Shown here piece after piece: positions 1-38,000 of a stretch of 38,000 nucleotides of DNA. How positions within the stretch are numbered: the stretch's first letter is position 1; every line of letters begins with the position of its first letter. The position numbers were made by a program, and so were the translations under genes. This DNA is from Flavobacteriales bacterium (lineage in GTDB: Bacteria > Bacteroidota > Bacteroidia > Flavobacteriales_D > Crocinitomicaceae), in NCBI GenBank assembly GCA_947453715.1, contig CANGHX010000006.1, forward strand, positions 1 through 38,000. Direction: 5' to 3'. Below the pieces are notes generated by a model that was not told where the DNA came from, ran no database searches, and saw nothing but the letters and a program-made list of their open reading frames with translations.

Positions 1-63
1 GTACCTTTGACAAAAGATGAAGAAAGAAAATTTCGTAAATTATTAGATTCAATTCCCGATTAA
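1..63 (+). CDS. C-terminal fragment of an upstream gene (…VPLTKDEERKFRKLLDSIPD*)
   Basis: Open frame 1 from the window edge to TAA at 61-63, 11 nt upstream of the next ORF; product not identifiable from 20 aa. Confidence 0.55.
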   Translation, partial: VPLTKDEERKFRKLLDSIPD

Positions 64-74
64 TATAAATTAAG

Positions 75-1391
75 ATGATTACTTCTATTTTATTTTCATT
101 ATTATTAGTAGCAGGCTTTGGTTTGTTTACAGTAAATGTTTTAAAAATACGTTCAAATATTTTGTTAGGTAGAGATATCGACAGGACAGATAATAAAAGT
201 GAGCGTTGGAAAACAATGATTTTGGTTGCCTTAGGTCAAAAGAAAATGTTTACTAGACCAATTCCAGCATTGTTGCATTTTGCGTTGTATAGTGCATTTG
301 TTATAACTCAGATTGAATTGATTGAAATTATTGTTGATGGTATTTCAGGAAGTCACCGATTTTTTCATGATAGTTTAGGTGGGTTTTATACTTTTTTAAT
401 CAGTTTTATTGAAGTATTATCAGTTTTAGCTTTAATTGCAACAGTTGCATTTTTAGCAAGAAGAAATTTATTAAAACTTCCAAGATTAAATATGAAAGAA
501 TTAGCAGGTTGGCCTAAAAAGGATGCTAATTTAATTTTGATAATGGAAATTGTTTTAGTAACTTGTATATTCACAATGAATGGTGCTGACGAGCAAGCAA
601 GAATTGTTGAAACTGGTCAAGGATATGGCTTTGCAATAAGTAGTTTTGTTGGACCATTATTCTTCAGTAGATTTACGGATTTACATACATTACATATATT
701 TGAACAAATAGGATGGTGGGGACATATTTTAATGGTGTTTGCATTCTTGAATTATTTACCTTATTCAAAGCATTTACATATTTTATTAGCTTTTCCAAAT
801 ACTTGGTATTCTAATCTTGATAAAAAAGGGAAGTTTACAAACATGGAATCTGTTACTAAAGAGGTGAAATTGATTATGGATCCAACTGCTGATCCTTATG
901 CTGCACAACCAGAAGGTGAAACAGAGCATGTTCCTTTTGGGGTAAAAGATGTTACAGATTTGACTTGGAAAAATTTGTTAGATGCATATTCTTGTACAGA
1001 ATGTGGTAGATGTACTTCTTCTTGTCCAGCGAATATTACAGGAAAATTATTATCACCTCGTAATATCATGATGAAAACGAGAGATCGTTTGGTTGAAGTT
1101 GGAGAAGGGAAAAGAAAAAATGGAAAGGATTACCAAGATGGTAAAAGCTTATTAGGTGATTATATTACTGAAGAAGAAATATGGGCATGTACATCTTGTA
1201 ATGCTTGCGTTCAAGAATGTCCAGTGAATATTGATCCTTTATCAATTATCGTTGATTTAAGAAGATATTTGGTAATGGAAGATTCAAAAATGCCGACTGA
1301 ATTAACAGGGATGTTAACGAATATTGAAAATAATGGAGCTCCATGGCAATTCTCTCAAGCTGACAGATTGAATTGGGCTTCAGAAGAATAA
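75..1391 (+). CDS. (Fe-S)-binding membrane protein, HdrC/GlpC-like with N-terminal transmembrane region
   Basis: N-terminal hydrophobic helices, then two 4Fe-4S motifs: CTECGRCTSSCP and CTSCNACVQECP. Confidence 0.88.
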   Translation: MITSILFSLLLVAGFGLFTVNVLKIRSNILLGRDIDRTDNKSERWKTMILVALGQKKMFTRPIPALLHFALYSAFVITQIELIEIIVDGISGSHRFFHDSLGGFYTFLISFIEVLSVLALIATVAFLARRNLLKLPRLNMKELAGWPKKDANLILIMEIVLVTCIFTMNGADEQARIVETGQGYGFAISSFVGPLFFSRFTDLHTLHIFEQIGWWGHILMVFAFLNYLPYSKHLHILLAFPNTWYSNLDKKGKFTNMESVTKEVKLIMDPTADPYAAQPEGETEHVPFGVKDVTDLTWKNLLDAYSCTECGRCTSSCPANITGKLLSPRNIMMKTRDRLVEVGEGKRKNGKDYQDGKSLLGDYITEEEIWACTSCNACVQECPVNIDPLSIIVDLRRYLVMEDSKMPTELTGMLTNIENNGAPWQFSQADRLNWASEE

Positions 1392-1474
1392 ATAAACTAC
1401 AACTATAACTTTGGCTATAAACTGTGAATTAGAATTGTGAAGAGAAAAGTTTAGAATCAAAAAAAGTAAAAAGC

Positions 1475-1888
1475 ATGAAATTAGTTCAAAAAGAAGAAAA
1501 TGGACATTTGATTAGTCCTGTTTTACCGGAAGATGTTAAAAATTATTTAATTGACATTGATGGAACGATTTGTGACGATATTCCTAATGAAGAACCAGAA
1601 AGAATGGCTACAGCTGAATTGTATCCTGAAGCTCTGGAAACATTAAATAAATGGTACTCAGAAGGACATATTATCACTTTTTTTACTTCAAGAACAGAAG
1701 AGCACAGAGAAGTGACTGAAAAATGGTTAAATGATCATGGTTTTAAATATCATGGATTATTAATGGGTAAACCTAGAGGAGGGAATTACCATTGGGTTGA
1801 TAATCATATGGTTCGTGCAACTCGATATGAAGGAAGATTTACTGATTTAATCGAGAAAGAAGTAACAATTCAGGTTTTCGAAAAATAA
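1475..1888 (+). CDS. HAD-like phosphatase-fold protein (often labelled phosphoheptose isomerase in Bacteroidota)
   Basis: DIDGTICDD motif and FFTSRTEEH motif; complete ORF between the two Fe-S genes. Confidence 0.65.
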   Translation: MKLVQKEENGHLISPVLPEDVKNYLIDIDGTICDDIPNEEPERMATAELYPEALETLNKWYSEGHIITFFTSRTEEHREVTEKWLNDHGFKYHGLLMGKPRGGNYHWVDNHMVRATRYEGRFTDLIEKEVTIQVFEK

Positions 1889-1895
1889 GAATACT

Positions 1896-2243
1896 ATGAA
1901 ATCACTTTTAATAATATCTATTTTCTTTTTATTCAGTTTTAAATTGAATGAAAAAAAGGTTGATATTGAAATTGAAGGACATCCTTCTTGTATTGAAAGT
2001 GATAAGGTATATAAAATGAAAATCAATTTTGCTGAAGGTACATTTTATGAAAACCTTGTTATAAGAGGCAAAGGTGTTCAGATTACAAAAGATTACACTG
2101 AAGGCGATTATACAATAAAAGCAAGCGATATTTTTGATGAAGTTTCAATCATTGTTTCATACAAAGATTCAACTTCTAAAGTAATTGACATTGATACTTT
2201 TGTTGTTAATGTTTGTAGTGATACATTAAAAAATAATAATTAA
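1896..2243 (+). CDS. Small secreted/periplasmic hypothetical protein
   Basis: ORF with short N-terminal hydrophobic signal (MKSLLIISIFFLFSFK), tightly spaced with both neighbours. Confidence 0.6.
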   Translation: MKSLLIISIFFLFSFKLNEKKVDIEIEGHPSCIESDKVYKMKINFAEGTFYENLVIRGKGVQITKDYTEGDYTIKASDIFDEVSIIVSYKDSTSKVIDIDTFVVNVCSDTLKNNN

Positions 2244-2250
2244 CTGAATT

Positions 2251-3045
2251 ATGAGTACTCCTTTGAAAGTGCCTACAATGGCCGAAAAATTGGCAAATGG
2301 AGAAACAGCTGACATATTATTTTGGGTTGGTTGTTCAGGAAGTTTTGACGATAGAGCAAAAAAAATAACAAAAGCATTGGTTAAGATTTTAAACAATTGC
2401 AATGTTAATTTTGCTGTTTTAGGTGCTGAAGAAAGTTGTACTGGTGATCCAGCGAAGCGTGCAGGAAATGAATTTACGTTTCAAATGCAAGCAATGATGA
2501 ATATTCAAGTATTAGATGGATATGAAGTTAAGAAAATTGTTACAGCTTGTCCTCATTGTTTCAATACGTTAAAAAATGAATATCCTGAATTAGGAGGGAA
2601 ATATGAAGTAATTCACCATACTCAACTAATTCAAGATTTGATCAATACGGGTAAATTAGCGATTAAAGGAGGAAGTGCTTTTAAAGGTCAAAAAATCACT
2701 TTTCACGATCCTTGTTACTTAGGAAGAGCAAATGATGTTTATGAAGCTCCAAGAGAATTAATTGAGAAATTAGATGCTGAATTAGTTGAGATGAAACGTT
2801 GTAAAACAAACGGTTTATGTTGCGGTGCAGGTGGAGCTCAAATGTTTAAAGAAGCAGAAAAAGGAAATAAAGAAATAAACGTTGAAAGAACAGAAGATGC
2901 TCTTGAAACAAATGCAACAATAATTGCTACTGGTTGTCCTTTTTGTAATACAATGATGACAGATGGTGTTAAAAACTTTAATAAAGAAGGAGAAATTAAA
3001 GTATTAGATATTGCAGAATTAATTGCTACAGCAGCGGATTTATAA
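2251..3045 (+). CDS. (Fe-S)-binding protein with cysteine-rich CCG domains, HdrB/LutA-like
   Basis: CPHCFNTLKNEYP, HDPCYLGR, CCGAGG and CPFCNTMM motifs typical of CCG-domain proteins. Confidence 0.88.
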   Translation: MSTPLKVPTMAEKLANGETADILFWVGCSGSFDDRAKKITKALVKILNNCNVNFAVLGAEESCTGDPAKRAGNEFTFQMQAMMNIQVLDGYEVKKIVTACPHCFNTLKNEYPELGGKYEVIHHTQLIQDLINTGKLAIKGGSAFKGQKITFHDPCYLGRANDVYEAPRELIEKLDAELVEMKRCKTNGLCCGAGGAQMFKEAEKGNKEINVERTEDALETNATIIATGCPFCNTMMTDGVKNFNKEGEIKVLDIAELIATAADL

Positions 3046-3046
3046 A

Positions 3047-3499
3047 ATGAGTTATTTTCCACAATTATCCGATAATTCAAGAGTTTGGATCTATCCAGCT
3101 TCTAGAGAATTGACTTTAGTTGAATCTGAAGTCATTTTAAATGAATTGAAACCATTTGTTCAATCATGGGATTCTCATGGAACACCATTGAAAGCAGATG
3201 TTGTTATTCTTGAAAATCAATTTGTTATAATTGGGGTAGATGAAGATGTTGAAAGTCCATCTGGATGCTCTATAGACAGATCTGTAAAGAAAATGAAGGC
3301 GTTAGGTCAACAATTGTCAATAGACTTTTTCAATAGACTTAAAATGGTTGTGAAGAATGATATTGAGAAAAAAACAATTGCATACGCATCTCTTGAGGAT
3401 TATTCAGAATGGAATATTTTTAATCCATTAGTAAAATCTGTTAAAGAATTAAATGAATCATTTTTGATTGCTGTAAAGGATAGTGGTTTATTGGTTTAA
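3047..3499 (+). CDS. Conserved Bacteroidota protein of unknown function (often auto-labelled 'ABC transporter ATPase' without Walker motifs)
   Basis: In-frame ATG at 3047 directly after the preceding stop; the ORF-track start at 3023 overlaps the upstream gene. Confidence 0.7.
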   Translation: MSYFPQLSDNSRVWIYPASRELTLVESEVILNELKPFVQSWDSHGTPLKADVVILENQFVIIGVDEDVESPSGCSIDRSVKKMKALGQQLSIDFFNRLKMVVKNDIEKKTIAYASLEDYSEWNIFNPLVKSVKELNESFLIAVKDSGLLV

Positions 3500-3516
3500 A
3501 TAATTTTAAGAAAAAC

Positions 3517-3548
3517 AAAAAAGGCTCTATTCGAAGAGCCTTTTTTGT
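3517..3548. terminator. Bidirectional intrinsic terminator
   Basis: AAAAAAGGCTCT-ATTCG-AAGAGCCTTTTTT hairpin between convergent genes. Confidence 0.85.
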
Positions 3549-3561
3549 GAAGTAATATTTT

Positions 3562-5064
3562 TTAAAATCTAAATCGAGCAAAACCAAAGGCGCTTGAAAT
3601 ACTATGAGCATTTGAAGTGAAAAAACGCAAAGCATCTCTTGACGAAATTCCAAATTCATATGCTCCATCTTTTAAAATGAAATTGATACCTACTGGAATG
3701 TTGTTTTGATAAATACCACCACCAAAATAACCTGCACTTAAAGCAATTCTTTTGAAAACTTTAACCTCTCCACCAAATGAATACACTGCATTTTGAATAC
3801 TACCAGGTATTTCTTTGTTAAATGGAGCAATCATATCAAATCCAAAATGCAAGAATTTGAAAGGTTGAAAACTAGCGCCGAAACGAAAGTTTGAAGCGTT
3901 TTTTAGTACATACTTTTCTGTTCCTACCAAAGATAATATTCCATTGTCTTTTAAAAGTTGATCAACTGATTTTGTAATATCATTATTTGTTAATCCACTC
4001 AACGATAAGTTTCCTAAAATTGAATCTTTTATTTGATATACATTTCGATTATAAGTAACACTTCCTATGTTGTTGACTGATGCAGCAATTCTTAATTTTT
4101 TATAGATAATAACACTTGCAGATAAATCGACGCCATAACCATTTCCTACAGCTTTAGGAAGTCCACCGCCATTTGATTGAAAATTAGAAGGATTTATTGA
4201 AGCAATACTACCATAATTGATGTTAAATGATGGTGTTAATGATGAATACATTCTCAATCCATCTTTATCTGATGTCATGTTAAACATGGCCATAGATTGT
4301 ATGAAACGACCACCGATACCACCATAAATTTCAAAAATGGAGTCTTTTCCGATGATTTTTCGACCATATCCAAAGTTATACGAACGATTCCAAACTAAAT
4401 GGATACTTGAACCATTCGTAATATCACTTAATTTTAATGGAACATTAATTCTACCTTGTATAACATGGCTAAGAGTATCTGAAGAAATATTCGGATTATT
4501 TGCAATCGTAGATGTATCAGATCCAATCACTACTTTCAACGAATCGAAGTAGGAAGAAAGTTTACCTCTAAAGATTATATCACTTGTTTGTTGGTTTAAA
4601 TTACCACTAAATGAATAACTTTCATTAATATTAAATGCAATTCCTCCAAAACGTTTACCTTGAAAAGAGAAACCTAACCAATTATAATCAACAAACATTG
4701 TTACTCCGGCTTGTGCAAAATTTCCTGCTGCTAATTTTTGAGCATTGAAATTAAATTTTGTTGTGTCCTTATGAAGAAATTTGTTTGTAGCTGAACGATA
4801 GATTTTTTTTAAATCTGCTGAATTTAAACTATCAGAATACATTCCCATTCCAAACTCACTTGTTCCCATTGTGAATTTTTTCTTTTCATAACCAGTTCCC
4901 CAACCTAAAGCTGATGAATTGATACCTAAACAATGATAATCTGTTACAAAGGTAGTTGCTACTCCTTTACCTACACTAGGATAAGCAATACTTTGTGTCT
5001 GAGAAAAAATGATATTTGAGAAGAGTGCAAATATTATTAATGAAGTGTAGTTTTTTAAATTCAT
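3562..5064 (-). CDS. Predicted outer-membrane beta-barrel protein (DUF5723-like)
   Basis: Signal peptide, Gly/aromatic-rich alternating pattern, C-terminal aromatic residue (…FGFARFRF). Confidence 0.65.
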   Translation of the reverse strand: MNLKNYTSLIIFALFSNIIFSQTQSIAYPSVGKGVATTFVTDYHCLGINSSALGWGTGYEKKKFTMGTSEFGMGMYSDSLNSADLKKIYRSATNKFLHKDTTKFNFNAQKLAAGNFAQAGVTMFVDYNWLGFSFQGKRFGGIAFNINESYSFSGNLNQQTSDIIFRGKLSSYFDSLKVVIGSDTSTIANNPNISSDTLSHVIQGRINVPLKLSDITNGSSIHLVWNRSYNFGYGRKIIGKDSIFEIYGGIGGRFIQSMAMFNMTSDKDGLRMYSSLTPSFNINYGSIASINPSNFQSNGGGLPKAVGNGYGVDLSASVIIYKKLRIAASVNNIGSVTYNRNVYQIKDSILGNLSLSGLTNNDITKSVDQLLKDNGILSLVGTEKYVLKNASNFRFGASFQPFKFLHFGFDMIAPFNKEIPGSIQNAVYSFGGEVKVFKRIALSAGYFGGGIYQNNIPVGINFILKDGAYEFGISSRDALRFFTSNAHSISSAFGFARFRF

Positions 5065-5156
5065 ATCCAGTTATTTACATTTAGCTTTCTGCAAAGGTAA
5101 ATTATTTTTAATAAATCAGTTTGTTTTATTAAAATAGGAAATCTGAAAATTTGAGA

Positions 5157-5576
5157 TTATTCAGCAGTTTTTCTAAATGAAATATATTTTTGGGCAAAAT
5201 AACTGAAAACTACGATTATGGAGATTGTCAGAAATTGACTAGGAAAATGCCACCAGTTGAAATATTCAACAAACATTTTTAGTAGTACATAATTCATTAA
5301 AGAAAACAACATGACAAAACCAAAATGACGATATAATTGTTTGTAAGGGTTTAAATTGCTATCATGCCAAACGATGTATCGATTTAATAAAAAGCCAATA
5401 GGGAAGGTTATTATAATTGATAATATTAATGATGCAATGTGAGATTTAAAAGCGATAAAACCCAAGTCAATGTCCACCTTGTGAAATAAAAAGTGATCTC
5501 CAATAAAATAAACAATCAAACCTAATACTGTATTTCCTCCACCACAAACTAGGTAGTAATAAGTTTGTTTATCCAT
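5157..5576 (-). CDS. GtrA-like family membrane protein
   Basis: Four hydrophobic segments, 'FLLNRYIVWHD' and C-terminal 'QKYISFRK' typical of GtrA; start chosen at MDKQTYYY rather than the upstream Met at 5681. Confidence 0.75.
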   Translation of the reverse strand: MDKQTYYYLVCGGGNTVLGLIVYFIGDHFLFHKVDIDLGFIAFKSHIASLILSIIITFPIGFLLNRYIVWHDSNLNPYKQLYRHFGFVMLFSLMNYVLLKMFVEYFNWWHFPSQFLTISIIVVFSYFAQKYISFRKTAE

Positions 5577-5722
5577 GAATTTTTTAAAAATTGGATAAAA
5601 GAAATGAAGAATATTTAATATTATTTTTTGCAATTTTATAAAGGTATTTGAACTATTTTTTTGCAAATTTATAATAAACAATTTACAAAAGCGTTATTAA
5701 AGTAAATTAAGAATTTTTGCCT

Positions 5723-5869
5723 ATGTTAAAAGTATACTCTCAAGTTGCTCAAATCAAAGAGTTTAAAATGGAACCCAAAAATGATACGATTAATGCAATT
5801 TTAAATTACAGCAAATCGGTAAAGGTTGAAAGAATAAATCAAAAGAAAGTACTTTTGAATATTAATTAA
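5723..5869 (+). CDS. Unannotated 48-aa small protein (MLKVYSQVAQIKEFKMEPKNDTINAILNYSKSVKVERINQKKVLLNIN)
   Basis: ATG at 5723, TAA at 5867-5869, followed 8 nt later by a strong terminator hairpin; below the ORF-track length cutoff. Confidence 0.55.
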   Translation: MLKVYSQVAQIKEFKMEPKNDTINAILNYSKSVKVERINQKKVLLNIN

Positions 5870-5876
5870 AAACAAG

Positions 5877-5906
5877 AAAAGGGCTATATTTCAAGCCCTT
5901 TTTCTT
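5877..5906. terminator. Bidirectional intrinsic terminator
   Basis: AAAAGGGCT-ATATTTCA-AGCCCTTTTTC hairpin between convergent genes. Confidence 0.8.
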
Positions 5907-7997
5907 TTACCAAATTTTTGAAACTTTATCTGCTGAGTTTCTCATTTTATCACCTTCTTTTACTCCGAAAGCTTCGAAGAATTCAGGACAGTTTTTTAAT
6001 GGACCATTTACACGGTACATTCCTGGTGAATGTGGATCGTTTGCTAGTCTATTTTTTAATTCTGCTTCAGTATAATTAATTTTCCATAATTGAGCATATG
6101 CAATGAAGAAACGTTGAGCAGGAGTGAATCCTTCTCTGATTTCATTTGCTTTATATTCATTTGTTAATTTATATGCATTGAAAGCTAAAGTTAATCCACC
6201 TAAATCAGCAATATTTTCACCCATTGTTAATTCTGGATTTACACATTGACCATCAGGAGTACAAAAAGTTGAGAAAGTAGCTCCAAGTAAGCTTGTTTTA
6301 GCTTCAAATAATTTTAAATCTTCTTCTGTCCACCAGTTTCTAAAAGAACCGTCTGCAGCAAATTTTGAACCCATATCATCAAAACCATGTGTGAATTCAT
6401 GTCCGATTACCATTCCTATTGTTCCATAGTTTACGGCATCTTCAGCATTTACATCAAAGAAAGGAGGTTGCATAATTCCAGCTGGGAAAGCAATTTCATT
6501 TAAAAGAGGATGATAATAAGCATTTACCATATGCGCTGGCATTCCCCATTTTGCTTTGTCGACCGGTTTAGTTAAATCAGCTAAATTCTTTTTATGAGCA
6601 TACAAAGCAATTTCTTTAACATTAGCGATGTAATCTTCTTTTGAAATGTTTAAGATACTGAAATCTTCCCATTTATCAGGGAAACCTAGCTTTCTTCCAA
6701 TTGCATTCAATTTCAAAGTAGCTTGTACTTTTGTTTCTTTAGACATCCAATCTAGGTTTTCAATTCGTTGTTTGAAAACTAAAAGAAGATTGTCTACCAT
6801 TTTATCTACCCTGTTTTTTGCACTTTCAGAAAAATAGATATCAACGAATGCTTTACCTAATAATTCACCAATTGGTAAACCTGTAATTTCATCAATAGCT
6901 TGTTCATTCATTGGACTCATTTCGCTTTTCCCTTGAATCACACCGCTATAAAAATTGAAGTTTAATTTTACAAATTCATCATTTAATAAGCCTGAATAAT
7001 GATTCAATGTTGACCATAATAAATAGTTTTTCCAGTTTTCCATTTTTTCATTTGCCATCAAATCTGCAACTTTTAAAATGAATTTAGGTTGACCAACAAT
7101 GATTGTGTCAAAGCTCTGACTTCCAATACCAACCAAGTAAGATTCAAAATCAAATTTACCAAAGTTCTTGTCGATTTCTTTTTTGCTCTGAGGATTGTAA
7201 GTATTTTCAGGAATTCGATTCTCAGCAGGTGTCATCATTGATTGAGCTAATGATGTTTCAAAAGCTATAACAGATTTAGCCATTGATTTAGCTGAATTTT
7301 CATCGTATTTCAAAGTTTGAAACATTTTTACGATATGTTCTTCGTATTTTTTCAATATTTCAGACTTATCTTTCTTGATGTAATATTCACAATTTGGTAA
7401 ACCTATACCAGCTTGACCAATGTAAGCACTATTTTTATTGACATTTTTTAAATCTTGATCGACACCAAAACCAAACAACATTCCTACACCATATTTATGT
7501 GATTCAGAAATGAACGAAATAATTTCTTGTTTTGATTTAATGTTTTTGATTTTATCTAAATCAGCTTGAATAGGAGAGATACCTTTTTGATTTCTGACAG
7601 TCATATTCATAAATGAACTGTAATAATCTCCTAAAATTTGATTTTGAGTTCCTTTTTTATCATTCGCAAGGACTGCTTTATCAAGGATTTCAGTCAATTT
7701 AATTTGATTCGCTTTATCTAATTCGTTAAAACTTCCCCATCTTGATTCTGTAGAAGGAACAGGATTGTTTTTCACCCAATCACCATCACAAAAAAGAAAG
7801 AAATCATCTTGCGGACGAATTGATTTGTCCATGTAAGAAGTTGTAATTGTTTTATAAGGATTTTCTTTGATTACTTCTTTTGGAGTAACTGATGATCCTG
7901 TCGTCGAAACTGTTGAAGAATTACCAGTTGTTTTTGAAGTTGAACAACTCGCGGCAATGAATAAAACAGAACTTGCAATTAAAAATTTATGATTCAT
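5907..7997 (-). CDS. M13 family zinc metallopeptidase, lipoprotein
   Basis: Lipobox ASCSTS, HEFTHGFDD zinc motif, ENIADLGG motif, C-terminal region ending 'KVSKIW'. Confidence 0.95.
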   Translation of the reverse strand: MNHKFLIASSVLFIAASCSTSKTTGNSSTVSTTGSSVTPKEVIKENPYKTITTSYMDKSIRPQDDFFLFCDGDWVKNNPVPSTESRWGSFNELDKANQIKLTEILDKAVLANDKKGTQNQILGDYYSSFMNMTVRNQKGISPIQADLDKIKNIKSKQEIISFISESHKYGVGMLFGFGVDQDLKNVNKNSAYIGQAGIGLPNCEYYIKKDKSEILKKYEEHIVKMFQTLKYDENSAKSMAKSVIAFETSLAQSMMTPAENRIPENTYNPQSKKEIDKNFGKFDFESYLVGIGSQSFDTIIVGQPKFILKVADLMANEKMENWKNYLLWSTLNHYSGLLNDEFVKLNFNFYSGVIQGKSEMSPMNEQAIDEITGLPIGELLGKAFVDIYFSESAKNRVDKMVDNLLLVFKQRIENLDWMSKETKVQATLKLNAIGRKLGFPDKWEDFSILNISKEDYIANVKEIALYAHKKNLADLTKPVDKAKWGMPAHMVNAYYHPLLNEIAFPAGIMQPPFFDVNAEDAVNYGTIGMVIGHEFTHGFDDMGSKFAADGSFRNWWTEEDLKLFEAKTSLLGATFSTFCTPDGQCVNPELTMGENIADLGGLTLAFNAYKLTNEYKANEIREGFTPAQRFFIAYAQLWKINYTEAELKNRLANDPHSPGMYRVNGPLKNCPEFFEAFGVKEGDKMRNSADKVSKIW

Positions 7998-8001
7998 TTT
8001 T

Positions 8002-8460
8002 TTAGTTTAATGGTGTATATAACATTTCAATATGAGGAATATTATCTTCTAAATAAGCTTTACCCGTAAAAATAAAACCATGCTTCGTATAATAACTTTC
8101 TAAATGTTGCTGTGCAGAGATCTTAATTGGAACTGCTCCAAATTCTTCATTTGCGAAGGTTAAACATTTATTCATTAATTCATGACCAATTCCTTTTCCT
8201 CTTATTGATTCATCAATAACAACTCGACCTATTGAAACTTCAGGGTATGAAATACCAGGATGCAATATTCTAGCTGTTGCTACAACTTTTCCAACCCCGT
8301 CTCTACAAATTAAGTGATAACATTTTTTGTCTTTACCATCCAAATCTAGATAAGTGCAGTTTTGTTCCACTACAAAAGCTTTTAAACGAAGACGAATGAT
8401 ATCATGAAATTCGTTCAAGTTTAATTCTGAGTAAGGTTTTATTTGCCAGTCTAAATGCAT
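8002..8460 (-). CDS. elaA: GNAT family N-acetyltransferase, ElaA-like
   Basis: RLKAFVVEQNCTYLDLDGKD…IGRVVIDESIRGKGIGHELM, ElaA signature arrangement. Confidence 0.85.
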   Translation of the reverse strand: MHLDWQIKPYSELNLNEFHDIIRLRLKAFVVEQNCTYLDLDGKDKKCYHLICRDGVGKVVATARILHPGISYPEVSIGRVVIDESIRGKGIGHELMNKCLTFANEEFGAVPIKISAQQHLESYYTKHGFIFTGKAYLEDNIPHIEMLYTPLN

Positions 8461-8507
8461 GTTTTTTAAATTTTATTTTAGGTGAATGATAGTTTAACTA
8501 TAAAAAA

Positions 8508-10151
8508 TTAACATTGTATTACTCCAACATTATATGCTTTTTCAGCTTTTTTCAAATTGGCCATTTCTATTCCCATTGAAATTACTTTTCTTGTATCAAT
8601 TGGATTTATAATAGCGTCAATCCATAATCGGCTAGCAGCATAATATGGTGATGTTTGCTTATCGTATCTATCTTTAATATGATTGAATAATTCAGCTTCT
8701 CTTTCAGGAGTAATTTCTTCTCCTTTTGCTTTTAATGATGCTACTTCAATTTGTAATAGAACCTTTGCCGCAGCAGATCCACTCATTACTGCAATTTCAG
8801 CTGTTGGCCATCCTACGATTAATCTTGGGTCATAAGCTTTACCACACATTGCGTAGTTTCCTGCTCCATATGAATTACCAACAACAATTGTAAATTTTGG
8901 TACAACAGAATTAGCCATTGCATTTACCAATTTTGCTCCATCTTTAATGATTCCTCCGTGTTCACTTTTCGATCCCACCATAAAACCAGTTACATCTTGT
9001 AGGAAAACTAAAGGAATATTACGTTGATTACAGTTCATAATAAAACGTGCAGCTTTATCAGCTGAATCAGAGTAAATTACTCCACCGAATTGCATTTCTC
9101 CTTTTCCGCTTTTTACGATATCTCTTTGATTAGCAACGATTCCAACGCTCCAACCATCAATTCTTGCATAGGTACAAACGATAGATTTTCCGTAATCAGC
9201 TTTGTATTCAGTATGTTCAGAATTATCAACAATACACTCAATTAATTCATGCATGCTGTATGGTTTTGCACGATCACTTGGAAGAATTCCGTAAACTTTT
9301 TTCAAATCAAATTTAGGAAGACTACTTTCTTTACGATCAAAACCAGCCGTTTCAGTATGACCGATTTTATCCATCAAACTACGGATTGTTTTTAAGCATT
9401 CTTGATCATTTTCAGATTTGTAATCACAAACTCCTGAAACTTCAGTATGTGTAACAGAACCTCCTAATGTTTCATTATCAATGGTTTCTCCAATAGCAGC
9501 TTTTACTAAATAAGATCCAGCTAAGAAAATAGTCCCTGTTTTATTGACTATTAACGATTCGTCTGACATGATCGGTAAATATGCTCCACCTGCAACACAA
9601 CTTCCCATAACCGCAGCAATTTGAACGATTCCTCTAGAACTCATGATAGCATTGTTTCTAAAGATTCTACCAAAATGTTCTTTATCAGGGAAAATTTCAT
9701 CTTGCATTGGTAGATAAACACCTGCCGAATCCACTAAATAGATGATTGGCAAGTTGTTTTCCATTGAAATTTCTTGCGCGCGTAAATTCTTTTTTGCAGT
9801 TATTGGAAACCAAGCACCAGCTTTCACTGTAGCATCATTCGCAACAACGATACATTGTTTACCAGAAACGTAACCGATAACAACTACAACTCCTCCAGAT
9901 GGGCATCCACCGTGTTCTTCGTACATTCCATCACCAACAAAAGCACCAACTTCAAATCGATCAGTGTTAGGATCTAATAATAAATCAATACGCTCTCTTG
10001 CTGTTAACTTACCACTTTCGTGTAATTTTTCAATTCTTTTTTTGCCACCACCTTCGTAAACGACATTTAATTTACGTTCAAGTTCAGCTATTTTTAGACG
10101 CATTAAATCGTCATTGATGTTGAATTCTAATTCTTTTTTGGGTATTGCCAT
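8508..10151 (-). CDS. Acyl-CoA carboxylase, carboxyltransferase (beta) subunit
   Basis: Carboxyltransferase motifs: KLTARERIDLLLD, YLVDSAGVYLPMQDEIFPD, GGAYLPIMSDE, GNSYGAGNYAMCGKAYDPR. Confidence 0.93.
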   Translation of the reverse strand: MAIPKKELEFNINDDLMRLKIAELERKLNVVYEGGGKKRIEKLHESGKLTARERIDLLLDPNTDRFEVGAFVGDGMYEEHGGCPSGGVVVVIGYVSGKQCIVVANDATVKAGAWFPITAKKNLRAQEISMENNLPIIYLVDSAGVYLPMQDEIFPDKEHFGRIFRNNAIMSSRGIVQIAAVMGSCVAGGAYLPIMSDESLIVNKTGTIFLAGSYLVKAAIGETIDNETLGGSVTHTEVSGVCDYKSENDQECLKTIRSLMDKIGHTETAGFDRKESSLPKFDLKKVYGILPSDRAKPYSMHELIECIVDNSEHTEYKADYGKSIVCTYARIDGWSVGIVANQRDIVKSGKGEMQFGGVIYSDSADKAARFIMNCNQRNIPLVFLQDVTGFMVGSKSEHGGIIKDGAKLVNAMANSVVPKFTIVVGNSYGAGNYAMCGKAYDPRLIVGWPTAEIAVMSGSAAAKVLLQIEVASLKAKGEEITPEREAELFNHIKDRYDKQTSPYYAASRLWIDAIINPIDTRKVISMGIEMANLKKAEKAYNVGVIQC

Positions 10152-10290
10152 TTTATTTTCGTTTTAAAGCAAGTCAAAGTTAATAAATTACTGCACTTTT
10201 CAAAAAGGTTTTAAGTGAAATAAATTGACTAACATTAAGTTGTTAGAAAATGAATCTTTCGTATTCAAAAGAATGCTTTATTTTTGTCAA

Positions 10291-10935
10291 ATGCAAGATT
10301 CTTTTAAACATAAAGGCATGAGACGTCAACTCCTTGTTGAATTGAAGTCTAAAGGTATTTCAGATCAACGAATACTTGAAGCTTTTGATGCCGTACCAAG
10401 ACATTTTTTTTTAGATTTAGCTTTTGTTGAACAGGCATACACAGATATTGCTTTCCAAATTGGTGCAGGACAAACGATTTCACAACCTTTTACAGTTGCT
10501 TTTCAAACACAATTATTAGATGTAAAGAAAGGGGATAAAGTATTAGAAATTGGAACAGGTTCAGGATATCAAACCTGTATTTTATGTCAATTGGGAACTA
10601 AGGTTTTTTCAATTGAACGTCAAAAAGAATTGTTTGTAAAAGTGAAAAAGATGATTCATCATTTTAATTTTAATCCAAGGTTAACTTTTGGTGATGGTTT
10701 TAAAGGAATGCCAACATTTGCTCCATTTGATCGCATCATAATCACATGTGGTGCTCCATTTATTCCTGAAGAATTGGTAAAGCAATTGAAAGTAGGAGGT
10801 AAGATGGTTATTCCATTAGGAGATGGACCAACGCAACGAATGATTTTGCTAACCAAAATTTCTGAAACAGAAACAAAACAAGAAGATTATGGTGATTGTA
10901 GTTTTGTTCCAATGCTAGAAAATACAGCTAAATAA
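10291..10935 (+). CDS. pcm: Protein-L-isoaspartate O-methyltransferase
   Basis: DAVPRHFF, GAGQTISQPFTVAFQT, VLEIGTGSGYQT; start at internal Met MQDSFKHKG preferred over 10225. Confidence 0.93.
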   Translation: MQDSFKHKGMRRQLLVELKSKGISDQRILEAFDAVPRHFFLDLAFVEQAYTDIAFQIGAGQTISQPFTVAFQTQLLDVKKGDKVLEIGTGSGYQTCILCQLGTKVFSIERQKELFVKVKKMIHHFNFNPRLTFGDGFKGMPTFAPFDRIIITCGAPFIPEELVKQLKVGGKMVIPLGDGPTQRMILLTKISETETKQEDYGDCSFVPMLENTAK

Positions 10936-10950
10936 CCTAAATATAATTTT

Positions 10951-11907
10951 ATGAAAAGTCAAATTCTCCTCACTTTTTTATTTCTAGTGACATTTACATT
11001 ATTTTCTCAAGAAAATGATGAGCTTACTGCAATTCCAATAGTTTCATATTGGTCTAAAGGAGATGTATATTCATTCTTAGTGAAAAAATCAAAAAAGACT
11101 TGGAAAGAGGAAGATTTGTCTAAAGCCGATTCTAGTGAATATACAGCTACTTTTACTGTGATTGATTCTACTGAAACTTCTTACACTATCAAATGGGAAT
11201 TTGAAAATGAATATTCCAATTTAAATATGATTCCTTCAAAATACCAGTCGAATTTCAAGAAATTCCAAAAAAATGAAGTGATTTATACGACAGATGAAGT
11301 AGGTGTATTTCAGGGGATCAAGAATTGGAAAGAGATTAGTCAACAAATGAAAGATTTTTATAGTCAATTGTTGGAAGTTTTGAAAACTGACGAAAGTGAA
11401 AATTTGAAAACGTTGAAAAATATGTTAGATCCTATTATGAAGATTTATTCTTCAAAAGAAGGGATAGAACAGTTGGTTTTTAAAGAAATTTACTATTTTC
11501 ATTTTCCTTATGGTGTTGAATATTCTATTGCTGAACCACTAGAATATGAAGAAGAATTCCCAAATCTATTTGGTGGAGATCCCTTAAAAGGAATAGCTAA
11601 AATTGAAGTCATAGAAGTTGATCAAGAAAATGAAATTGTCACACTTTTGAATACGAAAAATATCAATGAAGCAGATACAAAGCGTTTTTTAATGGAGGCT
11701 TTGAAGAAAATGGGTTTTAAGGACAAAGAAGTGGAAGAAGAATTAAAAAAGGCAAAGTATATTTTTACAGATGAAAATAAATTTGTTTTTTATTACGGAC
11801 CAGGCGTTCCTGCATTTGTACAAGGAAAGAGGTTAATTGATATGAATTTGAAGGGTGAAATCATGAAAATTGAAGAAATTGTTCAAGTTGAATTAATTTT
11901 AGAATAA
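10951..11907 (+). CDS. Secreted hypothetical protein
   Basis: Complete ORF with signal peptide (MKSQILLTFLFLVTFTLFSQ). Confidence 0.7.
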   Translation: MKSQILLTFLFLVTFTLFSQENDELTAIPIVSYWSKGDVYSFLVKKSKKTWKEEDLSKADSSEYTATFTVIDSTETSYTIKWEFENEYSNLNMIPSKYQSNFKKFQKNEVIYTTDEVGVFQGIKNWKEISQQMKDFYSQLLEVLKTDESENLKTLKNMLDPIMKIYSSKEGIEQLVFKEIYYFHFPYGVEYSIAEPLEYEEEFPNLFGGDPLKGIAKIEVIEVDQENEIVTLLNTKNINEADTKRFLMEALKKMGFKDKEVEEELKKAKYIFTDENKFVFYYGPGVPAFVQGKRLIDMNLKGEIMKIEEIVQVELILE

Positions 11908-11928
11908 GCCAAAAATAAAAACGGAAGC

Positions 11929-12723
11929 ATGGATAATTTTGAAGGAAAAGTCGTTTGGGTAACAGGAGCATCATCTGGTATTGGAGAGGAAATTGTAAGA
12001 CATGTTGCAAATCAAGGTGCTAGTATAATCTTGTCAGCTCGAAATTTAAACGCTCTAGAAAAAATTAAAAACAATCTGCCGTATGTTGATCGTCATTTTT
12101 GTTTATCATTAGACTTAGAGAATTCTTCTAATTTTCCTGAATTAACGAAGCAAGTAATTGATAGATATGGTAAAATAGATTTCCTCTTCAATAATGGTGG
12201 CTTAAGTCAACGTTCTGAAGCTTGGGAAACGTCCCTTGAAATTGATCGAAAAATTATGGAGATTAATTATTTTGGGAATATTGCTCTTACAAAAGCAGTA
12301 CTTCCTTTCATGCAAAAGGCAAAATCGGGTCACATTATTGTCATTTCAAGTATTGCAGGAAAATTTGGTTTCTTTCTTCGTTCAGCATATAGTGCCTCAA
12401 AACATGCATTGCAAGGTTTTTATGAAAGTTTATTGTTAGAGGAAGAAAAGAATAATATACATGTAACGTTGGCATACCCTGGGAAAATCAATACCAATAT
12501 CTCTTTACATGCGTTAAATTCAGAAGGAAAATCACATGGTGTAATGGATCATAATCAAGAAACGGGTATGTCTGTTGAAACGTGTGTGAATCAATTGATA
12601 TTAGCTGTTTATAAACAGAAAAAAGAAGTTTTGATTGGTAATAAAGAGATCAAGGCAGTAACTTTAAAGCGATTTTCACCAAAGTTGTTTTGGAAAGTAA
12701 TTAAAAAGCAATCAGCGACGTAA
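11929..12723 (+). CDS. SDR family oxidoreductase
   Basis: TGASSGIG cofactor motif, NNGG, YSASKHA catalytic motif. Confidence 0.93.
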   Translation: MDNFEGKVVWVTGASSGIGEEIVRHVANQGASIILSARNLNALEKIKNNLPYVDRHFCLSLDLENSSNFPELTKQVIDRYGKIDFLFNNGGLSQRSEAWETSLEIDRKIMEINYFGNIALTKAVLPFMQKAKSGHIIVISSIAGKFGFFLRSAYSASKHALQGFYESLLLEEEKNNIHVTLAYPGKINTNISLHALNSEGKSHGVMDHNQETGMSVETCVNQLILAVYKQKKEVLIGNKEIKAVTLKRFSPKLFWKVIKKQSAT

Positions 12724-12749
12724 TGATTTTAATTCATGTAATAATCTAA

Positions 12750-14411
12750 CTATTTCTGGATTTTGTATGAATAGATATTAAAAATTCCAGGGACATTAAG
12801 TGAATCAATTGTGGTTGATTTGTATTTAAACAATTTATTTAAATTTGTTTTTATGTTATTGTTACTATAGGCGAAATCGGCAGCAGCATCGAGATAAATT
12901 ATTTTATTGAAATTATTTGATTTAAATATTGAATCTACAGATTTAAAGTTTTTTACAAGAAAAATATTATCTGATTTGAGCGAGTTTAACAAATCCACAT
13001 CAGGTTTACTTTCTGGTAAAGCTTTAAAATAATTTATGTTATAATAATATGCAAAATTATATCCAAAATAGTCAGGACAAATAAAAACAGCACTTTTAGA
13101 ATTTTTTTGCATTTCTTTCACATTTTTAACTAATGTTTTCACATCTCGCTCATTATTACTTAATGGACTAAAAGTAACCACCATTAATGTTATAGTCAGA
13201 ATACTTAGACTTATGAAATATTTACGATCAACTTTACACAAAGCAATGGATGTTATAATGAAAAATGCGGGTGTGAAATAAATTAAATATCGATCTATAA
13301 ACATCGGGATGAAGAATGATGTTACAAACATTATAAAACCTGGAATAAAAAACCAAGAAACTACAATTTTATAATTTATTGAAAAATTTTTATTTAATTG
13401 AAAGTGAATAAATAAAATAAGATAAAATGCTAAAAATGGTATTATTATGAGAGGAGATGAAAAATTAATTTCAAATGGAAATATTGGAAGTCTAATAGAT
13501 AAACTTAATAGTATCGTTATTGAACTTAATATGATTACACTGATTTGAGCATACTTATTTGTAAAATACTTAACAATATAATGCTGCGAAAATAACCAAA
13601 AAAACACTAAAAAAACAGTATATCCCAAATGTGAATTATTAACTAATATTCCCAAAAAGGTATGAAGAGGTCGTAAATCTTTAACTGATTCTACCCAAGT
13701 TCCATTAGACGAATCTAAAAATCGATTTAATATTATACCTATATAAGGCAAATAAAATACGAAAATTACTCCAAAGTATTTTACAAATTTCCAAAACTCT
13801 TTTTTCTTACTTCTATAAAAAAAAGAAAGAATTGTGAATTGTAAAAATAAAACAAACAAACTAAAGAAATGACTGTACAATAATAATACACAAATGGAAA
13901 TATAAATTATAATATCAATTTTGGAATGTTCTATATAGATCAATTTAATATATTGGTACATAGATATAATTGTAAGCAACATGAAAAGAGGATATACTCT
14001 AGCTTCATGTGCAAAAAACAATTGATAGTTAGAAAAAGTAAAAAATATAGATGCAATAATAGCAACTTTAAAATTAAAATATTTATAGCAAATTTTATAA
14101 ATAAAATACACTGTTAGGCTACTGAAAATTATTGATGGTAATCTTGCCGAAAATTCACTTATACCAAAAATACCTGTCCAATAGTGGAGAAAAATTTCAT
14201 ACAAAGGAGTATTATTACCTAAACTTAATTGGCTGATAATTGTTTTAATGCTAAATTGAGAATAATACAATGAAAAAGGTTCGTCCAATGCTAAAGATGG
14301 ATAATTCACATATCGAATTTTCAATATTAAATTGATTACAACCAAAATAACAGGAATAATATAAGTATAAAAAGCAGACTTATTTTTACCAATTTTTTGA
14401 ATTGAAATCAT
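12750..14411 (-). CDS. GT39-like (ArnT/PMT-type) membrane glycosyltransferase
   Basis: Multi-TM protein with DEPFSLYY, SARLPSIIF and 'HEARVYPLFML' motifs. Confidence 0.82.
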   Translation of the reverse strand: MISIQKIGKNKSAFYTYIIPVILVVINLILKIRYVNYPSLALDEPFSLYYSQFSIKTIISQLSLGNNTPLYEIFLHYWTGIFGISEFSARLPSIIFSSLTVYFIYKICYKYFNFKVAIIASIFFTFSNYQLFFAHEARVYPLFMLLTIISMYQYIKLIYIEHSKIDIIIYISICVLLLYSHFFSLFVLFLQFTILSFFYRSKKKEFWKFVKYFGVIFVFYLPYIGIILNRFLDSSNGTWVESVKDLRPLHTFLGILVNNSHLGYTVFLVFFWLFSQHYIVKYFTNKYAQISVIILSSITILLSLSIRLPIFPFEINFSSPLIIIPFLAFYLILFIHFQLNKNFSINYKIVVSWFFIPGFIMFVTSFFIPMFIDRYLIYFTPAFFIITSIALCKVDRKYFISLSILTITLMVVTFSPLSNNERDVKTLVKNVKEMQKNSKSAVFICPDYFGYNFAYYYNINYFKALPESKPDVDLLNSLKSDNIFLVKNFKSVDSIFKSNNFNKIIYLDAAADFAYSNNNIKTNLNKLFKYKSTTIDSLNVPGIFNIYSYKIQK

Positions 14412-14526
14412 TATTTATTTTTAAGAATGTATCAGTATAATTTAGTGCAATTAAATTCTTCTTTTAAATTAATATACAAGATTAGAATAGCATAAAAAAA
14501 ATGTGAAATTTATATAGAATAAATAT

Positions 14527-14557
14527 AAAAGGTGGTTGACATTAATGACCACCTTTT
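14527..14557. terminator. Intrinsic terminator
   Basis: AAAAGGTGGT-TGACATTAATG-ACCACCTTTT hairpin just 3' of the minus-strand E1 gene. Confidence 0.75.
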
Positions 14558-14566
14558 AATTCTTTT

Positions 14567-17011
14567 TCAATAAATCGGAGGATATGCTTTTGGATCAGCT
14601 TCACTTACAATTGAATATGCTTTCTCGAAAATATCATCAACACTTGGTTTTGAGAAGTAATCTCCATCAGTTCCATATGCTGGACGGTGATCTTTCGAAC
14701 TCAATGTTTCAGGCACTGAATCTAAATGAACAAATGCTTTTTGTTCTACTAAAATCTTATCTAACATGTAAGCTGTAGCACCACTACTAACATCTTCATC
14801 TACAATTAATAATCTATTTGTCTTTTCAAGTGATGCTTTAATCATATGATTAATATCAAATGGAATCAACGTTTGAACATCTATTAATTCAACTGAGATA
14901 CCAACTTCTTCTAATTGTTTCGCTGCTACCTCACATAAATTAAAAGTAGAACCATATGAAACAATTGTTAAATCTGTGCCTTCACGAACAACTTCAGGAA
15001 TACCTAACGGAATTTTAAACTCACCAATATTTGTTGGAGTAGGTTCTTTCGTACGATAACCATTCAACGGTTCAATTACTAGAGCCGCATCATCTGCTTC
15101 CATTAATAAATTGTAGAAACCAGCAGCTTTAGTCATATTTCTAGGCGTACAAACGTAAATACCTCTTAATGCATTTACAATCATTCCCATTGGACTTCCT
15201 GAATGCCAAATTCCTTCTAAACGATGTCCACGTGTACTAATAATTAGCGGTGCTTTTTGTCCACCTTTGGTTCTGTATTGAACAGTTGCTAAATCATCTG
15301 ACATAACTTGAACAGCATATAACAAATAATCCAGATATTGAATCTCAGCAATAGGACGTAAACCTCTCATTGCCATACCAATTCCTTGTCCAATAATCGT
15401 ACATTCACGAATACCAGTATCTGAAATTCTTAGTTCACCAAACTGTTCTTGTAAACCCTCTAATGTTTGATTCACACCACCAATTTTACCTGCATCTTCA
15501 CCGAAAATTAAGGCTTGAGGATATTTCTCAAAAAGTTTACGGTAATTTTCTCTCAAAATAATTCGACCATCTTCCATTAAAGGAGTGTCTTCATAAGTAG
15601 GAGCAACTGGTTCAATCGCTAATGCAGCTTTTGCTGATTGAGAATGTAAATGCGAACTATACCGTTCGAAATTTGTATCTATTTGCTGTTTAATCCAAGC
15701 TGATAAAGCGATTCTTGTTGGAATTTTTTCGGCACGAACCATTTTTAATACTTTTCTACATGTATTCAAAATATCCTTGCGAATTGGCTCCATTGCTCTT
15801 TCAAGCGCTTCAATCTCTTTTTCAATAAAAACACCGTTTGAACTTTCAGCTGCTACAGCTTTCAATAGAGATAATGCTGTATTTAAATCTGTTTTGATTG
15901 CATCGCTGTAATCTTTCCAAGCAGCACTTTTTTGATCTCTTACAAATGTTTTTGCTTCTTTCTGAATTTCTTCAATCTCTTCCTCAGTTGCAATTGATAA
16001 ACCATCTGCATTGAAATTCAAAATCCATTCTTTGAATTTATTAATACAATCAAATTCAGTTTCCCATTTCAAACGTTCTTCTGATTTGTAACGCTCATGC
16101 GATCCAGAAGTAGAGTGACCTTGTGGCTGATTTACTTCTTTTACGTGAACTAAAACTGGAATATGTTGTTCTCTAGCAATTTTAACCGCTTTTTCATACG
16201 TTTCACACATGTGAACATAATCCCAACCTTTCGTCAAGAAAATCTCATAACCTGGTTTATCTTTTGTTCGTTGCATTCCTGAAAGTGCTTCAGAAATACT
16301 ATCTTTTGTAGTTTGGTGATGACGAGCAACAGAAATTCCATATCCATCGTCCCAAACTGACATAACCATCGGAACTTGTAAAACTCCAGCTGCATTGATC
16401 GTTTCCCAAAAAGGTCCTTCAGATGTTGAAGCATCACCAATTGTTCCGAACGCAACTTCGTTTCCACCATTTGTGAATTTTTTGAATTCTTCTAATTCAG
16501 AAAGAGTAGGGTGATTTCTATAAACTTTAGATGCTTGAGCCAAACCAAGTAAACGTGGCATTTGACCAGCTGTTGGAGAAATATCAGAAGAACTGTTACG
16601 TTGCTCCATTAAATTTTTCCATTCACCGTTTTCATCTAAATTTCGAGTTGCATAATGTCCACCCATTTGACGACCAGCTGAAAGCGGTTCTTTTTCAACG
16701 TCCGTATGAGCGTACAATCCTGCAAAATATTGTTGAACAGTTAACTGATCAATCGCCATCATTAACGTTTGATCTCTGTAATATCCTGATCTAAAATCTC
16801 CTAATTGAAATTGTTTCGCTAACGCAATTTGCGCTAATTCTTTACCATCGCCAAAAATCCCGAATTTTGCTTTACCGGTCAAAACTTCTCTTCTACCAAG
16901 TAATGAAGCTTCTCTCGAAACACAAGCTAAACGAAAATCTGCTAAAACTTCTGATTTAAATGTTTCAAAATCAACAGAAGTTTCTAATTCTTTAACGGTT
17001 TGTTTTGCCAT
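14567..17011 (-). CDS. Fused alpha/beta thiamine-pyrophosphate-dependent 2-oxoacid dehydrogenase E1
   Basis: E1alpha-type segment (GDASTSEGPFWETINAAG) followed by E1beta-type segment (FGEDAGKIGGVNQTLEGLQEQFG…IVDEDVSSGATAYM); start MAKQTVKELE preferred. Confidence 0.88.
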   Translation of the reverse strand: MAKQTVKELETSVDFETFKSEVLADFRLACVSREASLLGRREVLTGKAKFGIFGDGKELAQIALAKQFQLGDFRSGYYRDQTLMMAIDQLTVQQYFAGLYAHTDVEKEPLSAGRQMGGHYATRNLDENGEWKNLMEQRNSSSDISPTAGQMPRLLGLAQASKVYRNHPTLSELEEFKKFTNGGNEVAFGTIGDASTSEGPFWETINAAGVLQVPMVMSVWDDGYGISVARHHQTTKDSISEALSGMQRTKDKPGYEIFLTKGWDYVHMCETYEKAVKIAREQHIPVLVHVKEVNQPQGHSTSGSHERYKSEERLKWETEFDCINKFKEWILNFNADGLSIATEEEIEEIQKEAKTFVRDQKSAAWKDYSDAIKTDLNTALSLLKAVAAESSNGVFIEKEIEALERAMEPIRKDILNTCRKVLKMVRAEKIPTRIALSAWIKQQIDTNFERYSSHLHSQSAKAALAIEPVAPTYEDTPLMEDGRIILRENYRKLFEKYPQALIFGEDAGKIGGVNQTLEGLQEQFGELRISDTGIRECTIIGQGIGMAMRGLRPIAEIQYLDYLLYAVQVMSDDLATVQYRTKGGQKAPLIISTRGHRLEGIWHSGSPMGMIVNALRGIYVCTPRNMTKAAGFYNLLMEADDAALVIEPLNGYRTKEPTPTNIGEFKIPLGIPEVVREGTDLTIVSYGSTFNLCEVAAKQLEEVGISVELIDVQTLIPFDINHMIKASLEKTNRLLIVDEDVSSGATAYMLDKILVEQKAFVHLDSVPETLSSKDHRPAYGTDGDYFSKPSVDDIFEKAYSIVSEADPKAYPPIY

Positions 17012-17234
17012 AGTATAATTTATTAGACGCACAAATATAAGAAATTTCGACCAAAATTGAAATTTTAGATAGAGCAAAATCGAAATCCAAAATCAAAAAA
17101 TTAAACATTTGTCCCTTAATTAAATACAAATAATCCAAAATTTAACATTATCATGTTAGCTTTTTAAATGTAAATGAAATCGAGGCAACTATTCTTTTTT
17201 TATATTTGTATACATTCTATAAAAAGAAGCAAAA

Positions 17235-18188
17235 TTGGACTTTAAATATAACATATCGATTGTCGTTCCACTTTACAATGAAGTTGAATCGTTACCAGAA
17301 TTATTTTCTTGGATCAAAAAAGTAATGACTGAAAATAATTTATCATACGAAGTAATGTTTGTAGATGATGGAAGCAAGGACGGTTCTTGGAAAGTTGTAG
17401 AAAGTTTGAAAGAACAAAATCCAGAGGTTAAAGGGATAAAATTTCAACGAAACTATGGTAAATCAGCAGCTTTACAAAAAGGATTTGAAGCTGTTCAAGG
17501 TCAGGTTGTTATTACAATGGATGCCGATTTACAAGATTCACCAGATGAAATTCCAGAATTGTATCGCATGATTATGGAAGATGATTTTGATGTTGTTTCG
17601 GGATGGAAGAAAAAACGTTACGATCCAATTACAAAAACAATTCCTACAAAATTATACAATTGGGCTGCTAGAAGATTGACAGGTATTTATTTACATGATT
17701 TTAATTGTGGATTGAAAGCCTATAAAAATGAAGTAATAAAAAGTATCGAATTATATGGTGATATGCACCGTTACATTCCACCACTTGCCAAGTTTGCAGG
17801 GTTTTCTAAAATAGGAGAGAAGGTAGTTCAACACCAATCTCGTAAATATGGCACAACGAAATTTGGTTTAAATCGTTTCTTAAATGGGCCGTTGGATCTT
17901 CTTTCAGTTGTTTTCATGGGCAAATTTGGAAAAAAACCAATGCATTTCTTTGGAGCTATTGGAACATTGATGTTCATAGTGGGATTTGGATTTGCGGCTT
18001 ATCTTGGAATTGGAAAACTGTTTATTAATCAATCAGGAAAATTAATTTCTCAACGAACAGAATTTTACATTGCTTTAGCAGCTATGATTATGGGGGTTCA
18101 ATTCTTTTTAGCAGGTTTTTTAGCTGAATTATCTGGTAGAAATTCTTCGACAAGAAATCATTATTTGGTTGAAAAAATAATTGATTAA
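17235..18188 (+). CDS. Family 2 glycosyltransferase (DPM1/GtrB-like)
   Basis: VVPLYNEVESLPEL, FVDDGSKDGS, ITMDADLQDSPDEIP, two C-terminal TM segments; listed start is TTG. Confidence 0.92.
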   Translation: MDFKYNISIVVPLYNEVESLPELFSWIKKVMTENNLSYEVMFVDDGSKDGSWKVVESLKEQNPEVKGIKFQRNYGKSAALQKGFEAVQGQVVITMDADLQDSPDEIPELYRMIMEDDFDVVSGWKKKRYDPITKTIPTKLYNWAARRLTGIYLHDFNCGLKAYKNEVIKSIELYGDMHRYIPPLAKFAGFSKIGEKVVQHQSRKYGTTKFGLNRFLNGPLDLLSVVFMGKFGKKPMHFFGAIGTLMFIVGFGFAAYLGIGKLFINQSGKLISQRTEFYIALAAMIMGVQFFLAGFLAELSGRNSSTRNHYLVEKIID

Positions 18189-18739
18189 TGGCGTTAGACT
18201 GGAATGTTGATTCATCTTGGACGTTGTTCTTAGATCGAGATGGTGTTATTAATCACCGAATCATGGGTGGTTATGTAACTTGTATAGATGAATTTAAATT
18301 TTTAGATGGTGTTTTAGAAGCATTTTCTGATTTTAACAGGCTATTTTCTAATGTTTTAATTGTTACCAATCAACAAGGAATTGCAAAAGGTATAATGGGA
18401 GAGCGTAACCTTTTAGAAGTTCACCGTTACATGGAAGATGAAGTTTTAAAAGCGAAGGGGAAAATTACAAAATCTTACTATGCACCGGAATTAAAATCTG
18501 ACGAACATTCTACACGAAAACCAAAACCAGCAATGGCTTTAAAAGCAAAGGAAGAATTTCCTTCGATAGACTTTTCAAAATCAATAATGGTTGGTGATAC
18601 GGATTCAGATATAAAATTTGGCAAGAATCTTGGAATGAAAACAGTAAGAATTAAAACAGTTGAACCAATCGGAATTGAAGCAGATTTGACATGTTTAAGT
18701 TTAAAAGAATTTTCAGAATTATTACGTTATGAGAAATAA
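18188..18739 (+). CDS. HAD-IIIA family phosphatase (GmhB/HisB-N-like)
   Basis: FLDRDGVINHR, VTNQQGIAKG, RKPKPAMALKA, MVGDTDSDIKFG; overlaps the upstream stop by 1 nt (TAATG). Confidence 0.87.
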   Translation: MALDWNVDSSWTLFLDRDGVINHRIMGGYVTCIDEFKFLDGVLEAFSDFNRLFSNVLIVTNQQGIAKGIMGERNLLEVHRYMEDEVLKAKGKITKSYYAPELKSDEHSTRKPKPAMALKAKEEFPSIDFSKSIMVGDTDSDIKFGKNLGMKTVRIKTVEPIGIEADLTCLSLKEFSELLRYEK

Positions 18740-19484
18740 GTTATTTTTTTTATTGTTGGTTTTTTCTCCAATTTTAAATGCACAAGTAAACAAAGTTGAC
18801 GAAAAAGGGAAAAAGCAAGGTCCTTGGGAAAAAAAATATCCTAAATCATCTGTTTTTCAATATAAAGGTCAATTTTTAAATGACAAACCTGTTGGGACTT
18901 TCAAATATTATTATCCATCCAACAAACTGCAAGCTATTATTATTCACGATCCAAAATCAAATCGTTCACAGGCTGAGTTTTATCACGAAAATGGAATTAT
19001 TATGAGTAAAGGAATTTACCGTGATATGAAAAAAGATAGTGTTTGGTTGAGTTTTGGCCCATCTGGAAGAAAAACTTTTTCTGAAACATATAAAGCGGAT
19101 GTATTAAATGGAGAACGAATTATTTATTACATTTCAGAAGATGCAAACGATCGTTCTGAACGTATTTGTTCAAAGTCTAATTATTTAAACGGAAAATTAG
19201 AAGGGGAACAAACAGAATATTTTGATGGTGGAACATTGAAAAATAAAGGATCTTACAAAAACAACAAGAAAGAAGGTGTTTGGATGTCGTATCATCCGAA
19301 TGGTAAAAGAATGTTAGAGCAACGTTTTAAATTAGGTGAATATCATGGATGGTTCGTTTCATATGATGAAGATGGAAATGAAACTGCTCGAAAATATTAT
19401 TACCATGGCGAACCTTTAGAAGGAAAAGCTTTAGAAGCAAAAATGAAAATGATGAAAGCAAAAGGGATAAATCCGAATGATTAA
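18729..19484 (+). CDS. MORN-repeat/YwqK-like secreted protein
   Basis: Repeated 'NGK.EGE…Y..G.L…G.Y.N.KKEG.W…YHPNGK' units after a signal peptide. Confidence 0.8.
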   Translation: MRNKLFFLLLVFSPILNAQVNKVDEKGKKQGPWEKKYPKSSVFQYKGQFLNDKPVGTFKYYYPSNKLQAIIIHDPKSNRSQAEFYHENGIIMSKGIYRDMKKDSVWLSFGPSGRKTFSETYKADVLNGERIIYYISEDANDRSERICSKSNYLNGKLEGEQTEYFDGGTLKNKGSYKNNKKEGVWMSYHPNGKRMLEQRFKLGEYHGWFVSYDEDGNETARKYYYHGEPLEGKALEAKMKMMKAKGINPND

Positions 19485-19522
19485 ACTTTAATCTTCAATC
19501 AAATTATTTGTATATTAGCTTA

Positions 19523-20221
19523 ATGAAATTACAATTCGCATATCGAAAATATCTTCTAATTCTAATATTATTGGTTGGTTTCTTTCAATCTTGTAAAAAA
19601 GATAAAGACGAACCAATTAAAATGCATTATGAATATTTTGGTTTATTACCAGGTAGATATGTAATGTATAATGTAACTGAAATTAGCCATGACATTGATG
19701 CAGCGGTTCAACATGACACAATTAATTATCAATTAAAAACATGGATTGGTCAAGAGTACATCGATAATGATGGAAGAACAGCTAGAGAATTTGTTCGTTT
19801 TAAAAGAGACAGCTCAAATGGGATTTGGTTGCAATCTGATTTATGGACTGCAATTATCGAAAACTTTAAAGCTGAATTAGTTGAAGAAAATCAACGTCTA
19901 ATAAAATTGGTTTATGCTCCTGTCTTAAATAAAAAATGGAACATGAATGCTTTCAATCAAAATGATGAATTAGAGTGTGAATATACAGCAGTACATCAAC
20001 CATATTTTTTAAATTCTGTTCAATACGATTCAACTTTAACAGTGGATCAAGAAAGTTATTACACGTTAGTAGATTGTAAACGAAAATTTGAAGTCTATTC
20101 TAAAAATGTTGGTTTGATTTATAAATACTACAAAGATCTTAGAATTAACAACTTTGATACATTAGAAGTAGAAAAAGGGACTGAAATTTATTACAAATGC
20201 ATTGGCTACGGATTTCAGTAA
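19523..20221 (+). CDS. Hypothetical lipoprotein
   Basis: ATG at 19523; signal plus lipobox-like FFQSCKKD. Confidence 0.7.
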   Translation: MKLQFAYRKYLLILILLVGFFQSCKKDKDEPIKMHYEYFGLLPGRYVMYNVTEISHDIDAAVQHDTINYQLKTWIGQEYIDNDGRTAREFVRFKRDSSNGIWLQSDLWTAIIENFKAELVEENQRLIKLVYAPVLNKKWNMNAFNQNDELECEYTAVHQPYFLNSVQYDSTLTVDQESYYTLVDCKRKFEVYSKNVGLIYKYYKDLRINNFDTLEVEKGTEIYYKCIGYGFQ

Positions 20222-20358
20222 ATCTTGCCGCTAAATTGAATTAAAATGACATTGAACGAAGTTAAATATGATTGCAAGTATTTTTTGCGTGGATTCCATT
20301 TAGGCACGATATTCAATCTTCTTATTTTGTTAAAGAAATTCTAACACTTATATTTAAA

Positions 20359-21477
20359 ATGAAAATTGCATTTCTTTCAACATTTTTTCCTTATCGTGGA
20401 GGTATTTCTCAGTTTAATGCTTTGTTATATAGGTCGTTAGAGAAAGAATATACCCTTAAGGCTTTTACGTTCAAACGTCAATATCCTGAATTTTTATTCC
20501 CAGGTGAAACACAATTTGTGACTTCAGAAGATAAAGTAGATGAAATTCCAGCGATTAGAGTTTTAGATTCTATTAATCCATTCACGTACATTTCATCCGC
20601 TAGAAAAGTAAAACAATTTGAGCCGGATATTATAATCACAAGATATTGGATGACATTTTTTGGTCCATCGTTGGGATATGTTTGCAAAAGATTAAAAGGT
20701 AAGACAAAAAGAATTAGCATTTTAGATAATGTAATTCCACATGAAAAAAGGTTCTTCGATGGATTTTGTAATCGATACTTTTTGAATAATAACGATGGTT
20801 TTATTGTCATGTCAGATGCTGTTTTAAACGATTTATTATCGATAAAACCTAATGCTAAATACATGAGAATCAATCATCCAGTTTATGATCATTTTCCGAC
20901 TCCTATTAATCAAGAAGAAGCGCAAAAACAATTAGGATTAGATTCTTCTAAAAAAACACTTTTATTTTTTGGTTTTATTAGAGATTACAAAGGATTAGAC
21001 TTGGTAATTCAATCAATGGATCAATTAGATGACTCATACCAATTAGTCATAGCTGGTGAAGTTTACGGTTCATTTGATAGATACCAATTACTTATTGATC
21101 AATCAAAAGCAAAAAGTAGAATTGCTCTTTTCAATAAATACATTGGTGACGAGGATGTAGCAGTCTATTTCTCTGCTTCTGACGTTTGTATACTTCCTTA
21201 TAAATCAGCAACTCAATCAGGAATAGCTTCTATTTCAAATCACTATAATTTACCAATTATTGCAACAAATGTTGGCGGTTTGAAAGAAACAATTCACCAT
21301 GAAAAAACTGGTTTAATTGTTGAAAATGCAGATTCAAAAGAAATTGCAACGACAATTAAAGAATATTTCCTCCAAAATTATAAATCCGTTTTCGCGGCAA
21401 ATATAGCGCTTGAAAAAGCAGAAAATTCATGGGAAAACTTCGGTAAAAAGTTGATTGATTTTTCTAGAACATTGTAA
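20359..21477 (+). CDS. Family 4 glycosyltransferase
   Basis: FPYRGGISQFNALL N-terminus; GT4-like C-terminus 'CILPYKSATQSGIASISNHYNLPIIATNVGGLKETIHHEKTGL'; start at 20359 preferred. Confidence 0.9.
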   Translation: MKIAFLSTFFPYRGGISQFNALLYRSLEKEYTLKAFTFKRQYPEFLFPGETQFVTSEDKVDEIPAIRVLDSINPFTYISSARKVKQFEPDIIITRYWMTFFGPSLGYVCKRLKGKTKRISILDNVIPHEKRFFDGFCNRYFLNNNDGFIVMSDAVLNDLLSIKPNAKYMRINHPVYDHFPTPINQEEAQKQLGLDSSKKTLLFFGFIRDYKGLDLVIQSMDQLDDSYQLVIAGEVYGSFDRYQLLIDQSKAKSRIALFNKYIGDEDVAVYFSASDVCILPYKSATQSGIASISNHYNLPIIATNVGGLKETIHHEKTGLIVENADSKEIATTIKEYFLQNYKSVFAANIALEKAENSWENFGKKLIDFSRTL

Positions 21478-21483
21478 ATTAAT

Positions 21484-21590
21484 TTCCTCCCTTGAGGAGC
21501 TTGTCCCGACTTTTTATCGGGAAGAATTAAAAATGGTGATAATCCCGAATAGATTGCTTCCTCCTTTGAAGGAGGATTGAGGAGGATGAC
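21484..21590. repeat. Composite dispersed palindromic (REP-like) intergenic element
   Basis: TTCCTCCCTTGAGGAGC…TGTCCCGACTTTTTATCGGGAAG…CTTCCTCCTTTGAAGGAGGATTGAGGAGGATGAC; partly shared with 36543-36576. Confidence 0.75.
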
Positions 21591-21738
21591 AACGATAATC
21601 TTTAATTGATAAATAAAACGATCCATTATCTTAACACTTCAAAAAGAATTTGTTTCTTTATTTTATTTTCAAAATTGCACAATCTAAAAATTAAAACTAT
21701 TTTTAAAATCTAATATTAATTTAATAAACTATTTATTT

Positions 21739-22125
21739 ATGAATGACGCAGCATTTATTACCTTTATTTCAGCCTATTTAGGTATTGTTTTAATTTTTGT
21801 TATTTTCTACATTATCTGTATGTGGAAAATTTATGTTAAGGCAGGTCAAGATGGTTGGGCATGTTTAATTCCAATTTATTCTACTTACATCTACACAAAA
21901 ATTATTGGCAAACCTTGGTGGTGGATTTTTCTTTTAATGATTCCTTATGTAAACTTTATTTTCATGATTTGGGGAGCAAATTTATTATCTAAAAAATTCG
22001 GAAAAACTGAAGGTTTTACAGTTGGTTTAATTTTTCTTGGATTTATTTTCTATCCAATTTTAGCGTTTGGAGATGCTAAATACGAAGGTAATTCTAGCGA
22101 AACAGCTGATTTATTAGATAACTAA
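21739..22125 (+). CDS. DUF5684-like small membrane protein
   Basis: AGQDGWACLIPIYSTYIYTKIIGKPWWW…LSKKFGKTEGFTVGLIFLGFIFYPILAFGDAKY. Confidence 0.75.
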   Translation: MNDAAFITFISAYLGIVLIFVIFYIICMWKIYVKAGQDGWACLIPIYSTYIYTKIIGKPWWWIFLLMIPYVNFIFMIWGANLLSKKFGKTEGFTVGLIFLGFIFYPILAFGDAKYEGNSSETADLLDN

Positions 22126-22144
22126 TATTCGTTTTTAAAAAACT

Positions 22145-22179
22145 AAAAATCCCCATAACCAAAATTATGGGGATTTTTT
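22145..22179. terminator. Bidirectional intrinsic terminator
   Basis: AAAAATCCCCATAA-CCAAAA-TTATGGGGATTTTT hairpin between convergent genes. Confidence 0.87.
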
Positions 22180-22198
22180 TATGCCTATATATTACCTT

Positions 22199-23611
22199 TT
22201 ACAACAACGTTGAAGGACAAACATATTCCGTAACTGGAACTGCTGTCTTTTGAATCTCTGCAAATCCACCTTCTACATCAACGAAGTTTTCTATGCCATA
22301 TTTCTTTAGTATTGAAGCTGCAATCATACTTCTATAACCACCTGCACAATGCAAATAAAACTGTTTAGAAGGTATTTCACGAATGTTTTTCTCCAATTGA
22401 TTTAATGGTATATTAATCGCATTCTCAACATGTTCAGATTCAAATTCACTTACTTTACGAACATCAACCACAATTGAATTTCCGTTATCGAACTGTTCTG
22501 CAAATGATTTAGCACTGATTCGCTCTGAAGTTTCATAAGGTCGACTAGCTGATTTCCAAGCTTCAAACCCACCACTTAAATATCCAATCGCATGATCATA
22601 ACCAACTCTTGCCAAACGAATGATAGCTTCTTCTTCTTTACCTTCTGGACAAACCAAAACAATTTTTTGTTTGATATCTGAAATCAATTCTCCAACCCAC
22701 ATCGCAAAATTACTTTCCAATCCGATATTTAAACTGTCTGGTATAAAACCATTTGCAAATTCTTCTGCTCTTCTACAATCTAAGATTAAAACAGAATCAT
22801 TGTTGATTGTTTTTTCAAATTCTGTTACTGATAAAGGTGTTAAACCTCTTTTTAATACAGCATCCAAACTATCATAACCAGTAATATTCATGATAACATT
22901 TTTTGGAAAATAGGCTGGAGGTGTCGTCAATCCGCTCAATAATTCTTTCTTAAAATCTTCTTTTGATAAACTTGTATTCAAAGCATAATTCGTTTTCTTT
23001 TGATTACCAAGTGTATCTGTTGTTTCTTTGCTCATTTTCTTACCACATGCACTTCCTGCACCGTGATTTGGATAAACAATTAAATCATTACTCAATGGTA
23101 AGATTTTCGTATGTAAAGAATCGTATAAGTAACCTGCTAATTTATCTTCTGTTAAATCAGCAATAACATGTTGAGCCAAATCTGGTCTTCCTACATCTCC
23201 AATAAACAATGTATCTCCAGAAATAATTCCGTGTTCTTTTCCATTTTCATCGATTAACAAATACGTTGTACTTTCCATCGTATGACCTGGTGTGTGAATC
23301 ACCTTAACAGTATAATTTCCAACTTTAAACAACTGATTATCTTCTGCAACAATCGCTTCAAATCCTGGTTTAGCTGTTGGACCGTAAACAATTTGAGCAC
23401 CTGTTTTACTTGCTAAATCCAAGTGCCCACTTACGAAATCGGCATGAAAATGTGTTTCAAAAACATATTTTACTTTTGCATTGTCTTTGTTCGCTCTGTT
23501 AATGTATGGTTCTACTTCTCTTAATGGGTCAAAAATAGCTGCTTCTCCATTGTTCTCAATGTAATAAGCCGCATGAGCGATACATCCTGTGTAAATTTGT
23601 TCTACTTTCAT
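22199..23611 (-). CDS. MBL-fold hydrolase with C-terminal rhodanese domains (persulfide dioxygenase-like)
   Basis: THFHADFVSGH metal motif, HTPGHTMES, GDTLFIGDVGRPDL; 'VLDCRRAEEFANGFIPDSLNI' and 'YLHCAGGYRSMIAASIL' rhodanese signatures. Confidence 0.92.
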   Translation of the reverse strand: MKVEQIYTGCIAHAAYYIENNGEAAIFDPLREVEPYINRANKDNAKVKYVFETHFHADFVSGHLDLASKTGAQIVYGPTAKPGFEAIVAEDNQLFKVGNYTVKVIHTPGHTMESTTYLLIDENGKEHGIISGDTLFIGDVGRPDLAQHVIADLTEDKLAGYLYDSLHTKILPLSNDLIVYPNHGAGSACGKKMSKETTDTLGNQKKTNYALNTSLSKEDFKKELLSGLTTPPAYFPKNVIMNITGYDSLDAVLKRGLTPLSVTEFEKTINNDSVLILDCRRAEEFANGFIPDSLNIGLESNFAMWVGELISDIKQKIVLVCPEGKEEEAIIRLARVGYDHAIGYLSGGFEAWKSASRPYETSERISAKSFAEQFDNGNSIVVDVRKVSEFESEHVENAINIPLNQLEKNIREIPSKQFYLHCAGGYRSMIAASILKKYGIENFVDVEGGFAEIQKTAVPVTEYVCPSTLL

Positions 23612-23750
23612 ATGTTCTTAATATTAGTATCTATTTCTGAAACAAAATTACAGGGAAAGATTCTAATAAAAAGTGACTTAGATTACATTTGGAATTGTTT
23701 TTTGTCAATAAGATTAACAGAGATACAGTATATTGATCTAAAAATGAAAG

Positions 23751-25070
23751 TTATACTTGAATATCCTGAAGTATTTCACATTTCATCAGACCATCACGAT
23801 CAATTTCTGTCAGTTGAACTGTCTTAAAAGTGTTTGATAAGGAAGCATCGAAAGGAACTTTAACTTTTACATAGTTTTCTGTAAATCCAAACATCATCCC
23901 ATTGTCTTCTTCATGTTCGAATAAAACCGTTTTTGTTTGACCTACATTTTGTTCGTAAAACACTCTTTTTTTCTTGTCTGATAAGATATGGAGCATTTTA
24001 CTTCTTTCTCTTCGAACGTTCATAGGAACAGCTTCGCCTAATTTTAAAGCAGTCGTGTTAGCTCTTTCAGAATAAGTGAAAACATGTAAATAAGAAATAT
24101 CTATTTCTTTTAAAAAATCCATTGTTTCCATAAATTCTTCATCTGTTTCACCTGGGAAACCAACAATTACGTCGACACCGATACAACAGTCAGGGTTGAT
24201 AGATTTTATTTGTTCGACACGTTCAGCATACAATTCGCGTAAATATTTACGTCTCATTGCTTGTAATAAACGATTACTTCCAGATTGAAGAGGTATATGA
24301 AAATGAGGTACAAATCTATTTGATTCTGCTAAAGTAAATTGAATAATTTCATTGCTCAACAAATTTGGCTCTATCGAAGAAATTCTAAATCGATCGATTC
24401 CATTTACTTGATCTAGTTTTTTAACTAATTCAAAGAAGTTTTCATCGCTTCCTTGTCCAAAATCTCCAATGTTTACACCTGTTAAAACAACTTCTTTGAT
24501 GTCTGTTTCTGCAATTTTTTTAGCTTCATTTACCGTTGAATCGATTGAAGCATTTCTACTTGCTCCTCTAGCTAATGGAATCGTACAAAATGTACAGAAA
24601 TAGTCACAACCATCTTGAACTTTTAAGAAAGAGCGTGTACGATCACCATATGAAAATGCAGGAACAAATTCTTTGGTGTTTTTAATGTTTTCAAATTCAA
24701 CTTTTGCAATTTCATTTTTTGATTCAACTTTGTGGAGGTGTTCGATGATATTGAATTTTTCATTTGCTCCTAAAACCAAATCGACTCCAGGGATTTTACT
24801 GATTTCTACTGGTTTTAATTGTGCAAAACAACCAATGATTGCAATAAATGCATTTGGATTAATTGATAATGCTTTTTTTACAAGTTGCTTGCATTTTTTA
24901 TCTGCATTTTCTGTTACAGAACATGTGTTAATTACATAAATATCAGGATGTTCTTCAAATTCTACTTTTGCAAAACCAGCATCCTCGAATAAACGAGAGA
25001 TAGTTGATGTTTCTGAGAAATTTAATTTACAACCTAACGTGTAAAACGCAACTTTTTTATACTGTATCAT
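23751..25070 (-). CDS. mtaB: tRNA t6A37 methylthiotransferase MtaB
   Basis: Radical SAM CDYFCTFCTIP motif, N-terminal UPF0004 Cys motifs (TLGCKLN, NTCSVTENAD, GCFAQ), C-terminal TRAM-like region. Confidence 0.93.
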   Translation of the reverse strand: MIQYKKVAFYTLGCKLNFSETSTISRLFEDAGFAKVEFEEHPDIYVINTCSVTENADKKCKQLVKKALSINPNAFIAIIGCFAQLKPVEISKIPGVDLVLGANEKFNIIEHLHKVESKNEIAKVEFENIKNTKEFVPAFSYGDRTRSFLKVQDGCDYFCTFCTIPLARGASRNASIDSTVNEAKKIAETDIKEVVLTGVNIGDFGQGSDENFFELVKKLDQVNGIDRFRISSIEPNLLSNEIIQFTLAESNRFVPHFHIPLQSGSNRLLQAMRRKYLRELYAERVEQIKSINPDCCIGVDVIVGFPGETDEEFMETMDFLKEIDISYLHVFTYSERANTTALKLGEAVPMNVRRERSKMLHILSDKKKRVFYEQNVGQTKTVLFEHEEDNGMMFGFTENYVKVKVPFDASLSNTFKTVQLTEIDRDGLMKCEILQDIQV

Positions 25071-25192
25071 AATCGATGCAAAATTAAATAAAATATCAAT
25101 AATTACTCACTTTTATTGATGATTTGTCTCTCTTTCAAATTTATAGTTGTAACAATTAAGTTTTTATTACATTATACTTGAAAATCAGAACT

Positions 25193-26077
25193 ATGAAAAC
25201 AATTCCTTATTTCTCTCCAATTAAGTGTTTGTTTTTTTCTTCAATGGTTGGTTTCTCCTTTCATTCAAGCAATCAAAACACTTCTGTTCGTTTAGTAGAT
25301 TTTCATGCTGCAATTTCTTCAGGACAAATTAAATCATCTGCTAAATCTGTAGGCGGACATTCAGGAGCATGTATTTTATTAAAATTAAAGAACACATCTG
25401 TTTCTGCAATGAAAGTGAATATTCCTCAGGGTTCATTGTTTTATCCAGCTGATAAAGGTGAACAAACATTAATTAGTATGGAAGATCAATATGTAATGTT
25501 GAATCCAGGTCAGGAAATTGAATCGAAGATTAGTGGCTATTGTTGTGAACATCATGATCGCTCACCTATGAAAGATCGTGTATTTTCATTTGGGAAAAAT
25601 AAAATGCCAAAATTCGATTCATTATTTGTTCAAATGAAAAGTAAAAAGATTCCAAATCATACATTTCAAGATATCGTTTGGGCTGTAAGTGATAATAGTC
25701 CAGTTTCGAATATTTCATCTGATTCAGAAGAGTTGAAACAATTGCGAAAATATCTTTTTAAAGCGACGAAACAACCAGTAGTAGATTATAGTTGTGCCAC
25801 ATATTCACGAATTGAATCTGATGGTAGAATTAATATTTACCCTTACAATATCAAGGGGGATTTAGAATTCAAAGTGGACCACGCAACTTTTATTTCACAA
25901 GAAGTTTATACGAAAGAAGGAAAATTAAAAGATAAATTGGCTTTGTCGTTTTCAGTATTAGCAGGGAAAACTAAATTTGGTTTCAATGTTAATGTGAAAG
26001 GTTGGGATAGGGGAGATTATGTGTTGAAACTAAAATCAGGAAAAGAGGAGGTGGCAACGTATGAGTTTAGTATTTAA
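25193..26077 (+). CDS. Hypothetical exported protein with conserved-looking GYCCEHHDRSP motif
   Basis: Complete ORF; ATG at 25193 preferred to the TTG at 25178. Confidence 0.65.
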   Translation: MKTIPYFSPIKCLFFSSMVGFSFHSSNQNTSVRLVDFHAAISSGQIKSSAKSVGGHSGACILLKLKNTSVSAMKVNIPQGSLFYPADKGEQTLISMEDQYVMLNPGQEIESKISGYCCEHHDRSPMKDRVFSFGKNKMPKFDSLFVQMKSKKIPNHTFQDIVWAVSDNSPVSNISSDSEELKQLRKYLFKATKQPVVDYSCATYSRIESDGRINIYPYNIKGDLEFKVDHATFISQEVYTKEGKLKDKLALSFSVLAGKTKFGFNVNVKGWDRGDYVLKLKSGKEEVATYEFSI

Positions 26078-26088
26078 TATAAAGAGCT

Positions 26089-26117
26089 GATTGCTTTATC
26101 AAAATTTGGTAAAGCAA
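26089..26117. terminator. Possible bidirectional terminator hairpin
   Basis: CTGATTGCTTTA-TCAAAATTTGG-TAAAGCAATCAG stem between convergent genes; weak T-tracts. Confidence 0.5.
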
Positions 26118-26126
26118 TCAGAATTG

Positions 26127-26387
26127 TTATTTCTTATCAAAAGAATCAATTACTTTTGGTTTTGGATTTTCTTTCGTTCCTCTCATATGTATAACTAATC
26201 CATTCAGGAAGTTACGTAAAAATTGATCTCCACAATTTTTATATTTTGGATGATCTTCACTTCTGAATAATGCACCTATTTCACTTTCAGTAGCTTTAAA
26301 TTCAACCAATTTTAAAATCTCAATGATTTCGTCATTTCTTAATTGAAGTGCTACTCTTAGTTTCTTTAATACATCGTTATTCGTCAT
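26127..26387 (-). CDS. DUF1456 family protein
   Basis: MTNNDVLKKLRVALQLRNDEIIEILKL…YKNCGDQFLRNFLNGL, typical of DUF1456/YehS. Confidence 0.85.
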   Translation of the reverse strand: MTNNDVLKKLRVALQLRNDEIIEILKLVEFKATESEIGALFRSEDHPKYKNCGDQFLRNFLNGLVIHMRGTKENPKPKVIDSFDKK

Positions 26388-26482
26388 GTTCTTTTTTATT
26401 TGATACAAAAGTATACTTTTCTTTTGGTAAATAGGGAATTATTAAAACTAAAACACCACATTTGTATAACAAACGAGATTGT

Positions 26483-26833
26483 ATGGCGAGTAAATTCAAT
26501 AGTATTTTAAATGAAAAATGCCCTAAATGTGAAAAAGGAGCTATTTTTTCTGAAAAAGGGAATGTTTTTACTTTTCGTTCACCTAAAATGCATGAAAAAT
26601 GTCCTTCATGCGGAATTACTTTTGAAAAAGAGCCTGGCTATTTTATTGGTGCATTATATGTGAGTTATGGTTTAGCTGTCTTGGAACTGATTATTGCTTA
26701 TTTCATATTAGCCTTGTTCAACGCACCTTTAAGCAACATTTTTATAGTATTGTTCCTAATATTAAGTCTCTTTAGTTTTTTCAATTTTCGTTTCGCTAGG
26801 GTAATTTGGATGTATATTTTTTGTAAATACTAA
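26483..26833 (+). CDS. DUF983 family protein
   Basis: Two zinc-ribbon pairs (CPKCEKG, CPSCGITFEKEPGYFIGA) followed by two TM helices. Confidence 0.85.
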   Translation: MASKFNSILNEKCPKCEKGAIFSEKGNVFTFRSPKMHEKCPSCGITFEKEPGYFIGALYVSYGLAVLELIIAYFILALFNAPLSNIFIVLFLILSLFSFFNFRFARVIWMYIFCKY

Positions 26834-26887
26834 TTTAGTCATTAGTCAATCGCGATTAGTCAATAGTTAATCAATCCAAAATATATT

Positions 26888-27427
26888 ATGAAATCTACCT
26901 TAAGTTATTATGAACAAGATGCTTCTGAGATGCTTTCTTTTAGAAAATTAACATTAAATGATGTTGAGTTATGGAGTCGATTTTTTGAAAATAATGATCG
27001 TGAACAATTTCTAGGTCCTGTAAATTCTGAATTAACTAATTTTCAAAAGGCTGATAATTGGATTACACGTCAAATTGAACGTTATGAATCTAATGAGTTT
27101 GGTCAATTAGCTGTTATTGATCAAGCATCAAATACACTAATTGGAGTAGGAGGTATAATTCCTCGGGATTTAGATGGAAAAATTGAATTTGAGATTTCCT
27201 ATTCTTTACTACCTAATAAATGGGGGAATGGATTTGCAACTGAAATAGCAAAACATTTTAAAAATTGGGCAATTTCAAATCAATTGGCAAATTCTATCAT
27301 TTCAATCATTCATGTTGACAATTTTCCATCCAAAAATGTTGCTTTAAAAAATGAAATGAAGTTTGATTTTCGTTCAATTTTCATGTCAATTCCTGTTGAA
27401 ATTTACCGTTTTGTGATTATCAAATAA
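26888..27427 (+). CDS. GNAT family N-acetyltransferase (RimJ/RimL-like)
   Basis: 'LRKLTLNDVELWSRFF'-like start, GVGGIIPRDLDGKIEFEISYSLLPNKWGNGFATE. Confidence 0.85.
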   Translation: MKSTLSYYEQDASEMLSFRKLTLNDVELWSRFFENNDREQFLGPVNSELTNFQKADNWITRQIERYESNEFGQLAVIDQASNTLIGVGGIIPRDLDGKIEFEISYSLLPNKWGNGFATEIAKHFKNWAISNQLANSIISIIHVDNFPSKNVALKNEMKFDFRSIFMSIPVEIYRFVIIK

Positions 27428-27520
27428 TTTTCTTTTATTTTTTTTATATCCTGAAACCCGTATTAATATTGACTTATAATCTATTAAATCGATAGGATTT
27501 ATATAAAATATTCAAAAACG

Positions 27521-27552
27521 TTTGTTTATATGGAAATCTGTCCATAAATTTG
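27521..27552 (+). promoter_or_regulatory. Predicted Bacteroidota-type promoter for the sulfur operon leader
   Basis: TTTG (27521-27524), 20-nt spacer, TAAATTTG (27545-27552), matching the -33/-7 TTTG/TAnnTTTG pattern of Bacteroidota primary sigma factor. Confidence 0.6.
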
Positions 27553-27582
27553 TCACGTTTTAAGGAAATAAGATAACGTAAA

Positions 27583-27639
27583 ATGAAAGCAATTAAACTA
27601 TTTAACATGATGATGTGTTGTAACATTCTTGAAGGATGA
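27583..27639 (+). CDS. Putative Met/Cys leader peptide MKAIKLFNMMMCCNILEG
   Basis: ATG AAA GCA ATT AAA CTA TTT AAC ATG ATG ATG TGT TGT AAC ATT CTT GAA GGA TGA, just upstream of a terminator/antiterminator and the sulfite reductase gene. Confidence 0.72.
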   Translation: MKAIKLFNMMMCCNILEG

Positions 27640-27676
27640 TTGGTTGCTTTTGCAAATAAATAATCAAAAATCCTTC
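27631..27676 (+). promoter_or_regulatory. Putative antiterminator helix of a transcription attenuator
   Basis: GAAGGAT (27631-27637) complements ATCCTTC (27670-27676) and GATT (27638-27641) complements AATC (27662-27665), enclosing TTGC-TTTT-GCAA; mutually exclusive with the terminator. Confidence 0.62.
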
Positions 27677-27699
27677 TACAAAACGAAGGATTTTTTTTT
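27666..27699 (+). terminator. Intrinsic terminator within the 5' leader of the sulfur operon
   Basis: AAAAATCCTTC-TACAAAAC-GAAGGATTTTT with a nine-T tract, 40 nt before the sulfite reductase ATG; not located at the end of any annotated gene. Confidence 0.82.
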
Positions 27700-27739
27700 G
27701 ACAGTAAATAAAGAAATAACAAATTAAATAAAATATCAA

Positions 27740-29869
27740 ATGGAAAGCTTTTTATCAGAATTAGAAAACCCATTAGTTCAAAAAGATATTATTGAATTAG
27801 GAGATAAAATTGCAGCTTATAAAAGTGGAGAATTGAATGAAGATAAGTTCAAAGCTTTACGTTTAGCTAGAGGAGTTTATGGACAACGTCAACAAGGTGT
27901 TCAAATGATTCGAATTAAACTTCCCTTTGGTAGAGTTTCTGCAGATCAGCTAAGAAGGATATGTGATGTTTCTGATGAATATAGCACAGGGAATTTACAT
28001 ATCACAACGCGGCAAGATATTCAAATCCATTATGTGAGTTTAGATCGAACTCCACAATTATGGGCTGAATTGGAAAAAAGCGATGTGACTTTGAGAGAAG
28101 CGTGTGGTAATACTGTAAGAAATGTAACAGCAAGTCCATTAGCAGGTATCGATAAAAATGAACCGTTTGATGTTGCGCCATACGCTGATTTAGTTTTTAG
28201 ATACTTTTTAAGAAAACCATTTGGACAAGAATTAGGTCGAAAAATTAAGATTGCTTTTAGTTCAAATGATTTAGATGATGCATTTACATTTATACATGAT
28301 TTTGGATTTATTCCTAAAATAGAAAGTAAATTAGGAGTTGAGGTAAAAGGTTTTAAAGTTTTGATTGGTGGTGGATTAGGGGCTCAGCCATTTTTAGCGA
28401 AAGTTGGATATGAGTTTTTACCTGAAGAAGAATTAATTTCATTCTTGGAAGCAGCAGTTAGAGTTTTTGATAGACATGGAGAGCGTAATTCAAGACATAA
28501 AGCAAGAATAAAATATTTAATTGCTAAAGTAGGAATTGAAGAGTTTTTGAGTTTAGTAGAAGCTGAAAGAAAAGCGATTCAATACCAAGCAGAAGATTTC
28601 GTTTTGATTCCACAAGGTGAATTTAATGAAGTTCCAAAGTTTATTCTTTCAAAAGAAGAAGTTTTGAATGACATTGAAGATGCTGATTTCAAAAAATGGG
28701 TTGAAACAAATGTAGTTGAACAAAAACAAGCTGGATATTTTGCTGCTTTCGTAAAAGTATTGATTGGAAATTTCACAACTGAACAAGCAAGAAAATTAGC
28801 TTTAATTATAGAAAAATATACATCAGACGAAGCAAGGTTTACAATTGATCAAAGTGTTTTGTTAAAGTATATCTTACCAGAGAATTTGAAAGCTGTTTAT
28901 GAAGGATTAAAAGAAATTAATTTACATAAATCTGGTTATAATAGTGTGGCTGATGTTACAGCTTGTCCTGGAACAGATACGTGTAATTTGGGGATCTCAG
29001 ACTCAACTCATGTTGCAAAAGTGATTGAACAGTTAATTCAAGATGAATACCCTGAATATATTTATAATCAAGAGATTAAAATAAAAATAAGTGGTTGTAT
29101 GAATTCATGTGGTCAGCATGGTTTGGCACACATTGGATTCCATGGTAGTTCTCAAAAGGTAAATGGATTAACAGTTCCTGCTTTACAAGTATTATTAGGT
29201 GGAGGTAAACTAGGAAATGGATTTGGAAGAATTGCTGAAAAAGTAATTAAAATCCCAAGCAAAAGAGTTTTAGATATCATTCGTTATTTATTGAATGATT
29301 ACTCAGAGAACCAACTAGGAGATGAATTATTTAATGAATATTATGACAGACAAGGAAATAAGTATTTCTATGATTTATTAAAACCTTTGGCTGATACAAC
29401 AACATTAAAACCAGAAGATTTTATCGATTGGGGACAAACAGAGCAATTCAAGACAGAAATTGGAGTTGGAGAATGTGCTGGAGTATTAATTGATTTAGTT
29501 TCGACCTTGTTTTATGATGCAGAAGAAAAGTTGGATGCAGCTAAAACTTCTTTGAATGAAGGACGATTTGCTGATGCAATTTATCAATCATATGCTTCTG
29601 GAATTCATGCAGCTAAAGGGTTGTTGCTTCAAGCAAAGGTTCATTGTAATACACAGTCAGGAATTATTTCTGATTTTGATAAAAACTTTGAAAATCAATT
29701 TCAATTTGAGGGATATGAAAACTTTACAGATTTTATCCTACAAATCAATAAAAATGAACCTTCAGAAGTCTTTGCACTTGAATATAATAAACGAATGCAA
29801 ATCCTCTTAAATGAGGCTATAAAATACCGTTCAACTTTATTAACAATTGTTGAAAACGAAAAAGCATAA
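27740..29869 (+). CDS. Siroheme/4Fe-4S sulfite (or nitrite) reductase with C-terminal HEPN-like domain
   Basis: TACPGTDTCNLGISDS and SGCMNSCGQHG siroheme/4Fe-4S cysteines; sulfur-assimilation context; alpha-helical C-terminus with HEPN character. Confidence 0.92.
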   Translation: MESFLSELENPLVQKDIIELGDKIAAYKSGELNEDKFKALRLARGVYGQRQQGVQMIRIKLPFGRVSADQLRRICDVSDEYSTGNLHITTRQDIQIHYVSLDRTPQLWAELEKSDVTLREACGNTVRNVTASPLAGIDKNEPFDVAPYADLVFRYFLRKPFGQELGRKIKIAFSSNDLDDAFTFIHDFGFIPKIESKLGVEVKGFKVLIGGGLGAQPFLAKVGYEFLPEEELISFLEAAVRVFDRHGERNSRHKARIKYLIAKVGIEEFLSLVEAERKAIQYQAEDFVLIPQGEFNEVPKFILSKEEVLNDIEDADFKKWVETNVVEQKQAGYFAAFVKVLIGNFTTEQARKLALIIEKYTSDEARFTIDQSVLLKYILPENLKAVYEGLKEINLHKSGYNSVADVTACPGTDTCNLGISDSTHVAKVIEQLIQDEYPEYIYNQEIKIKISGCMNSCGQHGLAHIGFHGSSQKVNGLTVPALQVLLGGGKLGNGFGRIAEKVIKIPSKRVLDIIRYLLNDYSENQLGDELFNEYYDRQGNKYFYDLLKPLADTTTLKPEDFIDWGQTEQFKTEIGVGECAGVLIDLVSTLFYDAEEKLDAAKTSLNEGRFADAIYQSYASGIHAAKGLLLQAKVHCNTQSGIISDFDKNFENQFQFEGYENFTDFILQINKNEPSEVFALEYNKRMQILLNEAIKYRSTLLTIVENEKA

Positions 29870-29976
29870 AAATCATTCTAGGTTTTTAAAATGGTTTAAA
29901 ATTGCGAAATAAAATAATTAATTATAACATATACAGAACTATATAAAATTAGTTTTTATAAATAAAAAGATTTGAA

Positions 29977-30750
29977 ATGAATACAAATAAACAAAATAAT
30001 CCGAAAGTTACATTGGTTGGTGCTGGTCCTGGTGACATTGAATTGCTAACTATAAAAGGTTTGAAAGCAATTCAAAAAGCAGATGTAATATTGTATGATG
30101 CTTTAGTAAATGAAGAGTTGTTAAATGAAGCGCCAAACGCAGAAAAGATTTTTGTAGGAAAAAGAAGAGGGTTTAAAGCATATTCTCAAGAAGAAATCAA
30201 TCGATTAATTGTGGATAAAGCTTTTTTAAGTGGAAATGTAGTTCGATTAAAAGGTGGAGATTCGTTCGTTTTTGGAAGAGGCTCAGAAGAATTACACTAC
30301 GTTGAAGCTTTTGGGATTGAAACGGAAGTGATTCCAGGTATATCAAGTTCAATTTCAGTTCCTGCTTTAGCTGGGATTCCAGTAACTCATAGAGGAGTTA
30401 GTAATAGTTTCTTTGTATTATCTGGAACTTTATCAAATGGTGAATTAAATCCAGAAATAAAAGTAGCGACAAAATCTTCTGGGACGGTCGTTATATTAAT
30501 GGGTATTTCTAAATTGAACGAGATAGTTGATATTTATAAAAAATACGGAAAAGAGAACGAAGCAATAGCAATTATTTATAACGGTTCATTGCCTTCACAA
30601 TCAACTGTTGTTGGAACAATTGATTCGATTTCTGAAATCGCTGAAGCAAATAAAAATTCTGGGCCAGGAATTATAGTAATTGGTTCAGTGGTTGAAATTT
30701 CAGCAATTTATAATGACAGCAGTTATTTATTTGAGAAAATAGTACTGTAA
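29977..30750 (+). CDS. cobA: Uroporphyrinogen-III C-methyltransferase
   Basis: VTLVGAGPGDIELLTIKGLKAIQKADVILYDALV, RLKGGDSFVFGRGSEE, GITSS-like PGISSSISVPALAGIPVTHRG. Confidence 0.95.
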   Translation: MNTNKQNNPKVTLVGAGPGDIELLTIKGLKAIQKADVILYDALVNEELLNEAPNAEKIFVGKRRGFKAYSQEEINRLIVDKAFLSGNVVRLKGGDSFVFGRGSEELHYVEAFGIETEVIPGISSSISVPALAGIPVTHRGVSNSFFVLSGTLSNGELNPEIKVATKSSGTVVILMGISKLNEIVDIYKKYGKENEAIAIIYNGSLPSQSTVVGTIDSISEIAEANKNSGPGIIVIGSVVEISAIYNDSSYLFEKIVL

Positions 30751-30812
30751 TTTCTTTTGGCTACATGCAAATATATACACATACACAATTAACATTTAAA
30801 ACAGTAACAAGA

Positions 30813-33701
30813 ATGAAGACAAAATTACAAGCGTTTATTTTATTCCTAACGCTCTTTGGAGTTCAAACAGTCTTTTCACAAAATGGATTGATTCAACTTT
30901 CAGGGAAATTGGATGACAAATCGACTGGCCAACCTTTGGTTGGTGCAGTTGTAAAAATTAAAGATACCGATAATTCTGTTACAACAGATGCAGAAGGTAA
31001 ATTCACGATTAAGACAGCAAATGCTTTTCCTATTTTTATATTAATAAGTTTTGGAGAATATGAAAATCAAGAGTTTAAAATCGAAAATGAAAAATCACAA
31101 TTGAATTTTCAGTTAGAGCCAAAATCGATTTTAACCAATACAGTTGTTGTATCTGCATCGAGAATTAGTGAGAATATCTTAAAATCTCCAGTAGCAATTG
31201 ATAAATTGGATATTAGAGCATTGAGAGAAACTCCTGCTCCGACATACTATGATGCAATTGAAAACGTAAAAGGTGTTCAGTTGACAACTTCAAGTTTAAC
31301 TTTGAAAGTACCAAATACGAGAGGTTTCAACTCTCCAAATAACTTTCGTTTCATGCAGTTAGTAGATGGTGTTGATTTACAGGCTCCAACATTAGGTGTT
31401 TCAATTGGTAATACAATCGGACCAAACGAATTGGATATCAAAAGTGTTGAAATTATACCTGGAACTTCTTCAGCGTTGTATGGTATTAATTCAATTAATG
31501 GTTTAGCGAATTTACAAACTAAAGACCCTTATTTAAACCAAGGAGCAAGTGTTTATCAAAGAACTGGTATTAATCATGTAGACAATAAAGATCATGGTTT
31601 AAGTTTTCTAGGTGAAACAGCGTTTCGTGTAGCAGGAACAGTTGATTCAGCAAAAAGAATTGCCTATAAAGTGAATGGTTCTTATTTTCAAGGGGTTGAT
31701 TGGGTTTCATCTAATTTGACAGATCAAAATCCTTATAATTTAACTACATCAAATCCAAATTATCCTCAATTCAGTTCTGCAGACATTAATCCTGCTTATG
31801 ATGGATGGAATCGTTATGGAGATGAAAAAAACAATACAGTTACCGATACATTGAAACATGGAGCGACTAAAGAGGTTTTTAATGTTCGAAGAACAGGTTA
31901 TAGTGAGAAAGATTTAGTGAATCCTACAGTGAAAACAATCAAATTTGATGCAGGATTATTTTATAAATTTAAAAACGATGCTCAAATTAGTTATGTATAC
32001 CGTTTAGGGACTATGGATGGAGTTTTCCAAAGAGGAAATAAAATTCAATTGGATGGTTTATTACTTCAAAGTCACGCTTTAGAGTATAAAGGAAAAAAAT
32101 TGACAGCAAAAGTATATGCAAATTCTGAGGATACTAAAAACTCATACAATTTAAAACCATTAGCAGATAATTTAGATTTAACATTTAAATCAAATAAACA
32201 ATGGGCTAAAGATTATCAAACAGCATTAAACTCAGCATATACGTCAAATGGTGGGGATTTAACTGCAGCACATGAAGCAGCAAGAGCAGCAGCAGATGCT
32301 GGAAGACCAGAACCAGGTTCAGATTTATTTAATCAACGTAAAGAAACAATTATTGGGATAAATAACTGGGATCATCCTACTTTGTATCCTTACGTTTCAG
32401 CTCAAGATCCAACAAATACTACAGGTGGTGCGGCATTATGGCAAAAAAGTAAAATGTATCATGGAGAGGTACAATATGATTTATCTTCAGTAACAAAAAA
32501 CTTTGTGAATGTTTTAGTTGGTACCGATGCTCGTTTGTATACTATTTTACCTGATGGAAATAACTTTGTTGATTTTACAAAACCGTTATCGGAAAGAAAT
32601 ACTCCAGGTGGAAATAATGTAACGTACACTAAATTTGGAGGTTTTGCTCAAGTGAGTAAAGAGTTATTTGATCAAAAATTAAAGTTGGTAGGTTCTTTAA
32701 GATATGATAAAAACCTTGACTTTGATGGAAAATGGAATCCTAGAATTGCAGCGGTTTATTCTCCTAATAAAAAGAGTTCAATTCGTATCTCTGGACAGAA
32801 TGGATACAGATTCCCAGCACTATTCGAAGCATTATCTTATGTGAATAATGGAGGTGTAAGACGTGTTGGTGGATTAGAAAAAGTGAATGAAGGATTAAAT
32901 TATTTAGATAATTCATATACGCAAACTTCAATTGACGCATTTCAAGCTGCTGTAAAAGCAGATATTAAAGGTGGTTTGACTTCTTCTCAAGCAATCGCTA
33001 AAGAACAAGGTAAATTAGTAGTTGCTAATTTACAAAGAATGCAGCCTGAACAAGTGAAAGCGTTGGATTTAGGTTATAAAGCTGTATTTTTTAACAATCA
33101 TTTTGTAATTGATGCTGATGCTTACTTTAATGAATACAAAGGATTCTTAGGTCAAATTGAAGTTGCAGTTCCAAATGGACACACTGTTGGTACAATTGAG
33201 GCAGCAACAGATGCGAATAATAAAGCAAATCAAACAAGATATAGAGTTTATACAAATGCAACAAATACATATTATGGTTATGGATCTGCAATTCGTTTAA
33301 GCTATAATTTCTTAGGGAAATATTCAATTTCAGGAAACTTTAATTACAATGATTTCCAAGCGAAAGAAAAAACTGATATTTTTACAACAGCATTCAATAC
33401 GCCAAAATATTCAGCTAACATCCAATTTGGAAATAGAGAAATAGTTAAAAATTTAGGATTTAATATTGTTTGGAAATGGCAAGATGCTTACGATTGGCAA
33501 AGTCCATTAGCTAACGGTAGAGTTGCTGCATATAGTACTTTTGATGCTCAAGTTTCTTACAAATTAGAGAAAGCGCATACAAATATTAAAGTAGGTGGAA
33601 CGAATATCTTTAACAGACGTTATTTCCAATATGCTGCAGGACCAAATATCGGAGCATTATATTATGTTAGTTTAACATTTGATGCACCTTTTAAAAAGTA
33701 A
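30813..33701 (+). CDS. TonB-dependent receptor with N-terminal carboxypeptidase-regulatory-like domain
   Basis: Signal peptide from Met 30813; GKLDDKSTGQPLVGAVVKIKDTDNSVTTDAEGKF; plug 'VEIIPGTSSALYG'; C-terminal YYVSLTFDAPF beta-strand. Confidence 0.93.
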   Translation: MKTKLQAFILFLTLFGVQTVFSQNGLIQLSGKLDDKSTGQPLVGAVVKIKDTDNSVTTDAEGKFTIKTANAFPIFILISFGEYENQEFKIENEKSQLNFQLEPKSILTNTVVVSASRISENILKSPVAIDKLDIRALRETPAPTYYDAIENVKGVQLTTSSLTLKVPNTRGFNSPNNFRFMQLVDGVDLQAPTLGVSIGNTIGPNELDIKSVEIIPGTSSALYGINSINGLANLQTKDPYLNQGASVYQRTGINHVDNKDHGLSFLGETAFRVAGTVDSAKRIAYKVNGSYFQGVDWVSSNLTDQNPYNLTTSNPNYPQFSSADINPAYDGWNRYGDEKNNTVTDTLKHGATKEVFNVRRTGYSEKDLVNPTVKTIKFDAGLFYKFKNDAQISYVYRLGTMDGVFQRGNKIQLDGLLLQSHALEYKGKKLTAKVYANSEDTKNSYNLKPLADNLDLTFKSNKQWAKDYQTALNSAYTSNGGDLTAAHEAARAAADAGRPEPGSDLFNQRKETIIGINNWDHPTLYPYVSAQDPTNTTGGAALWQKSKMYHGEVQYDLSSVTKNFVNVLVGTDARLYTILPDGNNFVDFTKPLSERNTPGGNNVTYTKFGGFAQVSKELFDQKLKLVGSLRYDKNLDFDGKWNPRIAAVYSPNKKSSIRISGQNGYRFPALFEALSYVNNGGVRRVGGLEKVNEGLNYLDNSYTQTSIDAFQAAVKADIKGGLTSSQAIAKEQGKLVVANLQRMQPEQVKALDLGYKAVFFNNHFVIDADAYFNEYKGFLGQIEVAVPNGHTVGTIEAATDANNKANQTRYRVYTNATNTYYGYGSAIRLSYNFLGKYSISGNFNYNDFQAKEKTDIFTTAFNTPKYSANIQFGNREIVKNLGFNIVWKWQDAYDWQSPLANGRVAAYSTFDAQVSYKLEKAHTNIKVGGTNIFNRRYFQYAAGPNIGALYYVSLTFDAPFKK

Positions 33702-33710
33702 AATAAAAGA

Positions 33711-34097
33711 ATGAAAAAAAAGTTTATAAACATTTTATTCCTTTTCAGTACGTTTTCTGTTTTTGCTCAACAGCAAGAACAGAAAACGGCTGTTTTTAAT
33801 ATAGAAGGACAAATAGCAGTTGCTACAGATGGAAAAGGAGCATTTCTGAATTTGGGTGGTCCAAATGTGAAGTTCAATTTTAGTAAAGTTGCGGTAGCTA
33901 TAAACTTCATGCCTTCTCTTCGTTTTCAAGAAGATAAAGTGAAAAGTTTTGTAACACCAATGTTAGGTTTTGGACCACAATTTTATTTTTTAAAAAATAA
34001 GAGAACAATTTTGAGTTTTCCAGCATATTATAATACATCAAATAACCTATGGATTTTTACTGCAGGAATTGGTTATGTTTTAAAAAAATCAAAATAG
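33711..34097 (+). CDS. Small exported, possibly outer-membrane barrel-like hypothetical protein
   Basis: Signal peptide ending VFAQ; Gly/aromatic-rich beta-pattern; 9 nt after the TonB receptor. Confidence 0.65.
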   Translation: MKKKFINILFLFSTFSVFAQQQEQKTAVFNIEGQIAVATDGKGAFLNLGGPNVKFNFSKVAVAINFMPSLRFQEDKVKSFVTPMLGFGPQFYFLKNKRTILSFPAYYNTSNNLWIFTAGIGYVLKKSK

Positions 34098-34145
34098 TCA
34101 ATCAACTAATCACTTCAAATCAAATTTAAAAGAAAGAATTATAGA

Positions 34146-35633
34146 ATGAATACAACTAAAAAAGATAAAAACGAATTATTCCCAGTTTTTTTAAAACTGA
34201 ACGAATTAAATGTTTTAATTATTGGTGGTGGAAAAATAGGTTTGGAGAAATTATCATCTGTAATTTCAAATTCTCCTTTGAGCAGAGTGAAAGTTGTTGC
34301 TATTTCCTTCATCGATGAGTTGAAACAATTCGTAGAATCTTATCCTTTAGTTGAATTGATTGAATCTGAGTTCAAAGATGAACATTTAGAAGGGATTCAA
34401 ATTGTTATTTCTGCTTTGAATAATGTTGAATTATCCGAGCAGATTAAAAGAACAGTAAACCAGAAAGGGATTTTATACAATGCAGCGGATAAACCTGAAT
34501 TATGTGATTTTTACCTTGGTTCTACCGTTACAAAAGGAAATTTAAAAATCGGAATTTCGACAAATGGCAAGTCACCAACTGTCGCAAAACGATTAAAAGA
34601 AATATTTAATGACAATATTCCAAATGAAATAGATAATTCATTGGAGAATTTAAGTAAAATAAGAAATCATTTGAAAGGTGATTTTCAACGTAAAATTGTA
34701 CAATTAGATAAGATTACAAGTGAATTAAAAGAAAATAAAGCAAAAGCTTGGTATCATTTTAGTTTTAAAAAAGTGTTTGGCTATGCAGCTTCGATTATCG
34801 GAATTATGCTTGCAGGACATTTGTTATTTACAATTATCCCTTTAGAATCAATTTGGAGTAAAACGGGAGAATTGGCTTCAACCTTAAATATCGATTTTGT
34901 ATATTTTATGATCGGTGGATTTATTGCTCAAATGATCGATGGTGCACTTGGAATGGCTTATGGTGTGAGTGCGACAACTTTCTTGTTGTCTTTTGGAGTT
35001 ACTCCTGCAGTTGCAAGTATGAGTGTTCATACTTCTGAAATATTCACTAGTGGTGTTTCGGGTTTTATGCATTTAAGATTTGGAAACGTTAATAATAAAT
35101 TATTTAAAACCATTTTAATTCCTGGAGTTATTGGTTCAATTCTAGGTGCATACATTTTGTCTGAGTTTGAAAATTATAATACATATATAAAACCGGTGGT
35201 TGGAGTTTATACATTGATTTTGGGGATCATAATTATACACAAGGTTGTCAAAAAGAACACAAGACGTAAAAAAGTCAGTCATGTAGGTTGGTTAGCAACT
35301 GCAGGAGGATTTTTAGATGCAATCGGTGGAGGAGGATGGGGGCCTGTTGTTTCTTCAACGTTGATTGCAAGAGGAAAAAATCCAAGGCTAATAATTGGTT
35401 CAGTTAATTTGGCTGAGTTTTTTGTCTCGTTAGCAAGTTCATTTACTTTTTTTACTTTAATCGGTACTTCTCATTGGCAAACATTTGTTGGTTTAATTTT
35501 AGGAGGTGTTTGTGCAGCTCCAATTGCAGCATACCTGTCGAGAAAATTAAATGTAAAAGCAATGATGTTAATGGTTGGAATTATAATAATTATTGTTAGT
35601 TTAAGGATTATAATTATGACTATTTTAAAATAA
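34146..35633 (+). CDS. Fusion of siroheme synthase N-terminal (Met8/CysG-N-like) domain with a TSUP (TauE/SafE) transporter
   Basis: N-term LNVLIIGGGKIGLEKLSS…LYNAADKPELCDFYLGSTVTKGNLKIGISTNGKSPTVAKRLKE; C-term multi-TM FIAQMIDGALGMAYGVSATTFLL…GGFLDAIGGGGWGPVVSSTLIARGKNPR. Confidence 0.92.
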   Translation: MNTTKKDKNELFPVFLKLNELNVLIIGGGKIGLEKLSSVISNSPLSRVKVVAISFIDELKQFVESYPLVELIESEFKDEHLEGIQIVISALNNVELSEQIKRTVNQKGILYNAADKPELCDFYLGSTVTKGNLKIGISTNGKSPTVAKRLKEIFNDNIPNEIDNSLENLSKIRNHLKGDFQRKIVQLDKITSELKENKAKAWYHFSFKKVFGYAASIIGIMLAGHLLFTIIPLESIWSKTGELASTLNIDFVYFMIGGFIAQMIDGALGMAYGVSATTFLLSFGVTPAVASMSVHTSEIFTSGVSGFMHLRFGNVNNKLFKTILIPGVIGSILGAYILSEFENYNTYIKPVVGVYTLILGIIIIHKVVKKNTRRKKVSHVGWLATAGGFLDAIGGGGWGPVVSSTLIARGKNPRLIIGSVNLAEFFVSLASSFTFFTLIGTSHWQTFVGLILGGVCAAPIAAYLSRKLNVKAMMLMVGIIIIIVSLRIIIMTILK

Positions 35634-35652
35634 ATATTAATAAATAAAAGAT

Positions 35653-36531
35653 ATGAAAAAAGTATATTTAAGTGATTCAGGACCAGTAACATCAGATTCT
35701 ATTTATAGTTTTTGGAGATGGAGTGAAGCAAATGATTTGACTAGTGAGAAAATTGAAGACATTACAAATTACTGTTTAGACTTAGGGATTACAGGATTTG
35801 ATTTGTCAAACTCATATGGACTAGGAAGAGTTGAAGAATTATTCGGAAATGCGATTGCGAATAAATCATTGAAAAGAGATGAATTTGTTTTGTTTTCAAA
35901 AGTTGGATATAAATCGAATGATCCTCAAACAGGTAAAATAATTTATAATCAACTGACTGAAAAGTATTTAGTTAAAACAGTTGAAGATTCTTTGAAAAAA
36001 CTGAATACAGATTACATTGATGTTTTATTGTTGAAAGATTATGATCCGTTAATGAAAGCGGAAGAAGTTGTCTCAGCTTTAAACAAGTTAGTGTATAGTG
36101 GAAAAGTAAAACACATCGGTATTTCTGATTTCAATGTGTTTGAACATCAATTACTTTCTAATTTATCATTGGATATTGTGACAAATCATTTTGAATTGAA
36201 TTTATTTAATTCTTCAGCTGTTCATGATGGCCGATTAGCATTTGCGAAAGAGAAATATGTTAAACCAATGGCATGGGCTCCTTTAGCAGACGGAAGAATT
36301 TTATACGGACATGATAATGAAGCTTTAGCAATTAGAGATATATTAAGCGATATAGCTTTAAAGTATGATTCTAATATTGAACAGATTGCTGTTGCTTGGA
36401 TTCATAAATTAGGAGCTCTTCCAATTATAGGAAGTTTAAATAAAGAAAGAATTAAAAATGCAGCTACAGCTAGTGAAGTTAAACTTTCGCATGAAGATTG
36501 GCATAGAATATATAATGTTACCAAAAGATAA
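35653..36531 (+). CDS. Aldo/keto reductase
   Basis: GITGFDLSNSYGLGRVEELFG, LNTDYIDVLLLKDYDP, KHIGISDFN. Confidence 0.9.
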   Translation: MKKVYLSDSGPVTSDSIYSFWRWSEANDLTSEKIEDITNYCLDLGITGFDLSNSYGLGRVEELFGNAIANKSLKRDEFVLFSKVGYKSNDPQTGKIIYNQLTEKYLVKTVEDSLKKLNTDYIDVLLLKDYDPLMKAEEVVSALNKLVYSGKVKHIGISDFNVFEHQLLSNLSLDIVTNHFELNLFNSSAVHDGRLAFAKEKYVKPMAWAPLADGRILYGHDNEALAIRDILSDIALKYDSNIEQIAVAWIHKLGALPIIGSLNKERIKNAATASEVKLSHEDWHRIYNVTKR

Positions 36532-36542
36532 AAATAATCAAC

Positions 36543-36576
36543 TTCCTCCCTTGAGGGAGGATTGAGGAGGGTGATA
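36543..36576. repeat. Second copy of the REP-like element
   Basis: TTCCTCCCTTGAGGGAGGATTGAGGAGGGTGATA, closely matching 21558-21590. Confidence 0.7.
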
Positions 36577-36598
36577 ATTTTTTAATATAATTTATAGA

Positions 36599-37279
36599 AT
36601 GAAATTAAACAATATCGAAGAACTTTCTTTGGAAGAAGTATTGAAGGAAATAGCAACTCAATATGGAGATAAAGCTGCTTTTTCAACTAGTTTGAGTTGG
36701 GAAGATCAGGTTATTTCACATCATATTTTTGCTAATAATCTTCCAATTCGTGTTTTTACTTTGGATACAGGAAGAATGTTTCCTGAAACGTACAACGTAT
36801 TAAATAGAACAAAAGATCGATATGGAAAAGTGATTGAAGTCTATTTTCCGAATAATGAATCGGTTGAAAAATTGGTTACTTCAAAAGGTCCTTTGAGTTT
36901 CTATGAATCTTTAGAAAACAGAAAAGAATGCTGTAATATTCGAAAAGTTGAACCATTAAATAGAGCATTAAAAGGAGTCGAAGTTTGGATTACTGGTTTA
37001 AGAGCAGAACATTCTGATAATAGAAAAGACCTTTCGATAGTAGAGAAAGATGATCAGAGAAATATTATTAAAGTGAATCCATTATTGAATTGGTCGTTTG
37101 AAGAAGTGAAAGCGGAAATATCAAAGCACAATATTCCATATAATATTCTTCATGATAAAGGTTTTGTAAGTATTGGATGTCAACCGTGTACAAGAGCAAT
37201 AAAAGAAGGAGAAGATTTCAGAGCCGGAAGATGGTGGTGGGAAGATACAAGTAAAAAAGAATGCGGATTGCATTCGTAG
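36599..37279 (+). CDS. cysH: Phosphoadenylyl/adenylyl-sulfate reductase, probable 4Fe-4S APS reductase type
   Basis: RKECCNIRKVEPL, SIGCQPCTRAI and terminal KKECGLHS motifs. Confidence 0.94.
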   Translation: MKLNNIEELSLEEVLKEIATQYGDKAAFSTSLSWEDQVISHHIFANNLPIRVFTLDTGRMFPETYNVLNRTKDRYGKVIEVYFPNNESVEKLVTSKGPLSFYESLENRKECCNIRKVEPLNRALKGVEVWITGLRAEHSDNRKDLSIVEKDDQRNIIKVNPLLNWSFEEVKAEISKHNIPYNILHDKGFVSIGCQPCTRAIKEGEDFRAGRWWWEDTSKKECGLHS

Positions 37280-37280
37280 C

Positions 37281-37298
37281 GACGAATTGCAATTCGTC
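37281..37298. repeat. Perfect 18-bp palindrome
   Basis: GACGAATTGCAATTCGTC equals its own reverse complement; 1 nt after the cysH stop. Confidence 0.9.
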
Positions 37299-37410
37299 AC
37301 AACAATGCAATTCGTCCCAACAATTCAAACCGTCCCAACAATTCAAACCGTCCCAACAATGCAATTCGTCCCAACAATGCAATTCGTCCCAACAATGCAT
37401 TCGTTCCAAT
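37285..37410. repeat. 18-bp tandem repeat, 7 units, between cysH and cysD
   Basis: Units at 37285, 37303, 37321, 37339, 37357, 37375, 37393; consensus CAATGCAATTCGTCCCAA with a CAATTCAAACCGTCCCAA variant in units 3-4. Confidence 0.92.
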
Positions 37411-37437
37411 AAAAGATAATAATATCAAAATAAAAAA

Positions 37438-38000
37438 ATGAGTAAAATAAATTATTTAGATGAATTAGAAGCAGAAGCAATTTACATTTTACGTGAAGTT
37501 GCTGGTCAATTTGATCGTCCTGCTTTATTATTTAGTGGTGGTAAAGATAGTATCTGCTTAGTTCATTTAGCGCTTAAAGCATTTCGTCCTGGTAAATTCC
37601 CATTTCCATTAGTCCATGTAGATACAGGTCACAATGCACCTGAAGTGATTGCATACAGAGATAAATTAGCTGAAAAGTTAGGTGAAAAATTAATTGTTCG
37701 TAAAGTAGAAGATACTATCAAAGAAAGAAATCTTCAAGATGGAAAAGGAAAATTCCCAAGTAGAAATCCTTTACAAACGTATACTTTACTAGATACAATT
37801 GAAGAATTCGAATTTGATGCTTGTATTGGTGGAGCTAGAAGAGATGAAGAGAAAGCAAGAGCAAAAGAGCGTATTTTCTCAGTAAGAGATGAATTTGGAC
37901 AATGGGATCCTAAAAAACAACGTCCTGAGTTATGGAATATCTATAATGGTAAAATTGATAAAGGTGAGAACGTTCGTGTATTTCCAATCAGTAATTGGAC
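37438..38000 (+). CDS. cysD: Sulfate adenylyltransferase small subunit (truncated by window end)
   Basis: MSKINYLDELEAEAIYILREVAGQFDRPALLFSGGKDSICLVHLALKAFRPGKFPFPLVHVDTGHN…GGARRDEEKARAKERIFSVRDEFGQWDPKKQRPELW. Confidence 0.96.
   Translation, partial: MSKINYLDELEAEAIYILREVAGQFDRPALLFSGGKDSICLVHLALKAFRPGKFPFPLVHVDTGHNAPEVIAYRDKLAEKLGEKLIVRKVEDTIKERNLQDGKGKFPSRNPLQTYTLLDTIEEFEFDACIGGARRDEEKARAKERIFSVRDEFGQWDPKKQRPELWNIYNGKIDKGENVRVFPISNW

Follow-up and report, generated by a model that had tools for sequence, protein, structure and literature searches.

What role, if any, does a reading frame of only 18 codons, with an uninterrupted run of methionine and cysteine codons, play in front of a group of sulfate-assimilation genes? 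We addressed this question in a 38,000-nucleotide stretch of Crocinitomicaceae DNA (the window). Read from the window sequence, the leader open reading frame (ORF) has 18 codons plus TGA (ATG AAA GCA ATT AAA CTA TTT AAC ATG ATG ATG TGT TGT AAC ATT CTT GAA GGA TGA) and encodes the peptide MKAIKLFNMMMCCNILEG, which is identical at loci L012-L014 and L219. It contains just two Cys codons, fewer than are found in many relatives, and 100 nt separate its stop codon from the start of the siroheme reductase gene (27740). The leader and the genes that follow it are arranged as follows:

27583-27639, forward strand: leader ORF, 18 codons plus stop.
27607-27621, forward strand: putative sensor codons ATG ATG ATG TGT TGT, codons 9-13 of the leader (Met9-Met11 and Cys12-Cys13), from the sequence.
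27740-29869, forward strand: first controlled gene, a siroheme/4Fe-4S reductase assigned as assimilatory sulfite reductase (Pfam NIR_SIR, NIR_SIR_ferr).
29977-38000, forward strand: probable remainder of the operon, from gene order: uroporphyrinogen-III methyltransferase, TonB receptor, a 128-aa protein, a siroheme-synthase/TauE fusion, aldo/keto reductase, cysH and cysD.

The best NCBIfam matches of the reductase, to the NirA family, fall below the cut-offs, and we assigned it as a sulfite reductase because of its operon context. The genes from the reductase to cysD, the latter truncated by the end of the window, are likely to be co-transcribed, as inferred from their order and strand. Two further features of this region were observed: the siroheme-synthase N-terminal domain and a TauE/SafE sulfite-exporter domain are fused in one 495-aa protein (34146-35633), and short direct repeats (CAATTCGTCCCAACAATG and variants) lie between cysH and cysD (37280-37400). 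Upstream of the leader, a GNAT gene reads in the same direction and ends at 27427. Elsewhere in the genome, the word ATGATGTGTTGT has one copy besides that at the leader. This copy (L002) is not a second leader: it is in a different frame, within an unrelated coding ORF. TGTTGT followed by T8 gave 11 rows in the window's own genome, versus 20 for the reversed control; among the matches inspected, a Cys leader with a hairpin could be confirmed at the window locus only, and L073 and L074 also have hairpins.

Transcription of the leader would begin at a putative promoter, for which the start site is inferred:

27521-27552, forward strand: TTTG (27521-27524), a 20-nt spacer and TAAATTTG (27545-27552), from the sequence.

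The Bacteroidota promoter consensus has elements at -33 and -7, which TTTG and TAAATTTG match, and TAnnTTTG is also found 5' of the first leader at L035 and L038.

We found that the RNA between this promoter and the reductase gene can adopt alternative structures, built from the following parts:

27585-27596, forward strand: region 1, the protector stem, which pairs with 27640-27651 in the absence of a ribosome (minimum-energy fold of the whole leader).
27631-27646, forward strand: region 2, the 5' strand of the antiterminator, overlapping the stop codon (nascent-transcript fold).
27661-27676, forward strand: region 3, the 3' strand of the antiterminator and 5' arm of the terminator (fold, and, in other genera, co-variation with the end of the leader).
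27666-27699, forward strand: intrinsic terminator (region 3:4), stem 27666-27676/27685-27695 and U-run 27691-27699, -11.8 kcal/mol (sequence and folding).

The end of the ORF (GAAGGAT, 27631-27637) copies the terminator 3' arm, read from 27685. Being complementary to the 5' arm at 27670-27676, it is able to pair with that arm and block the terminator. With a ribosome placed at the first Cys codon, the predicted nascent fold is an antiterminator (27631-27637/27670-27676 plus 27640-27646/27661-27667, -13.9 kcal/mol) in which the first helix has a pairing probability of 0.94-1.0. Once the ribosome is placed at the stop codon instead, the terminator alone is predicted to remain (-11.8 kcal/mol), and with no ribosome 27585-27596 is predicted to pair with 27640-27651 and the terminator to form. 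The minimum-energy fold of the whole leader has z = -2.5 relative to shuffles. These parts and alternative structures are shown by sequence and computation; the limits of the ribosome footprint used in the predictions are assumptions, drawn from what is generally known of such limits. When the stalled segment was folded at full length at equilibrium, the terminator was preferred (-16.8), and we infer, without measurements, that the switch therefore depends on coupling and on the order of co-transcriptional folding. Other attenuators likewise rely on folding order.

The leader meets three of the expectations for a trp-type attenuator: the ORF carries codons for the product of the pathway; an intrinsic terminator is present between the ORF and the first gene (the stop-to-terminator distance has a median of 25 nt across the units described below); and, according to the predicted fold and the cross-genus co-variation but with no biochemical data, a mutually exclusive antiterminator is uncovered by a stall and covered by a ribosome at the stop codon. 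We conclude that the element is very likely a ribosome-mediated (trp-type) transcription attenuator of the sulfate-assimilation operon, a conclusion that rests on sequence and computation, without expression, ribosome-profiling or in vitro data. In the mechanism we propose, RNA polymerase would start near 27558 and a ribosome would begin the 18-codon ORF. If Cys-tRNA, and possibly Met-tRNA, were plentiful, the ribosome would reach the stop codon and cover 27631-27646; the terminator would form, and transcription would end before the sulfite reductase gene. If Cys-tRNA were scarce, the ribosome would stall at codons 12-13 and leave 27631-27646 free for 27661-27676, an antiterminator that could form before the 3' arm of the terminator is made, and the operon would be transcribed. 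In the absence of translation, the pairing of 27585-27596 with 27640-27651 would let the terminator form. That the ribosome stalls, that charged tRNA is what is read out, and how strongly and in which direction the operon is regulated are all inferences.

If the leader has a function, its design should recur at other sulfite reductase genes. We searched for the reductase gene in 119 relatives and in 396 genomes of the class, 95 of which have it, and inspected the DNA upstream. We found 66 leader-terminator units at 52 sulfite reductase loci, distributed within the class Bacteroidia over 26 genera in 16 families. In the window and its relatives, 71 strong terminators lie upstream of the reductase gene, and 61 of them have a short ATG-initiated ORF with adjacent Cys codons just 5' of them. 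The opposite strand gave 2/71, and 200 dinucleotide shuffles averaged 2.1, never exceeding 7; when windows matched at 230 nt were compared, the counts were 59 (plus strand) and 2 (minus strand). Scored as failures were L063, L064 (distal), L093, L128 and one spurious hairpin at L118, where an ORF with two Cys codons is absent, as well as L044 and L067, where the Cys codons of the leader are fewer or split. The set contains near-identical congeners (L011-L014), and genus counts are therefore the safer measure: adjacent Cys codons occur in the leaders of 25 of the 26 genera, with up to four in succession in four of them. Across the class, Cys accounts for 14.6% and non-start Met for 12.6% of leader residues. 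Examples of the leaders are MINQNKMMCCCCKSTERWKW (L118), MNTIQNICGRFYRCCAMCCCTSA (L129) and MKTNWTFNGIKATCCTMCCTCCAL (L065). Isolates of Salegentibacter species also have the leader (L211, L212 and L214, the last with MNREKSQIIMCRFMCIPST and a terminator).

The position of the leader follows the operon: in operons led by an aldo/keto reductase or peroxiredoxin gene, the leader precedes that gene (L308, L314, L333-L336, L338, L339). At 14 loci in nine genera, two complete attenuators stand in series before one gene (L032, L035, L038, L041, L049, L088, L091, L104, L115, L118, L121, L123, L127, L134). At L032 and L054, the attenuator and the reductase gene are separated by a tRNA-Cys(GCA) gene, and at L046/L339 such a gene lies 3' of the leader and the peroxiredoxin gene, inside the controlled operon; at these three loci, the supply of tRNA-Cys would be tied to the same switch. 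The close relatives L016-L018 and L021-L023 are without the leader, which is therefore dispensable. No Cys leader with a terminator was found at the cysD, cysK, cystathionine-beta-synthase-like and cysM genes in up to 16 genomes. A class-wide pattern of Met-Cys-Cys plus GCTTTTTT returned mainly chance matches, yet it exposed the leaders of the aldo/keto-reductase-led operons. Other matches to the Met-Cys-Cys pattern with a hairpin, L325-L332, were not accepted, as they have no clear adjoining sulfur gene. One of these, L325 (214-288), consists of an MCCCCDL ORF and a terminator and may be a chance match. Its genome carries the sulfite reductase operon some 115 kb away, and the ORF that comes next codes for a protein that is short and probably exported.

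We found that, beyond its first Cys codon, the leader pairs with the 5' arm of its own terminator at a mean of -13.1 kcal/mol, versus -7.4 kcal/mol with the 3' arm of that terminator and -8.9 kcal/mol with the 5' arms of other genera. The means of all genera (26/26) fall on the side expected for pairing with the own 5' arm (Wilcoxon p = 8e-6); thus the terminator and the leader end change together. In most units, some 12-40 nt separate the first Cys codon from the start of the antiterminator, whose end is close to the stop codon. The codons themselves bear a mark of selection: in congeneric pairs, synonymous versus non-synonymous changes number 28 versus 33 at Cys codons and 90 versus 421 at other codons (Fisher p = 2e-6, from pairs that are not independent). 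This synonymous bias at Cys codons supports translation of the leader, as inferred from sequence alone, without ribosome data. Besides Cys and Met, the leader peptides have little in common. Together, these results demonstrate, at the level of sequence and computation, both conservation and co-variation: it is the design of the attenuator that is conserved, and not its sequence. Given these counterparts across the Bacteroidia, a shortage of Cys, and perhaps of Met, very probably turns on sulfur assimilation in this class by stalling the ribosome.

These data bear on the original prediction, which had claimed an 18-codon ORF with a Met/Cys run at 27583-27639, ahead of a sulfite reductase/SUMT/CysH/CysD group. 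The ORF held exactly, coordinates included, and the placement held as well, with the gene order confirmed. A T-rich terminator was expected after the short ORF and was found; its coordinates, missing from that prediction, are 27666-27699. Failure of the Met/Cys run to be conserved in homologous leaders was named as a refutation, and the opposite was seen: Cys runs occur class-wide, each with a terminator that the end of the leader can disrupt. The proposed mechanism, attenuation by stalling at Cys codons, is well supported by the sequence, in particular by the geometry of the switch and the pattern of change at the Cys codons; the part assigned to Met is plausible and unproven.

Four other readings must be weighed against or beside a Cys-sensing attenuator. 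The one that survives best refines it rather than competes with it: the mixed run may sense the charging of both tRNAs, such that a shortage of either amino acid stalls the ribosome. Non-start Met is abundant in the leaders, at the share given above, and is concentrated beside Cys: among non-Cys residues, Met accounts for 129/361 (36%) where a Cys lies no more than two codons away and for 64/929 (7%) elsewhere, and MC or CM occurs in 22/26 genera and MM in 17/26. However, some leaders have Cys runs with no adjacent Met (e.g. L029, L039), Met is more dispensable than Cys, and Met codons could serve as extra starts, with Met starvation hindering initiation too. We regard the matter as close to evenly balanced, leaning slightly against, the role of Met being unproven.

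Less likely, though possible, is that a repressor is the main control and the attenuator a minor second layer. A candidate operator for a DNA-binding repressor lies upstream of the promoter:

27481-27495, forward strand: palindrome CTATTAAATCGATAG, from its recurrence in relatives.

The palindrome is found, exactly or nearly, 5' of sulfite reductase at L011, L012, L014, L016, L017, L019-L021, L048, L062 and L064, and it is retained at several loci where the leader is gone. In addition, a gene for an Rrf2-type regulator, recognised by eye from its sequence, adjoins the leader in several relatives of other genera. From sequence alone, the palindrome is perhaps an operator of such a regulator; the regulator in the window's genome is unidentified. 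Against repressor dominance, the attenuator is retained across 26 genera and doubled in nine, which suggests real regulatory weight. The two layers are compatible, and in many species they likely act together.

We consider it very unlikely that the leader encodes a functional Cys/Met-rich peptide, for metal or redox binding, or a peptide that itself arrests the ribosome, rather than a sensor of tRNA charging. Peptides rich in Cys and Met are able to bind metals, and arrest peptides are known; the leaders, however, show no conservation beyond Cys and Met and no common motif of fixed spacing, and their coupling with terminator pairing points to the position of the ribosome. Finally, that the hairpin is merely the terminator of the upstream GNAT gene and the short ORF accidental, as the end of that gene in the same direction might suggest, is all but excluded by the intervening promoter-like element and ORF and, above all, by the 61/71 recurrence and the co-variation, which in effect already refute it.

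Apart from the attenuator, we observed a second arrangement, present in the genome of the window and in its family, at metX or trans-sulfuration genes. Here the gene is preceded by an ORF of 28-45 codons with a run of Cys codons at its end, and this ORF follows a SAM-I riboswitch at a distance of 7-14 nt. The instance in the genome of the window itself is L196 (G000, contig C53, 13623-15024; ORF peptide MEKSTTFTAFAFNSQIEKFKFSFILLNIVFSMCCCM), and further cases are L195, in which the ORF has a single Cys only, L197, L198, L255-L260, L265, L268-L271, L273-L277, L282, L285, L287 and L290. All 20 riboswitch-linked ORFs tested have at least two Cys codons among the last 12 (20/20; shuffles, mean 1.2/20, maximum 6), and Cys makes up 36% of these last 12 codons versus 0.4% of those before. 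No consistent terminator was seen after these ORFs. At L261-L263, L266, L267, L286 and L291, the place of the poly-Cys ORF is taken by the start of the main gene, suggesting that the riboswitch gates translation of whichever ORF comes next. The SAM riboswitches linked to metH are without a Cys ORF. The metX arrangement is possibly a SAM-gated Cys sensor, and it may prove more novel than the attenuator at sulfite reductase.

A bolder reading joins the two: Bacteroidia would sense sulfur through Cys (or Cys/Met) codons in two forms, one of terminator type at sulfite reductase, with leaders often paired in series and sometimes a tRNA-Cys gene in the operon, and one at metX and related genes of the window's family, in which a SAM-I riboswitch gates translation of the poly-Cys ORF. 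We hold this reading tentatively, with the balance slightly against it. If true, the metX form would place a metabolite sensor ahead of a tRNA-charging sensor and so combine two inputs, such that, for example, methionine would be made only when SAM is low and cysteine available.

How does the sulfite reductase attenuator compare with known systems? It shares with the classical trp, his and ilv attenuators of Proteobacteria the four-region folding, the regulatory codons and the intrinsic terminator; the codons, the pathway and the phylum differ, and the Bacteroidia system often has tandem attenuators. Also close is the uORFC-8-2 motif 5' of cysS in Rhodobacterales, which also has a short ORF with two tandem Cys codons, an intrinsic terminator and predicted ribosome-mediated attenuation (PMC8632094). 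That motif, in contrast, belongs to Alphaproteobacteria, targets cysteinyl-tRNA synthetase and is conserved in sequence, and the pertinent sections mention no Met run or tandem units (PMC8632094); the window leader is not upstream of cysS, its target being a sulfite-reductase-type gene. In Actinobacteria, poly-Cys leaders are known, as the original prediction had correctly stated; they are ORFs of the cys operons with no conserved terminator (PMC1262725). Both kinds of leader place a Cys run before cysteine or sulfur genes, but only that of the window has an intrinsic terminator. The leaders of mycobacteria, reported to be Cys-responsive, are described as translation attenuation (Canestrari 2020, as cited in PMC13236596), and the title of that paper refers to leaderless ORFs (cited in PMC13236596). 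Tandem short ORFs and attenuators in one leader are also known from Salmonella mgtCBR (PMC3641672); its signals differ, and no amino-acid biosynthesis is involved.

Within the phylum, there are clues for leader-peptide attenuation before amino-acid biosynthesis operons of F. psychrophilum, although neither a cysteine nor a sulfate-assimilation operon is named among them in the main text (PMC9723704). Bacteroidota also have the Bacteroid-trp RNA (RF01692; PMC2864571), a trp attenuator. An Rfam scan of the window leader gave only sub-threshold matches, of which the nearby one, to Phe_leader, scored 26.1 bits where the gathering score is 55, and at the leaders scanned no family, SAM or other riboswitches included, reached its gathering score. 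We found no description of a Bacteroidia Cys/Met attenuator in the open-access literature searched, in agreement with the original prediction, which knew of none in Bacteroidota; subscription papers and supplements were outside the scope, and novelty is thus provisional. As Cys-codon attenuators are known or predicted elsewhere, the sulfite reductase version in Bacteroidia is a new variant.

RNA-family libraries miss this attenuator because its design is kept while its sequence is free, and this suggests that further attenuators have been overlooked in the phylum. Bacteroidota rarely use Shine-Dalgarno starts, and an attenuator of this type implies that in these bacteria ribosomes follow RNA polymerase closely enough. 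The tandem units and the tRNA-Cys genes inside the operon raise questions about dose response and feedback. In the literature searched, we came across no account of the control of sulfate assimilation in Bacteroidota; a class-wide Cys/Met attenuator would provide a direct, testable answer.
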